From contig CANOBT010000038.1 in assembly GCA_947564305.1 (NCBI GenBank), positions 1 through 39,981 on the forward strand: a stretch of DNA of 39,981 bases, in the 5' to 3' direction. A program made the position numbers and the translations under genes. Shown in pieces: positions 1 to 39,981 of the stretch. This DNA is from an uncultured Lachnospiraceae bacterium (GTDB lineage Bacteria; Bacillota_A; Clostridia; Lachnospirales; Lachnospiraceae). Position 1 is the first letter of the stretch; every line of letters starts with the position of its first letter. Below the pieces are notes generated by a model. The model was not told the origin of the DNA. It did not search any database and worked only from the letters and a program-made list of their open reading frames with translations.

Positions 1-577
1 GAAGTTTATGAAGCAAATATGGAGCTGCAGCAAAAGGGAATGGTAATTTACACAGGCTTATATGATGCTCGGTGACAAAGAGAAAGCAGATGACTATGCT
101 CAAATCAGTATGTATGACAATGTAATGAATCTGCTGGCAAATGCAGCATGTTATCTTTTGATACACACCGGGAACTTATCTGTGTGTGAGGAAACCATTG
201 ACCGTATTGAGCGTGTAGCAGAAATTTATAAGATTGCCGGACTCAATCCTAATAACCTGTCATCTTTTGAATATCAGGCAGCAATCTGCTATCTGGCACA
301 TGGTGAAAAGAAAAAAGCGCTGGAACATGTTGAGAAGTATGTTGTATGTTTATCCAATCTGTTTTCCACAGCAGATCTGCACCTGCATGGGGATGCCTAT
401 TTTAACAGAGTTGAGGATTGGTTTGACAATAAGTTTGATAACGGGACAAATGCTCCTCGCAGCCGGAAAGTTGTTTTAGAAGATGCAAAAAAAACTTTAG
501 ATGTTCCGCCGTTTACCGCCTTAGACGGAGAGCCCTCATTTGAAAAAGCAAAAAACAGATTAAAGGAGCTGAAATAA
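1..577 (+). pseudogene. Helical-repeat (XRE/TPR-regulator-like) protein, C-terminal part, probably frameshifted
   Basis: From 62 to 577 an open frame of 171 residues reads as alpha-helical repeat sequence (for example ANAACYLLIHTGN and EYQAAICYLAHGEKKKALEH), like the C-terminal TPR half of Firmicutes XRE-type regulators. The window edge removes the N-terminus. Bases 1-72 in the other frame also read like protein (EVYEANMELQQKGM, then IYTGLYDA) and end at a TGA at 73-75, just where the downstream frame continues with MLGDKEKADDY. This suggests an indel near 60-72 that split one gene, although the ATG at 62 or 65 could be a genuine internal start. The stop overlaps the start of the next small gene (TAATG). 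Family assignment is weak and no function is assigned. Confidence 0.45.
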
Positions 578-753
578 TGAATATGATTACTGAAATATTA
601 CCGTTTCTGATTCCGCTTATCCTTGTGGAATTTTCGCTTTTAGGATATACGCTGCGGTACATTCTTACGCATAAGAATTACAAACGCGGCAATCGGACAC
701 TGTGGCTGGTTATTTCTATTGTCGGAATGAACTTTATCTATTCTTCTTTTTAA
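577..753 (+). CDS. Small PLDc_N-like membrane protein, probably truncated
   Basis: A 58-residue protein overlaps the previous stop by one base (TAATG), with AAGGAG about eight bases upstream. It has one hydrophobic helix at residues 5-25, a basic stretch HKNYKRGNRTLW, then a second hydrophobic run. This is the layout of the short PLDc_N proteins that accompany ABC transporter genes in Firmicutes. Family members normally finish with an NFIGPILYFLFG-like segment. Here the frame stops after NFIYSSF, while a neighbouring frame continues ILLFNKRTI before its own stop, as if a few bases were deleted near 739. Together with the damaged gene before it, this looks like the remnant of a decayed regulator/transporter cassette. 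The family call is from memory of its size and motif. Confidence 0.5.
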   Translation: MNMITEILPFLIPLILVEFSLLGYTLRYILTHKNYKRGNRTLWLVISIVGMNFIYSSF

Positions 754-819
754 TAAAAGAACGATATAAAAACTTCCAAAACCGCTGTCCGCCAACCAAC
801 AAATTTTTTCATATTCTTA

Positions 820-853
820 TTCCAAAGTCCCTGTATTTAGTGTAAAATATAAT
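820..853 (+). promoter_or_regulatory. Candidate promoter of the alpha-glucosidase gene
   Basis: TTCCAA at 820-825 and TAAAAT at 843-848 are separated by 17 bases. TTTAGTG directly precedes the -10, and a second TATAAT-like hexamer lies at 848-853. Nothing else of note is seen between 754 and 922. The next gene has AGGAGG at 912-917, six bases before its ATG. Confidence 0.4.
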
Positions 854-922
854 AAAAAATACGGGAATTGCCCGCATTTCAAATCTGCAAAACAGATTGC
901 TTGCAAAAAATAGGAGGTTTTT

Positions 923-2575
923 ATGACAAGAGAAAAAGATTGGATCAAGGACCTGGTCATTTACCAGATTTATCCCCGAAGTTTCTGTGATTCCAACGGA
1001 GACGGCATTGGAGATCTGCCCGGTATTTTACAGAAACTGGATTATCTGGAAGAGTTAGGAATCAACGCCCTGTGGCTTTCTCCGGTGTACCGCTCACCGA
1101 ATGACGACAACGGCTATGATATTTCCGGCTATCAGGAGATTATGGAAGAATTCGGGACTATGGAGGATTGGGACCGTCTGCGGGACGCCTGCAAAGAAAA
1201 AGGCATCCGCATGATTATGGATTTGGTGGTCAATCATTCCTCCGACGAACATCCCTGGTTCATGGAGTCGCGGTCCTCCCGCGAAAATCCAAAAAGCGAT
1301 TATTACATCTGGCGCGATCCGGTAGACGGTCATGAGCCAAACAACTGGGCTTCTGCTTTCGGCGGCAGCGCCTGGGAATATGTGCCTGAGCGCGGCCAAT
1401 ACTATTTCCATTACTTTTCCAAGAAACAGCCGGATTTAAACTGGGCCTGCACGGAGCTTCGGGATGAAATCATAGGCATGATGAACTGGTGGGTAGATAA
1501 AGGCGTGGATGGCTTCCGGGTGGACGCAATCAGCTACTTAGACAAGCCGCAGGATTTCCCGGATTCCGCCCTGCCGCCCCAGCCGGATGGATTTTCTTTC
1601 CCGGACTGTCTCGTTGGCCGCCCCGGCACCCATAACTATATCCGGGAAATGAACAGAAAAGTCTATGCTCCCCGGAATGTACTGACGGTAGGAGAGGTAT
1701 CAGCTCCCACTGTAGAAGAGCTTGGCAACTATGTGAAGACTGACAGGGAAGAATTTGATATGGCGATTCCTTTCGTGCTTCCCAAGACAGAAATTGATAC
1801 CTGGTCACCGGAAAAACTCAGATACGATATTGAAGAAAGTTACCAGGCTATGAAGGAAGACGGCTGGTGGGCCAGATTCTTCAGCAACCATGACAAGCCC
1901 CGGCAGGTGTCCCTCTACGGTGATGACGAACAATATTGGGAGGTATCCGCTAAATTTCTGGCAATGTTCCTCCACAGCATGCCCGGTACGCCCTTTGTAT
2001 ATCAGGGTGAGGAAATCGGCATGACCAATGTGAAATTGCCATCCATAGAGGAATATGACGATCCCAGTACCCGCAATCAATATCAGCAGTACCTGCTTTC
2101 CGGCATAAACCCAGAAAAGGCTCTGGCTATGGCACAGTTAGAAAGCCGTGACAATGCCCGCACTCCGATGCAGTGGGACGGTTCTGAGAACGGCGGCTTT
2201 ACTTCCGGCACGCCCTGGCTGAAAACAAATCCCAACACCAAGGAAATCAACGTGGAAGCCCAAAGGCAGGACCCACACTCCATCTATCAGTGTTATCGAA
2301 ACCTGATTGCCCTGCGCAGGAAATCATCCGCACTGTCACGTGGAAACTTGACTTTCCTGGAAACCGGATGCAAAGAACTGTTTGCTTTGACCAGAAGCAC
2401 AGCAGAGGAAACGCTGATTGCATTCCACAACTTCTCCCGGCAGGAACATGAAATTCCAGCTCACCTGCTGGATGGTGTGGGTGAAGTCCTGCTTTCCTCC
2501 TATGACCGCGAGGGCGGCTACCGTGGTCCGGTGCTTCGGCCTTATGAATCGGTGATTTTTCGAGTGCAGAAGTAA
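923..2575 (+). CDS. GH13 alpha-glucosidase (oligo-1,6-glucosidase family)
   Basis: This 550-residue cytoplasmic glycoside hydrolase has the usual family length and no signal peptide. The catalytic TIM barrel shows family 13 motifs in order: DLVVNH (residues 100-105), GFRVD with nucleophile Asp201, GE with acid/base Glu258, and SNHD with Asp324 as the transition-state Asp. The N-terminal YQIYPRSF and GDGIGDL are typical of the GH13_31 group, which hydrolyses short alpha-glucosides from the non-reducing end. The residue after the nucleophile is Ala202. In this group Val at that site goes with alpha-1,6 (isomaltose) preference and Ala or Thr with alpha-1,4 activity, so a maltase-like specificity is inferred. 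A strong AGGAGG precedes the ATG. The gene is monocistronic, with its own terminator. Substrate is uncertain. Confidence 0.92.
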   Translation: MTREKDWIKDLVIYQIYPRSFCDSNGDGIGDLPGILQKLDYLEELGINALWLSPVYRSPNDDNGYDISGYQEIMEEFGTMEDWDRLRDACKEKGIRMIMDLVVNHSSDEHPWFMESRSSRENPKSDYYIWRDPVDGHEPNNWASAFGGSAWEYVPERGQYYFHYFSKKQPDLNWACTELRDEIIGMMNWWVDKGVDGFRVDAISYLDKPQDFPDSALPPQPDGFSFPDCLVGRPGTHNYIREMNRKVYAPRNVLTVGEVSAPTVEELGNYVKTDREEFDMAIPFVLPKTEIDTWSPEKLRYDIEESYQAMKEDGWWARFFSNHDKPRQVSLYGDDEQYWEVSAKFLAMFLHSMPGTPFVYQGEEIGMTNVKLPSIEEYDDPSTRNQYQQYLLSGINPEKALAMAQLESRDNARTPMQWDGSENGGFTSGTPWLKTNPNTKEINVEAQRQDPHSIYQCYRNLIALRRKSSALSRGNLTFLETGCKELFALTRSTAEETLIAFHNFSRQEHEIPAHLLDGVGEVLLSSYDREGGYRGPVLRPYESVIFRVQK

Positions 2576-2607
2576 GCGGTGAATGTAAAACTATTTAGAT
2601 CAGGCTG

Positions 2608-2650
2608 AAAAGGCGGCGCCTGTGGCTATGACAGACGCCGCCTTTTGCGG
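2608..2650 (+). terminator. Rho-independent terminator after the alpha-glucosidase
   Basis: The arms AAAAGGCGGCG (2608-2618) and CGCCGCCTTTT (2636-2646) pair perfectly, and the inner bases continue the stem (CCTGT with ACAGA). The right arm ends in a T tract. The core GGCGCCTG/CAGACGCC is nearly repeated in the terminator at 4711-4740. Confidence 0.8.
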
Positions 2651-2657
2651 CATGTGA

Positions 2658-3467
2658 TTATACTGTTCGCTCTGCTTTCAGTTTTTTTACTTCATCAAGA
2701 GGAAGTCCGACATATTCTGCAATCTTTTCAAGCGTCAACATTCCATCTTCCAACATTCTTTTTGCAACTTCTTTCAAAGATTCATTTCTCATATCTTCCA
2801 TTACTTTGCACATCTCTTGGACTCCTTTCGGATTTTCTTTCAAATACCTTGTTCGGTCTGCCATAAGTTCAAAATTCATATCCGATGCTTGTGTACAATT
2901 AAAATCGTGCATGAGTTTTCCTAAATCGGATTCCCCACGGTATTCGCCATTCACATAAAGGATATGTTCTCCATCATCAAAAGATTTACCCATGGTAAGA
3001 TTGATTCTTTCAATTAAGTAAACCGGCTCACCTTAGCCATAAAAATCTTTTTCTGTGATAAAGATTGTATAGGTATCCGGCAGCTCCCTAAATTCCTGCC
3101 CGGAATGCAGGTTCTCAATATCCATCACGCTGGAATGGTACCTTGCTCTGTGCGGATCTGCTCCTTTATCCTGCCTTTGAATTTCCAAATCATATTTTTT
3201 CCCGGCTGAATCCGTTCCATATGCGTCTAAACAGATGGAGCGTGCGCCAGCCAGTCTTTTCATGTCTTTTTGTGTTTCGCAGCCAGTGATAACTAAATCC
3301 GGCTTGTTTGTGATAATGCGTAACACAAATTGAGCCAACGGAATATTATCTTTAAAAAGACAACGCATGAAATCATCGTCGATAGGTCGTAACCCCCGCA
3401 GGCGTTGTAAATCTTCCTGATGCTGCTGTTCCGTCACTGTCAATTTCCCATCTGCTTTCCTTTTCAT
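2658..3467 (-). pseudogene. Rpn family PD-(D/E)XK nuclease/transposase, interrupted by one in-frame stop
   Basis: Two pieces lie in the same frame: 3467-3036 (144 codons) and 3032-2658, separated only by a TAA at 3033-3035. Read through, the protein is about 270 codons with the expected Rpn order: an N-terminal FMRCLFKDN segment, the nuclease core LDAYGTDSAGKKYDLEIQR with the D...ExQ catalytic pattern, then TYTIFITEKDFYG, stop, GEPVYLIERIN, DGEHILYVNGEYRG and KLMHDFNC. The C-terminus is helical, EEVKKL-like. Intact relatives usually have Lys or a similar residue after the FYG position, so AAA to TAA is a likely cause. The second half has an ATG at 2993 but no obvious ribosome site, so a separate protein is unlikely. 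The family is mobile and promotes RecA-independent recombination in E. coli. Confidence 0.85.
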
Positions 3468-3523
3468 TTTGTATCTTCATACTAACATATATTCGAACGA
3501 TTTTCAATCACCTCTCCACTGTC

Positions 3524-3595
3524 AAGATAGTACTATCTTCCTCTGCAGATGATTATATTTTCAAACTATTTATCTTCCGTAAAATATGCTAGAAT
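3524..3595 (+). promoter_or_regulatory. 16-bp perfect palindrome and extended -10 upstream of the GH172 gene
   Basis: AAGATAGTACTATCTT at 3524-3539 is a perfect palindrome. An extended -10, TGCTAGAAT, lies at 3587-3595; no convincing -35 is seen, which would fit an activator-dependent promoter. The palindrome lies about 50 bases upstream of the -10 and is a candidate operator for the GH172 gene, or less likely for the dead transposase gene facing the other way. Confidence 0.45.
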
Positions 3596-3618
3596 AATTT
3601 CAAAAAGGAGTACAGCCT

Positions 3619-4704
3619 ATGATGAATCCATTACTTGTAAAACGTGGAAAGAGCCGTGCAATCAACGCGGAAAATTTAACAGGAGAGAAGGGGAAGGGCG
3701 GCATGGCCTCCAGCCATCTGGGGAAATCCCGAAAGGGCAGCCCATGCCTGACCGACATCGCCCCAGGGGAAGAAGTGGTCCTTGCGGATATCCAGGGGGC
3801 CGGTGTGATCTCCCACATCTGGATGACCGTAGACTATAAGACATCGGATGCAGAGTGTTTTGTTCTGCGTGACCTGATTTTGAAATTTTTCTGGGATGGA
3901 GAGGCAGAACCTTCGGTAGAAGTTCCTCTAGGTGACTTTTTCTGCTGCGGCTTTAGCAAAGAATGTTTTGTCAATTCCTCCTGCATCGTGGTTGCTCCCA
4001 TGCGCGGGCTGAACAGCTATTTCCAGATGCCCTTTGCCCGGGGCGCTAAGATTGTACTGGTCAACGACCACCCAGAGACCCTCCCTGTATTTTTTTATCA
4101 AATCGATTATATCCTCTATGACGAAATACCTGTGGAGACCGAGTATTTTCATGCCCAATGGAGGCGGCAGCCGATGACAGATAAAGGAAAGGACTATGTG
4201 ATTGCAGACGGAATCCAGGGATGTGGAAGATATGTGGGAACCTATATTGCACTGTCCACTTTAGAGCGGTACTGGTGGGGAGAAGGCGAAGTAAAATTCT
4301 ATATCGACGGGGACCAGGAATATCCTACAATCTGCGGAACCGGAATGGAAGATTATTTCGGCGGTTCCTGGAGCTTTGCCGGATATCCCGACGGAAAAAT
4401 GCAGGAGCAGTGTTACTCTACCCCCTACCTTGGGTATCCTTTCTACTCCCGGCACGACCAGAATCTGACTCATCCTTATCACAATGACGACTGTCCGCCA
4501 ATGCGGGGTTTCTACCGCTGGCATGTATGCGACCCCATCTTTTTTGAGGAAGATTTGAAAGTCACTGTACAGCAGATTGGTGTTTCCCACCGCGGGCTGT
4601 TTGAAAGACAGGATGACCTGTCCAGTGTGGCATACTGGTATCAGAAAGAACCGCATCACACATTCCCGGCAATACCGGGACGTGAAAAACGGCAGCCAAG
4701 ATAA
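3619..4704 (+). CDS. GH172 (DUF2961) glycoside hydrolase
   Basis: This 361-residue protein belongs to the DUF2961 family, now glycoside hydrolase family 172, whose characterised members act on D-fructofuranosides and D-arabinofuranosides. Diagnostic stretches are AGVISHIWMT (about residues 61-70), VPLGDFFCCGF (102-112), NSYFQMPFARGAKI (132-145) and GTGMEDYFGGSWSF (241-254). Glu244 in the last motif is a likely catalytic acid by analogy. There is no signal peptide, so a cytoplasmic enzyme is expected; family members are built from jelly-roll folds and often oligomerise. GGAG lies eight bases before ATG 3619; a second ATG follows directly. The substrate cannot be told from sequence. The neighbouring alpha-glucosidase suggests general oligosaccharide use. 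Confidence 0.88.
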   Translation: MMNPLLVKRGKSRAINAENLTGEKGKGGMASSHLGKSRKGSPCLTDIAPGEEVVLADIQGAGVISHIWMTVDYKTSDAECFVLRDLILKFFWDGEAEPSVEVPLGDFFCCGFSKECFVNSSCIVVAPMRGLNSYFQMPFARGAKIVLVNDHPETLPVFFYQIDYILYDEIPVETEYFHAQWRRQPMTDKGKDYVIADGIQGCGRYVGTYIALSTLERYWWGEGEVKFYIDGDQEYPTICGTGMEDYFGGSWSFAGYPDGKMQEQCYSTPYLGYPFYSRHDQNLTHPYHNDDCPPMRGFYRWHVCDPIFFEEDLKVTVQQIGVSHRGLFERQDDLSSVAYWYQKEPHHTFPAIPGREKRQPR

Positions 4705-4710
4705 GACAAA

Positions 4711-4748
4711 AACGGCGTCTGCTTGTATGGCAGGCGCCGTCTATATTT
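4711..4748. terminator. Bidirectional terminator between convergent genes
   Basis: ACGGCGTCTG (4712-4721) pairs with CAGGCGCCGT (4731-4740) with one G-U pair. T tracts follow on the plus strand (TATATTTTTT) and on the minus strand (TTTTTG). It serves the GH172 gene and the ABC permease gene, which converge here. Confidence 0.75.
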
Positions 4749-4791
4749 TTTATTGCATTCTTCTCTTTCGCATTTCCAGCCTTATTCCCAC

Positions 4792-7311
4792 CTAATACCT
4801 CAACCTCTCCACCACACTTCTCTCACAAATCTTCCGGTAGAACACAAGCGGCACCATCAAAGCCACCGCCAACAGAACCGGCAGACACGCCGCCACAGGC
4901 AGGAAGGTAAAGTGATATGTAAATGCCCACTGATTCTCCACAATCTCACTCTGGCAGAGAAGCCAGCTTAACAGATTTCCCGCCGTAGCTGTCAAAAGCA
5001 CCGCACTTCCAATGTACGCCGCACTCTCCCAGAGCAGCATTTTCTTCATCTGGCGGCCTCCCATTCCAACAGCGCTCAGCATAGCAAGCTCCTTCTGTCT
5101 TGTAAGGATTCCCGTGACCACAATATTCACGAAATTCAAAATCCCGATTGCCCCAAGAATCAGACTCAGGATTCCGCCAATCAGGGAATAGGTCTGCTTC
5201 GACTGCTGAAATTCTGCTTTCAGCGTTTCAAAGGACACATAAACCTTGTCAGACTCCTCCGCCAGTTGTGCGGTAATCCGCTCCGCCTCTTCCCTACGGG
5301 ATTTTTCTACATCATAGACCACGCTGAGAGGTTGTTTTTCCCCATAAAGCTCCATGAATTCCTGCTCCGGCAATATCACGTTAATCCCGAAATTAATATC
5401 TTGACGTGTGGTCATAGAAAGGGGAAGCCTCCCAATGGCCATCACCGTGTATTCCTTCTTCTGGCCGTCCTTTCCTTTCAATATGATAGAATCACCTGTC
5501 TCATAGAACCGTCCGGGATATCCAAAACGAGCGGCGGAATCCTCGCACACCACATAGTTCCCCTGTGCCCATTTCTCAGCATCAAATGTCCCTTCCTGAT
5601 ATTCTGCATGTTCTACCAGTCCTCCGGTAGCCGCATAGACCTGAACCCACTCTTCCTCCCCATGGTTTTCAAAAAATCCAGGTGCATCCCCCTTCGCTGT
5701 TTCTTCTTCTATCCATTTTAGCGCATCTTCAGAAAGCTGTACCATATTCTCCTCGGCATAGACCTTCTCAAATCTCTTCAGTCCCGGGAGGTGCCTGACT
5801 GTCTCCTCGAATTCGGCGTCGATTCCTTCCAGATTCTTGTTACCTATCCCTGCCACTGATGCAATCGTCCAGTCTGTCACCTCAAAATCACCGTTGGTCT
5901 GAGACTCCACATACCGTTCCAGGTCAAACCCTCTGAGGATGGTAAAGGTGGTATTCAAAAGGGTCAGACTCAAAGACAAGGACACAATGACCAGGAATGC
6001 CTTTTTCCCGTCGCGGCGTAAATTTCTGACTCCCAGAGTCAGAGGCGCATCCTTTTGCATGGAGACCATTTTTTTCACACGTGTTTTTCTATGCTTACGC
6101 CTGCTCACGTTCCCTCCATTATAATGAACGGCCTCAATCGGTGAGACACTCGCCGCTGCCCGTCCGGGAGAGCGAAAGCTGATATATACCGTCAGCAGAC
6201 TGAACACAGCCGCCCCAAAAAGTACCAACGGAGATACGTGATAATCTCCAAATCCTCTGATTCCGTCGAGTTCACCTGTCACCGCCGGCAGCAGCGTCTT
6301 CCCCACAGCATATCCCGCCAGAAGCCCCAGTGGAATCCCGATACACGATAATCTCATTGCCTGTCTGAAAACAATCTTCTTAAGCTGTTTGCCGGAAGCC
6401 CCGATTGTTTTCAATAATCCATAAAACTGAATATCCTGAGTCACTGAAATATAAAATACATTGTAAATAATCAGATATCCGGAAACAAGTATGGCTGCCA
6501 GAAAAATCACACCGGCCAGCAGCACACCGGGGTCCATCTGAAAATTTGTATATACCGGATTGGTCCCGCCCCGCGTATCTCCCGGCAGTCCGGAGCGCTC
6601 CAGAAGGTCATCCAGTTTCCCTTCCAGATTCCAGGTATTCGAAAAATCAATTTCTGCCATCACACACCCCTCATAAGGCGTATCCTCTGTAAATGATGTC
6701 ATCAGAGTCGGGGCTGTTTCCTCACTATAAGCCTTTGACACCCATATTTCCTGCGCCGGTGCAAGAGGGTCCCCCTCCCAGACACCACATATGGTAAAGG
6801 TATCCTCATGTAGACATCCATTGACCTCTATGGGAAATACAATCTCGCTCCCCAGTTCATCCGAAATCCCCATTGCCTCCAGGACAATGTCAGAAACCGC
6901 TATCTCCATCTTTTCCCGCGGCATACTTCCTTTCGTCGGATAAGAGCGAAATGACTGTGCCACATAGTCCTCGCCATACCGGACTTCCGTATTGATTTTC
7001 TGCAGGCTTTCATCCGCCCCGGTTCCCGTGACAATGGAATACCCGATTTTTTTATAACCGCCGGCCTCTTTCACCCTTTCATATTCCGGCATTGACAGAA
7101 ACTTGATAGATGCCTGGTTCACACCGCCCTGCTTACGCATCAGAGACTGCTGTGCCTGCTCCAGAACACCGCCGCCGAGTGTAAATAATGCAGAAAACAG
7201 AATTGTAGTCAGAATAATCGCGCCAATCGCAATACCGTTTCGCTGCCTGCTCTTCTTCATCTGCCGCCCTGCAAGCAATCTAAGAGCTTCTTTATTTCTC
7301 ACCTGGAACAT
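4792..7311 (-). CDS. FtsX-type ABC transporter permease (MacB/Bce-like)
   Basis: The chosen start at 7311 gives 839 residues (MFQVRNKEALRLL). AGGGGG precedes it, and it overlaps the end of the ATPase gene by 20 bases. The protein has an N-terminal membrane helix (GIAIGAIILTTILFSALF), a large extracytoplasmic domain, a first group of FtsX helices (GVLLAGVIFLAAILVSGYLI onward), a cytoplasmic linker rich in Arg/Lys, another helix, a second extracytoplasmic domain and a final FtsX group (LIGGILSLILGAIGILNFV to the C-terminus). The double MacB_PCD/FtsX plan fits mechanotransmission transporters that export or counter antimicrobial peptides, lipids or envelope stress. Coupling to a two-component system argues for a cell-envelope stress role. 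No substrate is assigned. Confidence 0.88.
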   Translation of the reverse strand: MFQVRNKEALRLLAGRQMKKSRQRNGIAIGAIILTTILFSALFTLGGGVLEQAQQSLMRKQGGVNQASIKFLSMPEYERVKEAGGYKKIGYSIVTGTGADESLQKINTEVRYGEDYVAQSFRSYPTKGSMPREKMEIAVSDIVLEAMGISDELGSEIVFPIEVNGCLHEDTFTICGVWEGDPLAPAQEIWVSKAYSEETAPTLMTSFTEDTPYEGCVMAEIDFSNTWNLEGKLDDLLERSGLPGDTRGGTNPVYTNFQMDPGVLLAGVIFLAAILVSGYLIIYNVFYISVTQDIQFYGLLKTIGASGKQLKKIVFRQAMRLSCIGIPLGLLAGYAVGKTLLPAVTGELDGIRGFGDYHVSPLVLFGAAVFSLLTVYISFRSPGRAAASVSPIEAVHYNGGNVSRRKHRKTRVKKMVSMQKDAPLTLGVRNLRRDGKKAFLVIVSLSLSLTLLNTTFTILRGFDLERYVESQTNGDFEVTDWTIASVAGIGNKNLEGIDAEFEETVRHLPGLKRFEKVYAEENMVQLSEDALKWIEEETAKGDAPGFFENHGEEEWVQVYAATGGLVEHAEYQEGTFDAEKWAQGNYVVCEDSAARFGYPGRFYETGDSIILKGKDGQKKEYTVMAIGRLPLSMTTRQDINFGINVILPEQEFMELYGEKQPLSVVYDVEKSRREEAERITAQLAEESDKVYVSFETLKAEFQQSKQTYSLIGGILSLILGAIGILNFVNIVVTGILTRQKELAMLSAVGMGGRQMKKMLLWESAAYIGSAVLLTATAGNLLSWLLCQSEIVENQWAFTYHFTFLPVAACLPVLLAVALMVPLVFYRKICERSVVERLRY

Positions 7312-8068
7312 CTGCCGGCACCCCCTTTCTGAAATCATCAGAACCAGAGCCGACGCGGTCTGCCCCTTTATGTCTTTTTTCCGAAAATCCCCTGCTTCCG
7401 GTCTGAATCCGACCATCCTCGATTCGGATAATCCGGTCTGCCATCTGTGCAATGTCCGGATTATGGGTAATCATCACCATGGTCTGCTGAAACCGCTGGT
7501 TACTTGCCTTTAGAAACGCCATCACATCCTGGCTGGTCCTGCTGTCCAGATTCCCGGTGGGCTCATCCGCAAGCAAAATTGAGGGCTTGCTGGCAAGAGC
7601 CCTTGCAATCGCCACTCTCTGCTGCTGTCCCCCGGAAAGCTGATTCGGCAGATTTTCAAGCTTTTCCTCGATTTTTAAAAGTCCCGCAATCTCCCCGAAA
7701 TAATCCTCGTCAATCTTTCCTCCGTCCAACAGAATCGGAAGCACAATATTTTCACGTACATTCAGAGTCTGCACCAGATTATACTGTTGGAAAACGAACC
7801 CGATACTGCGCCTGCGAAATACCGCCAGTTCCTCATCATTCATACGAGATAATTCTTTATCTCCTACCCTCACGCTTCCCTCGGTTGGACTGTCCAGCCC
7901 TCCCAGCATATGAAGCAGTGTAGATTTCCCCGAACCGGATGTACCTACGATCGCTGCAAATTCCCCATAATAGATTTCCAGATCAATCCCATCCAACGCC
8001 TTTGTTACATTTTCTCCTGCGCTATAATACTTTTTCAGACCTTTAGCCTGCAGAACAATTGATTTCAT
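7292..8068 (-). CDS. ABC transporter ATP-binding protein (MacB/LolD/BceA type)
   Basis: Start 8068 (MKSIVLQAKGLKKYY) is preferred because AGGAGG lies eight bases upstream; longer starts lack a ribosome site. The 258-residue ATPase has Walker A GTSGSGKST (residues 42-50), Q-loop FVFQQYN (Gln94), signature LSGGQQQR (144-151), Walker B ILLADEP (164-170) and the H-loop MITH. The sequence class with TGNLDSRTS is the LolD/MacB/BceA subfamily that pairs with FtsX permeases, and the permease gene follows with a 20-base overlap. The C-terminus carries an unusual polar tail of about 30 residues after the last conserved strand. This tail is encoded where the next ribosome site had to be fitted in. Confidence 0.93.
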   Translation of the reverse strand: MKSIVLQAKGLKKYYSAGENVTKALDGIDLEIYYGEFAAIVGTSGSGKSTLLHMLGGLDSPTEGSVRVGDKELSRMNDEELAVFRRRSIGFVFQQYNLVQTLNVRENIVLPILLDGGKIDEDYFGEIAGLLKIEEKLENLPNQLSGGQQQRVAIARALASKPSILLADEPTGNLDSRTSQDVMAFLKASNQRFQQTMVMITHNPDIAQMADRIIRIEDGRIQTGSRGFSEKRHKGADRVGSGSDDFRKGVPADVPGEK

Positions 8069-8161
8069 GGTCTTGCCCTCCTCTTGCTCTTGATGACATT
8101 TATTAAGCGTAAGTGCGCTGATGCGCACGTAGGTCATCAAACCTTCGCTTTGGTGACAGTT

Positions 8162-8214
8162 ATTATAGCAGCGAAAAGTTACAATCCCCTCACAGAAATC
8201 TCACAATGTTGTGA
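8162..8214 (-). promoter_or_regulatory. Response-regulator operator and promoter for the ABC transporter genes
   Basis: On the minus strand a perfect inverted repeat TCACA-N4-TGTGA (8201-8214) lies about 33 bases upstream of TATAAT (8162-8167). No good -35 hexamer is present, as at activated promoters. The pattern TNACA-N4-TGTNA is the type bound by BceR-like regulators. The operator call is inference; the repeat and -10 are directly visible. The rest of 8069-8288 shows no gene. Confidence 0.55.
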
Positions 8215-8288
8215 CAATTTATAACCACTTGCAGCGCAGGTGATTGCCTGCTTGCCCGCATCTTTTTTCATACGCTCCTTTACATTAC

Positions 8289-9299
8289 TTAAAGAAACTG
8301 CACCGTAAATGTACTCCCCATTCCAGGCATAGAATTGACCGTCACATAGCACCCCTGGGCCTCCAAAATCTGTCTGGTCAGATATAAGCCTACCCCGGCT
8401 CCAGGCAGATTGTGCACCTCAGGAGCCCGGAAAAATTTGGAAAACACGGCTCCCTGCAATTCCTCCGGTATTCCCATTCCATCATCCGTAATCATGAGTC
8501 TCACTCCGGTTTCCCGGATTTCTGCACGAACCTCTACGTTTCCGTTCGCCGGTGTATATTTTACCGCATTATCCAATAGATTAAAAATCGCCTCCTCCGT
8601 CCATTTCGGATCATGCCGCACCATGAGAGGCTGCGGACATTCTACCAGAAATGCAATCTCTTTCTGCTCTGCCGCAGCGCTCACGCTCAACAGTGCACTG
8701 GCCAATGTCTGCGCAAGGTCAGCACGCTGGGGAACAAGCTGGATAGCGCCGCTCTCTAAACGGCTCATTTTTATGATAGACTGAATCAGAAAATCCATCT
8801 TATCCGCCTGATGTAACGTTCTCTCCAAAAATTCCTTCTGCTTTTCCCCCGCCATCTCTCTCTCAGAGAGCAGTTCCAAATCCATTTTTATATTTGCCAC
8901 AGGCGTCTTAATCTGGTGAGAAAGGTCCGCAATCATTCCCTGCATGGCGCGTTTCTCATCCTCCGCACTGGCCTGCGCGAGCCGCAGCGCATCATACAGT
9001 CTCGACAGCTTCGCTACAAAACGAGAAAAGACACTTTCATGATCCTGTACTTCAGGAAGACGGACCTTTTTCTTGGTCGAAAGCATCTGCTCCATATCTT
9101 CATGAATCTCATCAAAAAAATCCGATACCTTCCGCTGGTAAGCCTGGAACAGCAGAAAATAAAGGATTCCCCCAATGGCCAAGACAATATACGCCGCCCA
9201 ATAAAGCTGAAAAAAGGCCAATACTGGAATAGATAGCAGCATTCCGATACAAATTCCTGCTCCCAAACGATTCAAACGTCTGAATGAAAAACTACTCAT
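8289..9299 (-). CDS. Sensor histidine kinase, short-loop (intramembrane-sensing type)
   Basis: Start 9299 overlaps the regulator stop as ATGA and has GGAGG six bases upstream, giving 336 residues. Two membrane helices (about 11-31 and 35-52) are joined by only a few residues. There is no extracellular sensor domain and no clear HAMP, the plan of intramembrane-sensing kinases that detect flux through a partner ABC transporter. The dimerisation/phosphoacceptor motif is DLSHQIKTP with His128. ATP-binding boxes follow: N-box FNLLDNAVKYT, G1 DDGMGIP and G2 GAGVGLYLTRQI. Its partner regulator is immediately upstream and the ABC transporter downstream, so it probably controls that transporter. The signal is unknown. 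Confidence 0.92.
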   Translation of the reverse strand: MSSFSFRRLNRLGAGICIGMLLSIPVLAFFQLYWAAYIVLAIGGILYFLLFQAYQRKVSDFFDEIHEDMEQMLSTKKKVRLPEVQDHESVFSRFVAKLSRLYDALRLAQASAEDEKRAMQGMIADLSHQIKTPVANIKMDLELLSEREMAGEKQKEFLERTLHQADKMDFLIQSIIKMSRLESGAIQLVPQRADLAQTLASALLSVSAAAEQKEIAFLVECPQPLMVRHDPKWTEEAIFNLLDNAVKYTPANGNVEVRAEIRETGVRLMITDDGMGIPEELQGAVFSKFFRAPEVHNLPGAGVGLYLTRQILEAQGCYVTVNSMPGMGSTFTVQFL

Positions 9300-9976
9300 G
9301 GCTGTCCTCCGTTCCACAGATATCCCATCCCATAAACAGTCTGAATATATTTATGCTTTCCCTTTTCCAGCTTTCCCCTGAGGCGAGCGATATTTACCGT
9401 CAGTGCATGCTCATCAACGTAATTTCCATTCGCATCCCACAGCTTTTCCATGAGCACCTGACGTGTCAGAACCATTCCTTGATGGTCTATAAACAACTTC
9501 ATTAATTTGTATTCCGTAGGAGTCAAAATCAAGACTTTCCCGTCCGCAGTCACATTTGCCGTATCAAAATCCACTGTCAGATACCCGTCTGAATACAGAT
9601 TCAGCTTCGCATTTCTATCCGCCCGCTTCAGCACGGCCTGAATCCGTCTGTGAAGCAGCCCGATACTGAAAGGTTTCGTGATATAGTCATCCGCCCCACA
9701 GTCAAATCCTCTCATTTCATCCAGCTCCATATCACGGACCGTCAGGAAAATGACCGGAACATCCCTTAATTTTTTCATCTGCCTGCAAAGCGTAAAACCA
9801 TCATTGTCCGGCAGATTACCGTCCATCAAAACAAGTTCCATCTCCTGTGCCGTAAAAACCTCCAATGCCTGTGAAGCGGTGAGTGCAGAATACACCTCAT
9901 AGCCTTCCTCCTGCAAATCATATACAAGGCCGTCGTTCAAGCCTTTGTCATCTTCAACGATTAGAATTTTTTTCAT
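9296..9976 (-). CDS. OmpR/PhoB-family response regulator
   Basis: Start 9976 (MKKILIVEDD) has AGGAG seven bases upstream; the frame is open further to 10000 without a ribosome site. The 226-residue protein has a receiver domain with acidic pocket Glu8-Asp9-Asp10, phosphoacceptor Asp52 in MDGNLP, switch position in LTVRD and Lys101 in TKPF. A C-terminal winged helix follows (LTPTEYKLMKLF, then VNIARLRGKLEK and YGMGYLW). The stop overlaps the kinase start. It should be phosphorylated by that kinase and activate the ABC genes from the inverted repeat at 8201-8214 (inference). Confidence 0.94.
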   Translation of the reverse strand: MKKILIVEDDKGLNDGLVYDLQEEGYEVYSALTASQALEVFTAQEMELVLMDGNLPDNDGFTLCRQMKKLRDVPVIFLTVRDMELDEMRGFDCGADDYITKPFSIGLLHRRIQAVLKRADRNAKLNLYSDGYLTVDFDTANVTADGKVLILTPTEYKLMKLFIDHQGMVLTRQVLMEKLWDANGNYVDEHALTVNIARLRGKLEKGKHKYIQTVYGMGYLWNGGQP

Positions 9977-10044
9977 AGCAATCTCCTGTTTGCCTTCCAT
10001 AAGTGTCTGGCAAATTTATTTTTCGCAAAAAGAATTTCGTTCTA

Positions 10045-10073
10045 ATTATAATTACTAAAAAGAAAAAAGTCAA
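10045..10073 (-). promoter_or_regulatory. Sigma-A promoter of the regulator-kinase operon
   Basis: TTGACT (10068-10073, minus strand) and TATAAT (10045-10050) have a 17-base spacer, about 70 bases upstream of the response regulator start. This is one of the best promoters in the window. Confidence 0.8.
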
Positions 10074-10140
10074 AATATCTGATACGCATGTAATCAAAAA
10101 ATTCCGTCCGCGAATGCCGTTCTGATTTCTAATATGAAAT

Positions 10141-10192
10141 ATAAAAGCAGAACATATCCGTCAGTTTCCTAACGATGATGTCCTGCTTTTAT
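10141..10192 (-). terminator. Terminator hairpin downstream of the nucleoside hydrolase gene
   Basis: ATAAAAGCAGAACAT (10141-10155) pairs with ATGTCCTGCTTTTAT (10178-10192) with one mismatch. T-rich arms lie on both sides, so it can act in both directions. It separates the nucleoside operon from the two-component operon. Confidence 0.65.
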
Positions 10193-10280
10193 ATCACACA
10201 ATATTTCACTCTATTTTAAGGAGGTCTTCCTAGCGTCCGCATTCCATAACGCGCTTTCATACTTGTTTTTCTGCTCCCAA

Positions 10281-10308
10281 AGTCTGGGCCTGCCAAAACT
10301 CCCAGACT
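10281..10308. other. Perfect 8-bp stem-loop in the 3' region of the nucleoside hydrolase transcript
   Basis: AGTCTGGG (10281-10288) and CCCAGACT (10301-10308) flank a 12-base loop. No T tract follows on the minus strand, so it is probably an RNA-stabilising structure rather than the terminator. The stretch 9977-10350 otherwise holds only the promoter at 10045-10073 and the hairpin at 10141-10192. Confidence 0.4.
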
Positions 10309-10350
10309 GCAATACTTTTTTGATCGGTCTTTTAGGCTGCCAGGTCTCTA

Positions 10351-11322
10351 TCAGTTGAATCTTCCGGGCTCCATGTCCTGAAATACGGAAAACAGCCTGC
10401 GTACAGCCAGGTCTGAATTCACCGAAGTACAGATTGCAATCTCTTCACGGTCCAGATTCGGAATAAATTCCGTATCGTAAAGTATCATTCCCTGATACTT
10501 CTCGTTCTCATACTCGACTCCTGCGCGCAGCATTTTATACTCTCCAAGGGATGGGTCCTCTGCAATCAGGACCGCCAGCGGGTCATGCACTACGCAGGAA
10601 GATACCCTCCCGGCGCTGACCCGGTAAAATTCAAAATACAGTTTTAACACATTTTGGATATACTCCGCAATCTGTCTGCAATCCTCTTTGAAATAGGTAC
10701 AAACGTTCTGGATTTCCCTTTCTGTGATAAATGTTTTCAGCGTCACATCCAACCCTACCAGTGTCAGGCGGAACCCTGCCTTAAATACCATATCCGCAGC
10801 CTTCGCATCTCCCTGGATATTCGCCTCCGCGTAAGGATTCACATTTCCGGTCTCCATAAGGGTTCCCCCCATACTGACCACCTTTTTAATCTTCTTCGGG
10901 AGGGCCGGGTCTTTCTGCAGAGCCAGCGCCAGATTCGTCATACGTCCGGTGGTCACAACCACCAGTTCCCCGTCCAATTCATCCGCCTTCCGGATAATAA
11001 AATCACATGCTTCCTCTTCCACCGGCTTCTGAGCGCTTTCCGGGAGTTCTACATTTCCAATCCCGTTGTCTCCATGGATATACGCCGGAGCCGATTCAAA
11101 TATCCCCTCGATGGATTTGTTTGCTCCCACTGCAACCGGTACATCGTAGCCACATTTTGACAATGCGATCAGCCGGATAGAATTTTCTGCTGACTGGAGC
11201 GCATTGGAGTTCCCAAAGCAAGTCGTAATGCCTTCCACAATCAGATTAGAAGATCTTAAGGCATATAAGATTGCAATGGAATCATCCACCCCTGTATCAG
11301 CGTCAATAATAATGTGTCTCAT
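10351..11322 (-). CDS. Inosine/uridine-preferring nucleoside hydrolase family protein
   Basis: The start ATG 11322 is preferred because AAGG of AAGAAGGTG lies a normal distance upstream; an in-frame GTG at 11331 sits inside that ribosome site. The 323-residue enzyme carries the family fingerprint DADTGVDD (residues 8-15) that holds Ca2+ and the ribose. GDNGIGN, the MGG strand with NPYAEANIQGD, and the C-terminal HDPLA Asp follow. It cleaves the N-glycosidic bond of ribonucleosides to a base and free ribose in the cytoplasm. The ribokinase gene lies 49 bases upstream in the same direction, so the two form a nucleoside-to-ribose-5-phosphate operon. Base preference is not predictable here. Confidence 0.92.
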   Translation of the reverse strand: MRHIIIDADTGVDDSIAILYALRSSNLIVEGITTCFGNSNALQSAENSIRLIALSKCGYDVPVAVGANKSIEGIFESAPAYIHGDNGIGNVELPESAQKPVEEEACDFIIRKADELDGELVVVTTGRMTNLALALQKDPALPKKIKKVVSMGGTLMETGNVNPYAEANIQGDAKAADMVFKAGFRLTLVGLDVTLKTFITEREIQNVCTYFKEDCRQIAEYIQNVLKLYFEFYRVSAGRVSSCVVHDPLAVLIAEDPSLGEYKMLRAGVEYENEKYQGMILYDTEFIPNLDREEIAICTSVNSDLAVRRLFSVFQDMEPGRFN

Positions 11323-11380
11323 ATTTTTCACCTTCTTTCACTTATAACCAACTTGTACATCAGACAGCCTGACGCCGTCT

Positions 11381-12277
11381 TTATCTTGCTTTTAAAAACG
11401 CTTCCACCTCCTCATGTGCTGGCACGCCTTCTGCCGCACCCTTTCTGCTTACGGCAATCGCTGCGGCCGCACTTGAACGACTCAAAATCTCCTCCCAGCC
11501 CATTCCTTCTGCAAGGCCGGCAATAAAATATCCGCAGAATGTATCGCCCGCTCCTGTCGTGTCTACTGTGTCCACCGTATAAGCCTTCTGGAATACGGTA
11601 ACATCTTTTTTCACAAAGTATGCTCCCTTTTCTCCCAGAGTAATTACAAATCCGGCATCTGGAAATTTTTGTTTCAGTGCATCTATCATATCTTCCGGCT
11701 TTTCTGAATCTGTTCCGGCCAGCATGCCGGCCTCCACTTCATTCACCAGAAAATAATCCACTTTCTGCAAACTGTATGTATAAAGCGATTCGTTGACCGG
11801 CGAAGGGTTGAATGCTACAACCAGCCCCTTTTCTTTCGCTTTCTCAATCGCAAAATTCACATTGGTAATCTCGTTTTGAAGAAGGATCATATCTCCTTGT
11901 CCAAAATGTTCCAGGACAGAAAGGATGTATTCCTGATCCACCTGGTCGTTCGCACCACCGCTGATGATGATATTATTCTGTCCGCTCTCATCAACCTGTA
12001 TGATCGCATGCCCGCTGGTGCCTTCCGTCATTTTTATATAGTCCGTACATGCCCCAAAGCCCTTCAGGATGTCCAACAGCACCTGCCCGTCTTTTCCCAC
12101 CATGCCTGCATGATATGCGTCCGCCCCGGCCCGCAGCAGCGCCACTGTCTGGTTCAGCCCCTTTCCTCCGCAATGCTGCTCATAGGCCAATGCCTTAATG
12201 GTTTCCTTCGGCTGGACAAACTGATTTACAAAATAAGTTTTATCAATATTCAGCGACCCAAGATTTAATACTTTCAT
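11381..12277 (-). CDS. rbsK: Ribokinase (PfkB family)
   Basis: This 298-residue kinase has an N-terminal LGSLNIDKTYFV sugar-binding strand, HCGGKGLNQ (residues 35-43), Glu in LLQNEIT, NE in LVNEVE, and DTTGAGDTF (239-247) with catalytic Asp245 and the anion hole. It phosphorylates D-ribose to ribose-5-phosphate in the cytoplasm. Pairing with the nucleoside hydrolase downstream argues for ribose from nucleosides as the substrate, since no ribose transporter gene is present. GGGAG precedes the ATG. It has a near-consensus promoter and lies divergent to a LacI-type regulator that itself contains a ribokinase-like domain. Confidence 0.92.
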   Translation of the reverse strand: MKVLNLGSLNIDKTYFVNQFVQPKETIKALAYEQHCGGKGLNQTVALLRAGADAYHAGMVGKDGQVLLDILKGFGACTDYIKMTEGTSGHAIIQVDESGQNNIIISGGANDQVDQEYILSVLEHFGQGDMILLQNEITNVNFAIEKAKEKGLVVAFNPSPVNESLYTYSLQKVDYFLVNEVEAGMLAGTDSEKPEDMIDALKQKFPDAGFVITLGEKGAYFVKKDVTVFQKAYTVDTVDTTGAGDTFCGYFIAGLAEGMGWEEILSRSSAAAAIAVSRKGAAEGVPAHEEVEAFLKAR

Positions 12278-12294
12278 TCTGATTTCTCCCTATG

Positions 12295-12308
12295 CGAAAA
12301 TTTTTTCG
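12295..12308. promoter_or_regulatory. Inverted repeat downstream of the ribokinase promoter
   Basis: CGAAAA-TT-TTTTCG is a perfect inverted repeat between the -10 and the ribokinase start, in the right place for a repressor site. Its A/T-rich make-up means chance is possible. Confidence 0.35.
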
Positions 12309-12329
12309 GAAAACTTTTTCTCAACTCAT

Positions 12330-12358
12330 ATAATAAACGATAAAACAAAAAATGTCAA
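12330..12358 (-). promoter_or_regulatory. Promoter of the ribokinase-nucleoside hydrolase operon
   Basis: TTGACA (12353-12358, minus strand) and TATTAT (12330-12335) have a 17-base spacer, a near-perfect sigma-A promoter. Such strength suggests control by repression. Confidence 0.8.
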
Positions 12359-12377
12359 TCTTTTTTTCATTTTTTTA

Positions 12378-12406
12378 TTTCAAAGTTTACTTATTTAGTG
12401 TAGAAT
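12378..12406 (+). promoter_or_regulatory. Candidate promoter of the LacI-PfkB fusion gene
   Basis: TTTCAA (12378-12383) and TAGAAT (12401-12406) have a 17-base spacer, and TTTAGTG directly precedes the -10. The element closely resembles the candidate promoter at 820-848. Confidence 0.4.
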
Positions 12407-12446
12407 AAAATCCATGGTTATGGCTATCGTTTTCCGTGAACTGTAT

Positions 12447-12456
12447 AAACCGGTTT
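12447..12456. promoter_or_regulatory. LacI-type operator-like palindrome
   Basis: AAACCGGTTT is a perfect palindrome with the central CG common in LacI-family operators. It lies between the candidate promoter and the start of the LacI-PfkB gene, so autoregulation is inferred. Confidence 0.45.
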
Positions 12457-12510
12457 TCGGCAGTTCCTTACCACCGCCACCGCCGCCTCTGCGGCAGAAG
12501 GGAGACCTAC

Positions 12511-14409
12511 ATGACAATCAAAGAAATCGCCCAGCTTGCCGGAGTATCTATTTCCACCGTATCCAAAATCATGAACAACAAAGACGAGAGCATCAGCGCA
12601 GAGACCCGGGAGCATGTAATGAAGATTATAAAAGAATATAATTACCGTTCCTATGCTTCCGCCCTCCCGCCTACGAACAAATCCTTTACCATAGGAGTCA
12701 TCCTGAGGGCTGCATCCGGAATCCAAACCCTCGGCCCCGGGCTCCTTGCCGCCGCAAGCCGGCTTGGATATACGCTCCTTCTGCGTGACAGCGCTCTTTC
12801 CATTGAATATGAACGGAAACATATTTCCTTTTTGCTGCAGTCCCATGTGGACGGAATCATCTGGGAGCCTGTTTCTGAAGAAAGCATGGAATTTATAAAA
12901 TCATTTGAAAAAGCAGAGATGCCATTTATCCTCACCGGTATAGAGCAGGCAGGGGCATACAATCTTGATTTTAAAGAAATGGGCTATTTTGCTGTTGAAA
13001 AGCTGATAGAAAATCAGCACGAAACTATTGCGTGCCTGTCGGGGAATGGTTTTCACGAAGCCGCGTTTTATGACGGCTACAGGCAGTGCCTGTTGGACCA
13101 TCATCTGCCAATCCATGAAGAATTATCCTCTCAAAACATAGAGGATACCTTTTATTGGATTCCGGAGCATACATTCAGCGGCATTGTCATTTTCCATTAT
13201 GATGAGGCGCTGCGGCTATATGAGAAAGCCGGGACCAGACACTATTCCATCCCCACGGAGCTTTCTGTCATTTCCCTGCGGGAGAACGCAGAAAAATATT
13301 CTGCATACCCTCCCATTTCCTCCATCCCGATTCCCTATCAGAAATTCGGAGAAAAATTGATGGAAGAGGTGATTCGGATTGCAGAGAAAAAGGAGGAAGA
13401 GATTTCTTTCCGGACTCCCCTCACATTAAACCACATGTTATCGGTTGCCGTCCCATATAACCTGAGGTTAAAAAGCGTGATTTGCCTGGGCAGCATTAAT
13501 ATTGACAATTACCTGCACTTTCAGACCCTGCCCCATACCGGAAAAGCCGTCACCACAGAAACCTCTTCCGTCTATGTAGGCGGGAAATGTACCAACGAAG
13601 GGATAGGGGTTTCCATGCTTGGCCACAACGTATCAATGATTGGAAAAATCGGTAATGACGCGGACGCAGATTTGATTTATAAAACCCTGAGAAATCATCA
13701 GATCGATACCTTTGGAGTCAAACGAAGCAACGGTTACAAAACCGGACAGGCTTATATTTTTGTACAGAATGACGGAGAGTCTATGATTTCCATGATGGCA
13801 GGCGCCAACCAGGCGGTCACAGAGAACGACATTGAGGAAAATGAGCGCCAGTTCATGCGGGCGAGTTATTGCCTCATGCAGACAGAGATTCCATTTCCGT
13901 CAATCATCCGCGCCTGTGAACTGGCGAAAAAGCACCATGTAACAACCGTCTTAAAACCCAGTGCATGTACCAGCCTGCCGGATGCCCTGCTGAGACAGAC
14001 AGATATCCTTGTCCCCAATTTAGATGAGTTAAATGCCATTTCCCCGGGCAGCCATTCTCTGGAGGAAAAGGCAGCCTCCCTTTTATCTTATGGAATCCAG
14101 ACAGTGATTGTCACACTGGGTGCACAGGGATGTTATATCAAAAGTGCAGAAATAGAAACCTATCTTCCCGCCGTCCCTTTTACCACAATTGATAATACGG
14201 GAGCCGGAGATGCTTTCATCAGCGCACTGGTATCCTATCTGCTCTATGGATATGATATTCTTTCCGCAGCAAAAATTGCTTCCTTTGCAGCCGGATTCAG
14301 CACCACTACACAGGGAACAGTCCAAGCGCTGATTGACAAAGACACTCTGGAAACACTGATACGTCAAAGGGAACCCAAACTATTGAAAAAGGAAGAACCA
14401 CTATCATGA
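12511..14409 (+). CDS. LacI-family regulator fused to a ribokinase-like PfkB domain
   Basis: Start 12511 (MTIKEIAQLAGVS) has GGGAG upstream and is the normal LacI N-terminus; the frame is open further upstream without a site. The 632-residue protein has three parts. Residues 1-60 are a LacI helix-turn-helix and hinge (IAQLAGVSISTVSKIMNN). Residues about 63-315 are a periplasmic-binding-protein-like sensor domain. Residues about 320-620 are a full PfkB domain: LGSINIDNYL, VGGKCTNEG, Glu in MQTEIP, PNLDE, and DNTGAGDAF (561-569) with catalytic Asp567. Key kinase residues are kept, but the usual GGKGAN is GGKCTN. It probably binds the ribokinase/hydrolase control region. Whether the kinase part is catalytic or only senses sugar or ATP is unknown. 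The stop overlaps the SDR start (ATGA). Confidence 0.88.
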   Translation: MTIKEIAQLAGVSISTVSKIMNNKDESISAETREHVMKIIKEYNYRSYASALPPTNKSFTIGVILRAASGIQTLGPGLLAAASRLGYTLLLRDSALSIEYERKHISFLLQSHVDGIIWEPVSEESMEFIKSFEKAEMPFILTGIEQAGAYNLDFKEMGYFAVEKLIENQHETIACLSGNGFHEAAFYDGYRQCLLDHHLPIHEELSSQNIEDTFYWIPEHTFSGIVIFHYDEALRLYEKAGTRHYSIPTELSVISLRENAEKYSAYPPISSIPIPYQKFGEKLMEEVIRIAEKKEEEISFRTPLTLNHMLSVAVPYNLRLKSVICLGSINIDNYLHFQTLPHTGKAVTTETSSVYVGGKCTNEGIGVSMLGHNVSMIGKIGNDADADLIYKTLRNHQIDTFGVKRSNGYKTGQAYIFVQNDGESMISMMAGANQAVTENDIEENERQFMRASYCLMQTEIPFPSIIRACELAKKHHVTTVLKPSACTSLPDALLRQTDILVPNLDELNAISPGSHSLEEKAASLLSYGIQTVIVTLGAQGCYIKSAEIETYLPAVPFTTIDNTGAGDAFISALVSYLLYGYDILSAAKIASFAAGFSTTTQGTVQALIDKDTLETLIRQREPKLLKKEEPLS

Positions 14410-15137
14410 GAAAAAAAACGGTATTGATCACCGGCGCCTCCCGCGGCATCGGCCTTGCCTGCGCGTCCCGATTCGCCCGGGCCGGATATTTTGTATTCAT
14501 AAACTGTAATCATTCCATAAGAGAGTTATATGAGGCCAAAAAACAATTTCTATCAGACGGATATCTTTGCGAAGCTTTCCCGGGCGACGTTGGAAATCCG
14601 GATGATGTTTCCAAAATATTTGCTAAAATCCAAACGCTTTGCGACGGGGTGGATGTACTGGTAAATAATGCCGGAATTTCCTATGTCGGACTTTTAACGG
14701 ATATGACAGACCAGGACTGGGACAGCATCCTGCGCACCAATCTGTCCTCCGTATTTTACTGTTCCCGCGCGGCAATCCCCCACATGGTATCGCAAAAAAG
14801 CGGAAAAATCATCAACATTTCTTCCATGTGGGGACGGGTCGGAGCATCCTGTGAAGCTGCCTATTCCGCTTCCAAGGCCGGCGTAAACGGACTGACGATG
14901 GCCCTGGCAAAAGAGCTTGCCCCTAGCGGTATCCAAGTCAATGCCATTGCCTGCGGCGCCATTGATACCGCCATGAATGCCTGCTTCACCGATGAAGAAC
15001 GAAGCGCACTGGCGGAAGAGATTCCGGCGGGACGGTTTGGAACCCCGGAAGAAGCAGCCGACCTGGTCTACGGACTGGCTGAAAAACACCCCTATCTCAC
15101 CGGACAGGTAATCGGACTGGACGGGGGATATATTTAA
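14406..15137 (+). CDS. Short-chain dehydrogenase/reductase (FabG-like)
   Basis: This 243-residue classical SDR overlaps the fusion regulator by four bases, so the two are translationally coupled. The Rossmann motif TGASRGIG (residues 9-16) binds NAD(P), NNAG lies at 87-90, and the catalytic triad is Ser139/140, Tyr153 and Lys157 (YSASK). The C-terminus ends LTGQVIGLDGGYI, as in FabG-like enzymes. The Arg after TGAS suggests NADPH use. Many such proteins are annotated 3-oxoacyl-ACP reductase, but coupling to a sugar-type regulator/kinase makes a sugar or polyol dehydrogenase more likely (inference). The substrate is not determined. Confidence 0.9.
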   Translation: MRKKTVLITGASRGIGLACASRFARAGYFVFINCNHSIRELYEAKKQFLSDGYLCEAFPGDVGNPDDVSKIFAKIQTLCDGVDVLVNNAGISYVGLLTDMTDQDWDSILRTNLSSVFYCSRAAIPHMVSQKSGKIINISSMWGRVGASCEAAYSASKAGVNGLTMALAKELAPSGIQVNAIACGAIDTAMNACFTDEERSALAEEIPAGRFGTPEEAADLVYGLAEKHPYLTGQVIGLDGGYI

Positions 15138-15156
15138 AAATAGTGATTCCGCAGAC

Positions 15157-15185
15157 TTTACACTGAAATACCCTTTTGATATAAT
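15157..15185 (+). promoter_or_regulatory. Sigma-A promoter of the carbamate kinase gene
   Basis: TTTACA (15157-15162) and TATAAT (15180-15185) have a 17-base spacer, with TTGA before the -10 (extended type). It leaves a leader of about 145 bases. Confidence 0.75.
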
Positions 15186-15229
15186 GTCATTATTAAAAAA
15201 GTCATTTCATATATATTTCTGCTTATATT

Positions 15230-15261
15230 CCGGCACCTGCCGGGCTGTAAGCAGCGGCCGC
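15230..15261 (+). other. G/C-rich structured leader before the carbamate kinase gene
   Basis: CCGGCACCTGCCGG (15230-15243) is a 6-bp stem with a 2-base centre, followed at once by GCTG-TAAG-CAGC (15244-15255) and the palindrome CGGCCG. The cluster is unlike the surrounding A/T-rich leader. It matches no riboswitch that I recognise. Confidence 0.4.
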
Positions 15262-15335
15262 ATCCGACAGGTACGCCGCATATAAAATCAGAAACCATAT
15301 AAACAAGAATCAGGAAAGAAACAGAGGAATCAAGC

Positions 15336-16265
15336 ATGAGAAAACGAGCAGTCATCGCACTAGGACACCGCGCACTGGGCACCACGCTCCCTGAACAGAT
15401 GGTGGCCGTAAAAAACACCGCAAAGTCAATCGCAGATCTTTTAGAAGAAGGATACCAGATTGCCATTACACACAGCAATGCCCCACAGGTAGGAATGATT
15501 CACACCGCCATGAATGAATTTGGAAAATCCCATCCCAACTACACTGCAGCCCCCATGTCCGTGTGCTCGGCTATGAGCCAGGGCTATATCGGATATGACC
15601 TGCAGAACGGAATCCGGGAAGAATTACTCAATCGCGGGATTTACCGTACCGTCAGTACTATACTGACGCAGGTCGTTGTGGACCCCTATGACGAAGCATT
15701 TTACACTCCTACCAAAGTTCTCGGGCGCTATATGTCTGTCCAGGAGGCCAACGAGGAACGCAAAAAGGGAAACTATGTCATTGAAGAGCCTGGCAAGGGT
15801 TACCGCCGGGTCGTATCTGCCCCCAATCCGGTAGAAATTGTAGAACTGGATGCTGTGAAAGCCCTGTTAGATGCCGACCAGCTCGTGATTGCTGCCGGCG
15901 GCGGCGGAATCCCGGTCATGAAGCAGGACAACCATTTAAAGGGCGCAAGCGCTGTTATTGAAAAAGACCTTGCTGCCGGAAAACTCGCGGAGGGCGTGGA
16001 TGCGGACATTCTGATCATCCTGACCAGTGTAGATCAGGTCTGCATCAATTTCGGAACGGACACAGAAGAAAAGCTTGGAACAATTACCGTAGAACAGGCA
16101 AGGCAGTATATGGAACAGGGACATTTTGGAATCTATAATATGTTCCCGAAATTCCGCGCCGCCGTAGAATTCATTGAAAAAAGAGAAGGACGCAGTGCCC
16201 TCATCACCTCATTCGACAAAGTCAAAGACGGGGTACGCGGAAAAGCAGGAACGACCATCCAATAG
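15336..16265 (+). CDS. Carbamate kinase family protein
   Basis: This 309-residue amino-acid-kinase fold enzyme interconverts carbamoyl phosphate plus ADP with carbamate plus ATP. Family features include THSNAPQVG (usual form NGPQVG), SQGYIGYDLQN, the TQVVVDPYDEAF insertion region, the PTKVLGRYM lid, IAAGGGGIPV, KGASAVIEKDLA and ILTSVDQVCINFG. The N-terminal ALGHRALGTT replaces the usual ALGGNAL, so one Gly-Asn of the phosphate loop is His-Arg. This points to a divergent clade. No arginine deiminase or ornithine carbamoyltransferase genes are nearby. The neighbours are nucleoside genes, so a role in ATP gain from base degradation is possible. It has its own promoter and terminator. Confidence 0.88.
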   Translation: MRKRAVIALGHRALGTTLPEQMVAVKNTAKSIADLLEEGYQIAITHSNAPQVGMIHTAMNEFGKSHPNYTAAPMSVCSAMSQGYIGYDLQNGIREELLNRGIYRTVSTILTQVVVDPYDEAFYTPTKVLGRYMSVQEANEERKKGNYVIEEPGKGYRRVVSAPNPVEIVELDAVKALLDADQLVIAAGGGGIPVMKQDNHLKGASAVIEKDLAAGKLAEGVDADILIILTSVDQVCINFGTDTEEKLGTITVEQARQYMEQGHFGIYNMFPKFRAAVEFIEKREGRSALITSFDKVKDGVRGKAGTTIQ

Positions 16266-16288
16266 GGTGGCCGTTCCTGTTTCTTTAT
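16246..16288 (+). terminator. Terminator overlapping the end of the carbamate kinase gene
   Basis: CAGGAACGACCATCC (16246-16260) pairs with GGGTGGCCGTTCCTG (16265-16279) with two wobble pairs and a 4-base loop, followed by TTTCTTT. The left arm lies inside the last codons of the gene. Confidence 0.8.
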
Positions 16289-16333
16289 ATTATCATGTTA
16301 GGTTAAATTCCCATAGCTTGCTAGGTAGTTCAT

Positions 16334-17356
16334 TCAATACCGATTATGCACGTCCTCCGCAAAACACATCAAGTCCTTCACTTCCAACACTGTCCCGTCA
16401 TCCAGCACCGCCTTCCCGCTCATACGGCCAAACACCTGATGCTGGTCCGTCTCAATGATCAATGCAGAGGTTCTGGCTGCCCTGTCCAGAACCGGCACAA
16501 AATCCATCTCGAACCTGCCGTCACTGGAAGAAAATGTCCATGGCTTCATATAGCTGTCACTTGGTATATGGAATTCCACATCATCAATCTTATGCCCGAT
16601 TCCATCATAGAACAACATATTCTCCGATGCCGCAGAAGTGTCTCCAAACCCATATCCAATATTGAAGCCAAATGGCTTTCCATCTATCCTGCCATTTCCT
16701 GAACCCCAATACCAGCGGTTATCATATGTCCATACGCCCCGTCCCCAATCCAGTGTGCCAAAATCCTTCTCTTTAGAAAAGGTATATGTCTTTCCGTCAA
16801 AAGTCATGCTGCCGCTGGCAGGCATACAATTGATTTTCTGGTTGTAGTAAAACGCCGTTTTCTTCTCCTTCCATGGAGTTGCAATCACCATAGTGTCCAT
16901 CTTCGGCTGCTCCAGTACAATATCACAGGAAAACGATTTTCCCTCATAGAAGTCTTTATATCTGCAGCGAATCTGTCGTTTTCCGTCCTTTTGGAAAAAG
17001 CCCATATGCAGGCGTTTATCGCGGTAGATGACATCCCCCGCTTCGGATGTCTGTGGAAGATGGAATTTCCCCATTGGAAATGCATTCAATATGGTCTCCG
17101 TATGTTCCCATCCCTCCTTAAAATTCAGCAGAGAGACGGATTGAAGCCCGATGTATCCATCATCCGAAAGCGTGAAAGCTCCCGCAAAATCTTCATTTAA
17201 CGCCAAATAGTAATCCCATTCCTTTATCCTGAATTTCGGTGCTTTGATTCTTGCCCGATCATATATCTGCACCAGTTTGCGGGACCATCCCGGCTCCCTC
17301 AGGCTGCCGTCCTCATTTAAAAGCGGCTGTACATTCGTAACCTCGTGATTTCTCAT
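16334..17356 (-). CDS. DUF2804 family protein
   Basis: ATG 17356 (MRNHEVTNVQPLL) is chosen because AGGAGG lies nine bases upstream; an ATG six bases earlier is too close to that site. The 340-residue protein reads as DUF2804: WSRKLVQIYDRARIKAPKFRIKEW-like N-terminus (split here for length), DDGYIGLQSVSLL, the basic Tyr/Trp-rich core DFGTLDWGRGVW and YDNRWYWGSGNG, and a C-terminal GRMSGKAVLDDG strand. It resembles beta-rich lipocalin-like or hydroxyneurosporene-dehydrogenase-like folds. No enzymatic activity is established. It has no signal peptide or membrane helix and stands alone between two plus-strand genes. Function unknown. Confidence 0.78.
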   Translation of the reverse strand: MRNHEVTNVQPLLNEDGSLREPGWSRKLVQIYDRARIKAPKFRIKEWDYYLALNEDFAGAFTLSDDGYIGLQSVSLLNFKEGWEHTETILNAFPMGKFHLPQTSEAGDVIYRDKRLHMGFFQKDGKRQIRCRYKDFYEGKSFSCDIVLEQPKMDTMVIATPWKEKKTAFYYNQKINCMPASGSMTFDGKTYTFSKEKDFGTLDWGRGVWTYDNRWYWGSGNGRIDGKPFGFNIGYGFGDTSAASENMLFYDGIGHKIDDVEFHIPSDSYMKPWTFSSSDGRFEMDFVPVLDRAARTSALIIETDQHQVFGRMSGKAVLDDGTVLEVKDLMCFAEDVHNRY

Positions 17357-17540
17357 ATCCATCTTCCTCCTTCTGCCGTCATTCAGCGCCGTTCCCAGCC
17401 TTTTCCAACCTCTTTTCTCAGAGGTCCATCCGGCCATGTTTCTTTTCAGTATATCATGAACGGCAGGAGAAATCTCTTATAAAATAATTTTTATTAGTAC
17501 ATTGCTTCGCAGAATGAATAGGACATTGGTAAATTTTCTC

Positions 17541-17569
17541 TTGCATTCTTGTAATATTTGGTGTAATAT
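17541..17569 (+). promoter_or_regulatory. Promoter of the hemolysin III family gene
   Basis: TTGCAT (17541-17546) and TAATAT (17564-17569) have a 17-base spacer. TTTGGTG precedes the -10, as in the candidate promoters at 820-848 and 12378-12406. Confidence 0.6.
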
Positions 17570-17635
17570 AAACATATATTAAACATAGTTTTAAAAACTA
17601 CATGTCGTATTTATATAATTTAGGAGGCGGTTTTC

Positions 17636-18292
17636 ATGACGAAACAACACATTAAAGATCCTGGCAGCGCTATCACTCATTTTATCGGAATGCTGATGGC
17701 AATCTTCGCGGCAGTCCCACTGCTGATCAAAGCAGCGCATGAACCAAGCCGCATATATATCATCTCACTCGCAATCTATGCAGCAAGCCTGATTTTATTA
17801 TATGCAGCAAGTACCACATATCATACTTTTGACTTATCCACAGAGCAGAATACAGTTTTAAAGAAAATCGATCATATGATGATTTTTGTTCTGATTGCCG
17901 GAAGCTACACCCCCATCTGTCTGTTGGTACTGAAAGGCCGGACCGGAATCATATTACTCTCCCTCGTATGGGGTATCGCAATTGTGGGAATTTTAATTAA
18001 GGCTTTTTGGGTTTTCTGTCCCAAATGGGTATCATCTATACTCTATATCGGCATGGGCTGGACCTGCGTATTAGCTTTCACACAGATTTTAAATTCCATG
18101 AGCACGGCTGCATTTGGATGGCTCCTGGCCGGAGGCATCATTTATACGATCGGCGGAGTCATCTACGCATTGAAGCTCCCGATTTTCAATAACAAACATA
18201 AGAATTTCGGCAGTCATGAGATTTTCCATCTGTTTGTTATGGGCGGAAGCGCCTGCCATTTTGTCGTAATGTATGCCTATCTGCTTCCATAG
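17636..18292 (+). CDS. Hemolysin III / PAQR family membrane protein
   Basis: This 218-residue protein has seven predicted membrane helices, normal for the family. Conserved metal-site elements are present: SAITHFIG at the start, the S-x3-H of AASTTYHTF, KIDHMMIFVLIAGSYTP in the middle and SHEIFHLFVMGGSACHF near the end, supplying the His residues typical of the zinc site. Bacterial members are called hemolysin III or YqfA. The real activity may be as a membrane hydrolase or in membrane homeostasis, and haemolysis is not expected from sequence alone. AGGAGG precedes the ATG by eight bases. It is monocistronic. Confidence 0.92.
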   Translation: MTKQHIKDPGSAITHFIGMLMAIFAAVPLLIKAAHEPSRIYIISLAIYAASLILLYAASTTYHTFDLSTEQNTVLKKIDHMMIFVLIAGSYTPICLLVLKGRTGIILLSLVWGIAIVGILIKAFWVFCPKWVSSILYIGMGWTCVLAFTQILNSMSTAAFGWLLAGGIIYTIGGVIYALKLPIFNNKHKNFGSHEIFHLFVMGGSACHFVVMYAYLLP

Positions 18293-18386
18293 GATAGACA
18301 TCTATATCCTGTCTGTATGCTTGACTCTTAGTCTGATATCAATGTGTCGCATAAAACAGCAAAAAATATTGATATCTATACAGAAA

Positions 18387-18436
18387 GGCTGTCATACCAG
18401 AATTCTTCTTCTCATCTCTGATATGACAGCCCTTCC
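18387..18436. terminator. Bidirectional terminator between convergent genes
   Basis: GGCTGTCATACCAG (18387-18400) pairs with CTGATATGACAGCC (18418-18431) with one mismatch. It lies between the hemolysin III gene and the end of the long minus-strand cda operon. Confidence 0.65.
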
Positions 18437-18440
18437 TATT

Positions 18441-19025
18441 TTAATTCTTCCGTTCAGGAGTCGAATACAGACGTTCTAATTCTTGAATTCGCTGAGCAAT
18501 CCCACGCTTCAAGATATAATCCCCCACTGTTTTTGGTACATATTGAAGCCAGCTTTGATTATCGGCAATCATCTTACGTACCTCAGACCCCGTCGCTCCA
18601 CAATCTTCTTCAATCCTCTGCCAGAGGATATTCGTTTTCAATCCCAGACGTTCAATCGCCTGTGCCTTTTCTTCATCCCATTCACTGCAAATGCTCAGAT
18701 AATATATTGCATCCCACGGCGCATATTGGCGAATCAAATCCGGATGTGTGATTGGAAAAGGAATAATATCAAACTCTTTGCGCCGTACACCAAAATCTAG
18801 TAACGCCCCTTGTATCATCTCATAACGTTCCCAATATGTCAAGGGGTTATCTTTCTTTGTTATTCCATGAACATCCAGAGAGGATGTTGCTGCAAATGAT
18901 ACGATATCCGCATGTGTGATTCCAATGTATAATTTCCGGCAGCGCATCTTTGCCGCCAGAATATATTCCATATGCTTTAACGTAAAAACCTGAAATCTTC
19001 CAAATACCACTCCCGTTTCAACCAT
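18441..19025 (-). CDS. NadM-like nucleotidyltransferase (NMN adenylyltransferase type)
   Basis: This 194-residue protein matches the archaeal-type NMN adenylyltransferase pattern: GRFQVFTLKHMEYI at the N-terminus, NPLTYWERYEMIQGAL, IIPFPI, then GSEVRKMI (the ISSTxxR-like element) and VPKTVGDYI near the end. The HxGH nucleotidyl-transfer motif is altered to TLKH, keeping only the second His. Activity in NAD synthesis is therefore possible but not certain; a different cytidylyl- or adenylyl-transfer is an alternative. It is the last gene of the long minus-strand operon, about 100 bases after another nucleotidyltransferase gene, and ends just before a terminator. GAGG lies nine bases upstream of the ATG. 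Confidence 0.75.
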   Translation of the reverse strand: MVETGVVFGRFQVFTLKHMEYILAAKMRCRKLYIGITHADIVSFAATSSLDVHGITKKDNPLTYWERYEMIQGALLDFGVRRKEFDIIPFPITHPDLIRQYAPWDAIYYLSICSEWDEEKAQAIERLGLKTNILWQRIEEDCGATGSEVRKMIADNQSWLQYVPKTVGDYILKRGIAQRIQELERLYSTPERKN

Positions 19026-19124
19026 ATGTGCTTTCCTCTCCTATATCTAAGTCAAATATATCTGCAGTGATATTCACTTGTCTCATTATCTCACGGCAGT
19101 AAACCAGAATCAAATTTTTACTGT

Positions 19125-20048
19125 TCACTGCACTCCTGGCAATCTCACCGGATACTTTCCTCTCTCTATCAAATCTCTAATGGACGCAACGACAGCTTCC
19201 CGGTCTTCGATATACGTCACACCAAACCACTTATCTGCGGAATCCAACACCTTTACAGAAACTTTATTTTCCTCAAGAAGTCCTCCGATGATTGTAGGAA
19301 GCAAGTATTCCGCTTTTGCATCTTCTGCATCTACTTTTGACAAAAACTCATCAAATCCGGACTCCAATATTTGGAAAAATCCCGGCTGCAGTCCCCACAT
19401 ATTCATTGATACAAGACAGTCCGCATCTAATGTCACATCTCCTTGTGCGCTCCGAATCAACGCATTGCCTCCCATCTTTTCAATATTCCTCGTCTCTACA
19501 ACCTTCTCCAACATATGATCCGTACCCAGTGTACAAAGCCCACGGGTTACAGAACCATTTTCACTGAGTGTATTTTTCAAAACAAACCCTACCATGCAGA
19601 TTTCTGTCCCCGGTCGGCAAGTCTGCCCGGTCAAATATGCATAAGCCTGTACATAGGCCTGTTTTCCATAAAAATCATCTGCATTGATCACTAAAAACGG
19701 AGAATCAACCACATCCTTGCAGCAGAGAATCGCCTGCCCTGTCCCCCAGGGCTTTGTCCGCCCCGCAAAACGTTTTTGGTACTCCTTCGGTATATCCTCG
19801 ACTTCCTGATATGCATAAGCCACATCTACAATTTTTTCAATCCGATTTCCGATGACTTCCTTAAAATCTTTTTCCAAATCCCGGCGGATGACAAATACAA
19901 CTTTGTCAAACCCCGCTTCCATAGCATCATAAATGGAGTAATCCATAATGATTTCTCCATTAGGGCCAACAGGTTCTAACTGTTTGATCCCCCCCTTAAA
20001 ACGGCTTCCCATTCCGGCCGCCATAATCACCAGCGCTGCCCTGCTCAT
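19125..20048 (-). CDS. NTP-transferase family nucleotidyltransferase (NDP-sugar synthesis type)
   Basis: Start 20048 (MSRAALVIMAAGMGSRF) has AGGAGG eight bases upstream. The 307-residue protein begins with the GT-A nucleotidyltransferase signature AAGMGSRFKGGIKQL, followed by VGPNGEIIMDYSIYDA and, in the centre, FLVINADDFYG with the metal-binding Asp. A C-terminal half with TLDADCLVSMNMWGL follows. It should join a nucleoside triphosphate to a sugar or polyol phosphate in the cytoplasm. The exact sugar is not readable. It lies between HPr and the NadM-like gene in the cda operon, a place that suggests cell-envelope or regulatory metabolism. Confidence 0.82.
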   Translation of the reverse strand: MSRAALVIMAAGMGSRFKGGIKQLEPVGPNGEIIMDYSIYDAMEAGFDKVVFVIRRDLEKDFKEVIGNRIEKIVDVAYAYQEVEDIPKEYQKRFAGRTKPWGTGQAILCCKDVVDSPFLVINADDFYGKQAYVQAYAYLTGQTCRPGTEICMVGFVLKNTLSENGSVTRGLCTLGTDHMLEKVVETRNIEKMGGNALIRSAQGDVTLDADCLVSMNMWGLQPGFFQILESGFDEFLSKVDAEDAKAEYLLPTIIGGLLEENKVSVKVLDSADKWFGVTYIEDREAVVASIRDLIERGKYPVRLPGVQ

Positions 20049-20137
20049 AAAAATATCCTCCTGTATTTCAGGAACTGTCAATAAAATAATCTGCACAATC
20101 TGTTTCTGCTATTCTTTACAGTTCCCAGCTCTGTCTT

Positions 20138-20413
20138 TCACTCGCCCAGTCCGTCCTGCACAATCTGCACCATCTCTTTCAAAGCTTCATCCTCATCCTC
20201 GCCGTCGCAGACTATCATAATCTCATCCCCGCTTTTTATACATGCCCCCAATACACTAAGCACGCTTTTCGCATTGGCAGAAACCGTGCCCTGTCTGGCT
20301 GCCTTTTCAATCATGATCTTACAGCCAAACTGCATAGCTGTCTTACAAAACAGCCCAGCAGGCCTCAAATGTAGGCCGGTTGGATTTTTAATAACTACGC
20401 TTTCTCTTACCAT
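20138..20413 (-). CDS. HPr family phosphocarrier protein
   Basis: ATG 20413 (MVRESVVI) gives 91 residues; an in-frame TTG six bases upstream is possible. The phosphoacceptor motif is NPTGLHLRPAG with an intact His, and ANAKSVLSVLGACIKSGDEI carries the Ser that HPr kinase modifies in Firmicutes. The protein is therefore a plausible real HPr, able to serve the sugar phosphotransferase system and catabolite control, rather than a Crh-like form lacking His. It sits 15 bases after cdaR, so c-di-AMP and HPr genes share a transcript. Start choice is moderately certain. Confidence 0.88.
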   Translation of the reverse strand: MVRESVVIKNPTGLHLRPAGLFCKTAMQFGCKIMIEKAARQGTVSANAKSVLSVLGACIKSGDEIMIVCDGEDEDEALKEMVQIVQDGLGE

Positions 20414-20428
20414 ATCCAAGTGCCTCTC

Positions 20429-21685
20429 CTATCCTCCGTCTTTTTCAGTCAACGTAATCTTGACTGTCGGATTTTTTGTTAATGTCACTCCGGACGAGGT
20501 CTCAATATTCACTGCAACCTCATATGATCCGGGTGTTTTATAGTTCTTTAAATCAATGGAAGCCGCATACCGGACATCCAGCACCTCCAAATCTTCCGCC
20601 GCCCCTGTAAACTGCAGCTCCAGATCCATATCCGACTCAAAGGAAACATTCAAATTTTCCTTCAAATTTTTGACTTGAATCGCTTCCACCGGAAGTTCTA
20701 TCGTTTTGACCCCTTCCTGCTCTATCATCACCGTCACGATTACGTTGTTGGCGGTCTCGTTGGTCAGGCTGATTCCCTCCGGGAGATAGGGAAGGATATC
20801 CACAGTCACCTCTCTTCTCCCGTCCTGTCCGGTGATATCAATCTCAGAGGCAGGTACTTCAATCACATTCACGGCATCTAAGGCTTCCTTTGTCCCACAA
20901 ATTTTAATCTGTCTCGGCTCGTTGGTATATCCGGTATAAATGAATCCCTCTGCCGGTTCTCCTGACACTCCGAATGACAATGGTACAAGCTTCGTATTCA
21001 ATATCTGCACATTGACACTCAGCCCCTTCTCGCCCAGATTATGACGTATCTGGCTCTGGTCCATTGTATTCTCGTTACCGTCAAAAAGAATCAGCTCCGC
21101 ATCCACGGTCTTGCTCTCCGACATACCGCCCACATCTACCCGTGCCACTACCTGGTGGATATCCTGGATTGCAGACACAGACCCCCTAAGCGTAATTGTT
21201 TCCGGATTTGCCGTCATTTCCCCCAGCTCATATCCACCACGCGGTATACCCGTTGCCCTCACGGAAATCGGAAAAGTGTTTCTCGTCACATCCTCAATCT
21301 TCACCTGCATATTTCTCGGATTTACTTCCGTTGTCACAGACCCGCCGTCAAGCCCCGTCACTTCGGCCGTAATCGGGACCAGGTAGGTATTCCCCTCCAT
21401 CTGGCTCAAATCTGCGGTTGCTACAATATTGGTATTTTTCACTTTTGAAAGTGTTGAACGGGTTCCTGACACCGTCACACGCACGAACTGAGAATCACTG
21501 ACAACATCATACGTCTTCCCAGTATTGGTGACCACCTCTTCGTTGATAAACTCAACCGGAATACTCGAAAAAGAAACCGTTTCCACAGGATCATTTATAT
21601 TAATCGCCACAAGCCAGAGAATTATCGAAAAAAATAACGCCGCTAATTTCAGCCCCATATTCTGAGTCAGTTTATACCCTCTCAT
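20429..21685 (-). CDS. cdaR: YbbR-domain protein CdaR, regulator of the diadenylate cyclase
   Basis: This 418-residue protein has an N-terminal membrane helix (LKLAALFFSIILWLVAI, residues 12-28) followed by the NDPVETV motif and about four beta-rich YbbR repeats outside the membrane. Examples are VPITAEVTGLDGG, ISVRATG and VPASEIDITG. The gene overlaps cdaA by 14 bases and follows it, the usual cdaA-cdaR pair, in which CdaR binds and modulates CdaA. In many Firmicutes glmM comes next; here HPr does. The length is normal. Confidence 0.92.
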   Translation of the reverse strand: MRGYKLTQNMGLKLAALFFSIILWLVAININDPVETVSFSSIPVEFINEEVVTNTGKTYDVVSDSQFVRVTVSGTRSTLSKVKNTNIVATADLSQMEGNTYLVPITAEVTGLDGGSVTTEVNPRNMQVKIEDVTRNTFPISVRATGIPRGGYELGEMTANPETITLRGSVSAIQDIHQVVARVDVGGMSESKTVDAELILFDGNENTMDQSQIRHNLGEKGLSVNVQILNTKLVPLSFGVSGEPAEGFIYTGYTNEPRQIKICGTKEALDAVNVIEVPASEIDITGQDGRREVTVDILPYLPEGISLTNETANNVIVTVMIEQEGVKTIELPVEAIQVKNLKENLNVSFESDMDLELQFTGAAEDLEVLDVRYAASIDLKNYKTPGSYEVAVNIETSSGVTLTKNPTVKITLTEKDGG

Positions 21686-22544
21686 GCTCCTGCCGTCCTT
21701 TCCCTATCGCAAATTTCTTCCCATCCGAAAAGCGATCCTGAATCTGGCTGAGTTTCCCTGTCAGAAAATCGGGTGATATGCCCCGCGCAAGCTGACCGTC
21801 CATTGCAAGAGAAACTAACCCTGTCTCTTCTGATACGACAAGAATCAAGGCATCACTGACCTCGCTCATCCCCAATGCAGCACGATGTCTGGTTCCAAGA
21901 GATTTACTGATCTGCATGTTATCAGACAATGGCAGGTAACAGGTGGCAGAAGTAATCCTGTCTCCGCGAATGATCACAGCTCCGTCATGAAGCGGCGTAT
22001 TATGCTCAAAAATATTTAAGAGCACCTGCTCTGAAACGAGACAATCAAGCTCAATTCCCGTCCGCTCATACTCCGTAAGATGGATTGCTCGCTCCACAAC
22101 GATCAGCGCACCTGTTTTCACGCTCCCCATGCTGTAGCATGCCTTTACAATAGATTCCAAAGTATGATCTGTAAATCTCTGGTTCTCCCTTCCCTTGTCA
22201 AAAAGAGAAAAATTGCTCAACAGGTTTTTCTCTCCCAGCTTTTCCAAGGCTCTCCGCAGTTCCGGCTGAAATACAACAAGAGCTGCAAACGCAAGAACCC
22301 CTATTGACTCTCTTGCCAAATACAAAATGGTGTGCATCCTGAAAATGTAGGCAAACAAAATAAACACGCCCAGCATTACCATGCCCTTCAAAAGCATCCA
22401 GGCCTTTGTATTCTTAATCCAGAGCATAATCTCATATACAATCACCGTAATGATCAAAATCTCTGCAATGTCCGTCAGGCGGATGGCAGGAATGTACCAG
22501 TCACCAATATATTTTTGGATAATACTTACTATCAACTCCTGCAC
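21672..22544 (-). CDS. cdaA: Membrane diadenylate cyclase CdaA (DacA)
   Basis: This 290-residue protein makes c-di-AMP from two ATP. Three N-terminal membrane helices (about residues 25-90) precede the DAC domain, with the catalytic DGA motif at 187-189 (TPLHDGAVII) and RHR at 219-221 (GTRHRAALG). The start is GTG at 22544, with AGGGGG seven bases upstream, and no nearer ATG fits. c-di-AMP controls potassium and osmolyte uptake and wall homeostasis. It precedes cdaR with an overlap and lies 33 bases after a conserved-looking membrane protein gene. Confidence 0.95.
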   Translation of the reverse strand: MQELIVSIIQKYIGDWYIPAIRLTDIAEILIITVIVYEIMLWIKNTKAWMLLKGMVMLGVFILFAYIFRMHTILYLARESIGVLAFAALVVFQPELRRALEKLGEKNLLSNFSLFDKGRENQRFTDHTLESIVKACYSMGSVKTGALIVVERAIHLTEYERTGIELDCLVSEQVLLNIFEHNTPLHDGAVIIRGDRITSATCYLPLSDNMQISKSLGTRHRAALGMSEVSDALILVVSEETGLVSLAMDGQLARGISPDFLTGKLSQIQDRFSDGKKFAIGKGRQEHERV

Positions 22545-22577
22545 TGATTCACCCCCTAACTAGAAATACCTTATCTG

Positions 22578-23669
22578 CTATTTTTTCGCTTTACCGTCCA
22601 GTCCCAATTCTTTATTCAGGCTTCTTTGCAATAAAATCTCATCTGCACTTCCGGCGTTTCCCAACAAGCCTGTCCCATAGGATGACGAACTCTGGATACT
22701 TTTACTGCCCCAGCCTTTTCCATCACTAATATTTCCCGTATTCTGCCTTTCATTGATATGCTTCACACTTTTCTGCGGAGCCGTAACACCAATCTTTGGC
22801 ACAGCCTTCACATAATAATGGTACTCATCATCTTCAAATTCCAGATGTTCTGTCCTGACATAATCCACAGACAGGAAAATCAGCTCCAGTACCAGTCCCG
22901 CACCAACTCCCAACGCACCACTGATGATCAACGGTGCAAGAGCGATATGCAGATTCAGAGTTACATTTCCTGCCACGCCGATAATCACACCGGCAGCCGC
23001 ACCGGAAACCGTGGCAATCTTCCATGCATGATCCACAGAACGGGTACGGATACAGTATACCAGGAGTATACATACCGCCACAGCACCTGCCATGACCCAC
23101 ATCTCCTGATTCATAAGTGCCTGTTTTGCAAATGCTATAAGAGTTTCTACTAACTGCACTTCGTCTCCTGCCTTAAAGGTACTGGAAGACCCTTTTACCA
23201 GCTGAATCATATAATAAGAAAATGTGCCGCACACTGCCGGAACCATACAAACCGGAGTTCCCAAAAGACCGACTGCGATTGGAATCACAAAAGGGACATT
23301 GAGAGCAAAAGAAACTGCTGTCAGCAATACCAGCCATGCCTTCCCTGTGGAAAACCGGAAATAAAAAATATACATCAACAGAAACAACAGTGCTGCCACG
23401 ATTGCCACGGGCAGGGAAAGTGTATAAAAATGCAGCAGCAGCAGCGCTGTAGCCGCCATGACCATAACAATCAGCGGAAGAACCGCACAGACTGCGGAAA
23501 GTCCTAACGTACATACTGTCGAGGACGCTTTTTCCATAAAACCAACATTCGAATTAATCAGATAGAACACCAGAAACCCTAAGATAAACTGGAATCCAAT
23601 CCTTATAAAAACAGAATATTTTGCATAAAACACCTGTAATTGTTCTCTCCAGACAAGTAATGTACTCAT
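22578..23669 (-). CDS. Multi-pass membrane protein of unknown function
   Basis: This 363-residue protein overlaps the previous gene by ATGA. About nine hydrophobic helices run from residue 20 to about 270 (for example FQFILGFLVFYLI, AVCAVLPLIVMVMAATALLLL and LGVGAGLVLELIFLSVDY). A polar C-terminal tail of about 90 residues follows, beginning LEFEDDEYHYYVKAVPKI and rich in Ser/Gly/Asn. It has no recognised domain. Its place directly before cdaA, with tight spacing, suggests a link to c-di-AMP signalling or wall growth, but that is only neighbourhood inference. Confidence 0.7.
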   Translation of the reverse strand: MSTLLVWREQLQVFYAKYSVFIRIGFQFILGFLVFYLINSNVGFMEKASSTVCTLGLSAVCAVLPLIVMVMAATALLLLHFYTLSLPVAIVAALLFLLMYIFYFRFSTGKAWLVLLTAVSFALNVPFVIPIAVGLLGTPVCMVPAVCGTFSYYMIQLVKGSSSTFKAGDEVQLVETLIAFAKQALMNQEMWVMAGAVAVCILLVYCIRTRSVDHAWKIATVSGAAAGVIIGVAGNVTLNLHIALAPLIISGALGVGAGLVLELIFLSVDYVRTEHLEFEDDEYHYYVKAVPKIGVTAPQKSVKHINERQNTGNISDGKGWGSKSIQSSSSYGTGLLGNAGSADEILLQRSLNKELGLDGKAKK

Positions 23670-24067
23670 ACTTTCTTTTTCTCCTTCACTTCCATCTTAC
23701 CCAGACGGGATAAATCTCTATAGTACTTTTTCACACGATGCTTTGCGTCATTATGCCGGCCTCTATAAAACGCATTCGAACAGACCGCATAAATCACTAA
23801 TAATATAAGATATCCAACTCCTGCCTCAGCACACAGGAAAATCAGTTTTGAGACTGTCAGGTCTGCAAGCAGCTCGTCCATAAAGCAGACCGCTAACAGC
23901 CCTGCCAAAATCCCATATCCGACTGTCATCCACAGAATTGTGATCAACATATTCAGACTCGCATAATCTTTTTTATAATATGTGCTGATTCTTAAATCTT
24001 CTTTGATATTATTCTTCTCATACTGGGCCATCCGCGCCATCAGTCTGATTTTTCTCGTATCCAGCAT
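23666..24067 (-). CDS. Small two-helix membrane protein of unknown function
   Basis: ATG 24067 (MLDTRKIRLMARM) has GGAGG six bases upstream; the longer start at 24091 lacks a site. The 133-residue protein has a charged N-terminal helix with YEKNNIKEDL, two hydrophobic helices (MLITILWMTVGYGILAGLLAV and LIFLCAEAGVGYLILLVIYAV, the latter given in part) and a very basic C-terminus. It overlaps the next membrane protein gene by ATGA, and the two probably work together. No family was recognised. Confidence 0.65.
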   Translation of the reverse strand: MLDTRKIRLMARMAQYEKNNIKEDLRISTYYKKDYASLNMLITILWMTVGYGILAGLLAVCFMDELLADLTVSKLIFLCAEAGVGYLILLVIYAVCSNAFYRGRHNDAKHRVKKYYRDLSRLGKMEVKEKKKV

Positions 24068-24098
24068 ATTTTTCCTCCAGAATATAAACATTATTTTT

Positions 24099-24128
24099 AG
24101 TATAGCATATACTCAGAGTCCTTGTCCA
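24099..24128 (-). promoter_or_regulatory. Probable internal promoter for the cda operon
   Basis: On the minus strand TGGACA (24123-24128) and TATACT (24099-24104) have an 18-base spacer and a TGC extended -10. The element straddles the comFC stop and lies about 35 bases before the next start, so the cda genes can be transcribed apart from recD2-comFC. Confidence 0.6.
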
Positions 24129-24781
24129 ATGCTTATGGTCAAAAAATAAACTTTTTCCACTCCTGCCCTTATTAATAATTTAGAAATCTGATTGATCGTA
24201 CTTCCCGTAGTATAAATATCATCAACCACAAGCACATTTGCAGGCGGCTTCCAGTGTCTGGATATACCGAATGCACCTTGAAGATTCCGTTCCCTTCCCC
24301 GCTCATCCAATTGCTTCTGGGGTTTTGTCCTCCGCACTCTGAACACCACATCTTTCCTCATTGGAATCTGCAGTTTTTCCGAAAGTTCCTTTGCCAGCAG
24401 TTCTGCCTGATTGTAACCACGCTTCCTGCGCCGGGATGAATGCAGCGGGACCGGAAGAATCTCCTCCACCCCGCGTTCCCGGACCCACTTTCCATATTCA
24501 TCGGCCATCTCTCCGGCAAAAATTTCAGCATAATATCTTTTGTTTTGGAATTTGAACTGATAAACTGCCTTTGATACAGGCGGTACATGCCGCCACAGAC
24601 TTCTTCCTTGTTCGAAGGCGTAGTTCCGCTTTTGACAGTCACGGCAATATTCCTGCTCTTCACTGCTGACAGGCTTCCCGCATCTCATGCAGCGCGGTTC
24701 TTTTATCACAGGAAATTTTTCTCTGCATGAACCGCAAATCCCAATACCAGATCTTTGTACTTTTCCGCAGAAAGGACACAC
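24113..24781 (-). CDS. comFC: ComF family phosphoribosyltransferase-like protein
   Basis: From the GTG at 24781 the protein has 222 residues. Four zinc-type CxxC pairs (CPFC, CGSC, CMRC and CRDC) fill the first 50 residues. The phosphoribosyltransferase domain follows, with VLVVDDIYTTGST as the PRPP loop and QAELLAKEL/RRTKPQKQL in between. Relatives serve DNA uptake or recombination in competence. The frame is open upstream and encodes ILKILDILYPP before CPFC, which looks like the natural N-terminus of this family. No ATG, GTG or TTG exists there, so translation may begin at an ATT or CTG about nine bases after an AGGA. It follows recD2 with overlap or minimal spacing. Confidence 0.85.
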   Translation of the reverse strand: MCPFCGKVQRSGIGICGSCREKFPVIKEPRCMRCGKPVSSEEQEYCRDCQKRNYAFEQGRSLWRHVPPVSKAVYQFKFQNKRYYAEIFAGEMADEYGKWVRERGVEEILPVPLHSSRRRKRGYNQAELLAKELSEKLQIPMRKDVVFRVRRTKPQKQLDERGRERNLQGAFGISRHWKPPANVLVVDDIYTTGSTINQISKLLIRAGVEKVYFLTISIGQGL

Positions 24782-24807
24782 CGGAGGGTACAGGATATCC
24801 AGAATCT

Positions 24808-27018
24808 TTAAAATTCCTGTATACGCTCTGCCAGACTGGTATATCGATTTTGCTCGCTTTTGTTTCTTATCATTTCCTGAAATACATTTTCACTCCCTAC
24901 AATTGTCAGACATTTTTTGGCCCGGGTCACTGCCGTATAAAGCAGATTCCGGTTGTACAAAAGTCTCGGACCGGGCAGCAGCGGCAGGATTACCGCCGGA
25001 TATTCGCTTCCCTGAGATTTATGTACTGTGATTGCATAGGCAAGTTCCAGTTCGTCCACGGACTGAAATGGGTAATCCACCTTCCGATGCTCATCATATT
25101 CTACTTCCATTACTTCTTCATACAAATTAATCTTTGTGACAATTCCCATGTCCCCGTTAAAAACACCCGTGCCCGAGTCCACAGGCATTCCGTATTTTGT
25201 CCGGACTTCCCAGACCAGCTGATAATTATTCTTAATCTGCATGACCTTGTCTCCCACACGGAAAATCCGGCCATTGATTTCTTTCTCTTCCTTCTCCGGC
25301 GACCTTGGATTCAGATATTGCTGCAGCACTGTGTTCAAGCGTTCCACTCCCAAAAGCCCTTTCCGTGTAGGAGTCATGACCTGAATCTCATTTGGCGACG
25401 CCTCTACATACCGAGGCAGCTTTTTCTGAATCAGCGTGATCACTACACCGATAATCACATCCGCTTCCTGCCGTTTCAGGAAGAAAAAGTCCCGGCTCTT
25501 GTTATCTAATATAACCGGTTCCCCGGCATTGATCTTGTGCGCATTCACCACAATATCACTTTCCCCAGCCTGTCGGAATATCCGTGTCAATGTCACTACA
25601 GGGAAACACTCCGAGTGAATGATATCCTTCAGCACGCTGCCTGGACCTACCGACGGAAGTTGGTTCACATCCCCTACCAGGATCAGCCGGGTGCCTGCCG
25701 TCACTGCTGATAAAAGAGCGTGCATCAGAGGAAGATCTACCATAGACATCTCATCAATAATAAGCACATCCGTCTCTAACGGATTCTCCCGGTTTCTCTG
25801 AAAACCGCTTGCTCCTCCTTCTTCCTCAGGATTTCCGCTGACCTCCAGAAGACGATGTATCGTCTGTGCCTCATATCCGGTTGCCTCCGTCATACGCTTA
25901 GCCGCCCGCCCTGTAGGTGCCGCAAGCAGAATTGTCATGCCTTCACTGTCAAAAAACTGAATCATTGTATTAATCGTAGTCGTTTTACCTGTTCCCGGTC
26001 CTCCGGTCAATATCAAAAGGCCGTGCTTAATCGACTCTACTACCGCACGATGCTGCATCGCATCCAACGTGATCTGTTCCCGCTTTTCGACTTTCCCAAG
26101 CCGTTTTTCCATCATTTCCTCCGGCATCTCACAATCAATGTCCAAATCGTGCAGCATCCTCGCCGTATTCAGTTCCAGATAATACAAATTCGACGGATAA
26201 ATCCGAATCTGTCCGTTTTCCTCCTTACGTACAGTCTTCCTGTCAATGCATAAATCCATGATATATTTTTCTACTTCTTCAATCTGTACTCCCAGGACCT
26301 GGCCGGCACGTGCAGAAAGCACCTCCTGCGGCAGATAAATGTGTCCCTCTCCCTGTGCCTGCTGCAGAGTATAGAAGAGACCGCTCTTAATCCTGAAATC
26401 TGAATCTGCATGAATCCCAATCCGGGAAGCAATCTCATCCGCAGTCTTAAACCCCACGCCCGAAATATTGTCTGCAAGCTGGTATGGATTCTCCTCCAGT
26501 ACCTGATACAGTTTCGATCCATAATATTGATATATCTTTACGGCAAGTGCAGTGGATACTCCATATTTCTGCAGATAGATCATGGCCTTGCGCATATCTC
26601 TCTTATCCTCCACCTGGACTGCAATCTCCTGCGCTTTCCGCCTGCTGATGCCTTTAATCTCTGCCAGACGTTCCGGTTCCTCCTCCATGATCCGGAAGGT
26701 ATCCTCCTGGAAACGCTGCACAATCCGCCCTGCCAGAGATGCGCCAATCCCTTTAATCGCGCCGGATCCCAGATAACGTTCGATAGCCGCTACATCTTCC
26801 GGTTCCTTTACTTTATGAGAGGAAACTTTCAGCTGCATGCCATACACACTATGGTTCACATATTCCCCTTCCAGTTCCAGAAATTCCCCTTCGCTGATAT
26901 AATGAAAGCTGCCCACGCAGGTCACTTCCCCGTCATCGCTTTCCAGATTAAATACTGTATACCCATTTTCTTCATTCCGGAACACGATATGCTCTACATA
27001 TCCGGTCACTGTTTCCAA
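24808..27018 (-). CDS. recD2: RecD2-type ATP-dependent DNA helicase
   Basis: This 736-residue superfamily 1B helicase is of the RecD2/TraA type found without RecBC. The N-terminal OB-like part (VTGYVEHIVFRNEENGYTVF) is typical, followed by helix-hairpin-helix segments (IKGIGASLAGRIV, IKGISRRKAQEI and ISGVGFKTADEIA), Walker A LTGGPGTGKTT (about 337-347), the DEMSMVD Walker B and a UvrD_C_2 end with AYAITVHKSQGSEYP. It unwinds DNA 5' to 3' in repair and mismatch processing. The first start codon is TTG 27018, 12 bases after AGGAGG; an ATT three bases closer is the only other in-frame option. It heads the long minus-strand operon. Confidence 0.93.
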   Translation of the reverse strand: METVTGYVEHIVFRNEENGYTVFNLESDDGEVTCVGSFHYISEGEFLELEGEYVNHSVYGMQLKVSSHKVKEPEDVAAIERYLGSGAIKGIGASLAGRIVQRFQEDTFRIMEEEPERLAEIKGISRRKAQEIAVQVEDKRDMRKAMIYLQKYGVSTALAVKIYQYYGSKLYQVLEENPYQLADNISGVGFKTADEIASRIGIHADSDFRIKSGLFYTLQQAQGEGHIYLPQEVLSARAGQVLGVQIEEVEKYIMDLCIDRKTVRKEENGQIRIYPSNLYYLELNTARMLHDLDIDCEMPEEMMEKRLGKVEKREQITLDAMQHRAVVESIKHGLLILTGGPGTGKTTTINTMIQFFDSEGMTILLAAPTGRAAKRMTEATGYEAQTIHRLLEVSGNPEEEGGASGFQRNRENPLETDVLIIDEMSMVDLPLMHALLSAVTAGTRLILVGDVNQLPSVGPGSVLKDIIHSECFPVVTLTRIFRQAGESDIVVNAHKINAGEPVILDNKSRDFFFLKRQEADVIIGVVITLIQKKLPRYVEASPNEIQVMTPTRKGLLGVERLNTVLQQYLNPRSPEKEEKEINGRIFRVGDKVMQIKNNYQLVWEVRTKYGMPVDSGTGVFNGDMGIVTKINLYEEVMEVEYDEHRKVDYPFQSVDELELAYAITVHKSQGSEYPAVILPLLPGPRLLYNRNLLYTAVTRAKKCLTIVGSENVFQEMIRNKSEQNRYTSLAERIQEF

Positions 27019-27091
27019 AATACCAAATATCCTCCTACTAGTATGCTCACATAATGATATCTATATCCATGCCTTTACAGTACTGCTTTCT

Positions 27092-27124
27092 AAAAAAAGG
27101 CAGGCCGCCACAAGGCAGCCTGCC
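27092..27124 (-). terminator. Terminator of the mreB gene
   Basis: On the minus strand GGCAGGCTGCC (27124-27114) pairs with GGCGGCCTGCC (27109-27099) around a 4-base loop, followed by a run of seven T. The remaining bases up to recD2 show no clear promoter. Confidence 0.85.
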
Positions 27125-27138
27125 TCCAGGAGTCTTCT

Positions 27139-28128
27139 CTAAAAGTCTTTCCTTCCGCTCATGAATTCCACAAACTGCCCGGTGCCGATGGCCACCACCT
27201 TTAATGGATCCTCCGCCGTCATAGTATGAATACCTGTCCGCTCCTCAATCAGTTCTTCCAATCCACGCAGCATAGCCCCTCCTCCGGTGAGCACAATCCC
27301 CCGGTCCAGAATGTCTGCAGAAAGCTCCGGAGGAGTCTGCTCCAACACAGCGATTACCGCTTCTACAATCTGGCTGGTGGTCTCCCGCAAAGCTTCCTCC
27401 GTCTCTGTGGAAGTAACCGTCACCGTCTTCGGCAGTCCTGTCACCAGGTTCCTCCCTCTGACTTCCAAGCGTTCTTCCTCAACAAGCGGATAAGTCGTTC
27501 CAATCTTAATCTTAATATCCTCTGCGGTCATATCACCAATCAGCAGATTATGTTTCTTACGCATATAGCGAACAATTGCCTCATCAAAATCATCTCCCGC
27601 CAGCTTGATGGAAGTGTTCACAACCGCGCCGCCCAGAGAAATCACTGCGATATCCGAAGTACCTCCGCCCACATCCACGATCATATTGCCGCAGGGCTTT
27701 GAAATATCTATCCCTGCACCGATTGCCGCGGCAACCGGTTCCTCTATCAGATGCACCTCCCGCGCTCCTGCCGCAAAAGTTGCCTCCTCAACTGCTTTCT
27801 TTTCCACTTCCGTCACACCACTGGGTACACAAATACTAATCCGGGGTTTTTTGAACATTCGTCGTCCGATCGCCTTCTGCACAAAATACTTGATCATCTT
27901 CTCCGTCACAGTGTAATCTGAAATCACACCCTGACGCAGTGGCCGCACCGCCACAATATTTCCCGGTGTCCTGCCCAGCATCAGGCGGGCTTCCTCTCCG
28001 ATTGCCTTGATTACATTCGTATCCCTGTCAAACGCTACCACAGAGGGTTCTTTTAATATAACGCCTTTCCCCCGCACGTAAACAAGGACACTGGCCGTCC
28101 CCAGATCTATTCCGATATCAACAGACAT
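27139..28128 (-). CDS. mreB: MreB-family rod-shape actin homologue
   Basis: This 329-residue bacterial actin shows the nucleotide-binding motifs in order: phosphate 1 IGIDLGTASVLVYV, LIEEPVAAAIGAG, phosphate 2 MIVDVGGGTSDIAVI, and the adenosine motif IVLTGGGAMLRGLEELI. It polymerises under the membrane and guides wall synthesis. No mreC or mreD gene follows, so this may be an extra MreB or Mbl paralogue rather than the main mreBCD copy. GGGAG precedes the ATG. It has its own terminator and a likely promoter at 28219-28247. Confidence 0.93.
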   Translation of the reverse strand: MSVDIGIDLGTASVLVYVRGKGVILKEPSVVAFDRDTNVIKAIGEEARLMLGRTPGNIVAVRPLRQGVISDYTVTEKMIKYFVQKAIGRRMFKKPRISICVPSGVTEVEKKAVEEATFAAGAREVHLIEEPVAAAIGAGIDISKPCGNMIVDVGGGTSDIAVISLGGAVVNTSIKLAGDDFDEAIVRYMRKKHNLLIGDMTAEDIKIKIGTTYPLVEEERLEVRGRNLVTGLPKTVTVTSTETEEALRETTSQIVEAVIAVLEQTPPELSADILDRGIVLTGGGAMLRGLEELIEERTGIHTMTAEDPLKVVAIGTGQFVEFMSGRKDF

Positions 28129-28218
28129 ATAAACTCTCCCTTCTAAAATTCCATCCTTGCCATCATCCGTACTTCTTTGTTTATCGCCTGTTTATCTGAT
28201 GTCGTCAACCACCCCAAT

Positions 28219-28247
28219 AGTATAATCAATTTTTTCCAAATTGGAAA
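28219..28247 (-). promoter_or_regulatory. Candidate mreB promoter with an embedded palindrome
   Basis: TATACT (28219-28224, minus strand) lies 17 bases after TTTCCA, which is part of the 15-base palindrome TTTCCAA-N-TTGGAAA (28233-28247). The palindrome could be an operator covering the -35. Confidence 0.35.
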
Positions 28248-28279
28248 CCCCTTTTTTTATATTTTCGTTTTTTCTTATA

Positions 28280-31126
28280 TTATTTTTTCTTCATTATCGC
28301 GTCAATATACTTTCCTGTGTAAGAGTTTTTATTTTTTGCCACTTCTTCCGGAGTACCATATGCCACAACCGTCCCGCCTTTATCTCCGCCCTCTGGTCCA
28401 ATGTCAATGATATAATCGGCAGTTTTAATCACGTCCAGATTATGCTCAATTACAATCACTGTATTCCCTTCGTCCGCCAGCCTTCGAAGAATTTCCGTCA
28501 GCTTATGAACATCAGCAAAATGAAGTCCTGTGGTCGGCTCATCCAGAATGTATACAGTTTTTCCAGTACTGCGCTTACTTAATTCCGTAGCCAGCTTGAT
28601 TCTTTGCGCCTCGCCTCCGGAAAGCTCTGTGGAGGGCTGTCCCAGTTTAATATAGGATAATCCCACATCATAAAGTGTCTGCATCTTCCGGCTGATGCTA
28701 GGCACATTTTCAAAAAACTTGACCGCTTCCTCCACCGTCATATCCAGCACATCAAAAATGCTCTTGCCTTTGTACTTTACTTCCAAAGTCTCCCGGTTAT
28801 ACCGTTTACCGCCGCAAACCTCACAGGGTACATATACATCCGGCAGGAAATGCATCTCAATTTTAATGATTCCATCTCCAGAGCAGGCTTCACACCGCCC
28901 CCCTTTGACATTGAAACTGAATCTTCCCTTTTTATATCCCCTGGCTTTTGCGTCTGCCGTAGACGCGAACAAGTCTCTAATCAAATCAAAAACTCCGGTA
29001 TAGGTTGCCGGATTTGACCTTGGCGTCCTTCCGATAGGTGACTGATCAATATTAATCACCTTGTCTACCTGCTCCATTCCTTCAATCCGCTTGTGCTTTC
29101 CCGGAATGGTCCGCGCCCGGTTCAGTTCTTTTGCAAGCCTCTTATATAAAATCTCATTTACCAGAGAACTCTTGCCCGAACCGGAAACTCCTGTTACACA
29201 GGTCATAATTCCCAAAGGGAACTCCACTGTAATATTTTTCAAATTGTTTTCCTGCGCTCCCACTACTCTCAGATAACCCGTAGAGCTTTTTCGTGACTGC
29301 GGAACTGGAATCCTTTTTCTCCCACTCAGGTAATCCCCGGTGATAGAATTTTTACAATTCATAATTTCCTGAGCAGTTCCAACGGCAATCACCTGGCCTC
29401 CATGCTCCCCCGCACCTGGTCCAATATCTACCACACAGTCCGCCGCCAACATGGTATCTTCATCATGTTCCACCACAATCAGAGAATTACCCAGGTCACG
29501 CAGGCGCTTCAGTGTTGCCAGCAGTTTATCATTATCCCGCTGATGCAGGCCGATACTTGGCTCGTCCAAAATATAGGCTACACCTACCAGACCAGAACCA
29601 ATCTGGGTAGCCAGGCGAATCCGCTGTGCTTCCCCTCCTGAGAGAGAACCTGTCGCCCGCGCCAAAGTCAGATATTCCAATCCCACATCCATCAAAAACT
29701 GGATTCTGGCCTTAATTTCTTTCAAAATTTGATTTCCAATAAGCTGCTGTGTCTTGGTCAGCTCCAGACCATGCAGAAATTCCTGCAGTTTTCCTATCGA
29801 AAACGCCGTCACCTCTGCAATATTTTTTTCTCCTACTGTTACTGCCAATGCCCCCTGTTTCAAACGCTGTCCTTTACATTCGGAGCAAGGTGTAATATTC
29901 ATAAAGGTCTCATACTCTGCCTTAGAAGCCTCCGAATGGGTCTCGCGATACCTCCGCTCCACACTCCGAATCAACCCTTCAAATGCCACATCATATACTC
30001 CTTCTCCCCGCTGTCCCTTATAATATACTTTTACAGACTTTCCATTCGTCCCATAAATCAAAATATCATGAATTTTCTTCGGATATTTTTCAAACGGAGT
30101 ATCCAAATCGAATCCATACTCTTTACAGAGCGCTTTTAGAATCGCATTCGTAAAGCTGCCTTGATCTGCACAAGACTGCCATCCCAGTACAACAATAGCC
30201 CCCTGGCTAATACTCAGAGATGGGTCTGGAATCATTAATTCCTCCGAAAATTCCATTTTATATCCCAATCCGAAACAAGAGGGGCAGGCTCCAAAGGGAT
30301 TATTGAAAGAAAAACTCCTTGGTTCTATCTCTTCTATACTGATTCCACAATCCGGACAGGAAAAACTCTGGCTGAAATTCATTGGCTCACCGCCGATTAC
30401 GTCTACAATCAAAAGCCCCTCTGCCAGATTCAAAACACTCTCGATAGAATCTGCCAGTCTCTTTTCAATCCCTGGCTTTACAATCAGCCTGTCCACGATG
30501 ATTTCTATATTGTGTTTGATATTCTTATCTAAGGAAATCTCCTCAGAAAGTTCATACATACTGCCGTCTACACGCACACGGACATATCCGCTCCTCTTTG
30601 CCCTCTCCAACAGTTTTGCATGAGTCCCTTTCCTCCCCCGGACAACCGGTGCCAGAAGCTGAATCCTGCTGCCCTCCGGCATTGCCATAATCTGGTCTGT
30701 CATCTCATCCACAGACTGCTTCTTAATCTCCTTTCCACACTTTGGGCAGTGAGGAATCCCGATACGAGCATACAGCAGACGGAAATAATCATAAATTTCT
30801 GTCACAGTTCCCACAGTAGAGCGCGGATTATGGTTCGTTGACTTCTGGTCTATGGAAATGGCAGGTGACAGCCCTTCAATACTCTCCACATCCGGCTTCT
30901 CCATCTGCCCCAAAAACTGCCGGGCATAAGAGGACAAGGATTCCATATATCTGCGCTGCCCCTCCGCATAAATCGTGTCAAATGCAAGCGAGGATTTGCC
31001 CGAACCACTCAGCCCAGTCAATACCACCAATTCATTTCGAGGAATGTCTACGTCAATATTTTTCAGATTATTCTCATTCGCTCCGCGTATCTTTATATAT
31101 TTTCTGGCATCTATCTTTACTCCCAT
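28280..31126 (-). CDS. uvrA: UvrABC excision nuclease subunit A
   Basis: This 948-residue DNA damage-recognition ATPase is full length. It has two ABC modules: Walker [11 protein letters not shown] near residue 37 and [10 protein letters not shown] near 640, with signatures [13 protein letters not shown] and [13 protein letters not shown]. Zinc modules are visible as CPKCGKE, CPDCG...CPSC, and CEAC...[10 protein letters not shown]. It loads UvrB on damaged DNA in nucleotide excision repair. AGGAG lies before the ATG. uvrB lies 125 bases upstream in the same direction, so uvrB-uvrA is probably one SOS-controlled operon; nothing recognisable lies between them. Confidence 0.97.
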
Positions 31127-31251
31127 GTTGTTATCTCCTGTTGTATTTATTATTGTCTCTCATAACAGCTCATATACAGACAGTACTGCTGGCAAACCTT
31201 AAGCCGCATGCTTTCACACAATCGCTCTTTTCATCCTGGCATAGTTCGATT

Positions 31252-33237
31252 TTACTCTTCCATCTCATTCAATGCCTTTTTCAGTTCAATCAACTGGTCG
31301 CGCAGTTCCGCCGCTGCCTCGAAATTCAATTCCGCCGCCGCTTTCTTCATTTTCTTCGTCACCTTGTCCACCAGTTTCTCCAGTTCTTCCCGGCTCATAG
31401 ACTCGAAGTCCTTCTCCAGCAGCATTTCCTCGGTATCCACCTTCTGCGAAATACTGATCAAATCCCGCACCGCCTTTTTGATAGTCTGCGGTGTAATTCC
31501 ATGTTCCTTATTATAAGCCATCTGAATTTCCCGGCGCCGCATGGTCTCGTTAATGGCAAGCCTCATGGAGTCAGTCATCACGTCCGCATACATGATTACA
31601 TGCCCTTCGGAATTCCGGGCAGCACGTCCAATCGTCTGAATCAGAGAAGTCCCGGAACGCAGAAAACCTTCTTTATCCGCATCCAGAATCACAACCAATG
31701 TAATCTCAGGGATATCCAGACCTTCCCTGAGCAGGTTAATTCCCACCAGTACATCAAATACATCCAATCTCATGTCCCGGATAATCTCTGTTCTCTCCAG
31801 AGTATCCACATCCGAATGCAGATATTTTACCCGAATACCTACTTCCCGCATGTAATCCGTGAGGTCCTCCGCCATTCTCTTGGTCAGCGTAGTTACAAGG
31901 ACCTTGTTTTTCTTCGCCACCTCTTTATTCACTTCACCAATCAGATCATCAATCTGTCCTTCCACCGGGCGTACCTCCACCTCTGGGTCCAAAAGCCCGG
32001 TAGGACGCAGAACCTGTTCCGCGCGGAGAAGCTCATGTTCTTCTTCATATACCCCTGGTGTAGCCGAAACGAACAGGACCTGGTTTATTTTACTTTCAAA
32101 TTCCTCAAAATTCAAGGGGCGGTTATCCTTTGCCGATGGAAGACGGAATCCATAATCTACCAGGGTAGACTTCCTCGACTGGTCTCCATTATACATTCCA
32201 CCAATCTGCGGCACTGTCTTGTGTGACTCATCAATCATGATAATGAAATCATCCGGGAAATAATCGATCAGTGTGTATGGCGGCTGTCCCGGTGCCAATC
32301 CTGCAAGATGTCGGGAATAGTTCTCAATTCCCGAACAGAAACCCGTTTCTTTGAGCATTTCAATATCAAAATTTGTCCGCTCTGCGATACGCTGGGCTTC
32401 CAAAAGCTTGTCCTGCCGTTTAAATTCCCTGACACGCTCTTCCAATTCTGCCTCAATATCCTGAACCGCACGCTTGATATTCTCCTTATCCACCACATAA
32501 TGGGATGCGGGAAAAATTGCCACATGCTTCAACTCGTCTTTGATTTCCCCGGTCAGAATATCAATCTCCGTAATTCGATCAATCTCATCTCCAAAAAATT
32601 CTACCCGGATAGCTGTATCGCTCTCATAAGCAGGAATCACTTCCAGCACATCCCCGCGAACACGAAATGTCCCTCTATGAAAATCCATATCATTTCGGTC
32701 ATACTGTATCTCTATCAGCTTGGCCATCAGCTCATCCCGTTCTTTTATCATTCCAGGACGCAGTGAGATGACCATATTCTGGTAGTCCACCGGGCTTCCC
32801 AGGCCATAGATACAGGATACGCTGGCAACAATAATCACATCCCGCCGCTCGGCAAGAGACATTGTGGCCGAAAGGCGGAGCTTATCAATCTCATCATTGA
32901 TGGAAGAGTCCTTCGCAATGTATGTGTCCGAAGACGGGACGTAGGCTTCGGGTTGGTAGTAGTCATAGTAGGACACAAAGTATTCCACGGCATTCTCCGG
33001 GAAATATTCTTTGAACTCACCATACAATTGGGCTGCAAGTGTCTTATTGTGCGCTATTACCAAAGTCGGCTTTTCTAACCGTTGTATGACATTCGCCATA
33101 GTAAAAGTCTTTCCGGAACCCGTAACCCCCAGTAAAGTCTGGAATTGATTACCTTCCTGAAAACCTTTTACAAGGGCTTCTATCGCCTGGGGCTGGTCGC
33201 CTGTAGGTTCGTATTCTTTGTGCAGTTTAAACAACAT
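31252..33237 (-). CDS. uvrB: UvrABC excision nuclease subunit B
   Basis: This 661-residue helicase-like repair protein is full length. Walker A is GVTGSGKT (residues 37-44). The damage-probing beta-hairpin [16 protein letters not shown], the DESHKT box II, the QTIGRAARN motif VI and a C-terminal UVR domain (about 625-660, [13 protein letters not shown]) are all present. It verifies damage and recruits UvrC. GGAGG lies 13 bases before the ATG, rather far. The upstream control region, with two LexA boxes, strongly suggests SOS induction. Confidence 0.97.
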
Positions 33238-33290
33238 AGTACAAAAATCACCTCCAAATTCAATAGTAAAAAAGTTCGTCTATTAGACAG

Positions 33291-33344
33291 AAATTCGTCG
33301 AGGCACATACTCTGTTTTCTAAAAAGTGCCCTCTCGACGAATTT
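33291..33344 (-). other. Strong stem-loop in the uvrB leader
   Basis: AAATTCGTCGAG-GCAC (33291-33306) pairs with GTGC-CCT-CTCGACGAATTT (33326-33344) with a 3-base bulge and a loop of about 19 bases. It lies inside the roughly 210-base uvrB leader, about 50 bases before the start codon. There is no T tract on the minus strand, so it is not a normal terminator. The rest of 33238-33569 holds the uvrB promoter and LexA boxes and no gene. Confidence 0.6.
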
Positions 33345-33456
33345 TGGTTACTCAACTCCATTCTCCGCACCAAGCGGAAATAGTAAAACCCAACGAACAA
33401 CATCTCCCGCTGTGTAATACTTAGATTCACTGTACTGCTCAATTTCCAGTGCGCAT

Positions 33457-33485
33457 ATTATATCACATCACTTTGCTCTTGTCTA
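33457..33485 (-). promoter_or_regulatory. uvrB promoter
   Basis: TAGACA (33480-33485, minus strand) and TATAAT (33457-33462) have a 17-base spacer and TGA before the -10 (extended type). Transcription would start near 33450. Confidence 0.8.
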
Positions 33486-33493
33486 CATAAATC

Positions 33494-33520
33494 CAAACAT
33501 TCGTTCGTAACATAAGTTCG
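33494..33520 (-). promoter_or_regulatory. Two abutting LexA (SOS) boxes
   Basis: On the minus strand CGAACTTATGTTAC (33520-33507) and CGAACGAATGTTTG (33507-33494) each fit the Gram-positive LexA/DinR pattern CGAACN4GTTYG with one change or less in the GTT half. They share one base and end nine bases before the uvrB -35. Confidence 0.75.
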
Positions 33521-33569
33521 TATTATTTTAAAACGATTTCCTATTAAAAGAAATCTCCCAACATCAGCA

Positions 33570-34865
33570 TCAATCTGCCGATTGCATCATTGCTTCTATA
33601 TCAATCACTACATCCAACAGTTCAGTTCCAACACTGCCATCACTCGATTTCACCGGCATAACCTCTTCCATGTATGACAAGAGTTCTGGTATTTCTTCCG
33701 GAATAATATTAGCATTGTCTCCATATATATCCATCGTTATTATCTCTTTCGCATGTCCCATCAGTTTAGACACTGCTTTTGGATTAAAGTCCTGCTTCAA
33801 AAGCAATGTACAGTATGTACTTCTCAAATCATGCCAACGAATATCCGGCAGTCCTATATCTCTCAATAATTTCTTGTAATGCAGCCAGTGGAAATCCTTG
33901 CTTCGTGGCTTTCCATAATTCGAGCAGCAGATATAACCCGCATCCAAAAATTGTGACCTTCTCCGGCTTCTATTCCTCTCATATTTCTTCCGCTCTTCCA
34001 AAATCGCCTCAAATACATAATCTGGTATAGGCAGAATCCTCCTGCTAGAGGGTGTTTTCAAAGGCAGTTCCCTCTTCGTCATTTTCTCCCCCTTACTGTT
34101 CGGTGTCCTGTCCAACTCCTTTCCAAGCTGCCGCTCCACTGTCAATGTACGGTTAATATAATCTACATCCGAATACTTTACTGCATTGATTTCCTGCCGC
34201 CTCAGGCCCATAAGTACATTAAAAAGAACCTGCATATGAATCGGTGTATCTTTGCTTTTCTCTATAAGCAATAAAATCTGATTTATATTCAGTGTTTTTG
34301 CAATATCAATGTTTCTTGTATGGTATGGTTTTGACCTCACCATTTTGGGTAAATCAATGCCCTCTGCCGGATTCGCAGAAATCAACTTTTTGTTTACTGC
34401 ATAATGTAGTGAAACGTTCATTACTACTTTTACCTGCCGCGCAATAGACTTTGAATACTCCGCACGGTCTTTATATAGCCTCTGTACATCTCCTTTGTTT
34501 ACTTCCATCAGTTTCTTGTTCCCAATCGCCGGATTAATGTGATTACGGACGATACTGGAATAAGATTCATAAGTATTACTGCTCTGTACCCTTTTCCTGA
34601 TATCATATTCAAGCCAGTATTCTAAAAAATCTCTTACTTTCACATTGTCATTCACTACATAAGTTCCTGCGGCAAGCTCTCCCATTGTAATTTTTCTTGC
34701 TTCTTCGGCCTCCTTCTTTGTTTCAAATCCAGAATACATCCTTGTACGCTTCGTACCATCCATAAACTTCAAAATGACACGATAAGCAAATTTATTTCGG
34801 TCAATTCTTTTAAATACTGACCGCACATCCCAGTCAATATAATTTTGAACTTCAAGATTAAGCAT
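33570..34865 (-). CDS. Tyrosine recombinase (integrase), first copy
   Basis: This 431-residue phage/Tn916-type integrase has an N-terminal AP2-like arm-binding part (FAYRVILKFMDGTKRTRMYSGF), a core-binding SAM-like domain (about 75-180) and a catalytic domain with Arg222 (MGLRRQEI), His345-x-x-Arg348 (RWHDLRSTY), His371 (GHAKE) and nucleophile Tyr381 (MDIYGD). GGGAGGG precedes the ATG. It lies nearest the element end beside uvrB, the usual place for the integrase. It is 48 bases after a second, unlike integrase, so the pair may act as a heteromeric recombinase. Confidence 0.93.
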   Translation of the reverse strand: MLNLEVQNYIDWDVRSVFKRIDRNKFAYRVILKFMDGTKRTRMYSGFETKKEAEEARKITMGELAAGTYVVNDNVKVRDFLEYWLEYDIRKRVQSSNTYESYSSIVRNHINPAIGNKKLMEVNKGDVQRLYKDRAEYSKSIARQVKVVMNVSLHYAVNKKLISANPAEGIDLPKMVRSKPYHTRNIDIAKTLNINQILLLIEKSKDTPIHMQVLFNVLMGLRRQEINAVKYSDVDYINRTLTVERQLGKELDRTPNSKGEKMTKRELPLKTPSSRRILPIPDYVFEAILEERKKYERNRSRRRSQFLDAGYICCSNYGKPRSKDFHWLHYKKLLRDIGLPDIRWHDLRSTYCTLLLKQDFNPKAVSKLMGHAKEIITMDIYGDNANIIPEEIPELLSYMEEVMPVKSSDGSVGTELLDVVIDIEAMMQSAD

Positions 34866-34913
34866 TATCTCTTCCCTCCCTTTTCGCCCTGTTTTTAAGC
34901 ATATGGACGCTCA

Positions 34914-36089
34914 TCAGGTATTTCCTTCTTCCGGCACAAACGAATCATTGATAAAGCTCATAATCCGCTCCCGCTCATCCATAACCTCGCAATAGTACTC
35001 GAAAGTCGTATGGATGCTGCTATGTCCGAGCAGGGCGCTGACCTTCACAAGCGGAACCCCTTGTTCTGTAAGAATCGTTGCATACATATGCCGCAGGCTA
35101 TGTACCGTCAAATGCGGCAGTCCGTTTCTGCTGCACAGCTTCGTTAAAGCATTATTAAATGATGATGCCGAGTGTGATAATCCATTTGCCGCACAGGAAA
35201 TATACCCCTTATCTATATACTTCTCGCCAAGCTGTTCCTTCCTCAAATCAATCTGTCTTTTTCGCTCTAACACCTCATCCATAATAGTTTCTGGTACACG
35301 CAATGTCCGATAACTATTTTCTGTTTTCGGTGCTTTCTCCACAAGCTGATACTTCACTGCTTGAGAATCTCCGCCTAACATGACCGGGTCAGCCGTTACC
35401 TGTCTTGAAATCCTGACAATCCTGTTTTCTACATCAAAATCTTCATATTTTAATCCGCTTATTTCACCTTTACGCAATCCCATAAATAACCCAAGCAAAA
35501 TTTCCAGATACCAGTTGCTTTCCGATGCTTTTTCCAGAAAGAACTTCATCCGTTCTTTACTGAGTACCATAATTTTAGGTTTCCGTCTCCTATAAGGCTT
35601 TGTATCCGGAACAGGGTTACGATGCAGATATCCCTGTGTTACTGCATCTTTCATAGCAATATTCAGCATCTCTCTACACTTATTTCCGGCGGATTCGCAT
35701 GCCTTTGAAGACATTTCCAATAATGCATCCAGATACTCCACGTTGACATAACGTAGTTTAATCCCTTGATTCATATTTGGAATAAGCAAATGATACAGCA
35801 CATAAGAAGCAAGCATACGTGTCGTACTTTCGATTCTTGCACTGTAGATTTCTTCTAGCCAATACACCAAGTAATCCTTCAGGTCAAAATCCGCTGAAGA
35901 AGAGACATGGCAAGCCCGATAAGCTTTCCTATATTCTTCCTCGGACTTACGGTAGCTCTCTTCCGCTTCTTTAGCAGTTAAAAAGCCACCCTTTTTGGAA
36001 TATTTGGTTGTGCCATCTTCCTTCAATAATTTGATACGGTGATACCAACTGCCATTCTCGAAAAAGGCAACACTCTTCTTATTTGCCAT
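34914..36089 (-). CDS. Tyrosine recombinase (integrase), second copy
   Basis: ATG 36089 (MANKKSVAFFENGSWYHRI) has GGGAGG eight bases upstream; 391 residues. The N-terminal arm-binding part, core-binding domain and catalytic domain are present: Arg206 (MGLRKGEI), His330-x-x-Arg333 (VHSLRHMYA), His356 (LGHSSIHTT) and Tyr366 (FEYYCEV). It differs from the neighbouring integrase over most of its length, so it is not a recent duplication. Both keep all catalytic residues and look active. It follows the HTH gene and precedes the first integrase in the same direction. Confidence 0.93.
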   Translation of the reverse strand: MANKKSVAFFENGSWYHRIKLLKEDGTTKYSKKGGFLTAKEAEESYRKSEEEYRKAYRACHVSSSADFDLKDYLVYWLEEIYSARIESTTRMLASYVLYHLLIPNMNQGIKLRYVNVEYLDALLEMSSKACESAGNKCREMLNIAMKDAVTQGYLHRNPVPDTKPYRRRKPKIMVLSKERMKFFLEKASESNWYLEILLGLFMGLRKGEISGLKYEDFDVENRIVRISRQVTADPVMLGGDSQAVKYQLVEKAPKTENSYRTLRVPETIMDEVLERKRQIDLRKEQLGEKYIDKGYISCAANGLSHSASSFNNALTKLCSRNGLPHLTVHSLRHMYATILTEQGVPLVKVSALLGHSSIHTTFEYYCEVMDERERIMSFINDSFVPEEGNT

Positions 36090-36158
36090 CAGGCTCACCT
36101 CCCTTCAATTTTTAGCAGCTTCTAGTCTGATTCCCTGCAGATTGCCGCAAGGATTTTT

Positions 36159-36353
36159 TCAATTTATTTCCGTCCCTAGCCATGCGTCAAAAGACCTCTT
36201 GTGCACCCGCACAGATGTACCGATTTTTATTACACGGAATGGCGGATTTTGCCCTTGCTGCTTGTACACTTGATTTAAGAAATCATAAGTTTTCGTTTTA
36301 CCCAGGCCTAACGCTTTTTGAATATCAGATGCCATGTATACCTGTTTTTCCAT
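36159..36353 (-). CDS. AlpA/excisionase-like small HTH protein
   Basis: This 64-residue protein has a MerR-type winged helix (MASDIQKALGLGKTKTYDFL, then FRVIKIGTSVRVHKRSFDAW). It matches the HTH_17/AlpA excisionase class often encoded beside tyrosine integrases. AGGAGG lies eight bases upstream. It probably sets the direction of recombination or regulates the integrases that follow. The start is unambiguous. Confidence 0.82.
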   Translation of the reverse strand: MEKQVYMASDIQKALGLGKTKTYDFLNQVYKQQGQNPPFRVIKIGTSVRVHKRSFDAWLGTEIN

Positions 36354-36460
36354 GGTTCTTACCTCCTATGAAAATGTATTATCATCTCACATTTTAATTA
36401 TTCAGACAAACAATAAATCAAAACTGTCTGTGATATTTATACACAATTTTTCACATTTCT

Positions 36461-37558
36461 TCATGTTGAGTTTTTTGAACTATTTGCATTTGGTTTCGGT
36501 TTTAAAATTATTATAGTTTTCCGCTGATTCTGGTTATTTATGTCTGCCTCAATTTTGCAAATTATCGGCGTCTCAATTACTTTCATTTTATCATTTATAG
36601 AGAACCCTCCTTTTAGAACTGCCTCCCCTACAGACAGTTTTCTAAGTATGTTTGTCCAGGTTTTACTTTCATTTGGACTTATGAAATCTGCAATAATCCT
36701 CTCGTCATTTTCTGTTGGTCGAAAAAACATTTTATTTCCTACTTGCAACAATGTGTCTACAGCTTCTTTGTCATAATTCCCCAGAAATTGGGATGCAAGC
36801 CAAACGGATATATCAAATTTTCTCCCCTCACGCAGCATACCAGATAATGCACTTCCCGGCTTTAAATCCATACTTTGAAACTCATCAAATATAAAGATAT
36901 CTCCGCCTTTTTCACCTGCACGAACATCCTGCCAAAATAATTCTGCAAGAAATTCTACGCAAAATTTACGCTGAATTTCTGCGTAATTTGAAAGTTGCAC
37001 AATACAAATTTCAGGCTCTTTTACCGCAAATTCACTGCCAGAGGAAATGAAAATATTTTCGATTTCTGAATACCAGTCCAGTTTAGAAAGCAAACGTCCA
37101 ATATTAATTTTTTCCTCCTCTTCTTTTACATAGGTAAACCATTCCAATGTTTCAATCAACAAGGGGATTGAAAATTTTACTCCTCTAGCAAAAATTTCAT
37201 CAACTGCCTCTCGCAGCAATTTCTTTTGATAATATCCGCACCTTACAAGCACTTTAAATAAAGCATTTGACAAGCCAGATTTTACATTTTCTGCTGAAAA
37301 TGTAAAACAAACAGGCTCTTTCGTCGGGTCAAGAATTGTCACTTTTTCCATGCATTTCATTTGATTTTTTTTCAATTCTTGCATGGAATAGCTCTCTGAA
37401 TAGTCGAATATAACTATGCGTTTCTTCTGTTGTATCGCCTCTTCCATTTTTCGACATAGGAAATATGTCTTTCCCATGCCCGAACTACCTAACACAAGGA
37501 TATATTCATTCGGGATGCGTGAAAATTTAATCAAATTCCCCTCCATATCTTTCAGCAT
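36461..37558 (-). CDS. HerA/FtsK-superfamily ATPase of the element
   Basis: This 365-residue P-loop protein has Walker A GSSGMGKT (residues 24-31), strand IVIFDYSESY, Walker B DIFIFDEFQ (220-228) and the clade-typical MLREGRKFDISVWLASQF (241-258) seen in HerA and VirD4/TraG-like DNA pumps. There are no membrane helices and no large DNA-binding domain, so it is smaller than a coupling protein. A hexameric motor for DNA or a partner protein is inferred. GAGGTGA precedes the ATG, which overlaps the upstream gene by seven bases (ATGCTGA). The conjugative-transfer, replication or defence role is unresolved. Confidence 0.7.
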   Translation of the reverse strand: MLKDMEGNLIKFSRIPNEYILVLGSSGMGKTYFLCRKMEEAIQQKKRIVIFDYSESYSMQELKKNQMKCMEKVTILDPTKEPVCFTFSAENVKSGLSNALFKVLVRCGYYQKKLLREAVDEIFARGVKFSIPLLIETLEWFTYVKEEEEKINIGRLLSKLDWYSEIENIFISSGSEFAVKEPEICIVQLSNYAEIQRKFCVEFLAELFWQDVRAGEKGGDIFIFDEFQSMDLKPGSALSGMLREGRKFDISVWLASQFLGNYDKEAVDTLLQVGNKMFFRPTENDERIIADFISPNESKTWTNILRKLSVGEAVLKGGFSINDKMKVIETPIICKIEADINNQNQRKTIIILKPKPNANSSKNST

Positions 37559-38337
37559 TCTTTCACCTCTTTCGCTAAATCTAACAACCTCACTGCTCCT
37601 GGTTTATCAAATATAGAAAGTCGGATTTGATAAGCTTCAAACTGATTTTTAGATACAATTGTTTTTCTTGAATATCCGTTGGCTTCAGCAATCATTTCGT
37701 CTCCTTCCTTTAGTAAAAGTAAAATTTCGTTATGGTAAGAAGGGATTCCTTCTTGTTCCAAAATCTTTTTAAAAATATTGGTTGGCATCCATATGTAATC
37801 GTCCGTAAAGAAAATTGTATTTTCTCTATATGGTGCCATTCTCGTCTTTGGAATCGCGTAATATTCTGAAATATTTTTACGTACAGCAGCAATAAACTCA
37901 TCTATAATTTCATTTTCTTCATATCTACAATCACCAACCACTTGACTCCATACAATGTTTTCTGGAAGGTCCAACACTTCCCGTATGTTCACTCCTTTTT
38001 GCTTCCAGTATTTTTTATAAATGGCATATATTGCAGCAAATATGTGATATTCTTCATCATCTTCATTTCCTATTTTTACTATTTTTTCCCAAATCTCTTC
38101 CAGGTTCTTTTTAACATATTCCACAAAATCAGATAAAACAGCCTCCATTGCTTTATTTTCAATAAAATTCAAATTATCAAATTTATTTTGACATAGATTA
38201 TGGTCAGCCCAAATGTTTATCACTCCCTTCTCTAATATTTTACTTCCAGAAAAAAAGACACATGCAAAACATGTTTCAATTCTTTTTTCTCTATTACTGT
38301 TCCCCTCCTTTTTCATTGTTTTGATAATCTTTATCAC
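37552..38337 (-). CDS. Element protein of unknown function, possibly the second half of the upstream gene
   Basis: The frame from GTG 38337 encodes 261 residues; an ATG at 38316 is the alternative. Neither has a ribosome site, so it depends on coupling or frameshifting from the upstream gene, which ends in the same bases. The middle is helical. The C-terminal part (FFTDDYIWMPTNIFKKILEQ, then LLLLKEGDEMI and FEAYQIRLSIF) resembles the small winged-helix tail of DUF927/D5-like primase-helicases, but this is a weak judgement by eye. It overlaps the ATPase gene by seven bases. No catalytic motif was recognised. Confidence 0.55.
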   Translation of the reverse strand: MIKIIKTMKKEGNSNREKRIETCFACVFFSGSKILEKGVINIWADHNLCQNKFDNLNFIENKAMEAVLSDFVEYVKKNLEEIWEKIVKIGNEDDEEYHIFAAIYAIYKKYWKQKGVNIREVLDLPENIVWSQVVGDCRYEENEIIDEFIAAVRKNISEYYAIPKTRMAPYRENTIFFTDDYIWMPTNIFKKILEQEGIPSYHNEILLLLKEGDEMIAEANGYSRKTIVSKNQFEAYQIRLSIFDKPGAVRLLDLAKEVKEC

Positions 38338-39293
38338 ATTTTTTTAATTTTATTTTTTGTATATAGCGAATCCAAATCCGTAGAATTTGCATCACAGATG
38401 AGAACTTCATCGTTGGATTCATATAACATTTTATCCAAATCCACCATATTAACATTTAACGAGAATGGCAACAAAATATTCCGATTAAATATTTTTAGCC
38501 AAGAACAAATTCTTCTTCGCAAATTAGTATCCATTTCAATAAAATTAAGGCAAAAATCCACAGGGCCTCCAAAGGAATTAAAGATACTAGCCAAAATTCC
38601 GACAAATGGATATAACGCTATAATCATACAGTTTTTCCAATCCATAATATTTTTTATTTCCGCAAAATAAATATTAACGTGCTCACGCTTTAAGGGTATT
38701 ATTGGAAATCTTTTCTTCATCACAGGAAGTTCTAAAAAATCTCTATTTTTTCTGAACAAAAAGTTGTCGTGATGGAGAAAATTTTCATTATTCCAACCTG
38801 CATGAGCGGATACTTCAGCATAATTCTCCGTCTGCGCAATTTGATTTGCAAAATGGTCGTATAGAATTTTTCCAATAAGTGCGTGCGACGCTACAGGAAG
38901 AAATTCACCGGCAGATTCCACAAAGCGCTCAAACAAATAACTCGCCTTAAGCCTCCTCTTGTTTCCCGTAACCCACACATTTTGGTCCTGAAAAAATATC
39001 CCGAAGATTTCTTCACCTTCCCATCCATTCAGTTTTAAAGTATACACCTCGTAATAGCCGGTAAGCTTGGAGGATATGAACAAAATTTCGTTGCTCCCAT
39101 CATCAAAAAAACGACGTATAAACAAAAAATCTTGTCGAGATGCCACAAGTTGTTCCCCCATTTTCCTTCTTCGAGGTTTACGGTTCTGATGTTGAGCCTG
39201 AATCACCGTCTGAGCACTTTCCCAAATGAGTTGGTCGTGTCTCTGAATCTGACTTACTAACTCGCCAATTGTATTGCCATTTTCTTCACCCAT
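38334..39293 (-). CDS. Element protein of unknown function, weakly DUF927-like
   Basis: This 319-residue protein has AAAGGAGG well placed before the ATG. It shows a basic patch NRKPRRRK (residues 37-44), then beta-rich sequence, VSAHAGWNNENFL (161-173), a hydrophobic helix ALYPFVGILASIFNSFGG (226-243) and a Walker B-like EVLICDAN (296-303). The order recalls DUF927 replication proteins, where an AGW motif is followed by a P-loop, but the P-loop position (LNFIEMDTNLRRRI) lacks Gly-Lys-Thr. The frame ends at a run of seven A shared with the next gene. Low Cys and many Asn/Phe/Ile residues fit the A/T-rich element. Function unknown. Confidence 0.55.
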   Translation of the reverse strand: MGEENGNTIGELVSQIQRHDQLIWESAQTVIQAQHQNRKPRRRKMGEQLVASRQDFLFIRRFFDDGSNEILFISSKLTGYYEVYTLKLNGWEGEEIFGIFFQDQNVWVTGNKRRLKASYLFERFVESAGEFLPVASHALIGKILYDHFANQIAQTENYAEVSAHAGWNNENFLHHDNFLFRKNRDFLELPVMKKRFPIIPLKREHVNIYFAEIKNIMDWKNCMIIALYPFVGILASIFNSFGGPVDFCLNFIEMDTNLRRRICSWLKIFNRNILLPFSLNVNMVDLDKMLYESNDEVLICDANSTDLDSLYTKNKIKKM

Positions 39294-39448
39294 ATTGTTG
39301 ACCTCCTTTATTTTATGATTTAATTGTAGCCCTAATTTTGATAAGTTTAAATTCTGTTTTTTTCATTTTTTATCAAATTTTTTATTTATCTAAATTAGCT
39401 TTTATGTTAAAATAAGAATCATAGATAAACTAATGAAGGAGGTTTGTT
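39294..39448. promoter_or_regulatory. Divergent A/T-rich control region in the element
   Basis: Plus strand: an extended -10 TGTTAAAAT (39405-39413) lies about 35 bases before the rightmost gene, with a poor -35. Minus strand: TACAAT with TTTAAA 17 bases upstream is a weak candidate for the ATPase-module operon. Both genes have strong AAGGAGG sites. Confidence 0.4.
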
Positions 39449-39981
39449 GTGACTAATAAAATAAAGCTTTTAAATGAAGAGGACATTCATGAGCAAGACA
39501 AAATCCTAAAATACTTTTATCTTATTGACTCTGACCAAATAGTAGCAGAACTAAAAAAACAGTTCTCTATTAAATCGGAGCTTTTACACGATAATCTGCC
39601 GGCTAATTATCTTTTCCATATTACATTTGAAAAGATTTATAAATACTCATCATTCTATAACCAGTATATTACTCCGGAAAACTATACTTATTCAGCTTTC
39701 TTTGGTGAACCAGGATTTTCACCCAATGCATCAAATTCTAATCCGGAATTGAAGAAAAAACAGAAGTTGATTATCGAAAACCTTAAATGTTTTCAAATCT
39801 TCCTTAAGCTATTTTTACGTAACCATTGCATTACACAAGGCTTTTTTTACAATTTATCCCAAAAAGACGCATCGTCTATCTCATTAACCGCTAAATATGA
39901 CACATTTCTTCAATTAGGTTACTTTGATAATCCAATTGATAGGAAAAACACTAGTGACGATGATACTATCTCTGCACAAGC
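39449..39981 (+). CDS. Unknown A/T-rich element gene, truncated by the window end
   Basis: An open frame from GTG 39449 runs to the last base without a stop (177 codons so far), with GAAGGAGG six bases upstream. The start reads MTNKIKLLNEEDIHEQDKI. Predicted helices contain IVAELKKQFSIK and KKQKLIIENLKCFQIFLKLF. A Tyr/Phe-rich middle (YKYSSFYNQYITPENYTYSAF) has no recognised motif. It is divergent from the ATPase module and could be a regulator, cargo or replication gene of the element. No family was recognised. Confidence 0.6.
   Translation, partial: MTNKIKLLNEEDIHEQDKILKYFYLIDSDQIVAELKKQFSIKSELLHDNLPANYLFHITFEKIYKYSSFYNQYITPENYTYSAFFGEPGFSPNASNSNPELKKKQKLIIENLKCFQIFLKLFLRNHCITQGFFYNLSQKDASSISLTAKYDTFLQLGYFDNPIDRKNTSDDDTISAQ

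What the first reader, a model, noticed from the sequence alone, without database searches (positions are those of the whole stretch)
12511..14409. LacI regulator fused to a complete ribokinase-like kinase
One uninterrupted frame encodes a LacI helix-turn-helix, a sugar-binding sensor domain and a PfkB domain that keeps NID, GGK..N, the substrate Glu, PN and GAGD motifs (Asp567). LacI proteins normally end after the sensor domain. The fusion sits divergent to a stand-alone ribokinase and nucleoside hydrolase. It could read sugar twice, or be a kinase whose turnover sets repression, like trigger enzymes or ROK proteins but built from different families. GGKGAN is changed to GGKCTN, so the domain may bind without catalysis.
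Basis: partly seen in the sequence, partly recalled or inferred. Interest (0 to 1): 0.72.

Follow-up and report, generated by a model that had tools for sequence, protein, structure and literature searches.

The report
Repressor that borrowed a ribokinase sensor
A bacterial sugar-type repressor in this window is permanently joined to a ribose kinase; across its family the repressor's own sugar pocket has lost its usual residues while the kinase's ribose pocket is kept, which suggests that an enzyme has been turned into the sensor of a gene switch for using nucleosides or ribose.

Summary
In detail: 12511-14409 is one open frame (632 aa) with a LacI helix-turn-helix, a LacI-type sensor domain and a full PfkB/ribokinase domain. 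It is a family: 238 of the 240 relatives listed in two searches carry both HTH and kinase (my reading), and in the trees tried each half has one origin. Of 27 loci 23 have a kinase, nucleoside hydrolase, Bmp or CUT1 transporter gene nearby; 26 of 26 carrier genomes also hold a separate ribokinase-like gene. A palindrome, in tandem in the window, lies just past the divergent operon's -10 box. New here: in 108 of 109 non-redundant fusions three LacI pocket-signature positions are all changed, against 0 of 46 control regulators, whereas the ribokinase's ribose-contact residues are kept; the Gly of GAGD is changed in 78 of 109 fusions but in 0 of 83 stand-alone kinases. The window copy keeps GAGD. 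Best reading: a local repressor whose sensing has moved to the kinase domain, with catalysis weakened in most lineages and possibly kept here. My searches of an open-access library found no paper on it.

The parts
12511..14409 (+). LacI-PfkB fusion protein, 632 aa
12514..12648 (+). LacI helix-turn-helix (residues 2-46)
   Evidence: PF00356, 61.5 bits
12685..13410 (+). LacI-type sensor domain (residues about 59-300) with altered pocket: Phe186 (13066-13068), His229-Tyr230 (13195-13200), Arg257 (13279-13281)
   Evidence: PF13377; pocket comparison
13411..13470 (+). linker, residues about 301-320, the least conserved of the stretches compared
13471..14325 (+). PfkB/ribokinase domain (residues 321-605): Asp332, GGKCTN 13579-13596, Glu459 13885-13887, GAGD 14200-14211
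   Evidence: PF00294 157.1 bits; best fold match E. coli ribokinase with ribose and ADP, 1rkd; residues
12292..12311 (+). operator-like palindrome, copy nearer the ribokinase start (1 mismatch to TTNNGAAAANNTTTTCNNAA)
12305..12324 (+). operator-like palindrome, second copy 13 bp away (0 mismatches)
12330..12358 (-). promoter-like site of the divergent operon, TTGACA-17-TATTAT (11 of 12); the palindromes begin 5 and 18 nt past its -10 box
   Evidence: consensus matches, not proof
11381..12277 (-). stand-alone ribokinase-like kinase
   Evidence: TIGR02152 236.3 bits, below its cut-off of 299.65
10351..11331 (-). nucleoside hydrolase
   Evidence: RihA/RihC/UriH models, best 176.8 bits, below their cut-offs

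Best explanation
A local repressor of a nucleoside/ribose-use operon. Its LacI half binds the tandem palindrome at the divergent promoter and gives the dimer frame, but no longer holds the usual sugar site; the fused ribokinase domain is the sensing module. Ribose (probably with ATP) closes the kinase lid, and this is passed through the short linker to the LacI core and releases DNA. Phosphoryl transfer is not the main task: in most lineages the anion-hole glycine has been replaced while the ribose-contact residues and the catalytic Asp were kept. In the window's own branch GAGD is intact, so some turnover may remain. Shown by sequence: architecture, one origin in the trees tried, kept and lost residues, neighbourhood, conserved palindrome. 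Inferred: DNA binding by this protein, ligand identity, loss or slowing of catalysis, the allosteric path.
For: LacI pocket, against 46 control regulators with the same sensor domain: basic residue at position 186 in 42 of 46 and 0 of 109 fusions; Asp230 40 of 46 and 0 of 109; Asp257 36 of 46 and 1 of 109; all three absent in 0 of 46 and 108 of 109; the same with the 40 controls that have a recognised LacI HTH, 36, 36, 30 and 0 of 40. Kinase: Asp332, Gly357, Gly358, Asn362, Asn503, Glu506, Asp561 in 109 of 109; Asp567 108, Lys359 105, Glu459 104 of 109. Gly566: 31 of 109 fusions, 83 of 83 stand-alone kinases (Fisher p about 1e-28, which ignores kinship; at least 10 changes G/non-G on the tree). 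The kinase half is better conserved than the sensor: mean pairwise identity 0.48 against 0.28-0.32; columns at 95% or more 45 of 285 against 11 of 242. Ten listed relatives, all 563 aa, the six aligned 99-100% alike (so about one variant), lack about 70 aa of the sensor domain but keep HTH and kinase. A separate ribokinase-like frame of 200 bits or more is in 26 of 26 carrier genomes, so flux need not depend on the fusion. Palindrome: likelihood score 100 against 23-28 in six shuffles; the two promoter sites plus one weaker hit give 3 in the window, where 100 shuffles average 0.61 and none reaches 3; 8 of 24 upstream regions show it phased to the predicted -10 box, 5 of them as the tandem pair.
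Against: The window copy keeps GAGD and all catalytic residues looked at; 31 of 109 relatives keep that Gly. Changes at Gly566 are only to Ala, Cys or Ser, which keep the backbone amide, so slow catalysis cannot be excluded anywhere. Asp567 is nearly invariant, which also fits a working enzyme. In the larger clade (75 of the 109) the sensor pocket is re-modelled rather than decayed: Phe186 63, His229 66, Tyr/Phe230 70, Lys/Arg257 65 of 75, so it may bind another ligand. Some control regulators also lack single pocket residues (basic 186 in 4, Asp230 in 6, Asp257 in 10 of 46). Four relatives (P0051, P0063, P0064, P0079) have GGR and Glu459 to Gly, that is, an altered ribose site too. 12 of 24 upstream regions have no palindrome at two mismatches or fewer, and genome-wide the pattern is only mildly above its control (73 against 46 over 10 genomes). 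Binding of the palindrome by this protein is inferred. Model m4eb89df297b2 (pLDDT 85, pTM 0.58) does not fix the arrangement of the domains, and the model of the shortened variant is poor (pLDDT 63).
Confidence: 0.5

Rival explanations
1. Working repressor-kinase with product sensing: the kinase domain makes ribose-5-phosphate, and the re-modelled LacI pocket (Lys/Arg257, His229) reads that phosphorylated product, so that turnover sets repression.
For: Catalytic Asp567 in 108 of 109; GAGD intact in the window and its nearest relatives; basic residue at 257 in 67 of 109 fusions and 0 of 46 controls; conserved new pocket residues in the larger clade.
Against: Gly566 is changed in 78 of 109 and, within the larger clade, the basic 257 residue occurs with G, A, C and S at 566 alike. 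The second clade has Gly at 257 in 30 of 34, and ten near-identical relatives of a member of it have lost part of the sensor domain. A separate kinase was found in 26 of 26 carrier genomes.
Confidence: 0.22
2. Bifunctional protein of convenience: an ordinary repressor joined to an extra ribokinase for co-expression, with no coupling.
For: The ribose and nucleotide residues looked at are nearly all kept; neighbours are often enzymes and transporters of the same pathway.
Against: The sensor signature is lost in 108 of 109, so the LacI half is not ordinary; a second kinase makes the activity redundant in 26 of 26 genomes; the Gly566 pattern is specific to the fusion.
Confidence: 0.12
3. The re-modelled LacI pocket senses a different ligand (for example a base or nucleoside) and the kinase domain is only a binding or oligomerisation module.
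For: Conserved Phe186/His229/Tyr or Phe230 in 63, 66 and 70 of 75 members of the larger clade; nucleoside hydrolase in 18 of 27 neighbourhoods.
Against: The sensor domain changes faster than HTH and kinase; ribose residues of the kinase stay nearly invariant, which a scaffold would not need.
Confidence: 0.13
4. Assembly artefact, frameshift product or pseudogene.
For: Two interrupted copies were seen in other genomes (G124; the second copy in G003).
Against: Intact relatives at 45-82% identity in the list, one origin in the trees tried, conserved domains and neighbourhood.
Confidence: 0.01

Closest known systems
LacI/GalR-family sugar repressors (RbsR, CcpA, LacI, PurR)
   Same: HTH and sensor domain by Pfam; best solved relatives of this part are CcpA and, lower, RbsR, PurR and LacI; palindromic operator-like element at a divergent promoter
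   Different: A complete ribokinase domain follows the sensor domain; basic 186, Asp230 and Asp257 are all missing in 108 of 109. Residue roles (LacI Arg197/Asp274, PurR Arg196/Asp275; position 230 next to LacI Asn246) are recalled
Ribokinase RbsK (PfkB family; E. coli 1rkd)
   Same: Fold (TM 0.92 over the target) and ribose/ATP residues
   Different: Fused to a repressor; below the ribokinase equivalog cut-off (239.2 against 299.65; fusion domains reach at most 285.1); the family has lost the Gly of GAGD in 78 of 109
ROK repressors (NagC, Mlc) (recalled)
   Same: Sugar-kinase fold used as the sensor of a transcription factor
   Different: Different kinase fold and different HTH; no ROK model among the Pfam matches
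MocR regulators (GabR, PdxR) (recalled)
   Same: HTH joined to a complete enzyme domain that serves as ligand sensor
   Different: GntR HTH plus aminotransferase; here LacI HTH, a changed LacI core and a ribokinase
HTH-PfkB proteins such as YeiI, and NadR (recalled)
   Same: Kinase joined to a DNA-binding domain
   Different: Other HTH types and no LacI sensor core; not compared here

Membership tests
LacI/GalR family | LacI-type helix-turn-helix | tested here: met
   PF00356 61.5 bits, cut-off 27
LacI/GalR family | Periplasmic-binding-protein-like sensor domain | tested here: met
   PF13377 44.6 bits, cut-off 26.5
LacI/GalR family | Usual pocket-signature residues (basic 186, Asp230, Asp257 in window numbering; common in the family, not strictly required) | tested here: not met
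   All three absent in 108 of 109 fusions, window included (F, Y, R), and in 0 of 46 controls
LacI/GalR family | Palindromic operator bound by the protein | tested here: inconclusive
   Palindrome found; binding not testable here
Ribokinase (RbsK) | PfkB domain with ribose-contact residues and catalytic Asp | tested here: met
   PF00294 157.1 bits; Asp332, Lys359, Asn362, Glu459, Asp567 present; their roles are recalled from E. coli RbsK
Ribokinase (RbsK) | Score over the curated ribokinase cut-off (TIGR02152, 299.65 bits) | tested here: not met
   239.2 bits
Ribokinase (RbsK) | Anion-hole motif with Gly before the catalytic Asp | tested here: met
   GAGD in the window protein; only 31 of 109 in its family have that Gly
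Ribokinase (RbsK) | ATP-dependent phosphorylation of ribose | not testable with these tools
   needs an assay
ROK family | ROK domain | tested here: not met
   no ROK model among the six Pfam matches
Trigger enzymes | Both catalytic and regulatory activity, coupled | not testable with these tools
   needs assays
MocR family | GntR HTH plus aminotransferase domain | tested here: not met
   neither among the Pfam matches

The most novel reading that the evidence does not exclude
A LacI-family repressor has handed over sugar sensing to a captured ribokinase: the LacI pocket was given up around the time of the fusion, and the kinase is held in a state where ribose and ATP binding, or a deliberately slowed turnover tuned by the residue before the catalytic Asp (Gly, Ala, Ser or Cys), sets how long DNA stays free. 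This would be a further, independent way, besides ROK and MocR, of turning an enzyme into a gene switch, with graded catalytic states across living relatives.
Probability: 0.35. Interest if true: 0.78.

Novelty: new variant of a known kind. Interest (0 to 1): 0.62.

Why it matters
It would show a repressor family, long the textbook case of sugar sensing by a binding-protein domain, replacing that domain's role with an enzyme, and it offers a natural series (GAGD, GAAD, GACD, GASD, GGAD, a shortened sensor domain) in which to test how a metabolic enzyme becomes a regulator. It also suggests a ribose/nucleoside regulator for relatives of Hungatella and other Clostridia, where the few named examples are called ribokinase, PfkB family carbohydrate kinase, substrate-binding domain-containing protein or LacI regulator (names).

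Tried and rejected
GGKGAN to GGKCTN as a sign of a dead kinase: not accepted, because Lys and Asn are kept and the two middle positions vary in the fusion family, although they hardly vary in stand-alone kinases. A broken gene: rejected for the family. Split genes as the ancestral state: the split copy of G124 lies inside the fusion clade and comes from a frame change in an A run, so it is no ancestor. Genome-wide regulon by pattern: with one mismatch allowed there were 73 places against 46 for the reversed-pattern control over 10 genomes, no excess in 3 of the 10, so only the local sites are used. Structure of the shortened relative: low confidence, not used.

Controls and what was dropped. 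LacI pocket: a first control set (23 proteins recovered by my script out of 30 loci) was biased towards the best PF13377 matches; a weaker set was added. A first attempt recovered only 9 of 20 weak ones plus 3 neighbours, and 6 of those 12 lacked both Arg186 and Asp257; with all 20 recovered by coordinates and Lys counted as basic the combined control is 46, and the three-position test is the headline. The HTH type of the controls was checked afterwards: 40 of 46 have a recognised LacI HTH; 43 are left at 72% identity, also with none lacking all three. Kinase: the 84 stand-alone rows included the split fusion half of G124; without it there are 83 (19 from loci, the window's own, and 63), Gly in 83. 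Fusions: 109 non-redundant from 265 at a 72% threshold; only the 120 best proteins of each search were available out of 679 and 569, so the sample leans to relatives of the two queries. Operator: of 27 loci, L042, L046, L056 and L058 were not recovered by my start pattern; the 24 regions are 23 loci plus the interrupted second copy of L040.

Literature: searches returned no paper; 15 (40 of 48 listed), 16 (1), (20 of 44 listed; 20 of 54 listed) showed, in the listings, no paper on a LacI-PfkB protein; the library lacks most subscription journals, so absence is weak evidence. PMC4052901 (LacI regulons): term searches and passages only, no 'fused', 'fusion' or 'pfkb'. PMC555942: passages only, nothing relevant. 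PMC6240065 and PMC10339645: passages on the anion hole only. Two searches for the LacI pocket residues gave nothing usable, so their roles are recalled.

Full report
WHAT IS THERE. The frame 12511-14409 encodes 632 residues with a LacI HTH (2-46), a LacI-type sensor domain (162-297 by Pfam) and a PfkB domain (321-605). The closest NCBIfam model for the C-terminal part is ribokinase (TIGR02152, 239.2 bits, under its cut-off of 299.65; a second ribokinase model 212.4), far ahead of the next kinase type, IolC (103). The AlphaFold2 model (pLDDT 85, pTM 0.58) matches E. coli ribokinase with ribose and ADP best (1rkd, TM 0.92 over the target). Divergent to it lie a ribokinase-like kinase and a nucleoside hydrolase.

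FAMILY. A protein search gave 679 relatives, the best at 82% identity; a second search started from a distant member gave 569; 120 of each are listed, and by my reading of the tables 238 of these 240 carry both LacI HTH and PfkB. In a draw from the family of the Hungatella genome G003 (Lachnospiraceae, recalled) 23 of 299 genomes carry it at E<=1e-100, among them G002 and G003, known before, and the split copy of G124. In a phylum-wide draw of 398, 6 match at E<=1e-70: full-length in three genomes, one of them the centre itself, and over the kinase part only in three more. In a tree of 64 kinase domains the 34 fusions form one side of a branch with support 100; in a tree of 57 LacI parts the 34 fusions separate from 23 controls with support 99. 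In a larger, simpler tree of 149 the only exception is the split copy of G124, which lies inside the fusions. So one fusion event fits both halves. These are quick trees with some long branches (L042 above all).

NEIGHBOURHOOD. Over 27 loci (window included) a stand-alone PfkB kinase was detected within 9 kb in 18, a nucleoside hydrolase in 18, a Bmp/PnrA-type binding protein in 11, a CUT1-type permease in 8 and an ADP-ribosylglycohydrolase in 3; 23 have at least one of kinase, hydrolase, Bmp or CUT1. Names rest on one or a few representatives of each cluster; one CUT1 partner cluster had no Pfam match and is not counted. My ORF caller missed the kinase of L038, which one search shows. Of the four loci with none, L045 and L048 hold under 330 bases upstream, L046 has none in 9 kb, and L060 has a transporter whose permease resembles ribose permeases. 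All 26 carrier genomes that I had hold a separate ribokinase-like frame of 200 bits or more; 14 hold one over the ribokinase cut-off, while no fusion domain reaches it (best 285.1).

OPERATOR. A palindrome-constrained motif search on 24 upstream regions found TTAgGAAAATATTTTCcTAA; at width 16 the score is 100 against 23-28 in six shuffles. The shuffles were of two-base blocks and the loci are related, so part of this is shared ancestry. In the window two copies lie 13 bp apart, 12292-12311 and 12305-12324; the pattern with up to two mismatches occurs three times in 40 kb (the third, with two mismatches, at 14608), against a mean of 0.61 and none of 100 shuffles with three. A TTGACA-17-TATTAT site faces the ribokinase operon, and the palindromes begin 5 and 18 nt after its -10 box. 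With the best-scoring promoter taken in each region, 8 of 24 show this phasing (3-6 or 16-20 nt), 5 with both copies; 12 of 24 have no site at that stringency. The place is where a repressor would block the start of transcription. That this protein is the one that binds is inferred.

THE LACI POCKET. In window numbering three positions lie in or next to the usual LacI sugar pocket (roles recalled: Arg of LacI 197/PurR 196, the Asp after Asn246 of LacI, Asp of LacI 274/PurR 275). The controls are 46 regulators with the same sensor domain: 23 strong and 20 weak matches from five of the same genomes, plus 3 neighbours. A basic residue at 186 is found in 42 of 46 and 0 of 109 fusions, Asp230 in 40 and 0, Asp257 in 36 and 1; all three are missing in 0 of 46 and 108 of 109. 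With the 40 controls that have a recognised LacI HTH the numbers are 36, 36, 30 and 0. The spacing around the three positions looks the same in both groups in the rows printed. In the larger clade (75) a new set is conserved, Phe186 (63), His229 (66), Tyr/Phe230 (70), Lys/Arg257 (65); in the second clade (34) it is Ile/Val186 (32), Ser229 (26) and Gly257 (30). Ten listed relatives, all 563 aa, lack about 70 residues of the sensor domain's second half but keep HTH and kinase; the six aligned are 99-100% alike, so they count as about one variant.

THE KINASE SITE. In 109 non-redundant fusions Asp332, Gly357, Gly358, Asn362, Asn503, Glu506 and Asp561 are invariant; Asp567 is kept in 108, Lys359 in 105, Glu459 in 104. 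Gly566, next to the catalytic Asp in the anion hole, is Gly in 31, Ala in 49, Cys in 18 and Ser in 11, against Gly in 83 of 83 stand-alone kinases, with at least 10 changes between Gly and non-Gly among the fusions on the tree. Passages read in PMC6240065 say that main-chain amides of the anion hole contact the beta-phosphate and point to a role in steadying the gamma-phosphate, and a passage in PMC10339645 links this motif to the anion hole and to Asp255. Replacing the glycine should hurt transfer more than sugar binding; this is inference. The window copy and its nearest relatives have GAGD. Four relatives with GGR and Glu459Gly have an altered ribose site as well.

READING. The residues that mark sensing in a stand-alone sugar repressor are changed, and the residues with which a ribokinase binds ribose are kept, in one protein family beside nucleoside/ribose genes and with a second kinase in the genome. 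The simplest account is that sensing moved to the kinase domain. Whether the window's protein also turns over ribose is open; the intact GAGD says it may. The main rival is product sensing by the re-modelled LacI pocket. Neither ligand binding, DNA binding nor activity could be tested here.

KNOWN OR NOT. Enzyme-derived sensors are known (ROK repressors, MocR; recalled), so the kind is known; a LacI core carrying a ribokinase as its likely sensor was not found described in searches of the open library (listings only, some cut), which lacks most subscription journals.

Noticed in passing
window 14406-15137 (+): A short-chain dehydrogenase gene overlaps the end of the fusion gene by 4 nt, so it is probably in the same transcript; it just passes the cut-off of an EF-P 5-aminopentanone reductase model (YmfI, 240.9 against 238) and that of one FabG subfamily model (225.2 against 222). 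No other ORF of the fetched loci clusters with it.
   Followed up: partly
L057 8614-10583 (genome G124): The fusion is split in two overlapping frames by a frame change in a run of about ten A between sensor and kinase; the kinase half still groups inside the fusion clade. It may be an error of sequencing or a slippery site.
   Followed up: partly
L040 3616-5554 (genome G003): A second, interrupted copy of the fusion about 10 kb from an intact one, again divergent to a ribokinase-like gene.
   Followed up: no
L040, L041, L051: ADP-ribosylglycohydrolase-type proteins (475-714 aa; Pfam checked on the one of L051 only) lie in or near the divergent operons of three loci, which hints at ADP-ribose as another ribose source.
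   Followed up: no
fusions P0051, P0063, P0064, P0079: A small branch has GGR for GGK, Glu459 to Gly and Ser at 566, so even the ribose site is altered.
   Followed up: no
window 4792-10000 (-): An ABC permease (886 aa), its ATPase (282 aa), a sensor kinase and a response regulator lie in a row, resembling a Bce-type peptide-sensing module (my reading of the translations, not searched).
   Followed up: no
window 15336-16265 (+): Carbamate kinase gene downstream of the SDR gene (297.4 bits, over the cut-off of 266 of a subfamily model).
   Followed up: no
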